A stretch of DNA of 64,000 bases from an uncultured Alphaproteobacteria bacterium. Lineage in GTDB: Bacteria > Pseudomonadota > Alphaproteobacteria > HIMB59. Below, in pieces: positions 1 through 64,000 of the stretch. A model generated the notes under the pieces. That model searched no databases. It had not been told where the DNA came from and saw nothing but the letters and a program-made list of their open reading frames with translations. Each line of letters opens with the position of its first letter. The first letter of the stretch is position 1. The stretch is from contig CACMGP010000003.1 of the NCBI GenBank assembly GCA_902613185.1, positions 62,001-126,000 on the forward strand, written 5' to 3'. The position numbers were made by a program, and so were the translations under genes.

Positions 1-1818
1 CACAGTATAGCTATCTTTTTCATAGATGCTCTCGATAATTTCACCAATATTTCTTTTCACTGATTGAGGGGTAATGTTATTTTTCTTATTAAATTCAATT
101 TGTTTATTTTTTCTGTATTTTGTTTCCTCAAGAGCTGCTTTAATACTTTTAGTTAATACATCTGCATATAAAATCACCTTTCCATCTATATTTCTGGCTG
201 CACGACCTATAGTTTGGACCAAACTAGTTTTTGACCTTAAATAACCCTCTTTGTCGGCGTCAAGAATGGCGACTAAACCACACTCAGGAATATCTAGTCC
301 TTCTCTAAGTAAATTAATACCAATTAAAATATCAATTTCCCCAATTCTTAAAGATCGAATAAGTTTTATTCTATCAATAGTCTCAACATCAGAATGCATA
401 TATTCAGCCTTTAAATTATGTTCTTTTAAGTAATTGGTTAAGTCCTCAGCATTTTTTTTTGTAAGAGTTGTAATCAATACTCTATTTTTATTATTTAGTG
501 TTATTTTAATTTCACCCATCAAATCTTCCACTTGATTGACAGTTGTTTTGATCACACACTCAGGATCAATTAGACCTGTGGGCCGTATGATTTGTTCAAC
601 ATACTCATTTTCGACTTCATTCAATTCCCATGGGCCAGGAGTTGCAGATAAAAAAATAGTAGGCGGACGCATCATATTCCATTCTTCAAAAGTTAAAGGT
701 CGATTATCCAATGCAGATGGAAGTCTAAATCCATAATCTGATAAAGTTTTTTTTCTAGATCGGTCACCTTTATACATTCCATTTATTTGAGGCACGGATA
801 CATGAGACTCATCAATTATAAGAAGCGAGTTTTCTGGAATAAACTCGTATAGAGTTGGTGGTGGTTCACCAGGTTGTCTTCCACTTAAATATCTCGAATA
901 ATTCTCAATTCCTGAACATGTTCCCGTTGCCTGTATCATTTCCAAATCAAAATTAGTTCTCTCTTTTAATCTTTGAAATTCAAGCAACTTTTTTTCATTA
1001 TCAAACTCCTCTAGTCTTATTTTTAAATCTTTTTTAATTTCTTTAATAGCGTTCTCTAATCGTGGTTTTGGAGTAATGTAATGACTATTTGCAAAGATTT
1101 TTACTTCTTCGAAGCTTTGAATGAATTCACCTGTGAGAGGATCAAACTCTTTAATATCTTCCACCTCGTCTCCAAAAAAACTTATCCTCCAAGCTATATC
1201 CTCTAAATGCGCAGGAAAAATATCAACCCGATCTCCAGTTACTCGAAACATACCTCTTCTAAAATCAATATTATTTCTTTTATACTGTAACTCTACTAAT
1301 TCTCTCAGGAACTCCATTAAATTAATGTTCTGTCCTTTTTTTATCTCTAAAGTCATTTTAGAGTAAGAGTCAACGGACCCTATGCCGTATATACATGAAA
1401 CACTTGCTACAATAATTACATCTTCTCTTTCTACTAATGATCTAGTTGCTGAGTGTCTAAAACGATCTATTTGCTCATTTATAGAGGACTCTTTTTCTAT
1501 GAATGTATCTGATCGAGGTACATAAGCTTCTGGTTGGTAATAATCATAATAACTCACAAAATACTCAACTGCATTTTTAGGAAACAATACTTTTAACTCC
1601 TCATATAATTGAGCAGCCAAGGTCTTATTTGGAGCCATAATCAATGTTGGTCTGTTATATTTTTCAATAACATTTGCAATTGTAAATGTTTTTCCAGAGC
1701 CGGTTACACCCAATAATACTTGGCTTTGTTTCCTTTTTTCTAAACCATCAATTAATTTTTTAATTGCTTGAGGCTGATCTCCTTTAGGTTTATTTTCACT
1801 TACTATTTTAAATGGCAT
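1..1818 (-). CDS. uvrB: UvrABC excinuclease subunit B (3' end cut by window edge)
   Basis: This is the damage-verifying helicase subunit of nucleotide excision repair, which receives DNA from UvrA and recruits the UvrC nuclease. Translation of the reverse strand from the ATG at 1818 gives 606 codons without a stop; the family is usually about 670 residues, so the C-terminal UVR motif lies outside the window. Visible are GDQPQAI near the N-terminus, Walker [11 protein letters not shown] near residue 45, the beta-hairpin motif [12 protein letters not shown] near residue 91 and the helicase II motif [11 protein letters not shown] near residue 334. It is divergent from the aminotransferase gene across a 47-base gap. 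Identification is secure. Confidence 0.96.
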
Positions 1819-1865
1819 ACTTGTAGAAATTTATAAATAAGTTTATAGATAACTAAATAAAAAAA

Positions 1866-3062
1866 ATGATTTCAAATAGAGTAAATAACATAAAACCATC
1901 ATTAACAATAGCTACCAATATGAAGGCCCAAGAACTAAAAAGAGCTGGTAAGGATGTGATTGTTTTAGCAGCCGGAGAACCAGATTTTGATACACCTGAT
2001 CACATTAAAAGCGCAGCTATTGAGGCCATAAATATGGGTTTTACTAAGTATGTACCAGGTAAAGGAACACCAGACCTGCAAGTCGCAATTCAAAAAAAAT
2101 TTCAAAGAGATAATAACTTAAATTATGAACTTGGTAATATTACAGTTGGAGTTGGTGGAAAGCATATAATTTATAATGCTTTCTCAGCAACTATTAATCA
2201 AGGTGATGAAGTTATAATCCCTGCTCCATATTGGGTGAGTTACCCCGATATTGTAATTTTAAATGATGGAAAACCCATCATAGTTGAGTGTGGTGAGCAA
2301 AATGGTTTTAAAATCACACCTGAGGATTTGGAGAAAAATATATCTTCAAAAACAAAATGGCTGATGCTAAATAGCCCAAGTAATCCGACTGGATCTATGT
2401 ATAGCAAAGAGGAATTGGTTGCTATAGGAGATGTTCTTAAAAGTTATGAAAATATTTATATTTTATCTGATGATATTTATGAAAAGATTGTTTACGACAC
2501 CAATGATTTCAAAACAATAGCTGAAGTTTGCCCATTTTTAAAAGAAAGAACATTAACAATGAATGGATTATCCAAGTCTTATTGTATGACAGGCTGGAGA
2601 GTAGGCTACGCAGCAGGTCCAGTCAGTCTCATCAATGCAATGAACAAAGTTCAATCACAAAACGTATCTTCAACAGCATCAATATCAATGGCGGCTTCTG
2701 TTGAGGCATTAAATGGAGATCAAAGTTTTATCATATCAAACAATGAATCTTTTCTTAGAAGGCGTAATTTAGTTGTAAAACATTTAAATGAAACACCTGG
2801 GTTGTCTTGTAGAACTCCAGAGGGTGCTTTTTACGTTTTTGCTTCATGTAAAGGAGTTTTAGGTAAGACAACGGAGTCTGGTAAAAAACTCTTAACTGAT
2901 GGTGACTTTATGGATTATCTTCTTGAAGAGGTGGGTGTTGCAGGTGTACAAGGTTCTGCATTTGGGCTAGAGGGTTTCTTTAGAATATCTTATGCAACCT
3001 CTGACTCAATATTAGAGGATGCCTGCCAAAGAATTAAAACTGCTTGTTCTAAATTAAGTTAA
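1866..3062 (+). CDS. aspC: Class I aminotransferase, aspartate aminotransferase type
   Basis: This 398-residue cytosolic PLP enzyme most likely transfers the amino group between aspartate and 2-oxoglutarate. The N-terminal AAGEPDFDTP segment, NSPSNPTG near residue 170, SDDIYE near 203 and the PLP-lysine context GLSKSYCMTGWRVGY (Lys237) are hallmarks of the bacterial type I-gamma aspartate/prephenate aminotransferases. The carboxylate-binding arginine lies in FFRISYAT near residue 376. Length matches the family. The ATG at 1866 has no clear Shine-Dalgarno sequence. The 3' end overlaps the convergent pyruvate kinase gene by 9 bases. Exact substrate (aspartate, prephenate or another amino acid) cannot be settled from sequence. 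Confidence 0.9.
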   Translation: MISNRVNNIKPSLTIATNMKAQELKRAGKDVIVLAAGEPDFDTPDHIKSAAIEAINMGFTKYVPGKGTPDLQVAIQKKFQRDNNLNYELGNITVGVGGKHIIYNAFSATINQGDEVIIPAPYWVSYPDIVILNDGKPIIVECGEQNGFKITPEDLEKNISSKTKWLMLNSPSNPTGSMYSKEELVAIGDVLKSYENIYILSDDIYEKIVYDTNDFKTIAEVCPFLKERTLTMNGLSKSYCMTGWRVGYAAGPVSLINAMNKVQSQNVSSTASISMAASVEALNGDQSFIISNNESFLRRRNLVVKHLNETPGLSCRTPEGAFYVFASCKGVLGKTTESGKKLLTDGDFMDYLLEEVGVAGVQGSAFGLEGFFRISYATSDSILEDACQRIKTACSKLS

Positions 3063-4490
3063 TTTACTATTAGAAATAATTTTAGCTATTCGAAGAATAT
3101 TTGTATTTCCAACTTTTCCAAAAGGCACTCCAGCTGTGATTATTATTTTTTCACCATGTTTTAGAATTTTTCTTACCTTTGCTATTTTACAGGCACGGTC
3201 AACCATCTCAGTTGATGATGAAATTTCATCTACAACATCCATAAAAGTACCCCAAGTTAAAGCATTTTGACGAGCAACTTTTTTATTAGTTGTTAATCCT
3301 ATTAAGGTCACATCAGGCCTCATCCTTGCGACTCTTAAAACAGATCTTCCTGATTGAGAAAATGTTGCAATACAATTGCATTCGGCAATGGTGGCTACTT
3401 CAAGTGCCGCAGTAGCTATAGCCTCTGTTGATGTTTTTACCATATTCAAATTATAATTTTGTATATTAGCTAAATATTTAGGATCACTTTCAACGCGTTT
3501 AATAATTTTATTCATCATTTCTACAGACTCTTTGGGATAATTACCAGCAGCTGACTCTGCAGATAACATTACAGCGTCTACTCCTTGAAATACCGCTGTA
3601 GCGACATCAGAGGCCTCAGCCCTTGTTGGAGTAGGTGAGTCAATCATACTCTCAAGCATTTGGGTTGCAACAATACATGGCTTTCCGTATTTCCTGCAAG
3701 CAGCGACCATTGTTCTTTGATGAATTGGCACATCTTCTGGGTTGGTTTCAACACCCAGATCTCCTCTAGCAACCATTATTCCATCAGAATTTTCAGTTAT
3801 CGACTCAATTTCTTTCATAGCAGAGGGTTTTTCTACTTTAACCATTACTTTAAATTTTGCAGGAATAAGTTTTTTTGCTGTTAATAAATCTTTTGTAGTT
3901 TGAATAAATGAAAGAGCTATCCAATCAACATCAAGTTTAATAGCTAGCTCTAAATCTTTTTTATCTTTTGGAGTAATTATTTTTAAATCAAGTTTTGTAT
4001 CTGGAATATTTAATCCTTTGTTATTAGAAATTTCTCCACCATCTGTGACAACACATTTAATTGCAGAAGCAGATTTTGATTTTACTTTTAATCTTACCTT
4101 ACCATCATTCACTAACAGCCTTTGTCCGATTGCTATAGATTTGAAAATTTCTTTGTGAGGCAAGTAGACTCGAGAACTGTCACCATTTTTTTTATTTTGA
4201 TCAAAAGTAAATATTTGGTTTTTTTTTAGCTGTTCTTTGACATTTAGAAATCTACCAACTCTAAATTTGGGACCCTGTAAGTCACCTAAAATACAAATAT
4301 AACGATCATATTTTTTTTCTAAATTTCTAATAATTTTAACTTTTTTTTTGTGATCCTCATGGTCACCATGACTAAAATTAAGACGAAATACGTCAGCACC
4401 AGATAAAAATAATTTCTCAATAGCTTTTTCAGTCTCACAGGCTGGTCCTAATGTTGCAACAATTTTGGCTTTACGGTTTCTAAGTTTCAT
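3054..4490 (-). CDS. pyk: Pyruvate kinase
   Basis: Catalyses the last glycolytic step, phosphoenolpyruvate plus ADP to pyruvate plus ATP, in the cytosol. The 478-residue length is normal. The protein opens with RKAKIVATLGPA and FRLNFSHG, the nucleotide and PEP-site strands of the barrel. A lid domain follows at roughly residues 70-165, then KVEKPSAM and MVARGDLGVE, the metal and PEP-binding signature. The allosteric C-terminal domain is complete, with TFSQSGRSVLRVAR. Its presence implies a working lower glycolysis, which is not universal among streamlined marine alphaproteobacteria. It converges on the aminotransferase gene with a 9-base overlap and diverges from the DUF1244 gene. Confidence 0.95.
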   Translation of the reverse strand: MKLRNRKAKIVATLGPACETEKAIEKLFLSGADVFRLNFSHGDHEDHKKKVKIIRNLEKKYDRYICILGDLQGPKFRVGRFLNVKEQLKKNQIFTFDQNKKNGDSSRVYLPHKEIFKSIAIGQRLLVNDGKVRLKVKSKSASAIKCVVTDGGEISNNKGLNIPDTKLDLKIITPKDKKDLELAIKLDVDWIALSFIQTTKDLLTAKKLIPAKFKVMVKVEKPSAMKEIESITENSDGIMVARGDLGVETNPEDVPIHQRTMVAACRKYGKPCIVATQMLESMIDSPTPTRAEASDVATAVFQGVDAVMLSAESAAGNYPKESVEMMNKIIKRVESDPKYLANIQNYNLNMVKTSTEAIATAALEVATIAECNCIATFSQSGRSVLRVARMRPDVTLIGLTTNKKVARQNALTWGTFMDVVDEISSSTEMVDRACKIAKVRKILKHGEKIIITAGVPFGKVGNTNILRIAKIISNSKLT

Positions 4491-4537
4491 TTGATTTGTT
4501 TAGAAATTAATAAATAACATGATATTAGTAAATTACC

Positions 4538-4843
4538 ATGAGTAAAATATCAAAAGAACAAGAATACAAAATTAAAGCCAACGTGCTTGATCATTTAATT
4601 AATCATTTAAGAGAAAGGACTGATGTACAAAATATTGACCTGATGAATCTTAGTGGATTTTGCAGAAATTGTTTATCAAAATGGTATGTAAAATATGCAA
4701 AAGAGGAAAACTATGATCTAGACTATGAGGAATCAAGAAAGATTATTTATGGAGTGGCTTACTCTGAATGGAAAAGTAAATATCAATCAGAAGCAACAAA
4801 AGAACAAATAGAACAATTTAAAAAAAATAGTTTAGATGACTGA
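4538..4843 (+). CDS. DUF1244 family protein
   Basis: A 101-residue soluble protein with the pattern of the DUF1244 family: LDHLINHLRERTDVQNIDLMN followed by the conserved SGFCRNCLSKWY segment with its CxxC pair near residues 42-45, then an acidic helix ending in YSEWKSKYQ. The family is small, alpha-helical and widespread in Proteobacteria, with no agreed function. The gene overlaps the following peptidase gene by 8 bases, so the two are probably co-transcribed. The paired cysteines could bind a metal or form a disulfide, but nothing else in the sequence tells which. Confidence 0.8.
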   Translation: MSKISKEQEYKIKANVLDHLINHLRERTDVQNIDLMNLSGFCRNCLSKWYVKYAKEENYDLDYEESRKIIYGVAYSEWKSKYQSEATKEQIEQFKKNSLDD

Positions 4844-6587
4844 GAAATTGCCGAACTGGAATTTAGGAGATTTTTACTCTTCTATAAAAGACGAAGGAAT
4901 TAATCTTGATCTCAAAAAATTTAGAAATTTTTCTAAATCTTTCAACAAAAAATATAAAGGTCAATTAGTTAATCAAGCTCAAAATCTCGAAAGCATCATA
5001 AAAGAGTATGAAGACGGTAATGAACTTGGTGACAAGATCGGAAATTTCGCTTTTTTGATATACGCAACAAATATGAGTGACCAAAAGACGGTTCAATTCT
5101 ATCAAGGCATAAATGAAAAACTTACAGAGATATCGTCAAACTTGATTTTTTTTACAAACGAAATAAATGCTACAAAAGACCCAGAATTTGAAAAATTTTT
5201 ATTAAATGCTGGCAAATATAAAAATTGGTTAATTAACATTCGTCGATATAAACAACATCAACTTGATGAAAAAAGTGAGATGATTTTCCTTGACAAGAAT
5301 TTAACCTCTAACTCTTCATGGGTGAGATTCTTTGAAGAACAAATAAATGATTTAAAATTTAAAATCGATGATAAAGATTTAAATAGTTCAGAAGCTTTAA
5401 ATTTATTATCTGATCATAAAGCAACTACCAGAAAAAAAGCAGCAAAAAGCATTGAAGATGTTTTTAAATCGAATGTAAAAACTTTTTCTTTTATTACAAA
5501 CACTCTTGCAAAAGATAAAATTACTAATGATAAGTGGAGAAAATACAAATCTCCAACAGACTCAAGAAATTTAGCGAATAATGTTGAAAATAAAGTTGTC
5601 GACGCACTAACTGATAGTGTTACTTCCAACTACAAGAATATCTCACATCGTTACTATAAAATTAAGGCAAAACTTTTTAATCAAGAAAAACTAAATTATT
5701 GGGATAGAAACGCGCCTTATCCTGACTCACCAAATAAAAAGATAAATTGGTCCGAGGCAAAAGATATTGTAATCCGCTCATATGCTAACTTTGATGAGAG
5801 TTTTAAAGATATCGTATTATTATTTTTTAATAACAGTTGGATTGATGCTGAGTTGAAATCTGGTAAATCTCCAGGAGCATTTGCAGCTTCTACAATCCCT
5901 TCAATTCACCCTTATATTTTGACAAACTTCCACGGTAAAACCAGAGATGTAATGACATTAGCTCATGAACTTGGACATGGATGTCACCAATATTTGTCTG
6001 CCAAACAAGGTTTGTTGTTATCCAGCACTCCACTTACTCTAGCAGAGACCGCAAGTGTCTTTGGAGAGATGATGACTTTTCGAACATTACTTGAAGATAG
6101 TGATAAGAGTGCAAGAAAATATCTTTTAGCATCAAAAATAGAAGACATGATTAACACTGTTGTCAGGCAAATATCATTTTTTGAATTTGAAAAGTTAGTT
6201 CACAATGAGAGAAAAAAAGGAGAATTATCATCTGATCAACTTTGTGATTTTTGGATGAAAACACAATCAGAAAGTCTTGGGCCTAATATTGAATTAACAG
6301 ATGGATATAGATATTTTTGGACATACATACCTCATTTTATTCATACTCCTTTTTATGTTTATGCATATGCTTTTGGAGATTGCTTAGTAAATATTTTGAT
6401 TCAACTTTATGATGAGGGCCTACCAAACTTTAAAGAAAGTTACATTAATCTTTTAAAAAGTGGTGGCTCGAAACACTATAGTGAGGTTTTAAAACCATTT
6501 AACGTGGATTTAAAACAAAAAAATAGTTGGGAAAAGGGACTCTCAATGATTTCAGGTCTGATAGATGAGTTTGAAAAAAGTATCTAG
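4836..6587 (+). CDS. pepF: M3 family oligoendopeptidase (PepF-like)
   Basis: A 583-residue zinc metallopeptidase expected to degrade short peptides in the cytosol. The catalytic HELGH is at residues 377-381 (context LAHELGHGCHQ) and the third zinc ligand is the glutamate in LAETASVFGEM about 25 residues later, the standard M3 arrangement. The helical N-terminal part and the C-terminal PHFIHTPFYVYAYAFG segment fit the pepF clade. There is no signal peptide. It starts inside the 3' end of the DUF1244 gene and is followed 6 bases later by the UbiB-like kinase gene, so these three probably form one transcript. Confidence 0.9.
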   Translation: MTEKLPNWNLGDFYSSIKDEGINLDLKKFRNFSKSFNKKYKGQLVNQAQNLESIIKEYEDGNELGDKIGNFAFLIYATNMSDQKTVQFYQGINEKLTEISSNLIFFTNEINATKDPEFEKFLLNAGKYKNWLINIRRYKQHQLDEKSEMIFLDKNLTSNSSWVRFFEEQINDLKFKIDDKDLNSSEALNLLSDHKATTRKKAAKSIEDVFKSNVKTFSFITNTLAKDKITNDKWRKYKSPTDSRNLANNVENKVVDALTDSVTSNYKNISHRYYKIKAKLFNQEKLNYWDRNAPYPDSPNKKINWSEAKDIVIRSYANFDESFKDIVLLFFNNSWIDAELKSGKSPGAFAASTIPSIHPYILTNFHGKTRDVMTLAHELGHGCHQYLSAKQGLLLSSTPLTLAETASVFGEMMTFRTLLEDSDKSARKYLLASKIEDMINTVVRQISFFEFEKLVHNERKKGELSSDQLCDFWMKTQSESLGPNIELTDGYRYFWTYIPHFIHTPFYVYAYAFGDCLVNILIQLYDEGLPNFKESYINLLKSGGSKHYSEVLKPFNVDLKQKNSWEKGLSMISGLIDEFEKSI

Positions 6588-6593
6588 TTTAAA

Positions 6594-7922
6594 ATGAAAG
6601 AAGAAAATAATTTAGTATCAAGAGTAAAAAGGTACTCAAAAGTTACAACTTCCATGACTTCTTTGGCTACAAAATTTGCAGGAAAAAAATATTTAAATTT
6701 TGATTTGAACGATCAAAAGTATGCTGCTCAAATCACAGAGATCTTGGGTAATTTAAAAGGACCTTTGATGAAGGTGGCACAACTCAGCGCTACTATTCCT
6801 GATTTACTGCCTGAAGAGTATGCGAGAAAATTAGCTGAATTACAGTCAAATGCTCCTCCGATGTCATGGGTGTTTGTAAAAAGAAGAATGAAAGCTGAAT
6901 TAGGTGAAAATTGGCAAAATAACTTCAAAGAATTTAATCAAGAAGCAAGTTTTGCTGCCTCTTTGGGTCAGGTTCATAAGGCCAAATTGAAAACCAATGA
7001 TTATGTTGCGTGTAAGCTACAATATCCTGATATGTCCTCAGCAGTAGAAGCTGACTTAAATCAATTAAAAATTATATTTAAAATTTACTCTAGTTATAAT
7101 AAATCAATTCAAATTAGAGAGATCTATAAAGAAATAGAAGCAAGACTAAAAGAAGAATTAAATTATAGTTTAGAAAATAAACATTTAAAAATTTTTAAAT
7201 TTATTCATAAAAATAACTCTTATATCAAAATTCCAAATGTTTACGAAAAAATATCTACAAACAGACTTTTAGTTATGGAATTTCTTAATGGCAAAAAATT
7301 AATTGAATACAAAAATGCATCACAAAAAACTAGAAATGAATTAGCAAAAAAATTATTTATGGCATGGTACTTACCCTTTTATAAATACGGTATAATTCAT
7401 GGAGATCCACATTTAGGTAATTACTCAGTAGATAATAAAAACAATATTAATCTATTTGATTATGGCTGTGTAAGGATATTTCCTCCAAAATTTGTCAAAG
7501 GTGTAATAGACCTTTATTTTGCTCTAAAAGAAAAAGATAACAAAAAGATAAAAACCGCTTATCAAGTATGGGGGTTTAAAGACATTGATGATAAATTAAT
7601 GAATGTTTTAAATAAATGGGCTTTATTCTTGTATGATCCAATCTTAAAAAATGAGGTTCGAAAAATACAAGACTCAGATAGTGGTATCTATGGAGCTAAA
7701 ATAGCTAGCGAAGTCCATAAAGAGCTCAAAAAATATGGAGGAGTTAAACCTCCAAGAGAGTTTGTATTTATGGATCGAGCAGCGGTTGGTTTGGGGTCAA
7801 TCTTTATTCATTTGAAAGCTGAAATAAATTGGTACAAGCTTTTTCATGACTTAATTAAAGATTTTTCAGTTAAAAATGTTGAAACCAATCAAAAAAAAGC
7901 ATTCAAATTTGCCGGTTTATGA
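6594..7922 (+). CDS. ABC1/UbiB family atypical kinase
   Basis: A 442-residue AarF/ABC1/UbiB-type protein-kinase-like protein; members support ubiquinone synthesis or lipid handling by an ATP-dependent activity that is still poorly defined. Visible are the N-terminal KxGQ-like motif as KGPLMKVAQ near residue 57, the alanine-rich nucleotide loop FAASLGQVHKA near residue 120, the VACKLQYP lysine strand near 139, the catalytic loop IHGDPHLGNY near 267 and the metal motif LFDYGCVR near 285. No transmembrane helices are visible at the C-terminus, so this resembles the soluble ABC1 group rather than E. coli UbiB. A COQ9-family gene lies 3.2 kb downstream, which fits a quinone theme. Confidence 0.85.
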   Translation: MKEENNLVSRVKRYSKVTTSMTSLATKFAGKKYLNFDLNDQKYAAQITEILGNLKGPLMKVAQLSATIPDLLPEEYARKLAELQSNAPPMSWVFVKRRMKAELGENWQNNFKEFNQEASFAASLGQVHKAKLKTNDYVACKLQYPDMSSAVEADLNQLKIIFKIYSSYNKSIQIREIYKEIEARLKEELNYSLENKHLKIFKFIHKNNSYIKIPNVYEKISTNRLLVMEFLNGKKLIEYKNASQKTRNELAKKLFMAWYLPFYKYGIIHGDPHLGNYSVDNKNNINLFDYGCVRIFPPKFVKGVIDLYFALKEKDNKKIKTAYQVWGFKDIDDKLMNVLNKWALFLYDPILKNEVRKIQDSDSGIYGAKIASEVHKELKKYGGVKPPREFVFMDRAAVGLGSIFIHLKAEINWYKLFHDLIKDFSVKNVETNQKKAFKFAGL

Positions 7923-8018
7923 TCACTTTCAACAAATTTCCAATAAATTTTATAAATCTTAGACTTAACAAATTAGATTTATCTGATATACAACATACCT
8001 TCTAAAAGGAACAAGTTA

Positions 8019-9134
8019 ATGATAATAGGCGCAGTTAAAGAAAAAAAAAAGTTTGAGAATAGAGTTTCTATTTCTCCTGATGATGTAAAAAACTATGTAA
8101 AAGCTGGTCACCAAGTATTTATTGAAAAGGGAGCAGGTTCACTTTCAGGCTTTAATGATAAATCTTATAAAGAGTCTGGAGCGACTCTATCCACCTCAAA
8201 AGAAGTCTTTAAGAATGCTGATATTATTTTAAAAATAAATTGCCCAACCCCAGATGAATCTAAATTCATAAAAAATAATTCTATGGTTATTTCTCAAATC
8301 AGTATACAGAACAACCAAGACAGTATTAAAATTTTAAATTCAAAAAAAATCTCAGCGTTTGCTTTAGAATTAGTCCCAAGAATTACTCGAGCTCAAGATA
8401 TGGATATTTTGTCCTCTCAAGCAAATTTAGCAGGATATCATGCGGTTATAGATGCTGCTCAAGAATTTAACAGAGTATTACCATTATTTATGACGGCTGC
8501 TGGTAAAGTTACTCCGGCAAATGTTTTAGTCATAGGTGCAGGTGTTGCAGGTTTACAAGCTATAGCAACTGCTAAAAGATTAGGTGCTATTGTTTTTGCC
8601 ACAGACGTAAGAATTGCCTCAAAAGAGCAAGTTGAGAGTCTTGGTGGTAAATTTGTTATGGTCGAGGATGAGGAGTCAAAGAATGCTGAAACGAAGGGTG
8701 GTTATGCAAAAGAAATGAGTGCGGAGTACCAAAAGAAACAAGAGGCTTTATTGGCCGAAACTCTAAAGACAATGGATATTGTAATATGTACTGCTCAAAT
8801 ACCCGGAAGAAAAGCGCCTTTAATTTTAAAAAAAGAAATGTTAGAGAACATGCAAAATGGTTCAGTTATTGTTGATCTAGCTGTAGAGTCAGGTGGGAAC
8901 TGCGAATTTAGCCAAGTTGGAAAAGTCGTTTCCAAAAATGGTCTTAAGATTGTAGGTCACGCCAACGTTCCTGGCAGAGTTGCAAATAATGCCTCAAGCC
9001 TTTTTTCAAAAAATATTTCTAACTTTTTAAAATTAATGAACTTTGAAGATAAGAAAAAATCTATGATTAATAAAAGTGATGAAATTATTAAAGCTACAAT
9101 GATTTGCTCAGCTGGAAAGATTTTAATAAAATAA
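8019..9134 (+). CDS. pntAA: NAD(P) transhydrogenase alpha subunit, part 1
   Basis: This is the cytosolic NAD(H)-binding domain I of proton-translocating transhydrogenase, which uses the proton gradient to make NADPH from NADH. The 371 residues begin with IGAVKEKKKFENRVSISPDD and contain the substrate-loop region ALELVPRITRAQDMDILSSQ and the Rossmann motif VIGAGVAGLQA near residue 170. The domain ends before any membrane segment, which matches the split alpha subunit (PntAA/PntAB) of alphaproteobacteria. It is followed 12 bases later by pntAB, and the three pnt genes are one operon. Confidence 0.95.
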   Translation: MIIGAVKEKKKFENRVSISPDDVKNYVKAGHQVFIEKGAGSLSGFNDKSYKESGATLSTSKEVFKNADIILKINCPTPDESKFIKNNSMVISQISIQNNQDSIKILNSKKISAFALELVPRITRAQDMDILSSQANLAGYHAVIDAAQEFNRVLPLFMTAAGKVTPANVLVIGAGVAGLQAIATAKRLGAIVFATDVRIASKEQVESLGGKFVMVEDEESKNAETKGGYAKEMSAEYQKKQEALLAETLKTMDIVICTAQIPGRKAPLILKKEMLENMQNGSVIVDLAVESGGNCEFSQVGKVVSKNGLKIVGHANVPGRVANNASSLFSKNISNFLKLMNFEDKKKSMINKSDEIIKATMICSAGKILIK

Positions 9135-9146
9135 AAAGGAGTTACT

Positions 9147-9536
9147 ATGTCAGAAATTTCAAATCAATTAGAAAGTTTATCATACAAAGCACAACAAATT
9201 GCAAATGAAGCAAGCCAGTTAGCATCTAGTGTGGCCGAAACATCTGGAGGCCATAGTGACTTTATTATTTTTGGTATAACTGTTTTGGTATTGGCTTGTT
9301 TTGTAGGTTATTATGTAGTTTGGTCCGTTACCCCAGCTTTACACAGTCCTTTGATGGGTGTCACAAACGCTATTTCGTCTGTAATTATTGTTGGAGCTTT
9401 ATTGGCCGCAGGTCCTGTTGATAGTAACATTTCTAAATATTTTGGTTTAGTTGCTGTAACTCTTGCTGCCGTTAACATATTTGGGGGGTTCGTTGTAACA
9501 AATCGAATGCTCTCCATGTTTAAGAAGAAACAATAG
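9147..9536 (+). CDS. pntAB: NAD(P) transhydrogenase alpha subunit, part 2 (membrane)
   Basis: A 129-residue membrane protein with a polar N-terminal segment and three to four hydrophobic helices (roughly residues 38-60, 65-85 and 92-112). The helix segments [19 protein letters not shown] and [17 protein letters not shown] are typical of the PntAB part of transhydrogenase domain II, which with PntB forms the proton channel. The start is supported by a strong AAAAGGAG ribosome binding site 6 bases upstream of the ATG. It lies between pntAA and pntB with gaps of 12 and 7 bases. Confidence 0.95.
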
Positions 9537-9543
9537 GTAAAAA

Positions 9544-10935
9544 ATGTCAACTTTAACAACTGCAGCATATTTAGTTTCATCGGTTTTATTTATACTTTCT
9601 CTTAGAGGGTTATCACATCCTTCAACTGCAAGGAGAGGAAATTTTTTAGGAATTTTAGGGATGACTATAGCCATAGTCACAACACTGTCCAATCCTGGTG
9701 TACTTAGCTATAAAGAAATTGGAATAGCTTTTTTAATAGGTGGTTTGATTGGAACATCAATCGCAGTTAAAATCCAAATGACTGCATTACCACAATTAGT
9801 TGCTGCTTTCCATAGCTTGGTAGGATTAGCTGCTGTATTTGTTGCTGCCTCTGCATATTACAATCCTAGTGCCTTTAATATAGGTACTGTTGGATCTATT
9901 CCGATGGGAAGTTTAATAGAAATGTCAATTGGAACAGCAATAGGTGCTGTGACTTTTACAGGATCTATTATAGCTTTTGGAAAACTCCAAGGTTTTGTCT
10001 CAGGAAATCCTTTAGTTTTCAAAGGTCAACATTTTATTAATTTACTTTTGGGTTTAGGAATTATTGCTTTAATTGTTAAGTTTTGCATCGATCAAAACCA
10101 AGAATTATTTTGGCTTATCGTTTTTGCCTCATTTGTTATCGGGGTACTTTTAATTGTTCCAATTGGAGGAGCAGATATGCCAGTTATTGTCTCAATGTTA
10201 AACTCATATTCCGGATGGGCCGCTGCTGGAATTGGCTTTACTCTATCTAATAACTTATTGATTATTACCGGCGCACTGGTTGGTTCGTCAGGAGCTATCT
10301 TGAGTTACATAATGTGCAAGGGAATGAATAGATCTTTCTTAAACGTTTTACTTGGAGGATTTGGTGGTGAACAAGCAGCTAGTGCTGGCGGAGTAAAAGA
10401 TGATCGTCAAGCAAAACAAGGTAACGCTGCTGATGCTGCTTTTATGATGAAAAATAGCAAAACAATAATCATTGTTCCTGGTTACGGAATGGCTGTTGCT
10501 CAAGCACAACACGCACTGAGAGAGATGGGTGATTTACTTAAAGCTGCAGGTGCAGAAGTAAGATACGCAATCCATCCTGTAGCTGGTAGAATGCCGGGAC
10601 ACATGAATGTGTTACTTGCAGAAGCAAATGTTCCCTATGATGAAGTTCTAGAACTCGATGAAATTAATAGAGATTTCTCTGAGACTGATGTTGCATTTGT
10701 GATTGGTGCTAATGATGTAACTAACCCTGCTGCAAAAACTGATAAGACTAGTGCCATTTATGGTATGCCTATTTTAGATGTAGAAAATGCTGGACAAGTA
10801 TTTTTCGTTAAAAGAGGTATGGCTAGTGGATATGCAGGTGTTCAAAATGAATTATTTTTCCGAGACAACACCTTGATGTTATTTGGAGATGCTAAGAAAG
10901 TTTGTGAAGATATAATTAAAGGACTGGAGAATTAG
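9544..10935 (+). CDS. pntB: NAD(P) transhydrogenase beta subunit
   Basis: This 463-residue subunit carries the rest of the proton-conducting membrane domain (about nine helices up to residue 260) and the NADP(H)-binding domain III. The membrane part includes [14 protein letters not shown] and the sequence [14 protein letters not shown], with a conserved functional histidine. The nucleotide domain shows [18 protein letters not shown] near residue 318, [16 protein letters not shown] and [13 protein letters not shown]. Length and order match the family. Its stop codon overlaps the 3' end of the convergent rpsU gene by 4 bases. Confidence 0.96.
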
Positions 10936-11132
10936 TCAAATTTCTTCTTACGCATAAGTTTTTTAAATCTTTTAATTGATTCGGCTTTTTCACGAAGTTT
11001 TCTTTCTGATGGTTTTTCATAATTTTTTCTTAACTTTAATTCTTTGAAAATACCCTCTCTTAAAAGCTTTTTTTTGAGTACGCGTATAGCAGCCTCAACA
11101 TTATTATCTCTGACTTGAACTTCTATTGCCAA
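10932..11132 (-). CDS. rpsU: 30S ribosomal protein S21
   Basis: A 66-residue highly basic protein with the S21 signature [17 protein letters not shown] followed by [16 protein letters not shown] and a lysine/arginine tail. S21 sits near the mRNA path of the small subunit and helps initiation. The gene is read away from the COQ9-family gene across a 37-base divergent region, an arrangement common enough in alphaproteobacteria that the neighbour was once named the rpsU-divergently transcribed family. Confidence 0.96.
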
Positions 11133-11169
11133 TCTAGTAACCTCATAAAGGCGTAATTTATATATAAAT

Positions 11170-11796
11170 ATGAAGTCAAAGCAAGAAAAATTAGCTAACT
11201 TATTTATTAATGAAGTGCCTAAATTTGGTTGGTCCAGAGAAACTCTCTTACAATGCGCAAAAAAGCAAAGAATATCAACATCTGCTCTAGCAAAATTATT
11301 TCCATCTTTTGAATATGATGTCTTAAAATTTATAATTGCTCAAAATAACATTCAAGTTGAGAAGAATTACAACTCCTTCAACAACTCACGATTGAAAACT
11401 AGAGATAAAATTAAAACAATCATGGAGCTAAAATTTGAAAATAACAGCCATCTCAAAAAAGCATTACCTGAAATGCTAAAATTTCTTTTGAGACCTGGTA
11501 ACATATTAATGTCTATTAAAATGCTTCACGAAAATAGTGACTTTATATGGGGTTTATCAGGTGATAAATCAAATGATTTTAGTTACTATTCAAAGCGAGG
11601 TTTACTTTCAATGATTTATCTCGCAACATTAATTTATTGGCTTAACGATAAGTCAGAAAAAGATATTGCTACCAAAAACTTTATCAGCAAATCAGTTGAT
11701 GGAATAGTTGATGGAGTTTCAAGACTTAAACAATTAAGTTTACTCAAAGGCTTAGCTGAAAATTTTATGTCTAGGTATGCTAAAAAGACATCTTAA
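11170..11796 (+). CDS. COQ9 family protein (rpsU-divergently transcribed family)
   Basis: A 208-residue soluble protein that matches the COQ9 family in length, in its N-terminal TetR-like helices ([27 protein letters not shown]), and in its C-terminal amphipathic stretch with SFxxLRxLSLLKG-like composition ([18 protein letters not shown]). In eukaryotes COQ9 binds lipid and presents precursors to the hydroxylase COQ7; in alphaproteobacteria a comparable ubiquinone role is likely. The position divergent from rpsU is itself diagnostic for this family. The UbiB-like kinase upstream is compatible with a shared quinone function. Confidence 0.85.
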
Positions 11797-11890
11797 ATTT
11801 CCTTTAAAACATTTAATAAATCTCCAAAAAGTATAAAAGTTTATTCTCATTTAAATTTTAAATTTATTTTTGTTAATAGAAAGGCACATA

Positions 11891-12322
11891 ATGAATAAAA
11901 TTTTTATTACTTTGATTTTTACGATTTTTTCATCATTAGCTTTTGCAAATGGACATATGCAGCCAAACTCTTTTGCTGTAACTTTAAAAGTTCCATCTGC
12001 AGATGTAGAGAAAGTTGAATCTATCTTACAAAGCCATCATCAGTTTTTGCATGATAAACATTCTTTATCTGGTGATGATAGATTAAACTCTTATTCTATC
12101 GTTAAAGGTTTTGAGCCTGTAGATTTAACTGACCCTTCGAAAGGTGTTACCGATAATGTCTTTTATTTTTTAAGCGAACATTATCAAACTCCAGTTGGCT
12201 TGCAGCTTCATGGACAAGCATCTGAGACTTGGGAGGATGTACAAGAGTTTAGATCGATAATATATCAGTATGGTATCGCAATTGCTTTTCCAGGCGAAGT
12301 CATAGCTAAGATGAATCGCTAA
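11891..12322 (+). CDS. Small secreted protein of unknown function
   Basis: Not recognised. The ATG at 11891 is preferred over an in-frame TTG at 11870 because a good ribosome binding site (AGAAAGG, 11878-11884) lies just upstream of the ATG and inside the longer version, and because the protein then starts with a signal peptide ending near SLAFA-NG. The mature part is about 124 residues, globular, rich in histidine and acidic residues, with no cysteine. The pattern of alternating strands (SFAVTLKVPSADVEKVESILQSHH, then a C-terminal WEDVQEFRSIIYQYG) could be a ferredoxin-like alpha/beta barrel, but this is only an impression. It is followed by a strong hairpin. Confidence 0.7.
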   Translation: MNKIFITLIFTIFSSLAFANGHMQPNSFAVTLKVPSADVEKVESILQSHHQFLHDKHSLSGDDRLNSYSIVKGFEPVDLTDPSKGVTDNVFYFLSEHYQTPVGLQLHGQASETWEDVQEFRSIIYQYGIAIAFPGEVIAKMNR

Positions 12323-12338
12323 GAAAAAATAATAAATA

Positions 12339-12365
12339 CTCGCGGTTATTAATTTTAGCCGCGAG
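12339..12365 (+). terminator. GC-rich hairpin between two forward genes
   Basis: A 10-base-pair stem (12339-12348 with 12356-12365, including one G-U pair) closed by a 7-base AT loop. The outer seven pairs, CTCGCGG with CCGCGAG, are perfect and stand out in this AT-rich DNA. It sits 17 bases after the stop of the small secreted protein. On the plus strand it is followed by A-rich rather than U-rich sequence, so it is not a textbook terminator for the upstream gene; the U-rich flank is on the minus strand. Confidence 0.45.
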
Positions 12366-12426
12366 AAAATAAAACCTCTTCAGGAACTCATCAAATACAT
12401 TATAATAAATAATAATTGGAGGACTG

Positions 12427-13815
12427 ATGAGTATTCAAAAAACAATTACACCCATAAATAATACTATTTATTTAGAGAGAGAATTAGCCTCAGATAGTAA
12501 AATTAATACAGTCATAGATAAAGCCTCAACAAGTTTTGAAATTTGGAAAAACACATCTCTTGATGACCGAATTAATATTGTTAATAAATTTATTGATAAC
12601 TTAATCGCTCTTAAAGATGAAATATCAAAGGAAATTTGTTGGCAAATTGGAAGGCCCATATCTCAATGTGCAGGAGAATTAAGAGGCTTTGAAGAGCGCT
12701 CAAGACATATGGTAGATATTGCGAAAGACTCATTACAAAATCTTCCAGCTACTCAAAACGAGGAATTTGACAACTATATATACAAAACACCTCTTGGGGT
12801 GATTTTTGTAATGGCCCCATGGAATTATCCGATTATTACTGCAACTAACACAATTGTTCCTGCTATAATTTCAGGTAATAGTTTAATTTTAAAACATTCA
12901 TCACAAACACCAAGATGTGCAGAGCTAATTTTTCAAGCTTTTGAAAATACGGGGATACCTGAAGGTGTTTTCCAATTTATTCATACTGATCATAAAGCTT
13001 GTGAAAAAATAATCTCTGACTCAAGAATAGCTCACGTTGTTTTTACTGGCTCTGTAAGAGGAGGTCAGGAGGTAAAAAAATATATAGGGACACGATTTAT
13101 TAATGCTGGTCTAGAATTAGGAGGGAAAGACCCTGCCTACGTTAGAGCAGATGCTGATTTAAAACACGCAATTGAAAACCTTGCAGACGGTGCACTATTT
13201 AATTCTGGTCAATCTTGTTGTGGTATAGAAAGAATTTATGTAGATAAAAAAATTTATAAAGAATTTATAGATGGCTTCAAAAGCATTACTGAAAATTATA
13301 ATTTAAACGATCCCTCAAAACCTGACACAAATTTAGGCCCTGTAGTAAGACAATCAGCAGCTAATTTTATTAGAGCTCAAATAAATGAAGCGGAGAGCAG
13401 CGGAGCAAAACGTCTTATTGATGAGAGTAAATTTACAATATCCAGAGAAGATAATTGTTATGTTAGCCCTCAAGTAATGGTTGATGTTAATCATGATATG
13501 AGATTCATGATGGAGGAAACTTTTGGTCCTGCTGTTGGAATTATGCCCGTAGATGATGATAAAGAAGCAAAACATTTGATGAATGATAGCCCTTATGGAC
13601 TAACTGCATCTATTTGGACAAAAGATTTGGAGTTTGCTAAAGAATTTGGAAAAAATGTTCAAACAGGAACTTTCTTCATGAATAGATGTGATTACTTAGA
13701 TCCGGCACTTGCATGGACTGGCGTAAAAGACACTGGTATCGGTTGCTCACTTTCAGTATTAGCATTTGATCAATTTACAAGACCACAGAGTTTTCATATG
13801 CGCAAAGTAGTTTAG
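12427..13815 (+). CDS. NAD(P)-dependent aldehyde dehydrogenase
   Basis: A 462-residue aldehyde dehydrogenase. The active-site glutamate lies in LELGGKDPAYV near residue 235 and the catalytic cysteine in FNSGQSCCGIERIYV near 268-269, with APWNYPI near 138 and the C-terminal EETFGPAVGIMP strand. A good ribosome binding site (TTGGAGG) precedes the ATG. It is the first gene of a compact forward set with a glutamine-synthetase-like ligase and an iron-dependent alcohol dehydrogenase. By comparison with PuuC and with gamma-glutamyl-ethanolamide pathways, its substrate may be a gamma-glutamylated amino-aldehyde; this is inference from context. Confidence 0.88.
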   Translation: MSIQKTITPINNTIYLERELASDSKINTVIDKASTSFEIWKNTSLDDRINIVNKFIDNLIALKDEISKEICWQIGRPISQCAGELRGFEERSRHMVDIAKDSLQNLPATQNEEFDNYIYKTPLGVIFVMAPWNYPIITATNTIVPAIISGNSLILKHSSQTPRCAELIFQAFENTGIPEGVFQFIHTDHKACEKIISDSRIAHVVFTGSVRGGQEVKKYIGTRFINAGLELGGKDPAYVRADADLKHAIENLADGALFNSGQSCCGIERIYVDKKIYKEFIDGFKSITENYNLNDPSKPDTNLGPVVRQSAANFIRAQINEAESSGAKRLIDESKFTISREDNCYVSPQVMVDVNHDMRFMMEETFGPAVGIMPVDDDKEAKHLMNDSPYGLTASIWTKDLEFAKEFGKNVQTGTFFMNRCDYLDPALAWTGVKDTGIGCSLSVLAFDQFTRPQSFHMRKVV

Positions 13816-13876
13816 AACGCTGTGCTACATAGTTATTAATAATATGTTAAAATATTTCATTATTTAGTTTTCGATT

Positions 13877-15238
13877 ATGAGCATTACTTTTAAAGAATTA
13901 GAAAAAAAAATAAAATCTAAAGAGATTGATACTGTTTTAGTATCTCTATCCGATATGCAAGGTCGACTAGTGGGAAAAAGAGTAACAGGTAAGGCTTTTT
14001 TAGACTATGTTCACAAAGAAACTCATTTTTGTGACTATCTTTATACGGTTGATATGGACATGTATACAGTTCCCGGATTTAAATCATCTTCTTGGGAGAC
14101 TGGCTACGGAGATATGACTGTAAAGCCCGACCAAAGAACCATCAAAGTTTTACCATGGTTAGAGAAAACAGCTTTAATTCTTGGTGATGCTTTTCAACAT
14201 GATGGAAAGACTCCTGTTTCGCATTCCACAAGACAAGTTTTAAGAGAGGCAATCATAAAAGCTAATAAAATGGGATTTGAGCCAATGTTAGGTTCAGAAT
14301 TAGAATTCTTTCTTTTTAAGCAAACTTATGAAGATATACATTCTAGCTATTATAAAAATCTCAAAGAAACATCATGGTACATAGAAGATTATATGATATT
14401 TCAAACTTCAAAAGAGGAGCCTTTTAACCAAGATTTAAGAAATAGTTTATTAGACTCAGGTATATATGTTGAGTGCACAAAAGGGGAAGCCTCACCTGGC
14501 CAACAAGAAATTAATGTAGTTTTTACTGATGCTCTTAGTATGGCAGATAATCATATTTTAATTAAAAATGCTGCAAAAGAGATTGCTTTTAAACATAATC
14601 GTGCTGTTAGTTTTATGGCAAAATACAAACAAGATTTCTGTGGAAGTTCCTGCCATATTCATAATTCTTTATTCGATAAAAAAACAAAAAAAAATATTTT
14701 CTCTGATACTAAAGACAAATATGGTATGTCTAAAATTTTTAAAAGCTATGTAGCTGGACAAATTTTATTTTTGAGAGATTTATCAATTTTTTTAGCTCCA
14801 AACGTAAATTCTTATAAAAGATTCCAAGAGTCCTCCTTTGCTCCTACTTCTGCCGCCTGGGGAATTGATAATCGAACGGCTGGATTTAGATTAGCAGGAC
14901 ATGGGAGTTCAATAAGAATTGAATGCAGAGTTCCTGGGGCGGATGTTAATCCCTACCTTGCTTTTGCTGGATTGATTCAAGCAGGTCTGTATGGAATTGA
15001 GAATAAATTAGAACTTGAAGAACCATTATCTGGGAATATATATCAAAATAGAAAGGCAAAAAATGTTCCAGGTACACTTTATGAAGCAATTGAACTCGCT
15101 AAGAAATCAAAATTATTACCAAAGATTTTCCGTTCAGATGTTTTAGACCACTATATTCATGCTGCAAAATGGGAGCAGAGTGAATATGATAAGTCTGTAA
15201 ATGACTGGGAGCACCGTCGTTATTTTGAGAGAGGATAA
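13877..15238 (+). CDS. Glutamine synthetase family gamma-glutamyl-amine ligase
   Basis: A 453-residue glutamine synthetase fold enzyme. The beta-grasp N-terminus contains VLVSLSDMQGRLVGKRV. The metal and glutamate-binding strand is GSELEFFLF near residue 140, followed by EASPGQQEINVVF near 208 and the ammonium/ATP region FCGSSCHIHNSL near 255. The end of the active site is NRTAGFRLAG and IECRVPGADVNPYLAFAG. It resembles PuuA, GmaS and other ligases that join glutamate to an amine more than the nitrogen-assimilating GlnA, which carries the NRSA and adenylylation-tyrosine features not seen here. The flanking aldehyde and alcohol dehydrogenase genes support amine catabolism. The amine cannot be read from sequence. 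Confidence 0.8.
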   Translation: MSITFKELEKKIKSKEIDTVLVSLSDMQGRLVGKRVTGKAFLDYVHKETHFCDYLYTVDMDMYTVPGFKSSSWETGYGDMTVKPDQRTIKVLPWLEKTALILGDAFQHDGKTPVSHSTRQVLREAIIKANKMGFEPMLGSELEFFLFKQTYEDIHSSYYKNLKETSWYIEDYMIFQTSKEEPFNQDLRNSLLDSGIYVECTKGEASPGQQEINVVFTDALSMADNHILIKNAAKEIAFKHNRAVSFMAKYKQDFCGSSCHIHNSLFDKKTKKNIFSDTKDKYGMSKIFKSYVAGQILFLRDLSIFLAPNVNSYKRFQESSFAPTSAAWGIDNRTAGFRLAGHGSSIRIECRVPGADVNPYLAFAGLIQAGLYGIENKLELEEPLSGNIYQNRKAKNVPGTLYEAIELAKKSKLLPKIFRSDVLDHYIHAAKWEQSEYDKSVNDWEHRRYFERG

Positions 15239-15250
15239 ATAGGGTTATAA

Positions 15251-16396
15251 ATGCAAAATATGAATTGGAATTATCCAACAAATGTTTGGTTTGGAGTTGA
15301 TAGATCAAAAGAAATACAAGAAGCTTGTGATACTTTAGGTATTAAAAATCCTTTAATTGTTACAGATCCTGGATTATTACAAACATCAATTATTGATGAA
15401 ATCAACAGTGGCCTCTCATCAAATACACAAATTTACAGTGATGTTCAAGGAAACCCAACTGGTTCAAATGTAACTAATGGTGTAAAAGTTTTTTTAGAGG
15501 GTAGCCATGACGGAGTAATAGCCATAGGTGGCGGATCTGGAATGGACGCTGGTAAAGGAATAGCTTTTTTAGCTCATCAATCAAGACCACTTTGGGATTT
15601 TGAAGATATTGGAGATTGGTGGACAAGAGCAGACTCAAGTGTAATCAAACCTATAATAGCCATACCAACGACTGCAGGAACAGGTTCCGAAGTGGGAAGA
15701 GCAGCTGTCTTTTTAAATGAAGAAAATCATAAAAAGAAAATAATTTTTCACCCAAAAATGTTGCCTCAGATTGCGATACTAGACCCATCTTTAACATTAA
15801 ATTTACCAAAAAGTATTACCGCTGGAACAGGAATGGATGCTTTGGCACACTGTATTGAAGCATATTCATCTCCTTTTTATCATCCAATGGCAGAGGGTAC
15901 GGCTTTAGAGGGGTTAAGACTAGTCAAAGAAAATATTCAAGAGGTTTATCATAATGGAAATAACGTTGAGGCAAGATCAAATATGTTAGTAGCTTCTATG
16001 ATGGGTGCAGCTGCATTTCAAAAGGGTCTAGGTGCAATTCACTCGATTACACACCCAGTAAATTCCTTATACAAGACTCATCATGGAACAACAAATGGTA
16101 CAGTTATGCCATTTGTTTTGAATTATAACCGTAGCACTATTGAAGAAAAATTTACCAGATTGGCAAACTTTCTAGATATTAAAAATGGCTTCGAGGGTAT
16201 AATTGATTGGATTATTGAATTAAAAAAAGAAATGGAGATACCTGAAACACTTAAAGATATGGGTGTTAATGAGGGAGATGAGATTAAATTGGCGCCATTA
16301 GCACAAGAGGATCCAAGCACAGGTGCAAACCCACTAGAGATGACAGTAGAAAGATTTCAAGAATTAATATTAAATTGTATTTCTGGAAAATATTAA
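15251..16396 (+). CDS. Iron-containing alcohol dehydrogenase
   Basis: A 381-residue group III alcohol dehydrogenase. The nucleotide site AIGGGSGMDAGKGIA is near residue 93, IPTTAGTGSEVG near 137, and the metal ligands lie in the segments TGMDALAHCIEAY (near 195) and GAIHSITHPVNSLYKTHHG (near 260-280), which carry the family's Asp-His-His-His pattern. It follows the glutamine-synthetase-like gene by 12 bases and is surely co-transcribed with it. In the proposed pathway it would oxidise a gamma-glutamylated alkanolamine to the aldehyde used by the aldehyde dehydrogenase. Its 3' end overlaps the convergent hisN gene by 4 bases. Confidence 0.88.
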   Translation: MQNMNWNYPTNVWFGVDRSKEIQEACDTLGIKNPLIVTDPGLLQTSIIDEINSGLSSNTQIYSDVQGNPTGSNVTNGVKVFLEGSHDGVIAIGGGSGMDAGKGIAFLAHQSRPLWDFEDIGDWWTRADSSVIKPIIAIPTTAGTGSEVGRAAVFLNEENHKKKIIFHPKMLPQIAILDPSLTLNLPKSITAGTGMDALAHCIEAYSSPFYHPMAEGTALEGLRLVKENIQEVYHNGNNVEARSNMLVASMMGAAAFQKGLGAIHSITHPVNSLYKTHHGTTNGTVMPFVLNYNRSTIEEKFTRLANFLDIKNGFEGIIDWIIELKKEMEIPETLKDMGVNEGDEIKLAPLAQEDPSTGANPLEMTVERFQELILNCISGKY

Positions 16397-17175
16397 ATTT
16401 TTAGAAATTGTTGGTGCGCTTTTTTTGAAATTGATGCAACAACATCACCATTTGATTGAAAATTTAGAGGATTTCCTTTCCAATCGCTAATTATACCACC
16501 GCTCTCTTCTACAATATTAACTAAAGGGATATAATCATAAGGTTTTAAGAAAGACTCTACTACTAGAGGTATTCTTTTTTCAGCTAAAAGTCCGTATTGC
16601 ACACAATCACCACCAAACGTTGCATATTTAGTTTTTTTGATCAGAGCATTATATTTTTTATTTTTATTATTTGATTTGAAAGCAGTCATTCCAGATGTAC
16701 TAAAATATAATTTAGATAAGTTTAAATTATTTTGAGATTTCTTAATTTTTTTTCCATTACAAAAAGCGCCATTGTCTTTAATTCCAATCCATGTTTTTTT
16801 TATATCAGGACAGTTAATAATTCCAATTACTGGCGATCTATCAATACACAAAGAAATTAATGTACCAAAATTACCGTTTCCATTTATAAAATTTTTAGTT
16901 CCATCTATTGGATCGATTACCCATACGTATGGGGAGTTATTTGATTTATTTTTATATTCTTCTCCATATATATCGTGACTCGGGTATTTTTTAATAATCA
17001 TTGATCGTAATTCTTTTTCAATTTTCATGTCTATTTTAGTTACTGGTGATTTATCTGATTTGAAATCTATTTTTAGACGATTTGAGGGCGTTTTTTTTAT
17101 TATTCTCTCTGACTCATTTATAAGTTTTTTTGCAAAGTTTAAATATGGAGATAAATCTTTAAGTTTTAAAGACAT
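16393..17175 (-). CDS. hisN: Inositol-monophosphatase-family phosphatase, probable histidinol-phosphatase
   Basis: A 260-residue magnesium-dependent phosphatase. The metal-binding motifs are all visible: SPVTKIDMKIEKELR near residue 45, YGEEY near 70, WVIDPIDGTKNFI near 85 and the C-terminal KPYDYIPLVNIVEESGG. The last motif, together with GGDCVQYGLLAEKRI, resembles the HisN clade (histidinol-phosphate to histidinol) better than inositol monophosphatase. With hisG and hisD elsewhere in the window, a histidine role is plausible. An inositol-phosphate or 3'-phosphoadenosine-phosphate substrate is the alternative. Confidence 0.78.
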   Translation of the reverse strand: MSLKLKDLSPYLNFAKKLINESERIIKKTPSNRLKIDFKSDKSPVTKIDMKIEKELRSMIIKKYPSHDIYGEEYKNKSNNSPYVWVIDPIDGTKNFINGNGNFGTLISLCIDRSPVIGIINCPDIKKTWIGIKDNGAFCNGKKIKKSQNNLNLSKLYFSTSGMTAFKSNNKNKKYNALIKKTKYATFGGDCVQYGLLAEKRIPLVVESFLKPYDYIPLVNIVEESGGIISDWKGNPLNFQSNGDVVASISKKAHQQFLKI

Positions 17176-17216
17176 TTACAAAATATATAGAAAAAAAGCA
17201 TTTCTACTAATAATTT

Positions 17217-17852
17217 TTAATTTAAGCTATTTTTAAGCTTCTGAAAAATAATCTCAAAATTTTCTGATGTCTGAGCACCATTTATTACAATTTGTTTATT
17301 TATTATAAATGTAGGAACACTATTTATACCCATCTTTCTAGCTTGAATTTCTTCATTAGCGAGTGGCTCAATATTTTCTTGATCTGACAAATAACTTTTA
17401 AAATCTTCAGCACCAATTTTATGTTTTATAGCTATATCCAACAATACATTGGGGTCACCTATGTCTTCACCATTTAAGAAATAAGACTCAAATAAATTAT
17501 CTAAAACATTTTCTTGTATACCCTGTTTATATGCTATAGCTAAAAGTCTATGTGAATTAAAGGAATTAGGGGTTGTCATAATAGAGTCAAAGTTAAAATT
17601 AATTCCTTCTACAAGTCCTTCATCATAGATATTGTCATAAATTGTCTTTGCTGCATCAGCACTTCCAAATTTAGAAATTAAATATTCTTGCCTATCCATT
17701 CCATCAGGAGGCATTCCTGGATTCAATTGAAAAGGTCTCCAGGTTTGTTTGAATTTTGTATCTTTGTGATTACTAATAGCTTTGTCTAATCTTTTTTTAC
17801 CAATATAGCACCACGGGCAAACAGTATCTGAAAATATATCAAGTTCGATCAT
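17217..17852 (-). CDS. DsbA-family (FrnE-like) thiol oxidoreductase
   Basis: A 211-residue protein with a thioredoxin fold interrupted by a helical insertion. The redox motif is CPWC at residues 12-15 (context SDTVCPWCYIGKKRLD) and the cis-proline lies in INSVPTFIINK near residue 178. There is no signal peptide, so it should act in the cytosol, like FrnE and the 2-hydroxychromene-2-carboxylate isomerase-like branch. It is read in the same direction as hisN with a 41-base gap. The natural substrate is unknown. Confidence 0.85.
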   Translation of the reverse strand: MIELDIFSDTVCPWCYIGKKRLDKAISNHKDTKFKQTWRPFQLNPGMPPDGMDRQEYLISKFGSADAAKTIYDNIYDEGLVEGINFNFDSIMTTPNSFNSHRLLAIAYKQGIQENVLDNLFESYFLNGEDIGDPNVLLDIAIKHKIGAEDFKSYLSDQENIEPLANEEIQARKMGINSVPTFIINKQIVINGAQTSENFEIIFQKLKNSLN

Positions 17853-17942
17853 AAATTTATTTCAATATTCATGACATAAAAAAATAATAATTCATAGTCA
17901 TTAAAGTTAAAAATCTGATAAAATATAAGGTGGGAGATTCAT

Positions 17943-18350
17943 ATGATAGGAAATTTTAACGGAATATTTTATTTAGTAATTTTTTTAATTATTTTAGTGA
18001 TGAATGCTTTTTACGGCTTTAACTGTTTGTTTAATACCAAAAATTTCATAAGCAAATATGGAATTGATGTGACAGCAGCATTTTTTGCCAGGTTTGCTGG
18101 CGCCGTAATTGTAGGCGCTGTTTTAATGCAGTTATACATTTTATTTAGAGGCACAGAGGCTACATGGGCATTCTTTAATTTTATGTTTATAATCATGACC
18201 ATTATAGCAATATCAGCTTTTTACACTGGTGAGATTGATAAATTAGGAAGAACTGACCAATATTCAAGAGAAGGATGGTTATCAACAGGAGGTCTAGCAA
18301 TAGGTTGGGCTATTCTTTGTTTTGGACTTGCAGATAAGATTTATATTTAA
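17943..18350 (+). CDS. Four-helix membrane protein of unknown function
   Basis: Not recognised. The 135-residue protein has four hydrophobic segments, at about residues 8-28, 45-68, 75-95 and 112-132. The loops are short and carry KNFISKYG after helix 1 and DKLGRTDQYSREGW before helix 4. A good ribosome binding site (GGTGGGAG) precedes the ATG. It converges with the BASS-family transporter gene, with a 4-base overlap of the 3' ends. No catalytic or binding motif is evident. Confidence 0.7.
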   Translation: MIGNFNGIFYLVIFLIILVMNAFYGFNCLFNTKNFISKYGIDVTAAFFARFAGAVIVGAVLMQLYILFRGTEATWAFFNFMFIIMTIIAISAFYTGEIDKLGRTDQYSREGWLSTGGLAIGWAILCFGLADKIYI

Positions 18351-19192
18351 CGATTTCTGATAAAATAAATAAAAATTAAAGACGTTAAATACATTATGAC
18401 GCTGTATGTAGCAGCTGGTATGATATACAGTCCACCACCAAAAACACTTGTGCCCACAAAAATTGCTAGTGTTCCATTTTGAAGCCCACATTCTATTGAA
18501 ATAGCTTTTTGTTGTGAGGCTCCTGTGCCAAAAATCTTTGCCCAGTAAAAAGCAATTATCATCATTAATAAATTGAGAGAAAGGACTACCAATCCAGTTT
18601 GAGCAAAATACTCAACTAAATTTTCTCTCTCAGCTAAAATAGCTCCAATCAAAACTAAAACAAACAAAGCAGTTGAAAGTATTTTAGCAAACTTCTCAAT
18701 TCTCTTGGTTAAAAAAGATAAGCTAGCTCTGAAAGTCATTCCAATTAAAACAGGTAATGTTACTATCAAAAACATACTTATAGCTATTCCTGTCAGTGAG
18801 ATTGAGCCCAAAGAATTGTCAGAAATTAATCCCATCGATATCCCCAAAACTAAAGGCACAGAAATTACACTTAAAAGGCTCATCACTGCAGTTAAAGATA
18901 TTGATAGAGCAACATCCCCTTTAGCAAAAGAAGTAAGAATATTAGAAGTTACTCCACCTGGAGCTGCAGCAATTAAAATTAAACCTATAGCTAATTCAGG
19001 TTGAAGTGGCCAAACCAAAACAATTATTAAAGCAACTATTGGAAGAAAAATTAATTGGCTAATTAAACCTATAATAAAATTTTTAGGTGCCTTCATTACT
19101 CTGGCAAAATCTGAGAATGTCAAACCCAAGCCCAGAGTGAACATAATAAAAGCTAAGGCTAAAGGAAGAATTACATCAGTTATGAAATTCAT
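18347..19192 (-). CDS. Bile acid:sodium symporter (BASS) family transporter
   Basis: A 281-residue inner-membrane protein with about nine hydrophobic helices. Family signs are the N-terminal MFTLGLGLTFSDFARVMKAPKNFIIGL, the central AAAPGGVTSNILTSFAKGDVALSISLTAVMS with its conserved unwound-helix residues, and the late segment IECGLQNGTLAIFVG, which matches the family's ExGxQN motif. BASS proteins import organic anions with sodium; bacterial members take pantoate, pyruvate or 2-keto acids. The substrate here cannot be told from sequence. It is followed upstream on the same strand by a beta-hydroxyacid dehydrogenase gene, which hints at uptake of a small carboxylic acid. Confidence 0.85.
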   Translation of the reverse strand: MNFITDVILPLALAFIMFTLGLGLTFSDFARVMKAPKNFIIGLISQLIFLPIVALIIVLVWPLQPELAIGLILIAAAPGGVTSNILTSFAKGDVALSISLTAVMSLLSVISVPLVLGISMGLISDNSLGSISLTGIAISMFLIVTLPVLIGMTFRASLSFLTKRIEKFAKILSTALFVLVLIGAILAERENLVEYFAQTGLVVLSLNLLMMIIAFYWAKIFGTGASQQKAISIECGLQNGTLAIFVGTSVFGGGLYIIPAATYSVIMYLTSLIFIYFIRNR

Positions 19193-19221
19193 AGATAAAT
19201 ATTAACAAAAACTTAAAATAA

Positions 19222-20163
19222 TCATATCTCATAACCAAGGCTTTTTTCCTCTAAATCAATCAACTCTTCAGGATACCCTTCAGCTCTAAATGAGGTATTG
19301 TATTTATTTTCAAGCCTTTTAACTACCATTGACGACCATGCACGATCACCAAACCTCTTTCTTGCATCTTTAATAATATCAAGAATCAAAGGTGATATCT
19401 CTAATTCGATCCCAAGTTTTGTGGCGAGATCCTGAAAAAGTCCTACATCTTTCTCAACTAAGTCCATTGTAAAATTTATATTATATGAACCGTTTAATAT
19501 TACCTGACTCTCAGTTTCATGGACAAACGAGTTACCTGAGGAAGCTGCAATTCCTTTGTATGTTTTGTTTAAATCAAGATTAGATTTACTTGCTATAGCC
19601 CAAGCTTCTCCCAATGCAACTAAGTGAACAGTAGCCAAATAATTAGTAATAACTTTAAGAATGGATGCACTTCCAAAGTCTCCTGTATACAAAATTTTTC
19701 TACCAAGACATTTTAATACTGGCATAGCTTTATCAAATCCCTCTCTACTTCCTCCAACAAAAATAGAAATGTTACCAGTTGCAGCCCTATGGCAACCCCC
19801 ACTTACAGGGGCCTCTAAAGCTATTGCATTTTTTTGCTGAATTAATGATGCATGTTTTTTTAGCTGACCATTTTCAGTTGTACTCATCTCAATCCAAATT
19901 TGACCTCTTTGTATTGTGTCAATAACTCCATCTTCGGACTCTAAAACTTCCGCACATACCTTGGGTGAGGGAAGACAAGTGATTAAAATATCAGAATTTA
20001 CCACAAGATCTTTTATTGACTTAGATGTATTTGCACCCTTTAACTCAAATTCATGCATTAACTTGCTATTTTTATCTAAAACTAATAATTGAAAATTATT
20101 TTCTAAAAGGTTGCTTGCAAGTTTCCCGCCCACATTACCTAATCCAATAAAACCTATTCTCAT
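19222..20163 (-). CDS. 3-hydroxyisobutyrate-dehydrogenase-family oxidoreductase
   Basis: A 313-residue NAD(P)-dependent beta-hydroxyacid dehydrogenase. The Rossmann start is RIGFIGLGNVGGKLASNLL; the substrate-binding segment is EAPVSGGCHRAATGNISIFVGG near residue 118; the catalytic lysine is in ILKVITNYLATVHLVALGEA near residue 168. The family oxidises 3-hydroxyisobutyrate, tartronate semialdehyde, glyoxylate and relatives, which are hard to separate by eye. It lies 29 bases upstream of the BASS transporter gene on the same strand, so the two may form an operon for uptake and oxidation of a hydroxy acid. A hotdog thioesterase gene is divergent. Confidence 0.85.
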   Translation of the reverse strand: MRIGFIGLGNVGGKLASNLLENNFQLLVLDKNSKLMHEFELKGANTSKSIKDLVVNSDILITCLPSPKVCAEVLESEDGVIDTIQRGQIWIEMSTTENGQLKKHASLIQQKNAIALEAPVSGGCHRAATGNISIFVGGSREGFDKAMPVLKCLGRKILYTGDFGSASILKVITNYLATVHLVALGEAWAIASKSNLDLNKTYKGIAASSGNSFVHETESQVILNGSYNINFTMDLVEKDVGLFQDLATKLGIELEISPLILDIIKDARKRFGDRAWSSMVVKRLENKYNTSFRAEGYPEELIDLEEKSLGYEI

Positions 20164-20246
20164 GCGCTCTCCTTTATTTATTTAAAAAAAATAATATTAC
20201 TTAATTTTTCAATGTTAATATTAAATAATTTTTATAAGATCAATCA

Positions 20247-20714
20247 ATGTCTATATATCTCAGAACAGAAAAAATCATCCCCGAGTGGACAGATTATAAC
20301 GGCCACATGAATTTGGCTTTTTATATCCACTTATTTGATCAAGGATGGGATGTGCTGCTTGATAGGTTTCAAATGGGAGGAGAGTCAGCAAAAAATGAAA
20401 AAAAATCAACATTTGCTGTGGAGTCTCATACTAAATATATCCAAGAGGTTAAAGAAGGAGATGAAGTTGATATTAATTTATTGTTTTTAGACCGTGATAA
20501 AAAAAGATTTGTATATCAATTGGAAATTGTGAGCAAAAGTGGAAATTTTAGAGCAGCTACATCAGAAGTTTGCTCTCTTTATGTGGACTTAAGTATCCGC
20601 AAAGTCATAGAAATGGAAGACTATAAAATAAAGTTAGTGGATGATTACATAGCTAAAAATAAAAATAAATTTTCACCAATAGAATTTTATTTGCTAGATA
20701 AATTAAAAAAGTAA
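20247..20714 (+). CDS. Hotdog-fold acyl-CoA thioesterase
   Basis: A 155-residue 4-hydroxybenzoyl-CoA-thioesterase-like protein. The opening IIPEWTDYNGHMNLAFYIHLFDQGWDVLLDRF contains the family's catalytic D-x-N-G-H-M-N segment, and the central helix and strands (VESHTKYIQEVKEGDEVDINLLFLDRDKKRF) follow the hotdog order. Similar proteins act as betainyl-CoA thioesterases in carnitine breakdown, where a 3-hydroxyacyl dehydrogenase is usually next door; here the divergent neighbour is a beta-hydroxyacid dehydrogenase of a different family. The substrate is therefore left open. Confidence 0.8.
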   Translation: MSIYLRTEKIIPEWTDYNGHMNLAFYIHLFDQGWDVLLDRFQMGGESAKNEKKSTFAVESHTKYIQEVKEGDEVDINLLFLDRDKKRFVYQLEIVSKSGNFRAATSEVCSLYVDLSIRKVIEMEDYKIKLVDDYIAKNKNKFSPIEFYLLDKLKK

Positions 20715-20734
20715 ATGAGATTTAATATTGTTGG

Positions 20735-21184
20735 ATGATGAAAGCACCCAATTTTAAGTTACCAAGTACATCAGGGACATTTCAATTGAGTGATAATCTT
20801 GGCAAGCGTATAATTTTGTATTTTTACCCTAAAGATCATACAAAAGGTTGCTCTATAGAAGCGAATGACTTTAACAATTCTCTTAAAATTATTAATGAAA
20901 ATAATGCGATCGTTGTAGGTGTATCTAAAGATACAATTGAAAGTCATCAAAAATTTAAAGAAAAAAATAAATTAAAATTTGAATTATTGTCTGATGAAAA
21001 AACTATTGTTTTAAAAAAATACAATGCATGGGGATTAAAAAAATTTTTAGGAAAAGAATATTATGGGATAATTAGAACTACGGTATTAATAAATGAAAAA
21101 GGAAAAATTCTAAAAACCTGGAGTAATGTCAGAGTAAAAAATCATGTTCAAAATGTAATTAATGAATTGTCAAATTTAAAATAA
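20735..21184 (+). CDS. bcp: Peroxiredoxin, BCP type, lacking the usual resolving cysteine
   Basis: A 149-residue thiol peroxidase with the BCP-type layout: FKLPSTSGTFQLSDNLGK, then YFYPKDHTKGCSIEANDF. The peroxidatic cysteine is Cys39. The position five residues later, where BCP proteins often carry the resolving cysteine, is Asn44, and there is no other cysteine in the protein, so it must work as a 1-Cys enzyme needing an external thiol. The catalytic arginine is in IIRTTVLINEKG near residue 110. Two adjacent ATG codons (20735 and 20738) are possible starts. It lies 20 bases after the thioesterase gene. Confidence 0.88.
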   Translation: MMKAPNFKLPSTSGTFQLSDNLGKRIILYFYPKDHTKGCSIEANDFNNSLKIINENNAIVVGVSKDTIESHQKFKEKNKLKFELLSDEKTIVLKKYNAWGLKKFLGKEYYGIIRTTVLINEKGKILKTWSNVRVKNHVQNVINELSNLK

Positions 21185-21240
21185 GAAAAAACTTACTCAC
21201 AAATTATAAACAGAAAAATTTATTTTTTTGGTTTTTGATA

Positions 21241-21269
21241 TTGCCATTAAAAATTAAGTATTTTATAGT
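21241..21269 (+). promoter_or_regulatory. Sigma70-like promoter of the structured RNA
   Basis: TTGCCA at 21241-21246 and TATAGT at 21264-21269 are separated by exactly 17 bases. This is one of the best matches to the sigma70 consensus in the window and predicts a start of transcription at about 21276, at the first GTAGAGG motif of the RNA described next. Confidence 0.7.
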
Positions 21270-21275
21270 AAAAAT

Positions 21276-21388
21276 GTAGAGGGTAGGAAACTTCCCAAAA
21301 CAAAGAAAAGGACCGAAGCAGTAGAGGCTAAGAGATGGGAAACCAAATCATAGTCGAGACAGTAGAGGTCCTTTTCTGATTTTTTCTT
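21276..21388 (+). ncRNA. Candidate structured small RNA with two GAAA tetraloops and a terminal U-tract
   Basis: No open reading frame is apparent here. A predicted transcript of about 110 bases folds, by eye, as follows. Hairpin 1 pairs 21281-21286 with 21291-21296 around a GAAA tetraloop, with one T-T mismatch. A long-range 9-base-pair stem pairs AAAAGGACC (21306-21314) perfectly with GGTCCTTTT (21367-21375). Inside it, 21326-21330 pairs with 21351-21355, leading to a second GAAA-capped stem at 21334-21349. A U-rich run follows at 21380-21385. The motif GTAGAGG occurs three times (21276, 21321 and 21362). It is not recognised as tmRNA, SRP RNA or RNase P RNA. Alternatives are a 6S-like RNA or a leader of the secreted-protein gene at 21442. 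Confidence 0.65.
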
Positions 21389-21441
21389 TATTATTATTTT
21401 TTAAACTTCTAGAAAAATATAATTATTGTTATAATTATTAA

Positions 21442-21888
21442 TTGAAAAAACTAGCCTCATTTATTTATATATTTGTAATATCAATCAATTTAAATGCCTA
21501 TGCCGGACCATTTACAGATGATTTTGCTAAATGTTTAGTAACTAAAACAACCAACCAAGAAAAAAAAGATTTAGTAAAATGGATTTATGTAACTATTTCA
21601 TTTCATCCTCAGTTAAATCAAATGTCAAATCTTACCGCGGAAGATGTTGAAATGGCAAATATAAGAGTTGCTGATTATATGACAAATGTTTTTGCTTATA
21701 AGTGTAATGATGAATTAAATCAAGCTATTAAATATGAGGGCGAAGAAAGTATTTTATATGCATTCGAGCTTTTAGGTGAATTAGCGATGGGAGAGCTGAT
21801 GCAAGATGAAGGGGTAACAGCAGCTAGTGAGTTATTTATAGAATATGTCGACCTAAGTATATTTGCTGAGTTATTTGCAGATTTTTAA
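21442..21888 (+). CDS. Small secreted protein of unknown function
   Basis: Not recognised. The 148-residue protein starts with TTG at 21442 and has a clear signal peptide (KKLASFIYIFVISINLNAYA, cleavage before GPF). The mature part begins GPFTDDFAKCLVTKT, is mostly helical and acidic, and has two cysteines (in AKCLV and YKCND) that may form a disulfide in the periplasm. It starts 56 bases after the U-tract of the structured RNA. Whether the RNA is its leader or an independent gene is not decided by sequence. Confidence 0.7.
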   Translation: MKKLASFIYIFVISINLNAYAGPFTDDFAKCLVTKTTNQEKKDLVKWIYVTISFHPQLNQMSNLTAEDVEMANIRVADYMTNVFAYKCNDELNQAIKYEGEESILYAFELLGELAMGELMQDEGVTAASELFIEYVDLSIFAELFADF

Positions 21889-21979
21889 ATCAAATTTTTA
21901 CATATTTATTAGCAATAATACAAAAAAACTAATAAGCTAAAAAAAATTATTTTGAAATTTCAAATTTAATTTATGAATT

Positions 21980-23833
21980 GTGAATAAAATACTCAATCCA
22001 AATATTTTTTTTATTATAATCACCTTCATTTTATTAAGGTTTATTGATAGCGAATTATTTTTTAAAGGTGTGATATTTATTATAATTAGCATCACATTAA
22101 TTTATCTCCCACAAAAAAAACTAAATAGAATTAACCTATCAATATTGGCCATTCTAATACTTATATTTTCAATTATTAATGAAAAAAAAATTATTGTAGA
22201 AAAAAGTGGACCTTTAAAAATAAATTATCAAAATGAAAAACAGTATATTGAACTTTTAGGCATAGACAGGTTTTCTTTTATTGAAGATTATTATAAAAAT
22301 AACGCAAAAGAGTGTTATTTAAACACATTAGATTGTTTTTATAATAATGATATTAAAAATAACTATCTTTCTCCAGATCAGTTAGTATTTAATACTAAGA
22401 ATACCTATTCAAGAAAAGTTGCAAAAATCAACTTCCAAAACTTAGCTGATGCTAGAATGTCTTTTGTTAATTCAAGCTCAGGCAATGTAAATTATCGAAA
22501 TATATTTAAACTAGATACACCCTATTATGTAGAGTACCAAAACCTAGAACATATTGACTCTTTCTGTTTCAAAGGATTAGGGTACATTGAAACAATCAAC
22601 TCAAAATTTATAGGTCTTCACCATGAAGATAACAAATGTATAAACAAAACTATAAAAAGCTTTACTGGTTTTAATTTACCTAACCATAATTTACAAATTT
22701 TATCCTCAGAAAAAACTTATTCTAAATTTTTTGATGAAATAATATTTATAGTTTTTTTGGTGTTTCTAATTATTAATTTAAATTATAAAAAAATAAGTTC
22801 TAGAGAATTAAAAATCTATATACCTGTATTAGTAAGTACTTTTATAATTTTTTATATATCAAGATTTGATAATTGGTTTAATGTTTTTAATCTTTTTAAT
22901 TTCTACTTTTTTGGTTTTGAAGGGGGAGATGGCTCTTTTTATATAAATAGCGCTCATATACTTTTCGAGAGTTTTGCAAATTTAAAGATTTTAGATTTTT
23001 TAAGAGCTGGTGAAGATGTATTTTATTTTACTCCAGGTTCAAGGTATTTTTTATTTTTAAATCAATTAATATCAGGTGATTTTTATTATCTATATTTCTT
23101 CACACTCTTTTTCTTACCAAAAATTATAAATAAATTTTTAATAAATCAGTTTGGTGAAAAAGTAGGGTATTATATGACTTTATCTTTTTTGCTAATACCA
23201 TTTCTTCATCATCTTGGTATTAGTTACTATCAGTATATCAGACACGCATACAGATTATTTCCTGAACCTCTTGGTTATATGTTTTTTATAGCTGGTCTTA
23301 CAATTTTTCTACATAGTTTTAGGGAGAATTATTTAAAAATGAATTTATTATTTGCAATTTCCGTATTTCTTAGACCAAATTTAGTGTTATCGGTGGCTTT
23401 AATTATGATCATTAAGACGTTTTATGAAAAAATAAATATCTTTAATTTTAAATACCTAATACCACTTTTTTTTATTTCTTTAATCTATTTTTTTCCATTG
23501 ATGCATAACCTATATTTTGGAAATTCTTTTACTTTATTTACTGAATATGGCTCAAATATGATGAAATTAGAAAATATTTATAACAATATAGATTTCTATT
23601 TTAATAAATATAAGTTGATAAATTTAATATTTTTATCTTTGATATTAATACCCGGTTTAAATATTTATTTAAAAATTATATTAATCTCTCAATTATTTAC
23701 TGTATTTTGGTTTGAGACCCTAGGGAGATATTATTGGATATACTGGTTGGTTTCTCTAAATTTATTATATGATATCTTTTACAAAGCTTATAAAAACAAA
23801 TGGCAATTCCAAAAAGTATTTACTTCAAATTAA
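21980..23833 (+). CDS. Large multi-pass membrane protein, possible GT-C glycosyltransferase
   Basis: A 617-residue protein starting at GTG 21980. Three hydrophobic helices in the first 60 residues are followed by a soluble, probably periplasmic, domain to about residue 245, then by about ten further helices. The layout of many helices with short aromatic loops (FFGFEGGDGSFYINSAH near residue 312, YIRHAYRLFPEPLGY near 417) recalls polyprenyl-phosphate-sugar-dependent GT-C enzymes, but the N-terminal soluble insertion is unusual and no family can be named with confidence. It overlaps the following methyltransferase gene by 34 bases. A UbiA-like prenyltransferase gene lies opposite, so an envelope glycan role is the best guess. 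Confidence 0.6.
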   Translation: MNKILNPNIFFIIITFILLRFIDSELFFKGVIFIIISITLIYLPQKKLNRINLSILAILILIFSIINEKKIIVEKSGPLKINYQNEKQYIELLGIDRFSFIEDYYKNNAKECYLNTLDCFYNNDIKNNYLSPDQLVFNTKNTYSRKVAKINFQNLADARMSFVNSSSGNVNYRNIFKLDTPYYVEYQNLEHIDSFCFKGLGYIETINSKFIGLHHEDNKCINKTIKSFTGFNLPNHNLQILSSEKTYSKFFDEIIFIVFLVFLIINLNYKKISSRELKIYIPVLVSTFIIFYISRFDNWFNVFNLFNFYFFGFEGGDGSFYINSAHILFESFANLKILDFLRAGEDVFYFTPGSRYFLFLNQLISGDFYYLYFFTLFFLPKIINKFLINQFGEKVGYYMTLSFLLIPFLHHLGISYYQYIRHAYRLFPEPLGYMFFIAGLTIFLHSFRENYLKMNLLFAISVFLRPNLVLSVALIMIIKTFYEKINIFNFKYLIPLFFISLIYFFPLMHNLYFGNSFTLFTEYGSNMMKLENIYNNIDFYFNKYKLINLIFLSLILIPGLNIYLKIILISQLFTVFWFETLGRYYWIYWLVSLNLLYDIFYKAYKNKWQFQKVFTSN

Positions 23834-24360
23834 GACCTTTAATTTTACCAATTGATGAAATTTTATCTTTCATTCCTCATAATGCGCATATTTTAGATTT
23901 AGGATGTGGAAAGGGACTTTTACTTGAACACATCAAAAATTTTAAAAGCTATAAAGGTGTTGATTTAAATATCCCCTCAGATAAATATAAGGATGAGATA
24001 AACTTTGTGAAAGGTGACTGCATTAACTTTATTGATAGAGGATTAGAGGATTATAATACTTTTCTTTTAATTGATTTACTTCACCATCTTAAACCAAAAT
24101 ACCAATTTATTTTTGTAAAAAAATTAATAAATCGAATGAAAAGAGGTGATATTTTAATTATCAAAGATATATATCCTAAAAACTTTGTAACTAAATTTTG
24201 GAATTCTTTTCATGATTTTATAATTTCTAAACAATTAATCAATTATTTTGATTTTAATAGTTTTGAAAATACTCTAACTAATAATTTAATAATATTGGAT
24301 AAGTTTCATAAAAGAATATTTTTATATGATCATTTTTTCTTTGTTTTAAAAAGAAACTGA
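23800..24360 (+). CDS. Class I SAM-dependent methyltransferase
   Basis: A 186-residue methyltransferase. The SAM-binding motif I is HILDLGCGKGLLLEHIKN near residue 32, motif II acidic residue in YKGVDLN near 55, and motif IV-like LLIDLLHHLKP near 93. The start codon lies inside the 3' end of the large membrane protein gene (34-base overlap), which suggests translational coupling and a shared envelope or lipid role. The 3' end overlaps the convergent UbiA-like gene by 15 bases. The methyl acceptor is unknown. Confidence 0.8.
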   Translation: MAIPKSIYFKLRPLILPIDEILSFIPHNAHILDLGCGKGLLLEHIKNFKSYKGVDLNIPSDKYKDEINFVKGDCINFIDRGLEDYNTFLLIDLLHHLKPKYQFIFVKKLINRMKRGDILIIKDIYPKNFVTKFWNSFHDFIISKQLINYFDFNSFENTLTNNLIILDKFHKRIFLYDHFFFVLKRN

Positions 24361-25185
24361 GTTCCCTATAAATATAATAAAAAATATTGATACTAGAATA
24401 AAGTTTACCTTATTTTGATAAATGAAAACAACTATATCTTGATTTTTATTTTTCTGAATAAATAGAAAATTTACAATTATTAATATTATTATTAATAGAT
24501 TAACAAAAAGCAATTCCTTATAAATAAAAAATTGATTTTTAGTAGGATCTATTGTGAAAAGTAAAAAAATTAAAACTGCAAAAAAACCAAAAAAGAGCTG
24601 CATTAATTGAATTTTTCTTCTATCTTTTTCATCATAGGGCCTATTTGTATAAGCCTTATCTATTTCAACAAGTCTCTTATTTGATCCAATCATTAAAAAA
24701 ATTGCAGAACAAAATAAAATAAAATAAACGCTCAAACTTACTTTAAATGCTAACGAGCCATAAATAATTCTTAGTATATGAAATAAACTTAATATAAATA
24801 TATCTAAATACCTCTTTTTCTTTAGATAAAAATTATAAGATATTGATAATAAAAAATAAAAAAGACAAACAACAAATATTTTTTGATTAGTGAAGTAAGA
24901 AAAAGTTATTAGTACCAAAAAACTTATTATACTTAAGAAATAATACGTATTTTTAATATTTAAATTTAATGAGTAACTTAGTTTCTTATTTTTTATGTCC
25001 TCTTCATAATCATTTATATTATTTAAAAAATAAATTATTGAAGATAGAAGTGATATTATTAAAAAATAAATAATACACTCAAAAAAGTTGATGGTAAAAA
25101 AAGAATGACCGACTAAAACTGGTAAAAAAATTATTAAATTTTTAATCCAATGATGAATTTTAAATAAATAAAAATATTTCTTCAT
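24346..25185 (-). CDS. UbiA-superfamily prenyltransferase, decaprenyl-phosphate phosphoribosyltransferase-like
   Basis: A 279-residue protein with about eight membrane helices. It opens with IHHWIKNLIIFLPVLVGH, which resembles the RPxQWxKNxLVFxPL start of the UbiA branch that transfers phosphoribose to decaprenyl phosphate. The first acidic metal motif is LNNINDYEEDIKNKK (NDxxxD) near residue 58. The second is degenerate, with EIDKAYTNRPYDE near 175. Enzymes of this branch make decaprenyl-phosphoryl ribose/arabinose donors for cell-envelope glycans. The GT-C-like gene opposite could use such a donor. Ubiquinone UbiA is less likely because of the opening motif. Confidence 0.68.
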   Translation of the reverse strand: MKKYFYLFKIHHWIKNLIIFLPVLVGHSFFTINFFECIIYFLIISLLSSIIYFLNNINDYEEDIKNKKLSYSLNLNIKNTYYFLSIISFLVLITFSYFTNQKIFVVCLFYFLLSISYNFYLKKKRYLDIFILSLFHILRIIYGSLAFKVSLSVYFILFCSAIFLMIGSNKRLVEIDKAYTNRPYDEKDRRKIQLMQLFFGFFAVLIFLLFTIDPTKNQFFIYKELLFVNLLIIILIIVNFLFIQKNKNQDIVVFIYQNKVNFILVSIFFIIFIGNSVSF

Positions 25186-25231
25186 CCTACTAAATCCTAC
25201 TCTAACGATAGAGCGATTAATTGTGCTTTAT

Positions 25232-25306
25232 TGGTGCCGCCGAGAAGAATTGAACTTCCGACCCCACCCTTACCAAGGGTGTGCTCTACCACTGAGCTAC
25301 GGCGGC
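25232..25306 (-). tRNA. tRNA-Thr (GGT anticodon)
   Basis: The reverse strand folds as a full cloverleaf of 75 bases. The acceptor stem pairs GCCGCCG with CGGCGGC, the D-arm is GCTC/GAGC, the anticodon stem ACCCT/AGGGT holds a TTGGTAA loop (anticodon GGT, threonine), and the T-loop is TTCAATT. CCA is encoded (25232-25234). Confidence 0.95.
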
Positions 25307-25328
25307 ATTTCTTTGAAACTATAAACTA

Positions 25329-25514
25329 TTAATACATATTAAAAAACATTAACAAAAGGCAGCCTGCTGTAATGTATTTGAAGATTTCATAAACAATTTT
25401 CCATTTATTATTATTTTGACTCACACGCCATGTAGTGAATGTAAGTGCCAAAAAAACAAATGAAATAAACCACATGAAATTAGGGTTTTTTGTTAATTCA
25501 ATAATAAATGTCAT
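25329..25514 (-). CDS. Small two-helix membrane protein
   Basis: Not recognised. A 61-residue protein with hydrophobic segments at about residues 13-29 and 42-59 separated by the polar loop WRVSQNNNKWK. It follows another small membrane protein gene by 2 bases and precedes the tRNA-Thr gene on the same strand. Being the last of three tightly spaced reverse-strand genes supports that it is real, but it could also be a chance reading frame. Confidence 0.5.
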   Translation of the reverse strand: MTFIIELTKNPNFMWFISFVFLALTFTTWRVSQNNNKWKIVYEIFKYITAGCLLLMFFNMY

Positions 25515-25516
25515 GA

Positions 25517-25705
25517 TTAATTCAAAAGGTAAAACTTATCTACCAGATAGTTTATTAACAAGATTAATCCAATCATAAATACCCAATATAGTTTTTTGTT
25601 GTTTCTAATAAAGGGTATCCCAATAGCACTGTATCTAAATAATTTATGAAGTCCCCACACAATTAAGGGGATTAAAAACAACCAAAAAATAATCTCCCAA
25701 ATCAT
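25517..25705 (-). CDS. Small two-helix membrane protein
   Basis: Not recognised. A 62-residue protein with two hydrophobic segments (about residues 2-20 and 42-56) joined by a basic loop FRYSAIGIPFIRNNKK. It lies 13 bases after the methyltransferase gene and 2 bases before the next small membrane protein gene, in a reverse-strand set. No family motif is evident. Confidence 0.5.
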   Translation of the reverse strand: MIWEIIFWLFLIPLIVWGLHKLFRYSAIGIPFIRNNKKLYWVFMIGLILLINYLVDKFYLLN

Positions 25706-25718
25706 TTTCTAAATTTAA

Positions 25719-26330
25719 TTATTTCTTTTTTAATAAGACTATCCTAATTTTAATATCTGAACCAAAATCTTTATTGTTTGGAAGATAATTTAAAGGTCTT
25801 GATATATAGATTGAGTTAAAATCAGTTAATTTGTCCAAGACATTATCAAATTTTAATTCTTTCCATAAATCTACTCTATGTGTAAATATAAAATAACCAT
25901 TTTTTTCAAGATAATAACAAACCAATTTAAAAAGTGATTGATGATTTTTACAATATGTCATTGCACCAATAAGACTTACCACACTGTACTTATTTACAAT
26001 TTGAATTTTATTCTCAAAACTTTTTTTATAAAGATACCTATATTTTCCATTTCTTTTAGATATATCTAATATTTTTCTAGAAATATCTGATCCATCACAA
26101 ATACAGTCAGGGTAAATTTGTAAAAATTTATCAACAAAAAGTCCTGTACCACATGCTAAATCTAAAATAAATTTTGGTTTTCTATTGATATATTTCTTTA
26201 AAATTTTTACTGATTGTAATGGCGCTTTGTAGTTCCACTTATACAATGTCTCATCATATGAACTAGACCAGTTATCATAATATTTTTCTATGTCTTTTTT
26301 GTTACCAATACCTTTACGAAGAGATTTCAT
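25719..26330 (-). CDS. SAM-dependent methyltransferase
   Basis: A 203-residue class I methyltransferase. It opens with KKDIEKYYDNWSSSYDETLYKW, a segment typical of the UbiE/Coq5-like and williams-beuren-type methyltransferases. SAM motif I is FILDLACGTGLFVDKFLQ near residue 55, followed by CDGSDISRKIL (motif II) and VVSLIGAMTYCKN (motif IV). The C-terminal strand pair is present. It heads a reverse-strand set with two small membrane proteins. The substrate is unknown. Confidence 0.8.
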   Translation of the reverse strand: MKSLRKGIGNKKDIEKYYDNWSSSYDETLYKWNYKAPLQSVKILKKYINRKPKFILDLACGTGLFVDKFLQIYPDCICDGSDISRKILDISKRNGKYRYLYKKSFENKIQIVNKYSVVSLIGAMTYCKNHQSLFKLVCYYLEKNGYFIFTHRVDLWKELKFDNVLDKLTDFNSIYISRPLNYLPNNKDFGSDIKIRIVLLKKK

Positions 26331-26418
26331 TTAAATTTAAAACTCGCTAATTTATTATTATTTACCAATTAATCTTCATCATATTGTAATTTTTGTAAAA
26401 TAATGATATTTAAATTTT

Positions 26419-26499
26419 ATGGATAATAATAAACCAAAACCTGATTGTGGTTGTTCGTGCTCATGCTGTTGCACTTGTGGAGACGGTTGCTGTCAATAA
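26419..26499 (+). CDS. 26-residue cysteine-rich, metallothionein-like peptide
   Basis: An ATG-to-TAA frame of 26 residues that reads MDNNKPKPDCGCSCSCCCT followed by CGDGCCQ. Nine of its last seventeen residues are cysteines, in CGC, CSC, CCC, CTC-type and CC clusters. Such a density is typical of thiolate metal-binding peptides and very unlikely by chance in AT-rich DNA, where TGC/TGT runs are rare. No ribosome binding site is obvious. It lies alone between two reverse-strand genes and its last 7 bases overlap the 3' end of a 52-residue membrane protein gene on the other strand. It has no lookalike that can be named with confidence. Confidence 0.6.
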   Translation: MDNNKPKPDCGCSCSCCCTCGDGCCQ

Positions 26500-26651
26500 A
26501 TAATTTTAAGAAGAACAATTATTCCTAAAATAAAACCGAATATTACGTCTACATATTTTCCTTTTTTTCTAGCCATAAGGTAAAAAGAAATTAATGCAAG
26601 ACTAATTACAACAATACTTGATAAATTTGCTACAAAGGATGAGGGCTCCAT
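26493..26651 (-). CDS. Small two-helix membrane protein
   Basis: Not recognised. The reverse strand from the ATG at 26651 encodes 52 residues with hydrophobic segments at about residues 7-26 and 35-52, separated by the basic loop MARKKGKYVD. The ATG directly abuts the stop codon of the Anbu gene, so it would be translated from the same message. Its stop codon lies inside the convergent Cys-rich peptide gene. The exact abutment and the helix-loop-helix layout favour a real gene. Confidence 0.55.
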   Translation of the reverse strand: MEPSSFVANLSSIVVISLALISFYLMARKKGKYVDVIFGFILGIIVLLKIIY

Positions 26652-27377
26652 TTATTCTTCCCATTTAAAACGATCGAAAGATTTAAAAATTTCAAATATT
26701 CCTTTTTCCCATTGTTTAGATATGTACTGATAATCATCATCGTTAATTTCAAGAGATTGTTGGTAAACTATTTTTGATAAATTATTTTTATATACAACTA
26801 AGTCGATTGGCGGACCAACAGATAAATCTGCTTTCATTGTACTGTCCATACTTATTAAAGCACATCTTGCTGCATCTCCAAGATAAGTATCTGACTTAAC
26901 AACTCTGTCTAATATTGGCTTACCATACTTTATTTCTCCAATGACAAGATAAGGTTTAAATTCACTTGATTTAATAAAATTACCTTGAGGATAAACTAAA
27001 TATAACTCTGACTCCTGATCATTTATATGACCACCAACTATAAAAGTTGAACCTAATTCAATAGTTTCTTGATTAATTCCGTCAGGTGAGGAATGTTTAA
27101 CATTTAATCTCCCAATGTATTTTGCGATTTCATTTAAATTAAATAAATTATTTAAATTATTCCCATTTTTATCGTCTTCTAAATCTTTAGTAATCGAATT
27201 AAATACTGCCTGTGAGGTAGCTAAATTTCCTGAAGTTAAAATTATTATATTTCTATTAATGCCCTTATGGACATACATTTTAGAATAAGAGTTAAAGTTA
27301 TCTAGGCCTGCATTTGTCCTTCTGTCAGAAGCAAAAACCATCCCCTCATTTACTTTTATTCCTACACAATAAGTCAC
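26652..27377 (-). CDS. Bacterial proteasome homologue Anbu (proteasome-type peptidase)
   Basis: A 241-residue Ntn-hydrolase of the Anbu (ancestral beta subunit, BPH) type, found as a self-assembling cytosolic particle. It begins MTYCVGIKVNEGMVFASDRRTNAG: after loss of the methionine Thr2 becomes the N-terminal nucleophile, and the ASDRRTNAG segment follows the family's second motif. GSTFIVGGHI near residue 110 and LGDAARCALISMDST near 165 complete the fold. It is divergent from a circularly permuted ATP-grasp gene. In many genomes Anbu is clustered with such an ATP-grasp gene plus alpha-E and transglutaminase-like genes. Here the latter two are absent from the neighbourhood. Confidence 0.85.
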   Translation of the reverse strand: MTYCVGIKVNEGMVFASDRRTNAGLDNFNSYSKMYVHKGINRNIIILTSGNLATSQAVFNSITKDLEDDKNGNNLNNLFNLNEIAKYIGRLNVKHSSPDGINQETIELGSTFIVGGHINDQESELYLVYPQGNFIKSSEFKPYLVIGEIKYGKPILDRVVKSDTYLGDAARCALISMDSTMKADLSVGPPIDLVVYKNNLSKIVYQQSLEINDDDYQYISKQWEKGIFEIFKSFDRFKWEE

Positions 27378-27482
27378 ATTTTAATTAAATAGCTAATTTT
27401 TTAAAAATACAAACGATTATTTACATACCTTCAATCTAAACTACGCATAACCACTATTAGGCATTTATAGTATTTTTAAATA

Positions 27483-28928
27483 GTGACTATAAATTGGAAA
27501 AATTACAATTCAAAAAATAGCTATGATGAGTATTTAACCCCTGAAAAAAGTCTTAGAAAAGAAGCTAAAGTAATTTCTAAAATATTAAATAGTTACTCAA
27601 TCAAAGATTTAGAGAGAATTGAACAAAATTGCCAAAGCACAATAAGTTCTCGTGGCATTAATTTTAAAGTTTACTCAGCTGATAAAAAAGCTGCAGAGGA
27701 AAAAAAATGGCCATTAGATATTATCCCAAGGATTATTCTTAAATCCCAATGGCTTAAGGTAAGAAAAGGATTAATACAAAGGTGTAAAGCATTGAATCTT
27801 TTTATAAATGATGTCTATAATCAAAAAAAAATATTTAAAGACAACATTGTTCCAAAAGAATTAGTATTTAAATCTCAAAATTATCTTAAACAATGTGAGG
27901 GTTTTCACCCAAAAAAAAAGATTTGGTCTCATATTTCAGGAATAGATTTAATAAGAAATATTGATGGAAAATTTTTAGTACTAGAAGATAACCTTCGTGT
28001 TCCCTCAGGTGTTTCATATATGCTTGAAAATAGAATGGTAATGGGGGAGGTGTTTCCTGAATTATTTACTCGTTATAGAGTTTCACCGATCAATCACTAT
28101 TGCAATAGACTCTATCATTGTATGTTAGATGCAATACCTTATAAAAAAAATAACCCAACAATGGTTGTATTAACACCAGGAGTTTATAACTCTGCATACT
28201 TTGAACATTCATTTTTAGCACAGCAAATGGGAATTGCCCTTGTTGAGGGAAAAGATCTTTATGTAGAAAATGACAAAGTTTACGTAAAGACAGTCAAAGG
28301 TGGTTTAAGAGTTGATTGTATATACAGAAGGATTGATGATACTTTTTTAGATCCCAAAACTTTTTTTAAAGGATCTTTGTTAGGTGTAGCGGGTTTATAC
28401 AAATCATACAGAAAAGGCAATGTTGGACTTCTAAATGCACCTGGAAGTGGTGTGGCAGATGATAAGGTAATTTACTCATATGTTCCAAAAATAATTAAAT
28501 ATTATTTAGATGAAGAGCCTAAATTGGACCAAGTAGAGACATATTTATGTCACAATAAATCCGAGAGACATCACGTAATATCAAATATCTCAAAAATGAT
28601 AGTAAAACCGGCTGATGGATCTGGTGGTTATGGAATTATAGTAGGACCTAAATCCTCTAAATCCGAAAGAGAGGCATATATTAGAAAAATTTTACACAAC
28701 CCAAGAAACTTTATTGCTCAACCTTTAGAAATATTATCAACTACTCCAACTTTGCAGGGGAATTTAATTGAACCTCGACATCAAGATTTAAGACCATTTA
28801 TTCTTTCTGGAAGGGAGACATATGTAACTATGGGTGGTTTGACAAGAGTTGCTCTTAAAAAAGGCAGTACGATAGTTAATAGTTCACAGGGCGGAGGCTC
28901 AAAAGACACTATGATTGTAGAAGATTAA
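27483..28928 (+). CDS. Circularly permuted ATP-grasp protein (type 2, DUF407-like)
   Basis: A 481-residue protein that starts at GTG 27483. It contains the segment VPSGVSYMLENRMVMGEVFPELF near residue 175, which marks the circularly permuted ATP-grasp proteins found with alpha-E and transglutaminase-like genes. Further signs are KPADGSGGYGI near 378 for the nucleotide loop and QPLEILSTTPTL near 420. The biochemical reaction is unknown; the family is thought to be a peptide or amide ligase, possibly adding a tag or a short peptide. The divergent Anbu gene, separated by 105 bases, fits the known association of these families. Confidence 0.82.
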   Translation: MTINWKNYNSKNSYDEYLTPEKSLRKEAKVISKILNSYSIKDLERIEQNCQSTISSRGINFKVYSADKKAAEEKKWPLDIIPRIILKSQWLKVRKGLIQRCKALNLFINDVYNQKKIFKDNIVPKELVFKSQNYLKQCEGFHPKKKIWSHISGIDLIRNIDGKFLVLEDNLRVPSGVSYMLENRMVMGEVFPELFTRYRVSPINHYCNRLYHCMLDAIPYKKNNPTMVVLTPGVYNSAYFEHSFLAQQMGIALVEGKDLYVENDKVYVKTVKGGLRVDCIYRRIDDTFLDPKTFFKGSLLGVAGLYKSYRKGNVGLLNAPGSGVADDKVIYSYVPKIIKYYLDEEPKLDQVETYLCHNKSERHHVISNISKMIVKPADGSGGYGIIVGPKSSKSEREAYIRKILHNPRNFIAQPLEILSTTPTLQGNLIEPRHQDLRPFILSGRETYVTMGGLTRVALKKGSTIVNSSQGGGSKDTMIVED

Positions 28929-28931
28929 ATT

Positions 28932-30368
28932 TTAAATTTTTTGCTTAACAACTATAGTCTGATTTAAATTTTCAACCTCTAATAGTTCCTCATCTCCATT
29001 AGTCCATTTAATTTTAATTTTAAACTCATTTTCATTATCTCTAATTCCATAGTGAGCAACAGGCTCCATTTGACATAGATAACCTGATCCGGCATCAATT
29101 GTTTTTGAATGTGTTCTTTCATTTGTGTAAAGAGTTACCGTAGCTCCTCTAGCTGGTGCCCCATGGACATTTAAAGGTCTAATTCTTAAAAAAGATCTTT
29201 TCTCATCATTATGGTATTTAAATAGAGTCAACGGTTGAGCACCAGATTCACCATGAGATAAAAGAAGCTCAAGCACACCATCATTATCTATATCTGCAAC
29301 TGCTGCCCCAGTTCCAAGACCATTAGGCTCTAGAGCTTGTTCTAATTTAATTTCTTTAAATTCACCGTTTTCAATTATTTTATAAAGTCTATTTGGTTGA
29401 CCTATATTATTTAAAAACACCTCATCATAACCATCGTTATCAAAATCTGCCGAAATTACTGTTCTAATTTTTGATGGCTCGTCAAAAGTAGAATTAGCAA
29501 TGTTTTTAAATTTATCATTATCTAAAACGTAGGCTCTGTTAAAACCGTCCCAATTACCATTTAGAATATCAAGTCTGCCTCGATAAAGAATGTCAGATAA
29601 TGCTGTTCCTCTTCCATTTTGATAGATATCTTTGACATTCATTTCACTAGCGACGTCTGAATACTTTCCATTTTGATTTAAATAAAGAAAATTTGGACCT
29701 CTTTCATTAGCTGCAAACACATCTATTTGATCAGATATGATATGACCAGCAACTACAGCTCTACCTCCTGTAACTTTATCAAGTCCTAGACTTGCAGCTA
29801 GATCTACAACTCTATTATTTATAAACTCATAGTATCTTGTTGGACCACCATAATTAGCAACATAAATTCCGTAATTGCCATTACCTTCTCTGTCGACACA
29901 AACTACTGATCTTCCTGCTGTTAAGTTCAATTCACTTTGATTGATTTCTTTTTCGAATAAGTCCTCTATTGCATACTGTGAATTTATTAAAAGTCTGTCT
30001 GAGTACATTTTCATGCCACTGTAGGTATCGGTGTTAAGAAAATAAATTTCCTCTAGACCATCTTTGTCTATATCACATGCAGCGACCCCAATTGTAGATC
30101 TTTCTGGATCAGAAAATATATTATCAGTAATTTTATTCTCAAGAGTTTCTCCATTAAAACCTAATGCTAGATTATTATATCTAAATCCAGTTACTATAAA
30201 TTCATCATTACCGTCATTGTCAAAATCGGTTACAGCCACCCCGTAACTTAGTCTAGCGCTTTGATCAGGTAATAAATTACTTATATTTTTGAAAAAGCTT
30301 TTTTCTGCAAATACATTCATAGAATAAAAAATAAATAAAAATAAAAACGGAATTTTATAAAATTTCAT
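28932..30368 (-). CDS. Secreted FG-GAP repeat protein with C-terminal ASPIC/UnbV domain
   Basis: A 478-residue exported protein with a signal peptide ending near NVFA-EK. Several FG-GAP-type calcium-binding blade motifs of the D-x-D-x-D-G form are visible (VTDFDNDGNDEFIV near residue 46, CDIDKDGLEEIYF near 97, ADFDNDGYDEVFL near 288, ADIDNDGVLELLL near 358), consistent with a beta-propeller. The C-terminal segment from about residue 395 (NVHGAPARGATVTLYTN and IKWTNGDEELLEVE) matches the ASPIC/UnbV domain of the CRTAC1 family. Such proteins are periplasmic or outside the cell, and their ligands are unknown. It is divergent from a secreted Cys-rich protein gene. Confidence 0.85.
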   Translation of the reverse strand: MKFYKIPFLFLFIFYSMNVFAEKSFFKNISNLLPDQSARLSYGVAVTDFDNDGNDEFIVTGFRYNNLALGFNGETLENKITDNIFSDPERSTIGVAACDIDKDGLEEIYFLNTDTYSGMKMYSDRLLINSQYAIEDLFEKEINQSELNLTAGRSVVCVDREGNGNYGIYVANYGGPTRYYEFINNRVVDLAASLGLDKVTGGRAVVAGHIISDQIDVFAANERGPNFLYLNQNGKYSDVASEMNVKDIYQNGRGTALSDILYRGRLDILNGNWDGFNRAYVLDNDKFKNIANSTFDEPSKIRTVISADFDNDGYDEVFLNNIGQPNRLYKIIENGEFKEIKLEQALEPNGLGTGAAVADIDNDGVLELLLSHGESGAQPLTLFKYHNDEKRSFLRIRPLNVHGAPARGATVTLYTNERTHSKTIDAGSGYLCQMEPVAHYGIRDNENEFKIKIKWTNGDEELLEVENLNQTIVVKQKI

Positions 30369-30426
30369 ATAATTGATACTATTTTTTTGATGATCTAGAT
30401 TTAGATATGATTTGTAACACTATCAA

Positions 30427-31161
30427 GTGTATATAAAATTTATAACTTTTACTAAAAATAATATCATTTTAGCTGTTATCACTATCTTACTTGTATTGAT
30501 TGTTAATAAAAATTCTTTCTCTAATGAAATTACAAAAAATGAACCTTACTACTATGATACACTTGTCGAAAACTGGATTAATATATTTCCAGATGGAAAT
30601 AGGAATGCTGCAGGACCAAAGTTTTTTAAATATCTTATAGATCAAGACCTTAGTTTTGACGATTTTGTTGAATTCAATAAAAGATATTGCCCAGTATCTG
30701 GTTCATTGATTGCTCCTGGATCTGAGCCTGCATTTATAAGTATGAATGAGGTCGACTCGGATAATAAAGTATGTGGTGATATGTATCGCTGTTGTTGGCC
30801 ATGTGTTTGTGATTCGATGAAATATGCAAAAGTTATGGAAATATCACATAAATTTCAAGGTATTGAAGAAAAACTCACTGTTATGACTATTGATAACCCC
30901 TGTGGTAAAGAGGAATTTCCACTTGAGGTAAATCGAGATTATTTTTGTATTGGCGAAAAGATGAATTTAGATCAAGTCTTTGCAGTTGATCAAAAAATGA
31001 TAATTGGCTTATTGCACAAACCAACTAGTTGTAATAGCAGTGATCTTTTAGCAATTAACAACCACCCTGTAGTTGGGCAACAATGTAAGATTAGAAACTC
31101 TACTAAAGAAGAAGAACTTATTTCTGGGATGGGTGATATATTTATAAAGCTATCCAAATAA
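30427..31161 (+). CDS. Secreted cysteine-rich protein of unknown function
   Basis: Not recognised. A 244-residue protein starting at GTG 30427, with an N-terminal hydrophobic helix (about residues 12-27) that acts as signal peptide or anchor. The mature part has eleven cysteines. Five of them crowd into CGDMYRCCWPCVCDSMKY near residues 118-133, an arrangement unlike common redox motifs but able to bind a metal or form a disulfide relay. Other cysteines lie in KRYCPVSGSLIAPG, TIDNPCGKEEFP, YFCIGEK, TSCNSS and GQQCKIRN. It is divergent from the FG-GAP/UnbV protein gene, which is also exported. Confidence 0.65.
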   Translation: MYIKFITFTKNNIILAVITILLVLIVNKNSFSNEITKNEPYYYDTLVENWINIFPDGNRNAAGPKFFKYLIDQDLSFDDFVEFNKRYCPVSGSLIAPGSEPAFISMNEVDSDNKVCGDMYRCCWPCVCDSMKYAKVMEISHKFQGIEEKLTVMTIDNPCGKEEFPLEVNRDYFCIGEKMNLDQVFAVDQKMIIGLLHKPTSCNSSDLLAINNHPVVGQQCKIRNSTKEEELISGMGDIFIKLSK

Positions 31162-31174
31162 CTGTACAAAAAAA

Positions 31175-31360
31175 TTATTTTTTTAAAGCATAATCACCGT
31201 ATATAATTGTATTACTACTGTTTAGTCTATATTTTTTTACAACTCTTACTGACTTATATTTATTTCTTAGTTTTCTTAACTCTATAGAGGCCTCTTTTCT
31301 GTATTTTTTATTTTTCCACCAAGATGAATTACCAATCTCTAGAGTAATTATTTTAATCAT
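31175..31360 (-). CDS. Small basic protein, translationally coupled to a YqaA-like gene
   Basis: Not recognised. A 61-residue basic protein, with KNKKYRKEASIELRKLRNKYKS in the middle and an almost all-strand C-terminus. Its ATG overlaps the stop codon of the upstream YqaA-like gene as ATGA (31357-31360 on the reverse strand), a classical coupling arrangement, which is the main reason to call it real. Confidence 0.5.
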   Translation of the reverse strand: MIKIITLEIGNSSWWKNKKYRKEASIELRKLRNKYKSVRVVKKYRLNSSNTIIYGDYALKK

Positions 31361-31788
31361 TTAAAAATAATAAATATTAAAAAAATATACCTAGATATTT
31401 TTGAGATACTAACAAGAAGTAAAAAAGTGAAAAACTTTACTCTTAATATCCCTGCTACTATAGTAAGAGGATCTCCAATGATTGGCACCCATGCCAATAA
31501 CAAGGACCAAATGCCATATTTTTTAAAATAAATTTCACCTTTTGCAATTTGCCTCTCATTAGCTGGGAACCACTTCTTATCTTTAAAAATTAATATTTTT
31601 TTTCCTAAATACCAATTAACTGATGAGCCAAGAATATTTCCAAAACTTGCAACAACCAAAAGTAAATATTTATCAAATGAGTCTGTTAATAGCATTGTTG
31701 ATAAAACAAATTCAGAGGAGAGTGGAAGAATTGTAGCTGCTAAAAAACTTATTATAAATAATTGAAAATATGAAATTAATATTATCAC
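31357..31788 (-). CDS. YqaA/DedA-type membrane protein
   Basis: A 143-residue inner-membrane protein. It carries the pattern ILPLSSEFVLSTMLL near residue 20, ASFGNILGSSVNWYLGKKI near 47 with conserved Gly/Asn, the polar loop RQIAKGEIYFKKYGIWSLLLAW near 80, and VPIIGDPLTIVAGILRV near 102. These are the features of the YqaA group within the DedA/SNARE-associated superfamily, where they are thought to act in membrane-lipid homeostasis. It lies 11 bases after another membrane protein gene on the same strand. Confidence 0.78.
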   Translation of the reverse strand: MIILISYFQLFIISFLAATILPLSSEFVLSTMLLTDSFDKYLLLVVASFGNILGSSVNWYLGKKILIFKDKKWFPANERQIAKGEIYFKKYGIWSLLLAWVPIIGDPLTIVAGILRVKFFTFLLLVSISKISRYIFLIFIIFK

Positions 31789-31799
31789 ATTACTAACAT

Positions 31800-32213
31800 T
31801 TAAATATAAGTTTCAGCTTTTAAAATATCTAATATTAACATAAAGGTAAAATAACCTGCATTTATAAATACGATAAAACTAAACATATAAACAATTTCTT
31901 TAGAAACATTTTCACTTACAAAATTAGGGAAAAAATATTTTCCAAGAAGAAAACTTATTTCTGAATATATTATTGTTATTGTAGCAGCAATAAAAAGAAC
32001 GTAAGTAAATTTACCAAAAAAATTTACAACAAATAAGCTAGCAAAAGAAATAAATAATAAAAAAAGAGAAGAATATATTGATAAATTTGAAACTGTTAAT
32101 TTTTTTTTATAAATTTTTCTTGTTAAAAGTAGAATAAAAAAAATTATTGTTAAAATAATCGAAACTATAAAAACCTTCGTGTTATAAAGAGAGTCTGTAA
32201 AAAAAAGGTCCAA
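31800..32213 (-). CDS. Four-helix membrane protein of unknown function
   Basis: Not recognised. About 137 residues from a TTG at 32213, with four hydrophobic segments at roughly residues 12-32, 44-64, 68-88 and 108-130 and very few polar residues between. It belongs to a reverse-strand set with the YqaA-like gene (11-base gap). The start codon is uncertain, because TTG is weak and a tiny reading frame ends just before it. Confidence 0.5.
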   Translation of the reverse strand: MDLFFTDSLYNTKVFIVSIILTIIFFILLLTRKIYKKKLTVSNLSIYSSLFLLFISFASLFVVNFFGKFTYVLFIAATITIIYSEISFLLGKYFFPNFVSENVSKEIVYMFSFIVFINAGYFTFMLILDILKAETYI

Positions 32214-32216
32214 AAA

Positions 32217-32309
32217 TTATTTTTTTCTAATTTTTCTGATAGTCATTATTGAAAGGAACAATACAAAGAATATTAAAGCAAATGCTCCAATTAAAAATAT
32301 CCATTTCAT
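32217..32309 (-). CDS. Possible 30-residue single-helix membrane peptide
   Basis: The reverse strand from ATG 32309 encodes MKWIFLIGAFALIFFVLFLSI followed by MTIRKIRKK, that is one membrane helix and a basic tail. It ends 3 bases before the next reverse-strand gene begins. The helix-plus-basic-tail layout is typical of small membrane proteins, but any short frame in AT-rich DNA tends to be hydrophobic, so confidence is low. Confidence 0.35.
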   Translation of the reverse strand: MKWIFLIGAFALIFFVLFLSIMTIRKIRKK

Positions 32310-32344
32310 AAATTAATTATACAAATTTTGCTTTAAGTTGAAAG

Positions 32345-34924
32345 TTATGATCTTAAAACCCTAAGGTTTTTATTAGCAATTACTAATCCGTATTTATCTT
32401 TAGTGAAAATTAATTTATCTTCAATATTCTCGCCTACATCTAAAATTACCTCTGATAAGGGGTTTAAAACTTCATCTTGTAATAATCTTTTCAAGGGTCT
32501 GGCCCCAAATAACGGATCAAAACCTTTTACTTTCAAGTAGTTAAAGGCTTCATCAGTAAAACCAATTGAGATACCTTTTGAAGAGATTCTTTGTTCAATT
32601 AATTGAATTTGGTTATTTAAAATCGCACTAATATTTTCTTTTGATAATTTGTTAAAGAGTATTATGTCATCAATTCTATTTAAAAATTCTAGCCGAAAAT
32701 GATTTTTAAGCTCTTCAAGGGCTAAGTTCTTTTTTGTTGTATAGTCAAAATTGTCATCAATAGGAATTTGTGAGCCAATGTTAGAAGTCATAATAATAAG
32801 GGTATTTTTAAAATTTACTATTTTTCCTTTTGAGTCTGTTAACCTACCATCATCTAAAATTTGTAGTAGTATATTAAATACATCAGGGTGCGCTTTTTCA
32901 ATTTCATCAAACAAAATTACTTGGTAAGGGCGTCTGCGAACAGAGTCAGTTAACTTCCCACCATCATCGTAACCAACATAACCTGGAGGAGATCCAATAA
33001 GCTTACTAACTGAGTGTTTTTCCATATACTCGGACATGTCAAGTCTTAGCATTTGCTTTTCGTTATCAAAAACATACTCTGCTAGTGCTTTTGATAATTC
33101 AGTTTTTCCTACACCAGTTGGGCCTAAAAAAAGGAAGGACCCCAAAGGTTTATCAGGATCTTGAAGGCCTGCTTTTGAAATCTTAATTGCCTTAGATACT
33201 TTCTCAATAGCATCTTGTTGGCCAATAACTCTTTTTTCTAATAGTTTTTCTATGTTTATTAACTTATCTTTTTCGCCTCCGATAAGTTTTTCTAAAGGTA
33301 TACCCGTCCACTTTGATACCACACTTGCGATATCTTCAGCGTTAATAACTTCATTTATTATTGTAGCCTGCTCTTTTTTATTTAATTCTTCATACTCTTT
33401 TTGAAGACTAGGGAGCAAGCCATACATGATTTCACTTGCTTTTGTTAAATCACCACTTCTTTGAGCACCCTCGAGGTCTTCTTTTGCTTGATCAATTCGT
33501 TCATTTAAATTTCTTTTTGTATCTAGTATCTTTTTCTCTGACTCCCAAGTGCTATTGAGTATATTTAGTTTTTCTTGAATATCTGATATTTGACTTTCAA
33601 TTTTTTCATTTTTTTTCTCATCTTTTTCATTATCTTTTGAAAGAACGTTTTTTTCCATCTGTAGTTTAATGAGATCTCTGTCAAGCTGGTCTATTTCCTC
33701 AGGCTTACTATCAATTTCCATTTTAACTTTACTCGCAGCCTCATCCATTAAATCAATCGCTTTATCAGGCAAAAAACGATCAGTTATATATCGATCAGAT
33801 AATTGAACTGATGATAAAATAGCCTCGTCACTTATTCTTATTCCATGATGGATTTCATATTTTTCTTTTAGACCTCTTAAAATAGCAACAGCATCCGTTG
33901 AAGAGGGCTCATTAACAAAAACTGGTTGAAAACGTCTAGTTAAAGCAGCATCTTTCTCAAAATATTTTTTATACTCATCTAAAGTTGTTGCACCAACGCA
34001 ATGTAATTCACCTCTAGCTAATGCTGGCTTTAGCATGTTGGATGCATCCATCGCTCCATCTGTCTTTCCAGCACCAACAAGCGTATGAATTTCATCTATA
34101 AATAAAATAATTGAACCATTTTGTTTATGAATTTCTTTTAATACGTTTTGAAGTCTTTCTTCAAATTCTCCACGATACTTGGCACCAGCAAGCAATAATC
34201 CCAAGTCAAGTATTCGAATAACTTTATTTTCTAATGAGCGTGGAACATCTTTATTTGCTATTCTTTGAGCTAAACCCTCTATCAATGCAGTTTTACCTAC
34301 ACCAGGGTCTCCAATTAATATTGGATTATTTTTAGTTCTCCTTGATAAAACTTGAATAGTTCTTCTAATTTCCTCATCTCTTCCAATAACCGGATCTAAC
34401 TCTCTTTTTTGTGCCTTTTGAGTAACATTGATTGTATATTTTTCTAAAGCGTTAAAATTATCATCAGAATTTTCGCTTTCAGATTTTCCGTCTTTTCTGA
34501 ACTCTTGAATTTTTGTTTTAACTAATCCAAGACCTAGCCCATTTTTTTTTAATATTTTTTCAATTTGGTCATCTGATTTTATGCAACTCAAAAACAAAGA
34601 GTCGATCGATACAAAATTATCTTGATTAAACTTAGCAATTTTTTCTGCATCTTCAAAAAGACTCAATAATTTAGGATCAGCATAAATTTGACTACTGTTT
34701 GAGTTATTTACTTGTTCTTTAGATAATATTTCAGAAATAGTTGTTTTAATAATATCTGTGTTAATTTTCTCAAAAATTTTATTTATTAATTCATGATTGG
34801 AATTTAATAATTCATTAAAAATGTGAATAGGGGCAATTTTTTGATGTTTTTTACTTAATGCTAAGTTTTGTGCAGAATTAATTATTTTTTTTGAACTATT
34901 AGTATATTTTTCAAAATTCATCAT
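32345..34924 (-). CDS. clpB: ATP-dependent disaggregase ClpB
   Basis: An 859-residue hexameric AAA+ chaperone that rescues aggregated proteins with DnaK. All domains are present: N-terminal repeat domain to about residue 145, AAA1 with Walker [14 protein letters not shown] near 205 and Walker [11 protein letters not shown], the coiled-coil middle domain (about 410-525, many Lys/Glu heptads), AAA2 with Walker [13 protein letters not shown] near 605, and the C-terminal [19 protein letters not shown]. Length is standard, and the middle domain separates it from ClpA and ClpC. It is divergent from the small basic gene in front of murA. Confidence 0.96.
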
Positions 34925-34946
34925 ATAATTTATTTGGTTATAATTT

Positions 34947-35054
34947 ATGAAGAAACAAGACCTAAAAAAAAAATTTTTTGAACAACAAAAAAAAGATAAA
35001 TTAGCTCAAAAATTAAGAGAAAATTTAAAAAAAAGAAAAAAAATTAAGAAATAA
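34947..35054 (+). CDS. Small lysine-rich protein upstream of murA
   Basis: A 35-residue frame (start MKKQDLKKKFFEQQKKDK, end LKKRKKIKK) with 18 lysine or arginine residues and an amphipathic-looking helix. It ends 4 bases before the murA start codon, so it would be co-translated with murA. Short basic proteins ending in an L-R/K-x-N-L-x-R-R-K-like run in front of murA are recalled from other alphaproteobacteria, which supports it being genuine, but this comes from memory and was not checked. No function is known. Confidence 0.55.
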   Translation: MKKQDLKKKFFEQQKKDKLAQKLRENLKKRKKIKK

Positions 35055-35058
35055 ATTA

Positions 35059-36315
35059 ATGCAAACGGTAGTTATAAAAGGTCCTTCAACCTTGAAAGGA
35101 CAAATAAACGTCTCTGGTTCAAAAAATGCTTCTTTGCCTATTATCATTTCTACCCTGTTGGCAAAAGGTGAGTGCCTTATTCATAATGTACCTAACCTCA
35201 GAGATACAAGATTTTTAATCTCAATTTTAAAAGATTTAGGTTGTGTTGTTGATTTTCAAAAAAACACTCTATTTGTTAGAAGTTCTATTATTACAAAAAA
35301 ATCAGCTGATTATGAATATGTTCGTCAAATGAGGGCATCTATTGTTATTTTAGGACCTGCGATTTCAAGATATAAAAAATTTAAAATAGCTCTTCCTGGT
35401 GGTTGCTCAATTGGCACTAGAGGGATTGATTTGCACTTAAATGCTCTAAAGTTAATGGGTGTAAAAATATCAATAAAAAATGGTTATGTAATAGCTGAGA
35501 GAAAAAAAAATAATTTAAACTCTATTGACCATAAATTTCCAAAAATTAGTGTAGGCGCAACACAAAATATTTTAATGGCAGCTTGTCTTGCAATTGGAAA
35601 AAGTACATTAAAAAATTGTGCCATCGAGCCCGAAGTCATAGATTTAATTAATTTTTTAAATAAATGTGGTGCACTTATAAAAGTAAAAAACAGGACAATT
35701 ACAATTAGAGGAGTAGAAGGACTAAAACTTCAGGATTATAAAGTAATATCTGACAGGATAGAAGCTGGTTCATATATTCTAGCAACTATGGCAACAAAAG
35801 GGAGGCTCAAATTGAATAACTTTAATCCAAAAGACTTAGCTCTTCCTTTGAAACTTTACAAAGGCATGGGTCTAAAAATAAAAAAGCTATCTAATTCCTC
35901 TTATGAAATTTATTGTAAAACACTTAAACCAATAAAAAAAATTTCTACTAAAGAATTTCCAGGATACCCTACAGATTTACAGGCTCAGCTAATAGCAACA
36001 CAACTTAAGTCTGGTTTAAAGTCGAAAGTGGTCGAAAATATATTTGAAAATAGATTTATCCATATTCCAGAGCTGAGAAGATTTGGTGCCAACTTATCAA
36101 TCAAAGGAAAAACTGTAACAATAGATAAAACATCTAATTTACTAGGTGCAGAGGTCATGGCGACAGATATAAGGGCTAGTTTTTCCCTTATAATTGCAGC
36201 AATGATGTCCAAGGGAAAAACTGTAATAAATAGAATTTATCACCTTGATAGAGGATATGAAGATTTTGATTTAAAATTAAAAAAATGTGGCGTAAACATT
36301 AGTAGAAAAAAATGA
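35059..36315 (+). CDS. murA: UDP-N-acetylglucosamine 1-carboxyvinyltransferase
   Basis: Catalyses the first committed step of peptidoglycan synthesis, adding enolpyruvate to UDP-GlcNAc in the cytosol. The 418-residue protein shows LKGQINVSGSKNASLPI at the N-terminus, including the substrate-binding lysine-asparagine pair. The catalytic loop LPGGCSIGTRGIDLHL carries Cys116, the residue alkylated by fosfomycin in other species. FPGYPTDLQAQ lies near residue 298 and the family ends with RGYEDFDLKLKKCG. It is the first large gene of a set running through hisG and hisD to infA. Its stop overlaps hisG by 4 bases. Confidence 0.96.
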   Translation: MQTVVIKGPSTLKGQINVSGSKNASLPIIISTLLAKGECLIHNVPNLRDTRFLISILKDLGCVVDFQKNTLFVRSSIITKKSADYEYVRQMRASIVILGPAISRYKKFKIALPGGCSIGTRGIDLHLNALKLMGVKISIKNGYVIAERKKNNLNSIDHKFPKISVGATQNILMAACLAIGKSTLKNCAIEPEVIDLINFLNKCGALIKVKNRTITIRGVEGLKLQDYKVISDRIEAGSYILATMATKGRLKLNNFNPKDLALPLKLYKGMGLKIKKLSNSSYEIYCKTLKPIKKISTKEFPGYPTDLQAQLIATQLKSGLKSKVVENIFENRFIHIPELRRFGANLSIKGKTVTIDKTSNLLGAEVMATDIRASFSLIIAAMMSKGKTVINRIYHLDRGYEDFDLKLKKCGVNISRKK

Positions 36316-36947
36316 AAAATCAAAATTTAATAATTGCCTGCCCAAAAGGTAGGCTTGAAGAAAAAGTTGTAAAATTTTTATCCAAAAAGGGTTTAAGGAT
36401 AGAAGAGGCTTTTTTCAATGATAGTGTAAGAAAATTAACTTTTGATACAAATCTTAGCGAGATAAAAGTAATTAAGTTAAAACCATCTGATATTCGATCA
36501 TATATTATGCTAGGTGCAGCTGATATTGGATTTGTTGGATATGATGATATTCTAGAAAATAGCTCAGAAAATATTGTTCTTTTAAAAAAGACTAAAATAG
36601 GAAAGTGTAGAATATCTATTGCTTCAAATAAAAAAAAAATTAATTTTTCGGAAAAGAAAATTTTTAAAGTTGCAACAAAATTTAAAAATATCTCTGAGAA
36701 TTATTTTAAAGATTTAAATATACAGACTGAAACAATAAAATTAAATGGTTCTATCGAACTTGCAGTAAAATATGGAATAGCTGATTTTATCTTAGATTTA
36801 GTTCAATCAGGGAAGACATTAAAAGACAATCAACTTTATGAAAATGTAGTTATAAACAATAACATTTCAACTGTAATAATTAGTAGTTATTTTGCATATG
36901 ATTTAAAAAGAAAATTTATTAAAAAACTTTTAATGCAAGGTTTATAA
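36312..36947 (+). CDS. hisG: ATP phosphoribosyltransferase, short form
   Basis: First enzyme of histidine synthesis, joining ATP and PRPP. The 211 residues include IACPKGRLEEKVVKFL, IRSYIMLGAADIGFVGYDD and IKLNGSIELAVKYGIADFILDLVQSGKTLKDN, the PRPP-binding and active-site segments. The protein ends before the regulatory C-terminal domain, so it belongs to the short form that needs a HisZ partner for activity and feedback control. No hisZ lies in this window. The gene is coupled to murA (ATGA overlap) and to hisD (overlap by one base). Confidence 0.93.
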   Translation: MKNQNLIIACPKGRLEEKVVKFLSKKGLRIEEAFFNDSVRKLTFDTNLSEIKVIKLKPSDIRSYIMLGAADIGFVGYDDILENSSENIVLLKKTKIGKCRISIASNKKKINFSEKKIFKVATKFKNISENYFKDLNIQTETIKLNGSIELAVKYGIADFILDLVQSGKTLKDNQLYENVVINNNISTVIISSYFAYDLKRKFIKKLLMQGL

Positions 36948-38218
36948 TGAAAGTTGTAAATAAAAAATGGATATTTGATCATCTCAACTTATCTGTCAAT
37001 ACAAATTCTAATGTAAGTTCTAAAGTAAAAAAAATTATAGAGGACATAAAAAAAAATAAGGATATTGCTTTATTAAAGTATGTTAAAAAATTTGAGAACA
37101 AAAAAGCAAATTTAAAAAGTATAATAATTCCAAAAAATACTTTAAAGGAAGCTTATAATTCTCTCTCTAATGAAAGTAAAAAGTCTCTAAAACTAGCTTA
37201 CAAAAGAATTTTTTATTATCACTCAAAACAAAAAAAAACATCATATTCTTTCAAAGATCAACTCGACTCGAAGTTTTACATTGAATGGAAACCAATTGAA
37301 AATGTTGGTTTATACATCCCTGGTGGGTTAGCATCTTATCCTTCAACTGTTTTAATGACAGCTATACCTGCAAAAATAGCCGAAGTCCCAAATATTATGA
37401 TTTGTGTTCCATCTCAAAATGGTCAAACATCAAAACTAACTCTTGCAGCTGCATATTTATGTGATGTAAATACTGTTTACAACGTTGGTGGTGCTCAAGC
37501 AATCGCAGCGCTCGCTTTTGGCACAAAAATTATTAAAAAGGCGGATAAAGTATTTGGCCCAGGAAACCAATACGTAGCTGAAGCAAAAAAACAATTATTT
37601 GGAGTCATAGGAATAGATCTACCAGCTGGCCCATCTGAGGTACTAGTCATTGCTAATAATAACTCTAATCCTACTTGGATAGCCTACGATGTTCTCGCCC
37701 AAGGCGAACATGACCCTAATGCAAAAACGTATGTTTTATCTAAATCCAAAAATATTTTAATTAAAGTTAAAAATGAACTTAAAAGAATCATGGAAGAGAC
37801 AAAATTTAAAAATGTTGATCAATCTATAAAAAATAATTGCAATTTAATTTTAGCTAAGAGTCAAAAAGAAATATATGAAATTTCAAATTTTATTGCTCCA
37901 GAGCACCTTCATATTCATGAAAAATTTAATAAAAATATATTAAAAAATATAAAAAATGCAGGATCTGTATTTTTAGATGAAAAATCCCCTGTAGCTTTGG
38001 GAGATTATACAATTGGAACAAATCACGTGTTACCCACAGATCAAACTGCAAAGTTTTCATCTGGTTTGAGTGTTGATGATTACACAAAAAAAACTGTTTT
38101 CATTAATCCTAGAAAAAAAACTCTTAAGAAAATAGCAAATCATACAATTAATCTTGCAAGACAAGAGGGTCTGGAGGCACATGCATTATCAGTTGAAATT
38201 AGAAAGATCAAACCATAA
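36947..38218 (+). CDS. hisD: Histidinol dehydrogenase
   Basis: Zinc enzyme that oxidises histidinol to histidine in the last two steps of the pathway. The 423-residue protein has [23 protein letters not shown] near residue 120, [17 protein letters not shown] near 178 and [14 protein letters not shown], followed by the zinc/active-site segment [14 protein letters not shown] near 257 and [11 protein letters not shown] near 320. All are conserved family signatures. It is read from the same message as hisG, with an 11-base gap to infA. Confidence 0.96.
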
Positions 38219-38229
38219 GATACAATAAA

Positions 38230-38451
38230 ATGTCCAAAGAAGATGCAATAGAATTTCAAGGTGTAGTTTCTGAGCTACTTCCAAATGCTATGTTTAAAGT
38301 TAAGCTAGATAATGACCACGAAGTCATAGCCCATACATCTGGGAAAATGAGGAAAAATAGAATAAGAGTACTTGCAGGAGACCGAGTCACAGTTGAAATG
38401 ACACCATATGATTTAACTAAGGGCAGAATAACATTTAGGTCGAAGAACTAA
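38230..38451 (+). CDS. infA: Translation initiation factor IF-1
   Basis: A 73-residue single S1/OB-fold protein that occupies the ribosomal A site during initiation. The typical opening [20 protein letters not shown] is followed by [49 protein letters not shown]. The length is normal. The position after the his genes and before an RNase E/G gene follows a common alphaproteobacterial order, except that maf, often found between infA and the RNase gene, is missing here. Confidence 0.96.
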
Positions 38452-38479
38452 TGAATAATCTTTTAAAAGGAGCAATGCC

Positions 38480-39607
38480 ATGTCTACAAAACTTATTGTT
38501 ACAAACTATAAAAATTTTAAGTGTGGAGTTAAACTAAATGAAGGGGAATTGGTTAATATTCGCTTTCAACCAAACGAAGATGTTCAAATTGGAGATATCT
38601 ATAAGGTAAAAATTACAGAAATTTTACCTAATGATAGTGGAGCATTTGTCTCTTACGGTAACGGAGATCAAAGGGGTTTTTTTAAAAGAATAAACTTTCC
38701 TAATGGGGATAAGGCGCACGAAGGACAATCTTTATTACTTCAAGTAAGAAGTATTGGTTCCAAAGATAAAGTTCATCTTTTTACAAATAATGTCATTTTA
38801 ACTGGTAAATTTATAAATTTATTACCATATGGTGACGAAATAATCTTAAGTAGAAGAACAAGAAAAAACTTAGACACAAATCAACAAGATAAAATTATGG
38901 ATGCTCTGAGTGAGTCTGAAGTAGGATTGATAGCCAGGCATAATCTTATTCCTGAAAACATAGAAATAGCTCAATCTGAGTTGAATGATTTAAATAATCA
39001 ATGGAAAGAAATAGAATTAAACGCAAAAGAATTAAGTAATGAGGGACTTGTTTTTCAAAATACATATTTTGATCAAAATTTTGTTTGTGATTACTCTGAT
39101 AAAAATACTGATCAAATCATCTTTAGTGACAACGATCGATTCGAAAAGGTAAAAAACTGGGATGAAAAATTAGACTCTACTTTTGCGAATCTCTGTGAAG
39201 AGATGTCCAATGAACAAATTGAAGAGGTATTTAATTTAGGTGAAAAGATAGATTATTTAATCGGTCATAATTACGATTTACCAAGTGGAGGTAATATCAT
39301 GATTGGTAAAACAGATGCTCTTACAGCAATTGATGTTAATACGGGATCAGCAAAAAGATTTGATACAAATAGAGAAGCTATTCAATTAATTTCTAGACTC
39401 ATAAAATTAAAAAATATTTCTGGAAAAGTAGTTATAGACCCTGTAGCTAGCGATCAAAATACTCTTAGAAAACTTGTTGGAATGTTAAAAAATGAATTTA
39501 GAGATGATTTAAGTATTACAAATATTTATGGCTACACAAGGGGAGGGCTTTTAGAGTTGAGTAGATCAAGAAACGATCGCTCTATTGATGAATTAAACCT
39601 TCAATAA
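38480..39607 (+). CDS. Short ribonuclease E/G family protein
   Basis: A 375-residue RNase E/G family endoribonuclease, much shorter than E. coli RNase G (489). An S1-like domain spans roughly residues 35-115 (GDIYKVKITEILPNDSGAFVSY), and the DNase-I-like catalytic domain shows LTAIDVNTGSAKRF and KVVIDPVA, holding the family's metal-binding Asp, Asn and second Asp, then GGLLELSR. The protein stops soon after, so the zinc-link and small domain used for tetramer formation in RNase E are absent. A clear AAAAGGAGC ribosome binding site precedes the ATG. It ends 10 bases before the tRNA-Phe gene on the opposite strand. Confidence 0.85.
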   Translation: MSTKLIVTNYKNFKCGVKLNEGELVNIRFQPNEDVQIGDIYKVKITEILPNDSGAFVSYGNGDQRGFFKRINFPNGDKAHEGQSLLLQVRSIGSKDKVHLFTNNVILTGKFINLLPYGDEIILSRRTRKNLDTNQQDKIMDALSESEVGLIARHNLIPENIEIAQSELNDLNNQWKEIELNAKELSNEGLVFQNTYFDQNFVCDYSDKNTDQIIFSDNDRFEKVKNWDEKLDSTFANLCEEMSNEQIEEVFNLGEKIDYLIGHNYDLPSGGNIMIGKTDALTAIDVNTGSAKRFDTNREAIQLISRLIKLKNISGKVVIDPVASDQNTLRKLVGMLKNEFRDDLSITNIYGYTRGGLLELSRSRNDRSIDELNLQ

Positions 39608-39617
39608 ACGCTTGAAG

Positions 39618-39693
<76 letters not shown>

Positions 39694-39740
39694 ATAGCGC
39701 ATAATTCTTATTACAAATAGTTTCTTTTTACTAGTAAAAA

Positions 39741-39938
39741 TTAGTTATCTGCTGAACAGGACATATCATTTCCGCAACAGGTTGGAGATTTAATTTTACC
39801 GTGATCATTTGGGCATTTGGATATCTGCACTTCTGATCCATTATCTAGCTTTAACACATCATCAACCAAAGGTGCATCACATTTTCCACATGTTGCATTT
39901 ACTGACATTCCACAATTTGAACATTCGTAAGTTGCCAT
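39741..39938 (-). CDS. Small zinc-ribbon protein
   Basis: A 65-residue protein with ten cysteines: CSNCG at residues 6-10, CGKC at 17-20, a lone CPNDH near 42, and TCCGNDMSC near the C-terminus. The first two CxxC pairs form a typical zinc ribbon; the C-terminal cluster may be a second site. Similar short proteins are found in marine bacteria, but no function can be assigned. The gene has a good upstream AGGAGAA ribosome binding site on the reverse strand. It is divergent from the MazG-like gene. Confidence 0.75.
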   Translation of the reverse strand: MATYECSNCGMSVNATCGKCDAPLVDDVLKLDNGSEVQISKCPNDHGKIKSPTCCGNDMSCSADN

Positions 39939-40023
39939 ATTTTCTCCTATAATAAGATCCTATAAATTTAAAATGAAAATGAAATAAAATTATTTTCAAT
40001 TATTTAAAGATTAGAGGTTACAG

Positions 40024-40395
40024 ATGACAAATTTTGAAAAAGTGAGGTTATTTATGAAAACATATGGTCAAGAAGTAAAAGATAAAGCTGGATTTAGTGA
40101 CGCTAGGACCAATAAGTTGAGAATTGACCTTATCAAAGAAGAATTAAAAGAATTAACTGAAGCAATGAAGGATGAAAATTTACTAGAGGTGGCAGATGCA
40201 TTGACTGACATACTTTATGTCACTTATGGAGCCGGTCATGCTTTTGGTATTGATTTAGATAAATGCTTTGAGGAAGTTCAAAGCTCTAACATGAGTAAGT
40301 TAAGTGAAGACGGAAAACCTATTTATAATGAGGCTGGAAAAGTAATGAAAGGCCCAAATTATTTTAAACCAGACCTTTCAAAATATTTAAATTAA
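40024..40395 (+). CDS. MazG/PRA-PH superfamily pyrophosphohydrolase-like protein
   Basis: A 123-residue all-helical protein of the alpha-type NTP pyrophosphohydrolase superfamily. The metal-binding signature E-E-x-x-E plus E/D-x-x-D is visible as LIKEELKELTEAM near residues 39-51 and EVADALTDILYVTYGAGHAFGIDL near 59-82. A C-terminal conserved NPxYF-like tail (KGPNYFKPDL) is present, as in phosphoribosyl-ATP-pyrophosphatase-like proteins of phage and eukaryotes. It probably hydrolyses a nucleotide triphosphate (house-cleaning). The substrate is uncertain. It does not look like HisE, which is shorter and follows a different motif order. Confidence 0.75.
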   Translation: MTNFEKVRLFMKTYGQEVKDKAGFSDARTNKLRIDLIKEELKELTEAMKDENLLEVADALTDILYVTYGAGHAFGIDLDKCFEEVQSSNMSKLSEDGKPIYNEAGKVMKGPNYFKPDLSKYLN

Positions 40396-40716
40396 TTATT
40401 TTGGCATATTTGTGGCACCAGTTTCTAAAGAAAAGATTTTACCATCTTTGAAAGTGAATACCGCCATAACTGCCTGCGTATTACCATCTGAAAAAGTTAC
40501 AAATGAGTGCTCAATCCCAATTTCATCGTTTTCATAAATAATTCGAACTTTTTCTCTATTGATATCATCGCTCATTGCCCACTGTATAACATCTTGTTTA
40601 GTTAAAACTTTTCCAGAGGCATGCATTGTGAATTTATAATCATCATGAAGCACCTCATTCATTCCAGCTTCATCTTTATTCATAAAGACTTCATCATATT
40701 TTTTTAATAATGACAT
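40396..40716 (-). CDS. SnoaL-like (NTF2 fold) protein
   Basis: A 106-residue protein with the NTF2-like helix-and-strand order: LLKKYDEVFMNKDEAGMNEVLHDDYKFTMHASGKVLTKQDVIQWA, then a curved sheet ending in AVMAVFTFKDGKIFSLETGA. Proteins of this fold range from binding domains to isomerases. The active-site residues cannot be read with confidence. Its ORF directly abuts the MazG-like gene at its 3' end and lies 13 bases downstream of the following reverse-strand gene, so those two reverse-strand genes are probably one operon. Confidence 0.7.
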   Translation of the reverse strand: MSLLKKYDEVFMNKDEAGMNEVLHDDYKFTMHASGKVLTKQDVIQWAMSDDINREKVRIIYENDEIGIEHSFVTFSDGNTQAVMAVFTFKDGKIFSLETGATNMPK

Positions 40717-40729
40717 TTTTAATCCTTTT

Positions 40730-41032
40730 TTATTCGTCTAACGATACTTGTTTTAATTCGAACAATTCAATGCTTTGTATACATTCATCATAAATTGGTT
40801 TCATTACAGGGTTAGTTCCTTTAACGATACCCATCATTTCCTCTTCATTATGAACATGAACTTTAAACATGATACCGCTTTTATCAGGCAAAATTCCTGG
40901 AACTGTTTTTTCGACATGTGCTGCAGCTTTCCTCATTGCCATACCCTCTTCAGATTGAAAAAAAGCCATAAATTTTTCAAATTTACCATCACCTTCTTTT
41001 AATCTACCAATTGCTAACATCATTTTTTCCAT
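40730..41032 (-). CDS. Small protein, possible dimeric alpha/beta-barrel fold
   Basis: Not firmly recognised. A 100-residue soluble protein: MMLAIGRLKEGDGKFEKFMAFFQSEEGMAMRKAAAHVEKT, then GIMFKVHVHNEEEMMGIVKG and a final helix-strand. The strand-helix-strand pattern is like that of small ABM-type or DUF3764-like proteins, which is only a guess. A strong reverse-strand ribosome binding site (AGGAGAGT) lies upstream of the ATG. It is the first gene of a two-gene set with the SnoaL-like gene. Confidence 0.65.
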   Translation of the reverse strand: MEKMMLAIGRLKEGDGKFEKFMAFFQSEEGMAMRKAAAHVEKTVPGILPDKSGIMFKVHVHNEEEMMGIVKGTNPVMKPIYDECIQSIELFELKQVSLDE

Positions 41033-41167
41033 GATTACACTCTCCTTTATTTATTAGGTTTACTTTAGCTTATTATTTAAAAAAAATATTAATTTTTTAT
41101 TAAAACATTATGCAAATAAATCATAATTTAGTTTCATCCAGCATAATTCAAAGTCGTAATAACAACT

Positions 41168-41359
41168 ATGAAAACTATTTTTAAAATTGGTTCCAAAAGT
41201 CATACACTTAAATATCAAAGGAAAATGTCAGAGGGTGAAGTAAAAAAAATGAAATCATTTGTTACATCTAAAGGCACAAAGATAGAAAAAACAGGTAAGT
41301 TTAAGATAATTGAAGTTAGTGATCAGAAAGACTCTAGAACATTCAAAATTACCCTATAA
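41168..41359 (+). CDS. Small basic protein of unknown function
   Basis: Not recognised. A 63-residue protein, basic, with strand-rich pattern (TIFKIGSKSHTLKYQRKM, then FVTSKGTKIEKTGKFKIIEVSD). It is isolated between two intergenic stretches, and the AT-rich hairpin at 41366-41385 follows the stop. Coding is supported mainly by length, amphipathic pattern and position. Confidence 0.5.
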   Translation: MKTIFKIGSKSHTLKYQRKMSEGEVKKMKSFVTSKGTKIEKTGKFKIIEVSDQKDSRTFKITL

Positions 41360-41365
41360 AAGACT

Positions 41366-41385
41366 CTAATATATTTATATATTAG
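41366..41385 (+). terminator. AT-rich hairpin after the small basic gene
   Basis: CTAATATA (41366-41373) pairs perfectly with TATATTAG (41378-41385) around a TTTA loop, 6 bases after the stop codon of the 63-residue protein. The stem is short and contains almost only A-T pairs, and only a weak T-rich tail follows, so its role as a terminator is uncertain. Confidence 0.35.
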
Positions 41386-41438
41386 GATTGTTATGTATAC
41401 GTGGATTTTTTAAATATTATTAGTACAATTAATATTTA

Positions 41439-41467
41439 TTGACTACGAATAATTATTTTCCTAATTT
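41439..41467 (+). promoter_or_regulatory. Sigma70-like promoter, possibly giving a leaderless message
   Basis: TTGACT at 41439-41444 and TAATTT at 41462-41467, with a 17-base spacer. The predicted start site is at about 41474, at the A of the ATG at 41475, so the message would have almost no leader. No ribosome binding site lies in front of that ATG, which agrees with leaderless translation. Confidence 0.5.
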
Positions 41468-41474
41468 GAACTAA

Positions 41475-41849
41475 ATGGAATTATCAATAATTTTCTTTGT
41501 CATAATTCTAATATTTTTCTCACCTCTAATTTTAGGATTAATTTTTATGGGTGCCCAAAAGAAAATTAATCTAAAGCATACTAATTCTAGTTTAAACAAA
41601 CCAGGTTTTATCGGTTATTGTTGGACTTATTTCTTCTTCAGTTTTTTTGTTCCTATTTTTCGAGGAGAAATTTTAATTGGAGTGCTCCATTTAATCTTTT
41701 CAGTGGTAACATTTGGTCTTTTTCAGTTAGTTATCCCTTTTCTTTATAACAAACAATTTACTAGTCGCATGTTGACAAGTGGGTGGGAATTAAGTGATAC
41801 AGAAGAGAATATGCAAGTAGCAAGACTCAAGTTAGGTATAGGAAATTAG
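41475..41849 (+). CDS. Small membrane protein of unknown function
   Basis: Not recognised. A 124-residue protein with an N-terminal helix (about residues 3-26) and two further helices near 45-66 and 70-92. The part FRGEILIGVLHLIFSVVTFGLFQLVIPFLYNK resembles DUF2628/TM2-like 'bacterial scaffold' proteins of no known function. The C-terminus is polar, with TSRMLTSGWELSDTEEN. It ends 1 base before the decayed tmRNA-like repeat that marks the left border of the insert. Confidence 0.6.
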   Translation: MELSIIFFVIILIFFSPLILGLIFMGAQKKINLKHTNSSLNKPGFIGYCWTYFFFSFFVPIFRGEILIGVLHLIFSVVTFGLFQLVIPFLYNKQFTSRMLTSGWELSDTEENMQVARLKLGIGN

Positions 41850-41850
41850 A

Positions 41851-41892
41851 AGGGGCGTTCTGTTTCCTAACACATCGTCCCTAAGTCGCACT
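41851..41892 (+). repeat. Decayed copy of the tmRNA 3' end (possible attachment-site remnant)
   Basis: AGGGGCGTTCTGTT at 41851-41864 is identical to 43485-43498 at the terminator of the tmRNA gene, and the following bases (41875-41892) match the next tmRNA bases at roughly three of four positions after a small length difference. The same strand orientation in both copies gives a direct repeat. Such repeats arise when an element integrates into the 3' end of a tmRNA gene. The copy is imperfect, so this would be an old event. Confidence 0.6.
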
Positions 41893-41910
41893 ATACAATG
41901 ATTTTATAAT

Positions 41911-41933
41911 AGTGTCTGCTAAAAGTGTCTGCT
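41911..41933 (+). repeat. Tandem AGTGTCTGCT repeat near left border of insert
   Basis: AGTGTCTGCT occurs at 41911-41920 and again at 41924-41933, with a 13-base period. A closely related pair (AGTGTATGCA, 43418-43427 and 43429-43438) lies near the right border. Short tandem repeats at both ends of an integrated segment are typical of recombinase arm-binding sites, though here that is only inferred. Confidence 0.45.
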
Positions 41934-42015
41934 CTGATTTCTAGTTTTTGACGAATTTGTGACTTCTGTTCGCAAAAGTATACAAATAAAAATAGAATAT
42001 GTTATTTTATACAAT

Positions 42016-42435
42016 ATGAAATTTATAATCTGTTTAGTTATATTACTTTTATCAAGTCTTACATATGCTTCAGAGGAAAAATTTATATGCTCGGACATTG
42101 ACTCCGGTGGTTTTAACTATGATGGCAACAACTACAAGATAACATTATTCAATCTGCAAACATTTGAAATTATTATCGATATTAATAATAGATTATTAGA
42201 TGCACCTGATTTAATGATGCCAAAAGGAGATAGTTTAGAGGGTATATGTCTAGATAATTCTAATAATCTTTCATTATTAACATGCACAAATGTGTACGGG
42301 CAAACTTTTATGTTTAATACAATTAATTATGAATTTTCATATTCATCTATATATGGACATGTTGGTGACAGTCCTGACAGCACAGGCTATGCTGACTCTC
42401 TTGGTATAAGGTTTGGTGTTTGTAAAAAATTATGA
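42016..42435 (+). CDS. Small secreted protein inside the tmRNA-linked insert
   Basis: Not recognised. The start at ATG 42016 is chosen over an upstream in-frame ATG at 41959, because it gives a clean signal peptide (MKFIICLVILLLSSLTYAS). The mature protein is about 120 residues, with cysteines in KFICSDIDSG, EGICLDN, LLTCTNV and the C-terminal FGVCKKL. First and last cysteine positions match those of the next gene's product, so the two may be distant paralogues. It lies 165 bases from the decayed tmRNA copy. Confidence 0.6.
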   Translation: MKFIICLVILLLSSLTYASEEKFICSDIDSGGFNYDGNNYKITLFNLQTFEIIIDINNRLLDAPDLMMPKGDSLEGICLDNSNNLSLLTCTNVYGQTFMFNTINYEFSYSSIYGHVGDSPDSTGYADSLGIRFGVCKKL

Positions 42436-42457
42436 TTTTTTATAAAGAAATAGTTAT

Positions 42458-42832
42458 ATGAAAATCCTTCTCACAATCTATGTTTTGTTTTTTTCATCTT
42501 CGGTGATTGCAGAAAATGTTATTCTATATTGTAACTTAGATACTCATGTAAAGTTCAGGAATGAAAACTGGGAGGATCTAAATAAAAGAAAATTTCAAAT
42601 AACAATTAAAGACGAATGGATTCAAGTTTATAACCTAACAGCAGAAATAGAAGTAGGTGAATTTTATGTTATAGCAAATACAACAAATTATATTAATGCA
42701 ATATTAGATGAAAGCGATGAAGATAGTTGGATTAAAATGTTTGCTTTTAACAAAATTAATGGATATACGAAGTTGTTCACTACAAATAATGTAGGAGAGA
42801 CAATACACTTGGGTTGGTGTTTAGATAATTGA
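42458..42832 (+). CDS. Small secreted protein inside the tmRNA-linked insert
   Basis: Not recognised. A 124-residue protein with signal peptide MKILLTIYVLFFSSSVIA followed by ENVILYCNLDTH. It has two cysteines in the mature part, LYCNLD at the start and the C-terminal GWCLDN, which suggests one disulfide tying the ends together. The overall plan (signal, early Cys, strands with KFQITIKDEWIQVYNL, late Cys) is shared with the gene 22 bases upstream. No family is known to the annotator. Confidence 0.55.
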   Translation: MKILLTIYVLFFSSSVIAENVILYCNLDTHVKFRNENWEDLNKRKFQITIKDEWIQVYNLTAEIEVGEFYVIANTTNYINAILDESDEDSWIKMFAFNKINGYTKLFTTNNVGETIHLGWCLDN

Positions 42833-42937
42833 TAATCTGGAACACCCATCAATCAAAATTTCTACATCAATTACGCAAAATCCATAGATCCTCCCAAAAC
42901 ATTTTAAATAGAAATTAATTTATGATAATATATATAT

Positions 42938-43288
42938 GTGAATTTAATAGAGTCTGTAAAAACTTGCTTTAAAAAATATGGAGTCATTGAAGGTAGGGCA
43001 TCGAGATCTGAATACTGGTTTTTTATTCTCTTTTATGCCCTTATCTCGTTACCACTTGAATTTTTTGCATATGAAAATTTAAATATTGTAATAATAGAAC
43101 TAATAATAACTATCGGTTTTTTAATACCTACAATAACAGTTGCTACTAGAAGGTTGCATGATGTTAATAGAAGTGGTTGGTGGCAACTTATCTCATTTAC
43201 AATTATTGGAATTATCCCACTTTTATATTGGTTATGTAAGAGTAGCGATGAAGAAAATAATAGGTTTGGTTCAAATCCACTAAAATAA
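42938..43288 (+). CDS. DUF805 family membrane protein
   Basis: A 116-residue inner-membrane protein starting at GTG 42938. The opening LIESVKTCFKKYGVIEGRASRSEYWFFILFYALIS and the segment ATRRLHDVNRSGWWQLI, followed by two final helices and the tail NRFGSNPLK, are the standard DUF805 (YhaH-like) pattern. Four hydrophobic helices are visible. The function is unknown; some members associate with stress or mobile regions. It is the last gene of the insert before the tmRNA gene. Confidence 0.85.
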   Translation: MNLIESVKTCFKKYGVIEGRASRSEYWFFILFYALISLPLEFFAYENLNIVIIELIITIGFLIPTITVATRRLHDVNRSGWWQLISFTIIGIIPLLYWLCKSSDEENNRFGSNPLK

Positions 43289-43417
43289 AAATTTAGATAA
43301 ACCTCTTCATACAAAGACATCAACTTAAACACAAATCTAAAACTATAATTCTCTTTGATTAATCACCTAGAATATTACAAATAAAGATTTAATTTTGCGT
43401 AAAGATTTCAATTTCAA

Positions 43418-43438
43418 AGTGTATGCAAAGTGTATGCA
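43418..43438 (+). repeat. Tandem AGTGTATGCA repeat near right border of insert
   Basis: AGTGTATGCA at 43418-43427 and 43429-43438, an 11-base period. It mirrors the AGTGTCTGCT pair at 41911-41933. The surrounding 190 bases (43289-43480) hold no other recognisable gene or structure. Confidence 0.45.
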
Positions 43439-43485
43439 ACTTGTTTTTCTAAAAGTGAGAGGAAAAAATAACTTTAAATTAAAAA

Positions 43486-43511
43486 GGGGCGTTCTGTTGC
43501 CCGGCCGCCCC
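43486..43511 (-). terminator. Rho-independent terminator of the tmRNA gene
   Basis: On the reverse strand GGGGCG (43511-43506) pairs with CGCCCC (43491-43486), closed by a 14-base loop, and is followed by a TTTTT run (43485-43481). It ends the pre-tmRNA transcript. Confidence 0.8.
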
Positions 43512-43735
43512 AAAGCCGCGCTTACCTAATTAGATTAAGCAGCGAGTGCTAATTCATTATCGTTAGCAATTATTTTAAGTTTCTATGTCGAAGAAACGCT
43601 TACAACGAGCAAAAACTATATCCTTCAGAGCACGTCAAACCTATATCACCCCCATAAAAAAATTATGGTGGAGGTGTCGGGTACCGCCCCCGAGTCCGAT
43701 ACACCTATTACATATAGCGTTTATTGCTATAGTTG
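43486..43735 (-). ncRNA. ssrA: Permuted two-piece transfer-messenger RNA (tmRNA)
   Basis: The reverse strand carries the alphaproteobacterial permuted form. The acceptor piece comes first: its T-arm (TCGGG, loop, CCCGA) and CACCTCCACCA end at 43666. A short spacer follows, then the coding piece starting GGGGGTGATATAGGTTTGACGTG at 43653. The tag frame at 43567-43535 reads ANDNELALAA and stops with TAA, an unusually short tag (10 residues, no FAEE-type insertion). ATATAG in the coding piece can pair with CTATAT in the acceptor piece to rebuild helix P2. The terminator closes the transcript. The 5' end of the precursor (about 43735) is approximate. The RNA rescues stalled ribosomes with SmpB. 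Confidence 0.92.
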
Positions 43736-43784
43736 ATAAACAACGAAGATAATATAGTCTAATAAATGAATCCTTTAAACACCT

Positions 43785-44711
43785 ATGAAGAAAAAAATCA
43801 CTAAAGTGCCAAAATTTAAAGATTTTAAAACTACAAGAGCTACTTCATCTGCTTTAGAAAAAATACTTTATAAACAAATCCCAATTTTAGACCATGGTTT
43901 TATAAGGGTAATTGATTACATGGGAACAGATCAGTCAATAGTCCAAGCAGCAAGAGTCTCTTATGGTGAGGGAACGAAAAAATTACGTGAGGATCGTGGT
44001 CTCATTAGGTATCTTTTAAGTCACTGGCATACAACTCCCTTTGAGATGTGTGAAATTAAGTTTCATATTAAACTTCCTATTTTTGTTGCTAGACAATGGA
44101 TTAGACACAGAACTGCAAATGTAAATGAATACTCTGCGAGATATTCAGTATTAGATAAAGAGTTTTATGTTCCAGAGATGGATCAACTTGGATCTCAATC
44201 CACTACAAACAAGCAAGGGAGATCAAATACTTTAGATAAAAAGTTTGCAAAACAAGCCCAAGATCTAATTCAAAAGAATTCCGAACAACTCTATGATGAC
44301 TACCAAAATTTATTAAATGGTAAGCTTTTGAATAATGATGAGTACGTTGAAGGGGAGGGTCTAGCTAGAGAGCTAGCTCGAACAACTCTTCCATTAAATT
44401 ATTACACACAATGGTATTGGAAAGTAGACCTTCATAATCTTATGCATTTTTTAAGATTACGAGCAGATAGTCATGCTCAGTATGAAATACAAATTTATGC
44501 TGAAAAAATGGTTGAAATTCTAAAAAAGTGGGTACCTTTAACATACGAAGCTTTTGAAGATTACCGTTCTGACTCATTCCAACTCTCTAAAGAAGCTTTG
44601 AAAATTGTTAAAGATAAATTAGCGAATAAAAAAATTAAGAAGTCTAATTACAAACTATCTCCAAGAGAGCTTAGAGAATTAGAAGTAAAGTTTAATATTA
44701 AATTATCTTAA
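43785..44711 (+). CDS. thyX: Flavin-dependent thymidylate synthase
   Basis: A 308-residue ThyX, which makes dTMP from dUMP with methylene-tetrahydrofolate and FADH2. The signature RHRTANVNEYSARYS, near residue 105, carries the RHRx7S motif. The extended C-terminal YTQWYWKVDLHNLMHFLRLRADSHAQYEI region includes the FAD- and dUMP-binding arginine. Length fits the longer alphaproteobacterial form. It is divergent from the tmRNA gene (about 50 bases) and converges on the Mrp-like gene with a 4-base overlap. Confidence 0.95.
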   Translation: MKKKITKVPKFKDFKTTRATSSALEKILYKQIPILDHGFIRVIDYMGTDQSIVQAARVSYGEGTKKLREDRGLIRYLLSHWHTTPFEMCEIKFHIKLPIFVARQWIRHRTANVNEYSARYSVLDKEFYVPEMDQLGSQSTTNKQGRSNTLDKKFAKQAQDLIQKNSEQLYDDYQNLLNGKLLNNDEYVEGEGLARELARTTLPLNYYTQWYWKVDLHNLMHFLRLRADSHAQYEIQIYAEKMVEILKKWVPLTYEAFEDYRSDSFQLSKEALKIVKDKLANKKIKKSNYKLSPRELRELEVKFNIKLS

Positions 44712-45454
44712 CTTTGAAATTTTTTTGTAATTGCGTTTGTTATATTTTCAAATTTTAGAGAATAATCATCTTTATAGTCAAAACAATAGGGCTTTCCATC
44801 ATCACAACTTTTAGGGATATTTAAATTAAAAGGAAGTTCTTCAATTAAATTTATATTTTCTTTAAGTAACAAAGACTTAGTCTTAGACTCACCAAAAATA
44901 TATTTTTTTTCATTATGTTCTTCTAAATAAGACATATTTTCAACTACACCAAGTATTGGAACATTAACCTTGATAAACATATTGATACCTCTTATTACAT
45001 CTTTTAAAGATAGAAGCTGCGGAGTTGTAATAATAAGCGTTCCATCCAGTTTGAGTTTCTGAGACATTGATATTTGTACGTCTCCAGTACCAGGGGGAAA
45101 ATCAACAATTAAATAGTCTAAATCACCCCAAATTGTCTTATTAATAAGTCCATCAAGCCCTTTAGCTAACATTGGTCCTCGCCAAACAATTGCTTGTTCT
45201 TCATTGACAAGAAAACCTATCGACATTGCCTTTATCCCAAATACTTCAAAGGGTAAAAACTTCCCATCTTCAACTTTAGGTTCCTTATCTCCGATGCCAA
45301 GTAATGTTGGGACACTAGGTCCATAAATGTCTGCGTCTAAAAGGCCAACTTTGTATCCTTGGTTTGCTAAAGTTATAGCGATATTACAAGCTACAGTTGA
45401 TTTACCAACACCACCTTTACAGCTTGATATTCCAAAACAAGTCTTGATATTCAT
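44708..45454 (-). CDS. Mrp/ApbC-type P-loop ATPase lacking the CXXC motif
   Basis: A 248-residue ATPase of the Mrp/NBP35 family, which carries [4Fe-4S] clusters in transit. The deviant Walker A SSCKGGVGKSTVACN is at residue 11-25, DADIYGPSVPTLLG near 40, and YLIVDFPPGTGDVQ near 113. The usual cluster-binding site VENMSYxxCxxCG reads VENMSYLEEHNEKKYIFG here: both cysteines are replaced. It also lacks the N-terminal DUF59 domain. It may therefore be a regulatory or scaffolding ATPase or a divergent carrier using other cysteines (Cys6, Cys12, the two in SCDDGKPYC). It is divergent from hflK. Confidence 0.85.
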   Translation of the reverse strand: MNIKTCFGISSCKGGVGKSTVACNIAITLANQGYKVGLLDADIYGPSVPTLLGIGDKEPKVEDGKFLPFEVFGIKAMSIGFLVNEEQAIVWRGPMLAKGLDGLINKTIWGDLDYLIVDFPPGTGDVQISMSQKLKLDGTLIITTPQLLSLKDVIRGINMFIKVNVPILGVVENMSYLEEHNEKKYIFGESKTKSLLLKENINLIEELPFNLNIPKSCDDGKPYCFDYKDDYSLKFENITNAITKKFQS

Positions 45455-45480
45455 ATATTAAACACTACATATAATGTATC

Positions 45481-46578
45481 GTGAACAAAAACAAATTTAA
45501 AATTTTTGCACTTGATGGTCCATGGGGGCCTTCATCAGGGAACAATAACAGAGGTTCCGGCGGTTTCTCAGGTGGTAACAACGATTCAATTGACGACCTT
45601 CTCAAAGATTTAAAGAATAAATACAAAATTAAAATGCCTTTCAAAGGTGGTTTTAAGGGTGTTTCATTTTTAATATTAATAGCTTTTATAATTTGGCTTG
45701 CTACAGGATTTTATAGAGTTGAGCCTGACGAACAAGGTGTTGAACTACTTTTTGGTAAATGGAATGAAAGTACAACAGATCCAGGACTCCATTATTTTTT
45801 CCCAACACCTATTGGAAAAGTTTTAACTCCAAAAGTCGAAGCAATCAGAAAAATTAATGTTGGTTTTAGATCCAATGGTAATTCTACTAGAGATGTACTC
45901 GAAGAAAGTATGATGTTAACATCCGATCAAAATATTTCTGATTTAGATTATACAGTTCTATATAGAATTAAAGATGCAGGGCAATTTTTATTTAATTTAA
46001 GAGATCCAGAAGAAACTGTGAAAGTCATATCAGAAAGTGTTTTAAGGGAGGTTGTCGGTCAAACTAACCTAGAAGGACTGTTAACCGTTTCTAGACAATC
46101 AGTTGAAAGAGACTCAAGATCTTTGTTACAAGAACTTTTGGATGAATATGAAGTTGGAATTCTAATCCAATCCATACAATTACAAGATGTTAACCCTCCA
46201 AGAGAAGTGATAGATGCATTTGATGATGTTCAAAAAGCAAGACAGGATAAAGAGAGAACAGTCAACCAAGCAGAAGCTTATAGTAACAGAATTGTGCCTG
46301 AGGCAAGAGGTGAGGCTGAAAAAATCCTCCAAGAGGCAGAGGGTTATAAAAATAAATTAATTAAACAAGCTGAAGGTGAAGCAAGTAGATTTCTTCAAGT
46401 TTTAGACACTTATGAGCAATCTAAAGAGACAACCAAAAAAAGAATTTACTTAGAAACATTAAGAGACGTTCTATCAGGATCTAGCAAGATAATGATTGAT
46501 CAGAATTCTGGTAACGGAGTTGTTCCTTATTTACCTTTAAATGAGTTAAACAAGAACAAGCAGACAGGTAACAACTAA
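45481..46578 (+). CDS. hflK: FtsH regulator HflK
   Basis: A 365-residue SPFH/prohibitin protein that, with HflC, forms the periplasmic cage around the FtsH protease. It starts at GTG 45481 with a glycine-rich cytosolic N-terminus (DGPWGPSSGNNNRGSGG), has one membrane helix (about residues 60-80), then the SPFH domain starting GFYRVEPDEQGVELLFGKW. A long coiled coil with AEAYSNRIVPEARGEAEKIL follows. The C-terminus is polar. hflC starts at the next gene with a 1-base overlap. Confidence 0.93.
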   Translation: MNKNKFKIFALDGPWGPSSGNNNRGSGGFSGGNNDSIDDLLKDLKNKYKIKMPFKGGFKGVSFLILIAFIIWLATGFYRVEPDEQGVELLFGKWNESTTDPGLHYFFPTPIGKVLTPKVEAIRKINVGFRSNGNSTRDVLEESMMLTSDQNISDLDYTVLYRIKDAGQFLFNLRDPEETVKVISESVLREVVGQTNLEGLLTVSRQSVERDSRSLLQELLDEYEVGILIQSIQLQDVNPPREVIDAFDDVQKARQDKERTVNQAEAYSNRIVPEARGEAEKILQEAEGYKNKLIKQAEGEASRFLQVLDTYEQSKETTKKRIYLETLRDVLSGSSKIMIDQNSGNGVVPYLPLNELNKNKQTGNN

Positions 46579-47447
46579 TGAAAATGAGAAATTATATAAT
46601 TGTCGGATTATCATTCTTCTTTATTTTATTCGCATCAGGCTTTTTCTTTGTTGTTGATCAAACAAAACAAGTAATTGTTTTACAATTTGGTGAACCGCGC
46701 GCTGTGCATCAATCACCTGGTTTGAAATTTAAATTACCATTTATACAAAACGTTGTTTACTACGACAGTAGGGTGTTAAACCTAGATCCTGCTCAAGAAG
46801 AGGTAATTCTAAGAGACCAAAAGCGTATTGTAGTCGACTCAATTGTTAGATATATGATTAAAGATCCTTTAAAGTTTTTTCAAACAACTAGAACAGAACT
46901 AGCTCTTAATGATCGTCTGGGGAGAATAGTTAATTCATCAGTAAGAGGTGTAATAGCTCAGTATCAATTAAATGATTTGCTATCTGATGATCGTGATAAA
47001 ATTATGGCTGAGATTTTTGAAAATGTTCGTGAAGATCAAGATACCTTTGGCATTGAAATTGTTGACCTGAGACTAAAAAGAACAGAGCTTACTCCAGAAG
47101 TTCAATCTAATGTGTTTGACAGGATGAGAACGGAAAGAGAAAGAGAAGCAAATTTATTAAGAGCGGAAGGTCAAGAGATCTCACAAAAAATTAAGGCTAC
47201 TGCAGATAGAGAGAAGATTGAAATTATAGCTGAAGCAGAAAAACAATCTAATATTTTAAAAGGTGAAGGTGAAGCAGCAAGAAACCAAATTTTAAATGAG
47301 GCCTTTGCAAAAGACCCTGAGTTTTTTGAATTTATTAGATCAATGGAAGCTTATGCAGATACTTTTAAAGACGGAACAACTACCATGGTTATATCTCCTG
47401 ATAGTGATTTCTTTGAGTACTTTGAAAACTCTGAGGGCGCAAACTAA
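46578..47447 (+). CDS. hflC: FtsH regulator HflC
   Basis: A 289-residue partner of HflK. A single membrane helix (about residues 5-25) is followed by the SPFH domain start VVDQTKQVIVLQFGEPRAVH, the periplasmic barrel, a coiled coil with REREANLLRAEGQEISQKIKA, and the C-terminal LRSMEAYADTFKDGTTTMVISPDSDFF-like tail typical of HflC. The start overlaps the hflK stop codon by one base. The following degP-like gene begins 14 bases later. Confidence 0.94.
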   Translation: MKMRNYIIVGLSFFFILFASGFFFVVDQTKQVIVLQFGEPRAVHQSPGLKFKLPFIQNVVYYDSRVLNLDPAQEEVILRDQKRIVVDSIVRYMIKDPLKFFQTTRTELALNDRLGRIVNSSVRGVIAQYQLNDLLSDDRDKIMAEIFENVREDQDTFGIEIVDLRLKRTELTPEVQSNVFDRMRTEREREANLLRAEGQEISQKIKATADREKIEIIAEAEKQSNILKGEGEAARNQILNEAFAKDPEFFEFIRSMEAYADTFKDGTTTMVISPDSDFFEYFENSEGAN

Positions 47448-47461
47448 ATATAATTTTTATA

Positions 47462-48850
47462 ATGAAAAGACTTATTGTTTTATCTCTTTTCAGTATTTTT
47501 TTTACAATCCAGAGTACATCAGCACAATTTGAGAGAGGTTATGCAGATCTAGTTGATGAACTTCTACCATCCGTTGTAAGTATCGCTACTAGTCAAACTA
47601 TAGAAAGACAAAAGAGGCAATTACCTGAATTACCAGAAGGCCATCCTTTCAATGATATGTTTGATGATTTTTTTGGTAATCAAATGCCAAAACGTGAAAA
47701 TCTAACTGGTCTTGGGTCAGGCTTCATAATTAGTGACGAAGGGTATGTAGTAACAAATAATCACGTAATAAGCGGAGCAGATCAGATTACTGTAATTTTC
47801 AATAATGGAGTCGATGAAGTTCCTGCGGAACTTGTTGGAACTGACCCTAAAACCGACATAGCTGTTTTAAAAATTGACCCCTCGACTGTGAATATACAAA
47901 GCGTTAACTGGGGTGACTCAGATTTATCAAGAGTTGGAGATATTGTTTTAGCTATTGGTAATCCTCTAGGCTTAGGTGGAACTGTAACCTCAGGAATTAT
48001 ATCTTCTATTAACAGAGATATTGGAGGAGGACCTTACGTTGACTTCATACAAACCGATGCAGCAATAAACAGAGGTAACTCTGGAGGACCATTGTTCAAC
48101 TTAGATGGAGAGGTAATAGGAATAAATTCAATGATCATATCTCAGACTGGCGGAAGTGTAGGTTTAGGATTTTCTATCCCCTCACAAACTGCGAAATTAA
48201 TTGTTGAACAAATAATTTCATTTGGCCAGGCAAAAAGAGGAAGGCTTGGTGTTCAAATTCTAGATTTAACTGAAGAATTTTCTGAGAGTTTAGGCTATAA
48301 CTCAACAGAGGGAGCATTTGTTGCTTCCGTTGACCCAAACAGCCCTGCTGCAATATCTAATATTCAAGCAGGGGACATCATAGTTCAGTTTAATAATCAA
48401 AAAATCACATCATTTAAAGATTTACCTAAAGTTGTTGCAGAAACGCCAATTGATAGTGAGGTAATTGTTAAAGTTTGGAGAAACGGAGAAATTATAGATA
48501 TTCAGGTAAAGGTAGGTGAGTTAGAAGAGGGTCGCAAACTTGCTAAAAATGATGGAGTTTATTTAGAAGAGTTAGATATTACTGTTATTGAGTTGACAAT
48601 AGACGCTATAAATTCTCTAGGTTTAGACTCAAAAACTAAAGGTATTTTGGTCACAGAAGTAGGTGATAATAATGAAAATCTTTTAAAGAATGATGTTATT
48701 ATCCAAGTATCCAGTGAAAAAATTACAGATATTAGTTCTTTTGAGAAGATTATATCTAATAGTATTAATTTGAGTCGAGATAAATTGTTATTAAGAGTTA
48801 TTAGAGATGGTAATGAATTTTGGTTAATAAACCCATTCGTTATTGAATAA
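47462..48850 (+). CDS. degP: Periplasmic Do-family serine protease/chaperone
   Basis: A 462-residue HtrA-type protease exported by a signal peptide (MKRLIVLSLFSIFFTIQSTSA). The trypsin-like triad is His101 (VVTNNHVIS), Asp132 (PKTDIAVLK) and Ser207 (NRGNSGGP). Two PDZ domains follow (about 260-355 and 375-455); the second is short and weak. It fits DegP/DegQ; which of the two cannot be separated. Its stop overlaps the miaA start by 8 bases. With hflK/hflC upstream this is an envelope quality-control module. Confidence 0.92.
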   Translation: MKRLIVLSLFSIFFTIQSTSAQFERGYADLVDELLPSVVSIATSQTIERQKRQLPELPEGHPFNDMFDDFFGNQMPKRENLTGLGSGFIISDEGYVVTNNHVISGADQITVIFNNGVDEVPAELVGTDPKTDIAVLKIDPSTVNIQSVNWGDSDLSRVGDIVLAIGNPLGLGGTVTSGIISSINRDIGGGPYVDFIQTDAAINRGNSGGPLFNLDGEVIGINSMIISQTGGSVGLGFSIPSQTAKLIVEQIISFGQAKRGRLGVQILDLTEEFSESLGYNSTEGAFVASVDPNSPAAISNIQAGDIIVQFNNQKITSFKDLPKVVAETPIDSEVIVKVWRNGEIIDIQVKVGELEEGRKLAKNDGVYLEELDITVIELTIDAINSLGLDSKTKGILVTEVGDNNENLLKNDVIIQVSSEKITDISSFEKIISNSINLSRDKLLLRVIRDGNEFWLINPFVIE

Positions 48851-49754
48851 ATTTCTTTTTGTTGTAGGTCCCACTTGTTCAGGTAAAAATGATTACACTT
48901 ATGAATTATCAAAATTAATTGACATAGAAGTTATTAATGCTGACAGCATACAAGTATATAAACATCTAAAGATTTTATCAAATAGACCCACAGAACAAGA
49001 ATTAAATATAGTACCTCATCATCTTTATGGACATGTCAATAATAAAGAATATTCAGTCAACCATTGGATAGATGAAGTTAAACAAGTAATCAAAAATATT
49101 CAAAGTAGAAATAAAATACCTGTGTTTGTAGGTGGTACTGGATTTTATATTCAATCACTAATAGAGGGATTATCAATTATGCCTTCAATTAGTCATAAAT
49201 TTAAAAAACATGCAGAGGATCTATTTTTAGAAAAAGGCCCAGATCATTGTCTGAATATCCTAGAAAAATATTATAAAGAAAAAATTTTCCCAAAAGATAA
49301 ACAAAGATTATTAAACCGTTTAGCTTTTTGCTTGGAGTATGATGACACATTGGAAAACAATTATGGTAGTAAAGCACCAATCACTCCCAATTCACTTGTT
49401 ATCCAAGTTACAAAACCCAAGAAAGATCTATATGAAAAAGCAGAATTAAGATTTCATCAAATGATAAACAAGGGTGCTTTAGATGAGGTTAAATCACTTT
49501 ATGAAAATAAAAAAATATCAAAAACCCTCTATAAAGCTCATGGTCTACCCGAATTGATATCTTGTGTTAGAAATAAATTAAGTTTAGATGAGGCTATTTA
49601 TTTAGGAATTAAAAATACCAAGAGGTATATTAAAAGGCAGTTTACATGGTGGAATAACCAAAAATTTAGTCAACTTAATTTGAGAATAAACCATAAAAAA
49701 AGCTTCCCTAAAGATTCAATTGAAAATATAAGTATATACCTAAATGAAAGATGA
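48843..49754 (+). CDS. miaA: tRNA dimethylallyltransferase
   Basis: A 303-residue enzyme that isopentenylates adenine-37 of tRNAs reading UNN codons. The start is TTG at 48843, inside the 3' end of the protease gene. Visible are the P-loop VGPTCSGKNDYTYELSK, the INADSIQVYK segment with the catalytic Asp, VFVGGTGFYIQSLIEG near residue 93 and the C-terminal NTKRYIKRQFTWWNNQ. The family's typical length is 300-315. The 3' end overlaps ilvB by 11 bases. Confidence 0.94.
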   Translation: MNKFLFVVGPTCSGKNDYTYELSKLIDIEVINADSIQVYKHLKILSNRPTEQELNIVPHHLYGHVNNKEYSVNHWIDEVKQVIKNIQSRNKIPVFVGGTGFYIQSLIEGLSIMPSISHKFKKHAEDLFLEKGPDHCLNILEKYYKEKIFPKDKQRLLNRLAFCLEYDDTLENNYGSKAPITPNSLVIQVTKPKKDLYEKAELRFHQMINKGALDEVKSLYENKKISKTLYKAHGLPELISCVRNKLSLDEAIYLGIKNTKRYIKRQFTWWNNQKFSQLNLRINHKKSFPKDSIENISIYLNER

Positions 49755-51516
49755 AAACGAATTCACGGGAGCAGATATTTTACTTAAAGCCCTTAAAGAC
49801 CAAGAGGTTGATACAATCTTTGGTTATCCAGGCGGGGCTGTTCTTCCGATTTATGATGCGATATTTGGCCAAAACTTTCTAAAACATGTTTTAGTAAGGC
49901 AAGAAGCTGGTGCAGTTCATGCAGCAGAGGGCTATGCTAGATCAAGTGGAAAAGTTGGTGTGTTGTTAGTAACATCTGGTCCTGGTGTGACCAATGTTGT
50001 TACGGGATTAACTGATGCATTGATGGATAGCATTCCAATTGTCTGTATCAGTGGACAAGTCCCATCACATTTAATTGGAACAGATGCATTTCAGGAGTGT
50101 GATACAACTGGAATTACAAGACCTTGTACCAAGCACAATTATTTAGTGAAGGACGTAAGTAAACTTTCTGAGACTATCCATGAGGCATTTAAAATCGCTA
50201 GCTCTGGTAGACCTGGTCCTGTTTTAATTGATATTCCAAAAGATGTTCAGTTTGCAAAGTCAAAATATATATCAAAGAAAGATATTAGTTTTAGAGAGCA
50301 CAGAATTAAAGCTGGTTCCAAAAATGTTGATAAAAATTTTGTCGAAGAATTAGTAAATCATATTAAAAAATCTGAAAAACCTATATTTTATGTTGGAGGA
50401 GGTTGTTTAAATTCAGGCCATCAAGCTAGCCACGAGCTTATTAAACTTGTAAACAAAACTAATATTCCCATTACTACAACTCTTCATGGATTGGGATGCT
50501 TTCCAGGTGAAGATAAAAATTCACTTGGCATGCTAGGTATGCATGGAAATTACGAAGCTAATTTGGCTATGAACAAATGTGATTTGATGATTAATGTTGG
50601 GGCAAGATTTGATGACCGTGTTACAGGTAGATTAGATGCTTTTTCTCCAGACTCTGTAAAGTTCCATATAGATATTGATCAAAGTTCAATAAATAAAAAC
50701 GTAAAAGTCAATTTTCATACTAATACTGACATTACTCTGACACTTAAAGAAATTAACTCATTTATAGACTCCAATAACATTGATTTTGGCGGAAAAGATT
50801 ATAGCAATTGGTGGGGTCAAATTAATGAATGGAGAAAAAAAGAATGTCTTCACTACGAACAAGGCGATGAAGTGATCAAACCACAACATGCTATTTCCAG
50901 ACTTTACGAATTAACCAAACAAAGAGACACTTTTGTTACTACAGAAGTTGGTCAGCATCAAATGTGGGCAGCTCAATACTATAAGTTTTCAAAACCAAAT
51001 AGATGGATCACATCAGGTGGTTTAGGCACAATGGGTTTCGGTATGCCAGCTGCAGTCGGTGCACAAATGGCAAATCCAGATTCACTAGTTATAGATATAG
51101 CTGGTGAGGCATCTTTTCTCATGAACATTCAAGAAATAGCTACAGCTGTTCAATATAAGTTACCTATCAAAATTTTTATCCTTAATAATGAATATATGGG
51201 AATGGTTAGACAGTGGCAGGAATTATTACATGGTAGTAGATATTCAGAGAGTTACGTAGATGCCCTCCCTGATTTTAAAAAATTAGCAGAGAGCTTCAAT
51301 GCTGTTGGAGTTAGAGCAAAAAACATTGCTGAATTAGATGATACAATTAATGAAATGATCTCAATAGACAGGCCAGTTATAGCCGATATTTGGGTCGATA
51401 AAAAAGAAAATTGTTTTCCTATGATACCAAGTGGAGCTGCACATCACGAAATGTTACTATCTAAATACGATAAAGAAAATCCTGAAAATCAGGAAAAAGG
51501 AAAAGTACTAGTTTAA
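49744..51516 (+). CDS. ilvB: Acetolactate synthase large subunit
   Basis: A 590-residue thiamine-diphosphate enzyme that condenses pyruvate (or 2-oxobutyrate) in the first common step of branched-chain amino acid synthesis. The catalytic Glu lies in VRQEAGAVHAAEGYAR near residue 57; the FAD-binding and core GARFDDRVTG segments and the ThDP motif GEASFLMNIQEIATAVQYKLPIKIFILNN complete the family. Residues typical of catabolic Als (short, no FAD) are absent. It is coupled upstream to miaA (11-base overlap) and followed by the small subunit. Confidence 0.95.
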   Translation: MKDENEFTGADILLKALKDQEVDTIFGYPGGAVLPIYDAIFGQNFLKHVLVRQEAGAVHAAEGYARSSGKVGVLLVTSGPGVTNVVTGLTDALMDSIPIVCISGQVPSHLIGTDAFQECDTTGITRPCTKHNYLVKDVSKLSETIHEAFKIASSGRPGPVLIDIPKDVQFAKSKYISKKDISFREHRIKAGSKNVDKNFVEELVNHIKKSEKPIFYVGGGCLNSGHQASHELIKLVNKTNIPITTTLHGLGCFPGEDKNSLGMLGMHGNYEANLAMNKCDLMINVGARFDDRVTGRLDAFSPDSVKFHIDIDQSSINKNVKVNFHTNTDITLTLKEINSFIDSNNIDFGGKDYSNWWGQINEWRKKECLHYEQGDEVIKPQHAISRLYELTKQRDTFVTTEVGQHQMWAAQYYKFSKPNRWITSGGLGTMGFGMPAAVGAQMANPDSLVIDIAGEASFLMNIQEIATAVQYKLPIKIFILNNEYMGMVRQWQELLHGSRYSESYVDALPDFKKLAESFNAVGVRAKNIAELDDTINEMISIDRPVIADIWVDKKENCFPMIPSGAAHHEMLLSKYDKENPENQEKGKVLV

Positions 51517-51529
51517 TATTTTATTCATA

Positions 51530-52066
51530 ATGTCTTCTACTTCAGTTTATCCAACGCCTATAAACGCTTTTAAACAGTCTAAGAGGAGCGTTCTTTCTGT
51601 TATTGTTGATAACGAACCTGGTATTCTTGCACGTATAGTCGGTTTATTTTCAGGAAGAGGATATAATATTGAAGCATTAAACGTAACAGTTGTAGACGTT
51701 AAGAAAAATCTTTCCCGAATTACCATAGAAACTTTAGGAGAAGAAAAAGTAATTAGTCAAATTATAGCACAACTAGAAAAACTTGTTCCTGTTCATAGCG
51801 CCACTAATCTAGCAAACTTAAGTGAGTCTTATGAGGCAGAAATTTGTTTAGTTAAGATCGAATTTGAAAATGAGGAACAAGATCAAAAAATACTAAATTT
51901 TGCAGATATTTATCGTTCAAGAACTGTTCAAAAAAGACAAAATATTGTTGTTTATGAAATATCAGGCACAAGCGAGAGAATAAATAAATTTTTAGATGAC
52001 TTAGACACAATCGGTGGTATAAAAGTCGAATTAGTTCGAAGTGGGCCTATAGGGCTCGGAATATAA
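51530..52066 (+). CDS. ilvH: Acetolactate synthase small (regulatory) subunit
   Basis: A 178-residue ACT-domain protein that activates the large subunit and makes it valine-sensitive. The ACT domain starts with [30 protein letters not shown], then the second, C-terminal half contains IDLVxG-like RSGPIGLGI. The length and the position right after ilvB are as expected. Feedback residues of the ACT loop (Gly and Asn in the first 50 residues) are present. Confidence 0.94.
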
Positions 52067-52083
52067 CGTTTTTAGGGGGTAAT

Positions 52084-53100
52084 ATGAAGGTTTATTACGA
52101 ACAAGATGCTGATTTTAACATAATTAAAGACAAAAAAATTGTAATAATAGGATTTGGATCGCAAGGTCATGCTCATGCATTAAATCTAAAAGACTCTGGG
52201 GCTTCTAATGTAGTTGTTGGATTGAGAGAAGGTTCTTCATCAATTGAAAAAGCAAAAAATGTTGGCTTAAAAACCCAAACACCTGCAGACGCAGTTAAGG
52301 ACGCAGATATTGTAATGTTCTTAGCTCCTGATGAAAATCAACAAGAAATTTATCAAACTCAAATTCACGACAATATAAAAAACGGTGCTGCTTTAGCTTT
52401 TGCTCATGGTTTAAATATTCATTTTCAACTTATAACAGCTAGAGATGATTTAGATGTTTTTATGGTTGCTCCAAAAGGCCCAGGCCATACAGTAAGAGGA
52501 GAGTATCTTAAAGGTGGTGGGGTACCATGTTTACTAGCAGTAGATAAAAATGTAAGTGGTAATGCAAAAGAAATTGGTCTTGCGTATGCTTCTGCTTTGG
52601 GTGGGGGTAAATCAGGTATAATTGAAACTACATTTAAAGAGGAATGTGAGACAGATTTATTTGGTGAGCAAACAGTTCTTTGTGGAGGGTTAATGTCTCT
52701 TGTTAGAAACGGTTTTGAAACTCTTGTTGAGGCTGGTTATGCTCCTGAAATGGCCTATTTCGAATGTTTACATGAAGTAAAATTAATTGTTGATCTAATG
52801 TATGAAGGTGGCATGGCTAATATGAGGTATTCAATATCTAATACAGCTGAATATGGTGATTACACCAGAGGCCCAAGAGTGGTTCCCAACGAAGCTACTA
52901 AAGCTGAAATGAAAAAAGTTCTAAGTGAAATACAAGATGGTACTTTCACAAAAGAATGGATGGCAGAACATAAGTCAGGACAAATTAAGTTTAAACAAAT
53001 GAGAGACCAGGGTGCAAAGCACCAAATTGAAGAGGTAGGAGCTAAATTAAGATCTATGATGCCATGGATAGCATCGAATAAACTAGTAAAGGATATCTAA
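52084..53100 (+). CDS. ilvC: Ketol-acid reductoisomerase, class I
   Basis: A 338-residue NADPH-dependent enzyme that isomerises and reduces acetolactate. The Rossmann motif [17 protein letters not shown] near residue 24 fits the family, and the phosphate-binding loop ([10 protein letters not shown]) ends in serines that recognise NADPH. The acidic metal ligands lie in [19 protein letters not shown] near 190. The class I (short) form is typical of most bacteria. A strong AGGGGG ribosome binding site precedes the ATG. It lies between ilvH and leuA. Confidence 0.95.
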
Positions 53101-53102
53101 CA

Positions 53103-54671
53103 TTGCCTGATAAAGTATTAATATTTGATACGACTCTTAGAGATGGAGAGCAGTCTCCTGGAGCTTCGATGAATCAAGAAGAAAAACTCTCTATTGCTAA
53201 ACTATTGGAGGAGTTAAAGGTTGATATAATTGAGGCAGGATTTCCAATAGCCTCTAAAGGTGACTTTAATTCAGTTAAAGCAATTGCAAGTGAAATTAAG
53301 GATTGCCAGATAGCCGGATTAGCTAGGGCAAAACATGAGGATATTGAAACAGCTTGGAATGCTGTAAAAAAAGCGAACAATCCAAGAATTCATACTTTTA
53401 TCGCCACAAGCCCAATTCATATGAAGTTTAAACTCAAGTTAACTGAAGAGGAGGTATTAGAAAAAATTAAAGATAGCGTATCATTTGCAAGAAATTTATG
53501 CCCTAATATTGAGTGGAGTTGTGAAGATGGTGGGAGATCCTCAATTGATTTTTTATATAAATGTATAGAATTAGCTATTGAAAGCGGTGCAACTACAATA
53601 AATATTCCTGACACAGTTGGTTATACATTACCATTTGAATTCGGAGAGATTATTAAAAAAGTTATAAATAATGTTCCTAACATTGATAAAGCAATAATTT
53701 CTGTTCACTGTCATAATGATTTGGGGTTAGCGGTTGCAAATTCTCTCAATGCAGTTGAAAATGGGGCAAGACAAATTGAATGTACAATAAATGGATTAGG
53801 TGAGAGAGCAGGTAACGCAGCATTAGAAGAAGTAGTTATGGCTATGAAAGTCAGATCAGATCTTTTAAATGTCCAATCTAATATCAATACGAGTGCCATT
53901 TCAAAAACATCAAAACTTGTTTCATCAATTACAGGATTTCCTGTTCAACCTAATAAAGCAATTGTTGGCGCTAATGCTTTTGCTCATGAGTCAGGAATTC
54001 ATCAAGATGGAGTCTTAAAAAATGTTCAAACTTATGAAATTATGTCGCCGGAAACGATTGGTTTAAAGAAATCAAGTTTGGTGCTTGGTAAACATTCCGG
54101 AAAGCATGCATTCAAAGAAAAATTAAAAATTTTAGGATATGAAGTAGGTGATAATTATATCAATGAGATTTTCGAAAAATTCAAGCTTTTAGCTGATAAG
54201 AAGAAAGATGTTTATGATGAGGATATTATAGCTTTAGTAGATGATACTCATTTTAATAAATCAAATACTTTAAAACTTAAAAATTTAAGCATAATGTCAG
54301 GCACAAACTCTAAGCATGTTGCTTCTCTAGAGTTAAACTTTAAGGAGGAACCCCAAGAGGTAAGTGGATCTGGAAATGGACCTATTGATGCAGTATTTAA
54401 TTGTATTTCTAAAGTAGTTGGTTTTTCTCCAAAATTGGTTTTGTATCATATAAATGCTATAACACCTGACTCTGATGCACAAGGAGAAGTGACTGTTAAA
54501 CTAGAGTATTTGAATAAAGAATTTATAGGTAAGGCATCTGATATTGACATTATTGTTGCATCTGCAAAATCTTATATCAATGCATGTAATAAAATAATAA
54601 ACTTTGAAAAAAATTCCAATATGCAAGAAGGGGTTTCAGAGATTAGTATCTCAAATATTAAAGGAATATAA
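53103..54671 (+). CDS. leuA: 2-isopropylmalate synthase
   Basis: First committed enzyme of leucine synthesis, condensing acetyl-CoA with 2-oxoisovalerate. The 522-residue protein starts at TTG 53103, only 2 bases after the ilvC stop. The catalytic barrel shows FDTTLRDGEQSPGASM at the N-terminus, the metal-binding HCHNDLGLAVANS near residue 202 and GNAALEEVVMAM near 240. AFAHESGIHQDGVLK is near 295, and the C-terminal regulatory domain (feedback by leucine) covers residues 395-520. The stop is followed immediately by the mreB ATG. Confidence 0.95.
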   Translation: MPDKVLIFDTTLRDGEQSPGASMNQEEKLSIAKLLEELKVDIIEAGFPIASKGDFNSVKAIASEIKDCQIAGLARAKHEDIETAWNAVKKANNPRIHTFIATSPIHMKFKLKLTEEEVLEKIKDSVSFARNLCPNIEWSCEDGGRSSIDFLYKCIELAIESGATTINIPDTVGYTLPFEFGEIIKKVINNVPNIDKAIISVHCHNDLGLAVANSLNAVENGARQIECTINGLGERAGNAALEEVVMAMKVRSDLLNVQSNINTSAISKTSKLVSSITGFPVQPNKAIVGANAFAHESGIHQDGVLKNVQTYEIMSPETIGLKKSSLVLGKHSGKHAFKEKLKILGYEVGDNYINEIFEKFKLLADKKKDVYDEDIIALVDDTHFNKSNTLKLKNLSIMSGTNSKHVASLELNFKEEPQEVSGSGNGPIDAVFNCISKVVGFSPKLVLYHINAITPDSDAQGEVTVKLEYLNKEFIGKASDIDIIVASAKSYINACNKIINFEKNSNMQEGVSEISISNIKGI

Positions 54672-56458
<1,787 letters not shown>

Positions 56459-56466
<8 letters not shown>

Positions 56467-56887
56467 AGTAATTTTTGTAATGATATTATTTTTAATTTAC
56501 GGAAATTTTAGTTTTGTTATAAATGATATTGTTATCTTTTCACTGATAAATATTGCTTTTTATACAGCTCTTAAGGAAAAAAATATAAAAGTTATTGATG
56601 TCATTATATTTATCTTAGCAACTTTTGTTGTAGAGGTTTTTGTAGGATTGCCAATATTAATTGGCATTGTGGTTTTGTTTATACCTCTTATTTTATTAAA
56701 TTACTTAATAAATAATTATAATTTTGCATTATTTATAAAATCATCAATTATTTTTTTACTAAGTTTTATTGCTTTCAGTATATTTGATCAAACATTAGTA
56801 TTCAGATTGTTAAATTTGCAATATTTTATAAGTATATTTATTTTAATTGTAATATTTCTAGGACTCTCAAAATATGGAAAAGAATAA
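56459..56887 (+). CDS. mreD: Rod-shape-determining protein MreD
   Basis: A 142-residue protein with about five hydrophobic helices and almost no loops, as expected for MreD. Sequence identity in this family is low, so the assignment rests mainly on position between mreC (8-base overlap) and mrdA (14-base overlap) and on size. It is a membrane partner of MreC in the elongasome. Confidence 0.82.
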
Positions 56888-58646
56888 GACAAGTGAAGAT
56901 AGTATAAAAATATTAAATAGAAGATCATTCATCATAATTATAGTTGGGGCAATTTTATCATTACTTGTGTCTTTAAGATTATTTTCATTACAAGTTATTA
57001 ATTTTAATTTTTATAAAAAAAAATCAGTTGAAAATAAACTTTCCATAAAACTAACTCCTCCTTTAAGGGGGAATATTTATGACACCAAAAAAAATTTACT
57101 AGCCGGGAGTTCCTCATTATATGAATTTGTAGTGTTTAAAAACTTAAGCAAAGATCATCTTAATGAGATTAAAAAACTTGATAGTCTAATTAAACTTAAC
57201 TTGAATTTTGGCAAAATTTCAAATCAATTAAAAAAATATAATGAATATAGTGGATTTAGTTTAAGTAGAGCTTCATGGGAACAGATTGTAGAATTTGAAA
57301 AAAATAAATTTTTATTTAATTCTATAAAAATTATTGAGTCTAAAAAACGATATTATCCATATCAAAATTTTTCACAAATAATTGGCTATATGGGGCAACC
57401 AACTGAGTCTTCTGAACTTTATTCTAAAGGTGTATTTCATTTAGAAAAAAGTTATGAAAAACATTTAAGGGGTATACCTGGTAAAATATTTAGCGAAGTA
57501 AACGCTAAAGGTAAAACTATTAGAGAAATTTCTATTGAAAAATCCATTAAAGGTAATGATTTAGACTTAACATTAGATTTAACTCTTCAAAATTATTCTC
57601 AAACTCAGCTTCCGTTAGATAAAAAAGGATCCATAGTTGTTATCAGTGTTTCAGATGGATCGATCTTGTCGATGAATTCCAATCCTACTTTTGATGCACA
57701 AATCTTTGAGGATAGGGAAAATAATAAAATTAGAGATTTACTTAACGATGATAAGAAACCACTTTTTAATAGGGCCTTCTCTGGTTTTTATCCTCCAGGT
57801 TCTGTGTTTAAACCAATCTCTGCTTTAGTTGGTCTTCAAAGAAATTTAATTGACACTAAAAAAGAAGTTTTTTGCAAAGGGCACTCCTCACTTGGTGATA
57901 GAAATTATTATTGTTGGAAAAAAGAGGGGCATGGAAAGGTTAATCTTAAAAAAGCTATTAAAGAGTCTTGTGATGTATATTTTTATGAATTAGCAAAAAA
58001 AACAAATATTGATGATATTGCCAGCTTATCCAGCAATTTAGGTTTAAATAAAGAGTACGATATTGGTTTATCTAACATAGGAAAAGGACTCGTTCCTAGT
58101 AAAAAATGGAAAAAAGCTTTTTTAGACGAAAGTTGGTATCAAGGTGAGACATTAATTACATGTATCGGGCAAGGATATAATCAAACATCTCCATTACAGC
58201 TTGCAACACTTTATTCTGCTATCTTAAATGGAGGAAAATATCCAATACCTAAACTTAATAAAAACACTCCTTCAAGATTTACAGGTAAATTACTAAACAA
58301 TGAACATAAAAAAATTATAATTAATTCTTTAAATGCTGTTGTTCAAGAGCCAAGAGGAACAGCATATAAACTAAGTATTACTAATCCAAACTTTGTCAAA
58401 ATAGGTGGTAAAACAGGAACTTCACAAGTAATAAGAATTAAAGAAAGCGATAGAGAAGACGATCAGTATAAATCAAAGGAAATAGAAGAAAGATTTAAAG
58501 ACCACTCAGTATTTGTGGGCTACGCCCCTTATGATAAGCCAAAATATATAGCTTCAGTGATTATAGAGAATGGTGGATCTGGATCAGCGGTAGCTGCACC
58601 AATTGCTCATAAGATCTTAGATTTTGCTTTTAAAAATAATGTTTAA
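56874..58646 (+). CDS. mrdA: Penicillin-binding protein 2 (elongasome transpeptidase)
   Basis: A 590-residue class B PBP that cross-links lateral peptidoglycan. An N-terminal membrane helix (about residues 18-38) is followed by the pedestal domain (LRGNIYDTKKNLLAG near 62) and the transpeptidase domain. The catalytic motif SxxK is PPGSVFKPISA near residue 315, SxN is ESCDVYFYELA near 364 and KTGT is VKIGGKTGTSQ near 507. A cysteine beside the SxN motif is normal for PBP2. It overlaps mrdB by 8 bases. Confidence 0.95.
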   Translation: MEKNKTSEDSIKILNRRSFIIIIVGAILSLLVSLRLFSLQVINFNFYKKKSVENKLSIKLTPPLRGNIYDTKKNLLAGSSSLYEFVVFKNLSKDHLNEIKKLDSLIKLNLNFGKISNQLKKYNEYSGFSLSRASWEQIVEFEKNKFLFNSIKIIESKKRYYPYQNFSQIIGYMGQPTESSELYSKGVFHLEKSYEKHLRGIPGKIFSEVNAKGKTIREISIEKSIKGNDLDLTLDLTLQNYSQTQLPLDKKGSIVVISVSDGSILSMNSNPTFDAQIFEDRENNKIRDLLNDDKKPLFNRAFSGFYPPGSVFKPISALVGLQRNLIDTKKEVFCKGHSSLGDRNYYCWKKEGHGKVNLKKAIKESCDVYFYELAKKTNIDDIASLSSNLGLNKEYDIGLSNIGKGLVPSKKWKKAFLDESWYQGETLITCIGQGYNQTSPLQLATLYSAILNGGKYPIPKLNKNTPSRFTGKLLNNEHKKIIINSLNAVVQEPRGTAYKLSITNPNFVKIGGKTGTSQVIRIKESDREDDQYKSKEIEERFKDHSVFVGYAPYDKPKYIASVIIENGGSGSAVAAPIAHKILDFAFKNNV

Positions 58647-59742
58647 AGAATTTAAAAGTATATTTAATTTAAATTGGATTTATTTTTTTATCCTTTTGAT
58701 AATTTTTTGGATTGGAGAAATCAATCTTTATTCAGCTGCTGGTGGTTCTCTTGATCCATGGGCATCAAATCAGTTAATAAGATTTTTAATTTTTCTACCT
58801 TTGTTTTTTTTAGTAACAATGTTGGAGCCAAAGTTTATTTATAATTTTGCAGAGATCTTTTTAATTTTAGTTTTGATTGGGCTGATAACAACACTAATTT
58901 TTGGTTATACAGGAATGGGCGCAACAAGATGGATAAGAATTGCTGGATTTAATTTACAAGTATCAGAATTTACAAAAATAGCCTTAGTCATATTTATGGC
59001 TAAATACTTTCACAAACTAAATGCAGAAAAAACCATAGGCCTTTTTAAATCAATACTACCTTTAGTTGTATCAGTAATATTTTTCTTATTAGTAGCTATT
59101 CAACCAGATTTAGGAACTGCTGTAATTATTCTAGTCTTAGGTCTGGTTGTTATTTTTTATGCAGGCATTAAACTAATTTATCCTTTATTATCATTAGGCG
59201 TTATTTTGTCGATTAGTCCAATTTTATGGACATTTTTAAAGCCTTACCAACAAAATAGAATACAAATTTTTCTTAACCCGGACCTAGACCCACTCGGTAA
59301 AGGATATCATATTATTCAATCCAAGATTGCAATAGGTTCTGGTGGGCTTCAAGGAAATGGTTTTCTTGAGGGTTCCCAAAGTAGCTTAGATTTTCTCCCA
59401 GAAAAAGAGACAGATTTTGTTTTTGCAATTTTTTCTGAACAGTTTGGTTTTACAGGGTCTATATTATTAATTTCGCTATTCTTTATCATGTTTTTAATTC
59501 CTGTTTTAAAAACATACAAATTGTCACAAGTTTTTAATAAAATAATCTTATTTGTATTATCTTTTAAAATCTTTTTTGAATTCCTTATAAATATATCTAT
59601 GACTATTGGTATCTTACCAGTAGTTGGAGTTGCATTGCCGTTTATGTCTTATGGAGGAAGTTCTTTGTTGAGTAATTTAGTTATTTGTGCATTATTATTA
59701 AACTTCATGTCTATCAATGAAAATAAGAGAATGTTTTCATGA
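58639..59742 (+). CDS. mrdB: Peptidoglycan glycosyltransferase RodA
   Basis: A SEDS-family polymerase that extends glycan strands with PBP2. The ATG at 58639 (inside the mrdA stop region, ATGTTTAA) is preferred over a longer upstream TTG form, giving 367 residues. Visible are about ten helices, the segment TGMGATRWIRIAGFNLQVSEFTKIALV near residue 90, LLVAIQPDLGTAVIIL near 150, and the extracellular catalytic loop with FLPEKETDFVFAIFSEQFG near 240 (putative catalytic Asp). It ends with GVALPFMSYGGSS, a SEDS hallmark. It overlaps the cupin gene by 4 bases. Confidence 0.94.
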   Translation: MFKEFKSIFNLNWIYFFILLIIFWIGEINLYSAAGGSLDPWASNQLIRFLIFLPLFFLVTMLEPKFIYNFAEIFLILVLIGLITTLIFGYTGMGATRWIRIAGFNLQVSEFTKIALVIFMAKYFHKLNAEKTIGLFKSILPLVVSVIFFLLVAIQPDLGTAVIILVLGLVVIFYAGIKLIYPLLSLGVILSISPILWTFLKPYQQNRIQIFLNPDLDPLGKGYHIIQSKIAIGSGGLQGNGFLEGSQSSLDFLPEKETDFVFAIFSEQFGFTGSILLISLFFIMFLIPVLKTYKLSQVFNKIILFVLSFKIFFEFLINISMTIGILPVVGVALPFMSYGGSSLLSNLVICALLLNFMSINENKRMFS

Positions 59743-60089
59743 TAAAATCTATAAAAAAGCCGTGGGGTTCATATATTGTACTTAATAAATCAAATGATTT
59801 TTTAATAAAAAAGATTGTTGTAAAACCAGAGGGCGTTTTATCATATCAATCACATAATTTTAGATCAGAACACTGGATAATTATTGAGGGTAAAGCAACT
59901 GTGATTATAAATAATCGTACTTTTTATAGATCAGAAAATGAAAATATTTTCATACCTAAAAAAGCAAAACATCGGGTTTTAAATGAGAGTTCAAAAAAGA
60001 AATTAGTTTTAATTGAAGTTCAAACAGGAAGTAAATTTCTAGAGTCAGATATAAAAAGATTTTCAGATATTTATGGAAGAAAAAATTGA
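59739..60089 (+). CDS. Mannose-6-phosphate isomerase-type cupin
   Basis: A 116-residue protein equal to the C-terminal domain of bifunctional ManC/type II phosphomannose isomerases. It opens with KPWGSYIVLNKS and carries the cupin motif with YQSHNFRSEHWIIIEGKATVII near residue 37 and NIFIPKKAKHRVLNES near 70. The nucleotidyltransferase half is missing, so it is a single-domain isomerase or regulator. It is coupled to mrdB and to the following DUF6165 gene (4-base overlap), suggesting a sugar-phosphate or envelope glycan role. Confidence 0.82.
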   Translation: MIKSIKKPWGSYIVLNKSNDFLIKKIVVKPEGVLSYQSHNFRSEHWIIIEGKATVIINNRTFYRSENENIFIPKKAKHRVLNESSKKKLVLIEVQTGSKFLESDIKRFSDIYGRKN

Positions 60090-60475
60090 AAATATTAGCT
60101 GAAATTTCTGTTGGAGAGCTTTTTGATAAAATTACTATATTAAATATTAAATTAAATAAAATTAATGATCCTAACAAATTAAAGAATATAAAAATTGAGC
60201 TAGATGCTTTAGTGGAACAAAGTAATAAACTAATTTTGAAAGATGATGAAATATTAAGAAAAAACATTCAAAAACTCCAAGATATAAATGAAGAGCTTTG
60301 GGATATAGAAAATGCTAAAAGAGAATGTGAGGCCAATAAAGAATTTGGAGAGATTTTTATTAAAATATCTAGAGATGTGCATTTTAAAAATGATATTAGG
60401 GCGTCAATAAAAAAAGAAATTAATCTTTTGTCTAATTCAAAGATATCTGAAGAAAAAGAATACTCTAAGTATTAA
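60086..60475 (+). CDS. DUF6165 family protein
   Basis: A 129-residue helical protein starting at TTG 60086. The opening KILAEISVGELFDKITILNIKLNKI and the central IQKLQDINEELWDIENAKREC match the DUF6165 family, short proteins commonly found beside lipopolysaccharide and sugar genes. The function is unknown. It overlaps the cupin gene by 4 bases and its 3' end overlaps the convergent apt gene by 11 bases. Confidence 0.78.
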   Translation: MKILAEISVGELFDKITILNIKLNKINDPNKLKNIKIELDALVEQSNKLILKDDEILRKNIQKLQDINEELWDIENAKRECEANKEFGEIFIKISRDVHFKNDIRASIKKEINLLSNSKISEEKEYSKY

Positions 60476-60983
60476 CCTTATTTAAACTTATAAGTTTATT
60501 TTTAATTTTTGACCTTCCACCAAGAAAACTTAATTCTAAAAGCACTACAATACCCTTAATTTTAGCTTTTGTTTTTTTAATTAATTTCATTGATGCACGT
60601 ATTGTCCCACTTGTTGCAAAAATGTCGTCAATTATCACAACTTTGTCTGAATTTCTTATCATATCACTTTGAATTTCTAATTGATTAGAGCCGTACTCAA
60701 GTTTGTAACTTGTATTAAATGTCTTGCCAGGTAATTTCCCTTTTTTTCTGATCATAACTAACTTTTTTTTTAATTTGTAGGCGATAGCTGAGGCAAAAAT
60801 AAATCCTCTTGAGTCTATCCCAACTATAGTATTAGCATTTAATTTATTTACTTCTTTTGACATTGAGTTTACAACTCTGTTAAAAATTTTAGGATTTGAT
60901 AAAATTGTAGATATATCGTAAAAAGCGATACCTTTTTTTGGAAAGTCTTTTATAATTCGAATACTTTTTAAATCATTATTCAT
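60465..60983 (-). CDS. apt: Adenine phosphoribosyltransferase
   Basis: Salvages adenine to AMP using PRPP. The start at ATG 60983 gives 172 residues, beginning NNDLKSIRIIKDFPKKGIAFYDIS as in known Apt. A longer form from 61022 would have an untypical 13-residue extension. The PRPP-binding motif VVIIDDIFATSGTI is near residue 113, and GIDSRGFIFASAIAYKL near 55. Its start codon overlaps that of the divergent panB in the sequence CATG at 60981-60984. Confidence 0.92.
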   Translation of the reverse strand: MNNDLKSIRIIKDFPKKGIAFYDISTILSNPKIFNRVVNSMSKEVNKLNANTIVGIDSRGFIFASAIAYKLKKKLVMIRKKGKLPGKTFNTSYKLEYGSNQLEIQSDMIRNSDKVVIIDDIFATSGTIRASMKLIKKTKAKIKGIVVLLELSFLGGRSKIKNKLISLNKVNT

Positions 60984-61770
60984 GAAAAGATCAATTAAAT
61001 CAGTATTTAATAAAAAAAACAAAAAAAAAATAATCTGTCTAACGTCTTATAGTTATAATTATACAAAAATTATTGATGATCTCGTTGATGTAGTTCTAGT
61101 TGGCGACTCAATGAGTAATGTGCTGTATGGGATGGATTCAACAAGGACTATTGACGATCAAATAATGATTAATCATGCTACTGCAGTAAAAAAAGCTGCG
61201 GAGAAATCTCTAGTTTTTTTTGATTTGCCTTACAATAGAGATTTCAGTGAGGCTAATACTGTAAAACGTGTCTTATCTATTATGAAAAAAACTTCTTGCG
61301 ATGGTGTAAAAATTGAGGGAAATACTGAATTAGAAGATGTAATAAAGTATTTAAAGAAAAAAAAAGTTTATGTCATGGCACATTTGGGTTTACAACCACA
61401 AAAATTTACATCTACAAAAAAATTTAAGATATATGGAAAAAAGAAAGAGGATTTAAATAAAATTATTTCGGACTCCTTGTGCTTAGAAAAGGCTGGTGCT
61501 GTATCCATCCTATTGGAGGGAATGTTAACAAAAATAGCAAAGCAAGTTACCACAGTATTAGCAATACCCACTATAGGAATTGGTGCATCCGAATTTTGTG
61601 ACGGTCAAATATTAGTATCTGAGGATATGCTTGGAATGTATGGAAATAATCATCCAAAATTTGTAAAAAGATATGATGATTTATCAAAAAATATCAAAAT
61701 TGCTGTAAAAAAATACTCTAAAGAGGTAAATAACAGCAAATTTCCAAATAAAAAATTTAGATATGACTAA
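60982..61770 (+). CDS. panB: 3-methyl-2-oxobutanoate hydroxymethyltransferase
   Basis: First step of pantothenate (coenzyme A) synthesis, adding a hydroxymethyl group to 2-oxoisovalerate, an ilv-pathway product made by genes in this window. The 262-residue barrel has VVLVGDSMSNVLYGMDST near residue 36, VKIEGNTELEDVIKYL near 112, VMAHLGLQPQ near 131, LLEGMLTKIAKQVT near 178 and IGIGASEFCDGQILVSEDMLGM near 199. The start codon overlaps that of the divergent apt gene. Confidence 0.94.
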   Translation: MKRSIKSVFNKKNKKKIICLTSYSYNYTKIIDDLVDVVLVGDSMSNVLYGMDSTRTIDDQIMINHATAVKKAAEKSLVFFDLPYNRDFSEANTVKRVLSIMKKTSCDGVKIEGNTELEDVIKYLKKKKVYVMAHLGLQPQKFTSTKKFKIYGKKKEDLNKIISDSLCLEKAGAVSILLEGMLTKIAKQVTTVLAIPTIGIGASEFCDGQILVSEDMLGMYGNNHPKFVKRYDDLSKNIKIAVKKYSKEVNNSKFPNKKFRYD

Positions 61771-62765
61771 TAAGTTCTATTGATCGAACTTATTAGAAGA
61801 TTTATAAAAAGATCTTTTTGATAACCCTCAAATAGTTTTAATATTTTTAAAGATTTTTTATTATATTTATTGCAAAAAATTCTTACATCATCATTAATTT
61901 TATATTTTTTCATTAAATTCATTATTTTAATGTAATCATTTTTTAATCTTTTACTTTTTTTGAATACTTTTTTAATAAAATTAACTTCAGTTTTATTTGA
62001 TTTTTTTAATAATAATATTATTGGTAGAGTAATTTTCCCTTCATAAAAATCTTTACCATTCTTTTTTCCAGTAACTCTATCTCCAAAATAATCAAGATAA
62101 TCGTCCATGATTTGAAATATAATTCCAAAATACAATCCTAATTTGTTCAAACTTGAAATTATCGTTAAATTTTTACCAGTTAAAATTGCAGGAATTTTCA
62201 TTGATGCTGCAAATAATTCTGCAGTTTTTAAGGATATGATCTCTATATATTTCCTCTCAGTAATATGAATATTATTTTCATGAGTAAGTTGCAAAAATTC
62301 TCCTTCAGAAATTTTACTACTTACTTGAGACAGTGAAGCCATTGCTTTTAAAGAATTAGCTTTTGTCATTAATTGAAACGACTTTGAAAATAAAAAATCA
62401 CCAAACAAAACACTAAACTTATTATTCCATATTGTGTTAATACTCTTTTGGCCTCTTCGTAATTTACCATCATCAATTACATCATCATGTAGTAGCGTAG
62501 CTCCATGAATGAATTCAATTGCAGCAGACATATCAATATCGCTTGATATTTGTGAATAATTTTTATTTATCATTTTACTTGATAACAAACATATTACTGG
62601 ACGTAATTGCTTTCCTCTTTTTTTGAAAAAATAATTACCTAATTTTGGTATAATGGGGACAGCACTTACTAGAAATCTATCAAGCTCTTTATTAGCTTTA
62701 ACTAACTTTACATTAATTTCTTTATGAATTAACTTTATGGTTTGTTCAAAATTAATTTTTTGCAT
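61767..62765 (-). CDS. ispB: Long-chain polyprenyl diphosphate synthase
   Basis: A 332-residue enzyme that makes the octa- or decaprenyl side chain of ubiquinone. The two aspartate-rich motifs are LLHDDVIDDGKLRRG near residue 92 (FARM) and IIFQIMDDYLDYFGD near 218 (SARM). GKQLRPVICLL and KNGKDFYEGKITLP are typical of this clade. The 5' part is divergent from the methyltransferase gene. Alternative: a shorter chain synthase (IspA), but the length and long C-terminus favour the long-chain type. Confidence 0.9.
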   Translation of the reverse strand: MQKINFEQTIKLIHKEINVKLVKANKELDRFLVSAVPIIPKLGNYFFKKRGKQLRPVICLLSSKMINKNYSQISSDIDMSAAIEFIHGATLLHDDVIDDGKLRRGQKSINTIWNNKFSVLFGDFLFSKSFQLMTKANSLKAMASLSQVSSKISEGEFLQLTHENNIHITERKYIEIISLKTAELFAASMKIPAILTGKNLTIISSLNKLGLYFGIIFQIMDDYLDYFGDRVTGKKNGKDFYEGKITLPIILLLKKSNKTEVNFIKKVFKKSKRLKNDYIKIMNLMKKYKINDDVRIFCNKYNKKSLKILKLFEGYQKDLFINLLISSINRTY

Positions 62766-62770
62766 TAACT

Positions 62771-63478
62771 ATGAATTTATACTCCAAAGATTTTCTACTA
62801 GATGGTAAAATTGTATATTATCAATTAAAGAAAGGCTATAGGAGTGGTATAGAGCCTATTATTCTGGCTTCTAATGCAAAAAAAAAGCACAATAAAATTT
62901 TAGATATGGGTTCTGGTTGTGGTTCTATTTCCCTAATTGTTGCTTATAGAAATCCAGAATCTGAAGTAATTGGTTTTGAAAAAAATGAAACTCACCATAA
63001 AATTTCAATTTTAAATCATAAAGAAAATAACTTAAAAAATTTAAAATTTAAAGTTCAAGACAATTGCATTTTTGATAAAAAATATGAGAGTTACTTTGAT
63101 TTAATTTTATCAAACCCTCCTTTTTATTTTGCAAATAAAGTACTAAAGTCCAAAAATCCCTCCATAATGGCCTCAAAATATATAACTGAGTCAAATTTGA
63201 AAAAATGGATTATCAACATAATTCTTTATTTAAAAATAAAAGGAACAGCTTTTATCATAAATAGATTTGAAAACATGGATTTTATGTTAAATATATTGAG
63301 AAAATTTAATCTAGAAGTTACAACAACACCTTTATTACCTTTTGAAGGTAGAAAACCTAAAAATGCCCTTCTAAAAATCACTAAAAGTAATTATTTTATA
63401 GAGAAAACATCAAATGCAATTATAATCCACGATAATTTATCAAAGTATTCTAAAGATATAGAAAATTGGTTTAAATAA
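62771..63478 (+). CDS. tRNA1(Val) A37 N6-methyltransferase-like protein
   Basis: A 235-residue class I methyltransferase with the N6-adenine NPPY motif as DLILSNPPFYFANK near residue 112 and the SAM motif ILDMGSGCGSISLIVAYRN near 45. The opening TKDFLLDGKIVYYQLKKGYRSG-like segment (DFLLDGKIVYYQ and GYRSGIEPIILAS) matches TrmN6/YfiC, which modifies A37 of tRNA1(Val). The C-terminal HANL-type tail is present. It is coupled to the S49 peptidase gene by a one-base overlap. Confidence 0.83.
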   Translation: MNLYSKDFLLDGKIVYYQLKKGYRSGIEPIILASNAKKKHNKILDMGSGCGSISLIVAYRNPESEVIGFEKNETHHKISILNHKENNLKNLKFKVQDNCIFDKKYESYFDLILSNPPFYFANKVLKSKNPSIMASKYITESNLKKWIINIILYLKIKGTAFIINRFENMDFMLNILRKFNLEVTTTPLLPFEGRKPKNALLKITKSNYFIEKTSNAIIIHDNLSKYSKDIENWFK

Positions 63479-64000
63479 TGTTCAGTCCAAACAAAACAGT
63501 AATCTCAATTGATCTCAAAGGAATGATTGCATCTGGTAGTAGAGCACCATTGAATATGGATAATTTGAATGGACTTTTCTCAAAGGTAATGAAAATAAAA
63601 TTTGATGCACTATCAATTGTCATTAACTCTCCTGGCGGTTCTCCGGTGCAATCATCTTTAATTTCACAAAAAATAAGAGAAATTTCAGATAAGAAAAAAG
63701 TGAAATGTTATTGTTTTGTTGAGGATGTAGCTGCATCTGGAGGGTATTGGCTCGCATGTGCGGCAGATGAGTTATACGCAGATGTAAATTCTATTGTAGG
63801 TTCAATAGGTGTGATATCAGGTGGTTTTGGATTTACTGATCTTATTAAAAAAATTGGAGTAGAAAGAAGGATATTTACAGCTGGAGAGAACAAAAGCTTT
63901 TTAGATCCATTTTTAAAAGTTAATAAAAAAGATGAAGAAAAATTAAAAAAACTTCAAAAGTTAATACACCAAAATTTTATTGATTGGGTGTCCTCGAGAA
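63478..64000 (+). CDS. S49 family serine peptidase (SppA/SohB type), cut at right edge
   Basis: The first 174 codons of a gene that continues beyond the window. It starts VISIDLKGMIASGSRAPLN, then VINSPGGSPVQSSLISQKI near residue 55 and the nucleophile region EDVAASGGYWLACAADELY near 83 (Ser in SGGY) and SIVGSIGVISGGFGFTDL. This is the first (catalytic serine) half of the SppA fold; the lysine of the dyad may lie in the KSFLDPF region or further on. No signal peptide or membrane helix is seen at the start, which fits the short SohB/SppA-like form. Confidence 0.88.
   Translation, partial: MFSPNKTVISIDLKGMIASGSRAPLNMDNLNGLFSKVMKIKFDALSIVINSPGGSPVQSSLISQKIREISDKKKVKCYCFVEDVAASGGYWLACAADELYADVNSIVGSIGVISGGFGFTDLIKKIGVERRIFTAGENKSFLDPFLKVNKKDEEKLKKLQKLIHQNFIDWVSSR

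Follow-up and report, generated by a model that had tools for sequence, protein, structure and literature searches.

Comparison of homologues makes it very probable that positions 21276–21381 (forward strand) of the window, the whole 64,000-nucleotide stretch of DNA analysed here, form a standalone structured RNA gene, and that such a gene really exists is almost certain. The RNA family belongs to a known kind, the standalone bacterial structured small RNAs (sRNAs), and is itself previously undescribed and narrowly distributed. The host genus is alphaproteobacterial and consists of streamlined marine cells. The RNA measures 106 nt in the window and about 106–112 nt overall (ends predicted). 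The following features were distinguished:

21193–21213 (+): upstream DNA element TTACTCACAAATTATAAACAG, a putative regulator site spanning roughly -83 to -63 relative to the start of the RNA, aligned in 34 homologues
21214–21234 (+): A/T tract, a candidate UP-like element between the upstream element and the -35 hexamer, in which runs of A and of T are conserved from -62 to -41
21241–21246 (+): -35 hexamer TTGCCA, whose TTG is kept in homologues with small indels
21264–21269 (+): -10 hexamer TATAGT (genus pattern TANNNT), 17 bases after the -35 hexamer
21276–21381 (+): RNA, with the 5′ end predicted at about G21276 and the 3′ end predicted at about 21381–21388, within the T-tract
21276–21301 (+): 5′ domain GUAGAGGGUAGGAAACUUCCCAAAAC, nearly invariant (99.3% mean pairwise identity, 21 sequences)
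21281–21296 (+): helix P1, a GAAA-capped hairpin in which 4 of 5 pairs never vary
21304–21377 (+): long irregular hairpin closed by P2 (21304–21314 with 21367–21377; 99.4% paired, 6 pairs changed on both sides)
21318–21363 (+): helix P3 (21318–21322 with 21359–21363) with 3x3 purine-rich loops on either side (93.2% paired, 3 of 4 pairs changed on both sides)
21326–21355 (+): GAAA-capped helix P4 (21326–21338 with 21343–21355; 6 pairs changed on both sides, inner part looser)
21378–21388 (+): T-tract, together with P2 a putative intrinsic terminator read from the sequence, T-rich in all homologues

Fold and covariation

The long stem, a 9-bp helix (AAAAGGACC/GGTCCTTTT; 11 pairs if AG/CT is counted), leads directly into the T-tract. 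This combination was recognized by eye, and a simple terminator scanner limited to short loops called none. An earlier note on this DNA had described the GAAA hairpin (21281–21296), the 9-bp stem, the inner GAAA stem and the T-tract, and all of them lie in the sequence where it placed them. Its remark that nothing codes here agrees with the finding that the homologues share no conserved start codon within the RNA.

The forward strand of the region 21276–21388 has a folding energy of -37.6 kcal/mol, compared with a shuffle mean of -21.9 (z -4.96), and no shuffle was as good. Unaided, RNAalifold returned the same fold from 33 distinct homologues, including 12 pairs with structure-preserving changes on both sides. 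In the drawn structure, which contains 31 pairs, 90.5% of the cells of these 33 sequences are paired. The compensatory changes that the earlier note proposed to look for in relatives are kept in the stems: 15 of the 31 pairs changed on both sides, against 8.7 in shuffles, and the number of cells with such changes was 84, against 34.7 in shuffles and 3–9 in slid versions of the structure. The covariation score behaved likewise (0.220 vs. 0.118 for shuffles and 0.027–0.090 for slid versions), and P2 occurs among the homologues as GGACC/GGUCC, GAGCC/GGCUC and GGGUC/GACCC. At the level of aligned sequences, covariation is thus found to back the predicted secondary structure. Helix P1 is beyond such testing because it hardly varies. 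A G-U pair between alignment columns 52 and 79 is kept in 31 of 33 homologues; it works only as forward-strand RNA and so fixes the strand.

Promoter and upstream DNA element

The TTGCCA-17-TATAGT promoter of the earlier note is present (21241–21246 / 21264–21269) and conserved across 34 homologues. Position 1 of the -10 hexamer is T in 34/34, position 2 is A in 31/34 and position 6 is T in 33/34, the middle three positions being variable, and an invariant GTAGAGGG follows about seven bases past the -10 region. Taken alone, a promoter-like site lies within chance in such AT-rich DNA (2 sites found, 1.5 expected). The motif GTAGAGG, to which the earlier note had drawn attention, does occur three times (21276, 21321 and 21362), but the weight placed on three copies is not sustained, the third being unique to the host genome. 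Two copies were counted in 27 homologues, one in five and three in one, with the first two copies conserved; in dinucleotide shuffles a repeated 7-mer appeared in 50% and a triple 7-mer in 1.7%. Because the promoter and the repeat each lie within chance by themselves, homologues were needed for both. Judged from the 34 homologues, the predicted promoter is conserved as a promoter, in its TTG, 17-base spacing, TANNNT pattern and invariant start.

The upstream element (genus form approximately TTAYWCACAWWTTATAAACAG) always lies about 60–83 bases 5′ of the RNA, and every carrier among 60 relatives has one site at this fixed distance. Stray matches with one mismatch were seen in two genomes without the RNA, where they are scattered and not linked to it. 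Two direct repeats resembling TTATNNACA and spaced by about 11 bases make up the element; the first half (TTATNCACA) is similar to a DnaA box, and conservation is higher in the second half (TTATAAACAG). Expression of the RNA is probably regulated through this element and a putative regulator.

Distribution and genomic neighbourhood

Of the 52 genomes belonging to the host's genus, 34 matched a covariance model of the RNA, always as a single copy. The RNA was not found in the other 18, several of which are fairly complete, and is for this reason not essential to the genus. The same model gave no match in the order's remaining 110 genomes, and among 385 genomes sampled across the class none outside the genus had one. 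With laxer filters, 28 genomes without a match gave a single match only (E 0.81), and no remote homologues were seen in the genus genomes lacking a match, in the sister family or in the class. A DNA search matched 25 of 60 relatives, host genome included; 23 matches were full-length or nearly so and the remainder short and T-rich. When 84,980 species genomes were scanned for the 5′ hairpin pattern, 33 loci came up, every one of them in a single-cell or metagenome assembly of a marine alphaproteobacterium (some carrying the label Pelagibacteraceae), and no viral contig with the 5′ motif was found by pattern scan. An order of small marine genomes that comprises two families would fit the HIMB59/AEGEAN-169 lineage (PMC10308909, PMC10734472). 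A well-supported RNA family is hereby added to a streamlined ocean lineage in which little intergenic DNA survives, and its covariance model makes metatranscriptomes searchable for expression.

Sequence identity is 86% for the RNA, 99% for its 5′ domain, 85% for the upstream peroxiredoxin-like coding DNA and 45% for the 60 bases just 3′ of the T-tract. The usual upstream neighbour is a same-strand peroxiredoxin-like gene (AhpC-TSA), replaced in three relatives (L022, L057 and L023) by an unrelated gene; the spacing between the RNA and the upstream gene stays at about 94–108 bases, in these three as well, while the neighbours on both sides vary. Other homologues have, downstream, aldehyde-dehydrogenase-like, short-chain-dehydrogenase-like, methyltransferase-like or other genes (named by eye from their translations). 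As a separate observation, the window region 21400–24400 and the homologous downstream flanks show strong variation in gene content between species, as if this were a spot of gene turnover.

The suggestion of the earlier note that the RNA serves the gene at 21442 as its leader has to be abandoned. A cis-acting leader or attenuator would fit the window and the many homologues in which a same-strand gene comes next whose product, a small secreted protein, matches no Pfam family. However, the T-tract stands before the gene at 21442, and at least 11 of the 34 homologues are followed by a different gene on the opposite strand, with the RNA and putative terminator kept; because downstream gene content varies in this way, we consider a leader highly improbable. 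Equally improbable is a DNA-level element, i.e., a replication origin or a protein-binding hairpin that is not expressed as RNA: the DnaA box-like sequence upstream speaks for it, but the kept G-U pair, the promoter pattern and the terminator point to RNA, and no clear GC-skew switch was seen at the locus.

Possible mode of action

The explanation that best accounts for the whole, and to which we give roughly even chances, is an undescribed, independently transcribed, trans-acting sRNA that most likely binds a protein. Transcription would begin from the sigma-70 type promoter at the first G of GUAGAGGG and end at P2 and the T-tract, its level probably being set by a regulator at the fixed upstream site. 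Variable neighbours, an own promoter and a putative terminator suggest action in trans. Specific contact with the protein would be made by the invariant hairpin domain at the 5′ end, and shape and stability may come from the long rod, which consists of short helices and GA-rich 3x3 loops. As the 5′ domain has been kept near-identical under streamlining, the RNA likely has a real job.

Protein binding, considered by itself, is put forward tentatively, at somewhat less than an even chance. It is preferred to base pairing with mRNAs on several grounds: a closed hairpin takes up most of the invariant part, the remainder is a rod with GA-rich loops, no RNA chaperone was found, and a target scan was not clearly above shuffles. 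A base-pairing regulator, in which the invariant 5′ domain (GUAGA, the opened P1 and AAAAC) would pair with one or more mRNAs independently of Hfq, is rather unlikely. The 99.3% identity of the 5′ domain is as expected of a seed region, the RNA has an own promoter and a putative terminator, the conserved upstream site suggests regulated expression, and long duplexes are among the top scan matches; on the other hand, P1 locks most of the 5′ domain, and the comparative scan, which covered 900 ortholog pairs, gave results not clearly above those of 23 shuffled queries (best hybrids -24.1 and -21.9 vs. -24.0 for the best shuffled query). The top match, located between pstS- and pstC-like genes, is a hairpin in its own right, and the next one falls in the terminal part of the reading frame preceding a TolR/ExbD-like gene. 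A perfect 13-mer in an acetyl-CoA-synthetase-like reading frame was judged a coding coincidence. Furthermore, neither Hfq (PF17209) nor ProQ (PF04352) was found in any of 10 genomes (the host, 92% complete, and nine relatives), in which the same kind of search recovered 5-FTHF cyclo-ligase (10/10) and SRP RNA (nine); an sRNA dependent on either chaperone was rejected on this ground. Base pairing keeps some weight because energy-based scans miss many real targets. Independently of this, the GC-rich hairpin AGGGGCAAGATTTCTTGCCCCT in the pstS-like/pstC-like gap (host contig C2, complement strand) was observed to be identical in relative G017.

The notion of a 6S-like RNA, also raised in the earlier note and implying a polymerase-binding RNA that replaces canonical 6S in this lineage, is very unlikely. 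The RNA is standalone and rod-like with its own promoter, and no Rfam 6S was detected in 60 genomes of the order or at the zapA-fau site, where zapA- and fau-like genes are adjacent with nothing RNA-like between them (L126–L135); 6S may be lost or very diverged in the order. Against this stand the largest loop of 3x3 with no open central bubble, the unpaired ends, the extra 5′ hairpin and the length of 106 nt, as well as the absence of the RNA from a sister family that likewise has no detectable 6S. Returning to protein binding, none of the usual RNA regulators (6S, Hfq and ProQ) was detected in the lineage carrying the RNA, and a further proposal, which we regard as improbable, is that a genus-specific RNA controls a protein, possibly RNA polymerase itself or a factor associated with the ribosome, as a lineage-made substitute for these regulators.

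Comparison with known RNAs

The Rfam search recommended by the earlier note, 6S included, gave nothing relevant to the RNA in the window either at gathering thresholds or at E ≤ 10, and no matching RNA was found described in the literature. Covariation, promoter conservation and the absence of Rfam matches bear out its central idea of a structured, undescribed RNA under a promoter of its own. Elsewhere in the window (43483–43783, reverse strand), the Rfam search identified a gene for alphaproteobacterial tmRNA in its two-piece (permuted) form (195 bits).

The bacterial small SRP RNA (RF00169) is similar in its length of about 100 nt, GNRA-loop hairpin and purine-rich internal loops; it was rejected as an identity, the host's SRP RNA being located elsewhere (C1:580357–580451). 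With 6S RNA (RF00013) the new RNA shares the standalone, rod-like form and an own promoter; this candidate was rejected as well, with no model match in the window and a consensus fold that has a 5′ hairpin and no loops other than 3x3 ones, and the new RNA differs in having no central bubble, unpaired ends, an added 5′ hairpin and a shorter length. The SAR11_0636-associated candidate RNA (Meyer et al., 2009, PMC2704228) is comparable in that it, too, comes from streamlined marine alphaproteobacteria, may be transcribed separately and has variable genes downstream; it is described as a three-stem junction, whereas the new RNA forms two hairpins in series, a distinction drawn from the described folds. 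An own sigma-70 promoter and a putative terminator stem at the 3′ end resemble those of the sRNAs that end in intrinsic terminators, from which the new RNA differs in that its host lineage has no Hfq or ProQ that could be found and in that a long structured rod sits on top of its putative terminator stem.
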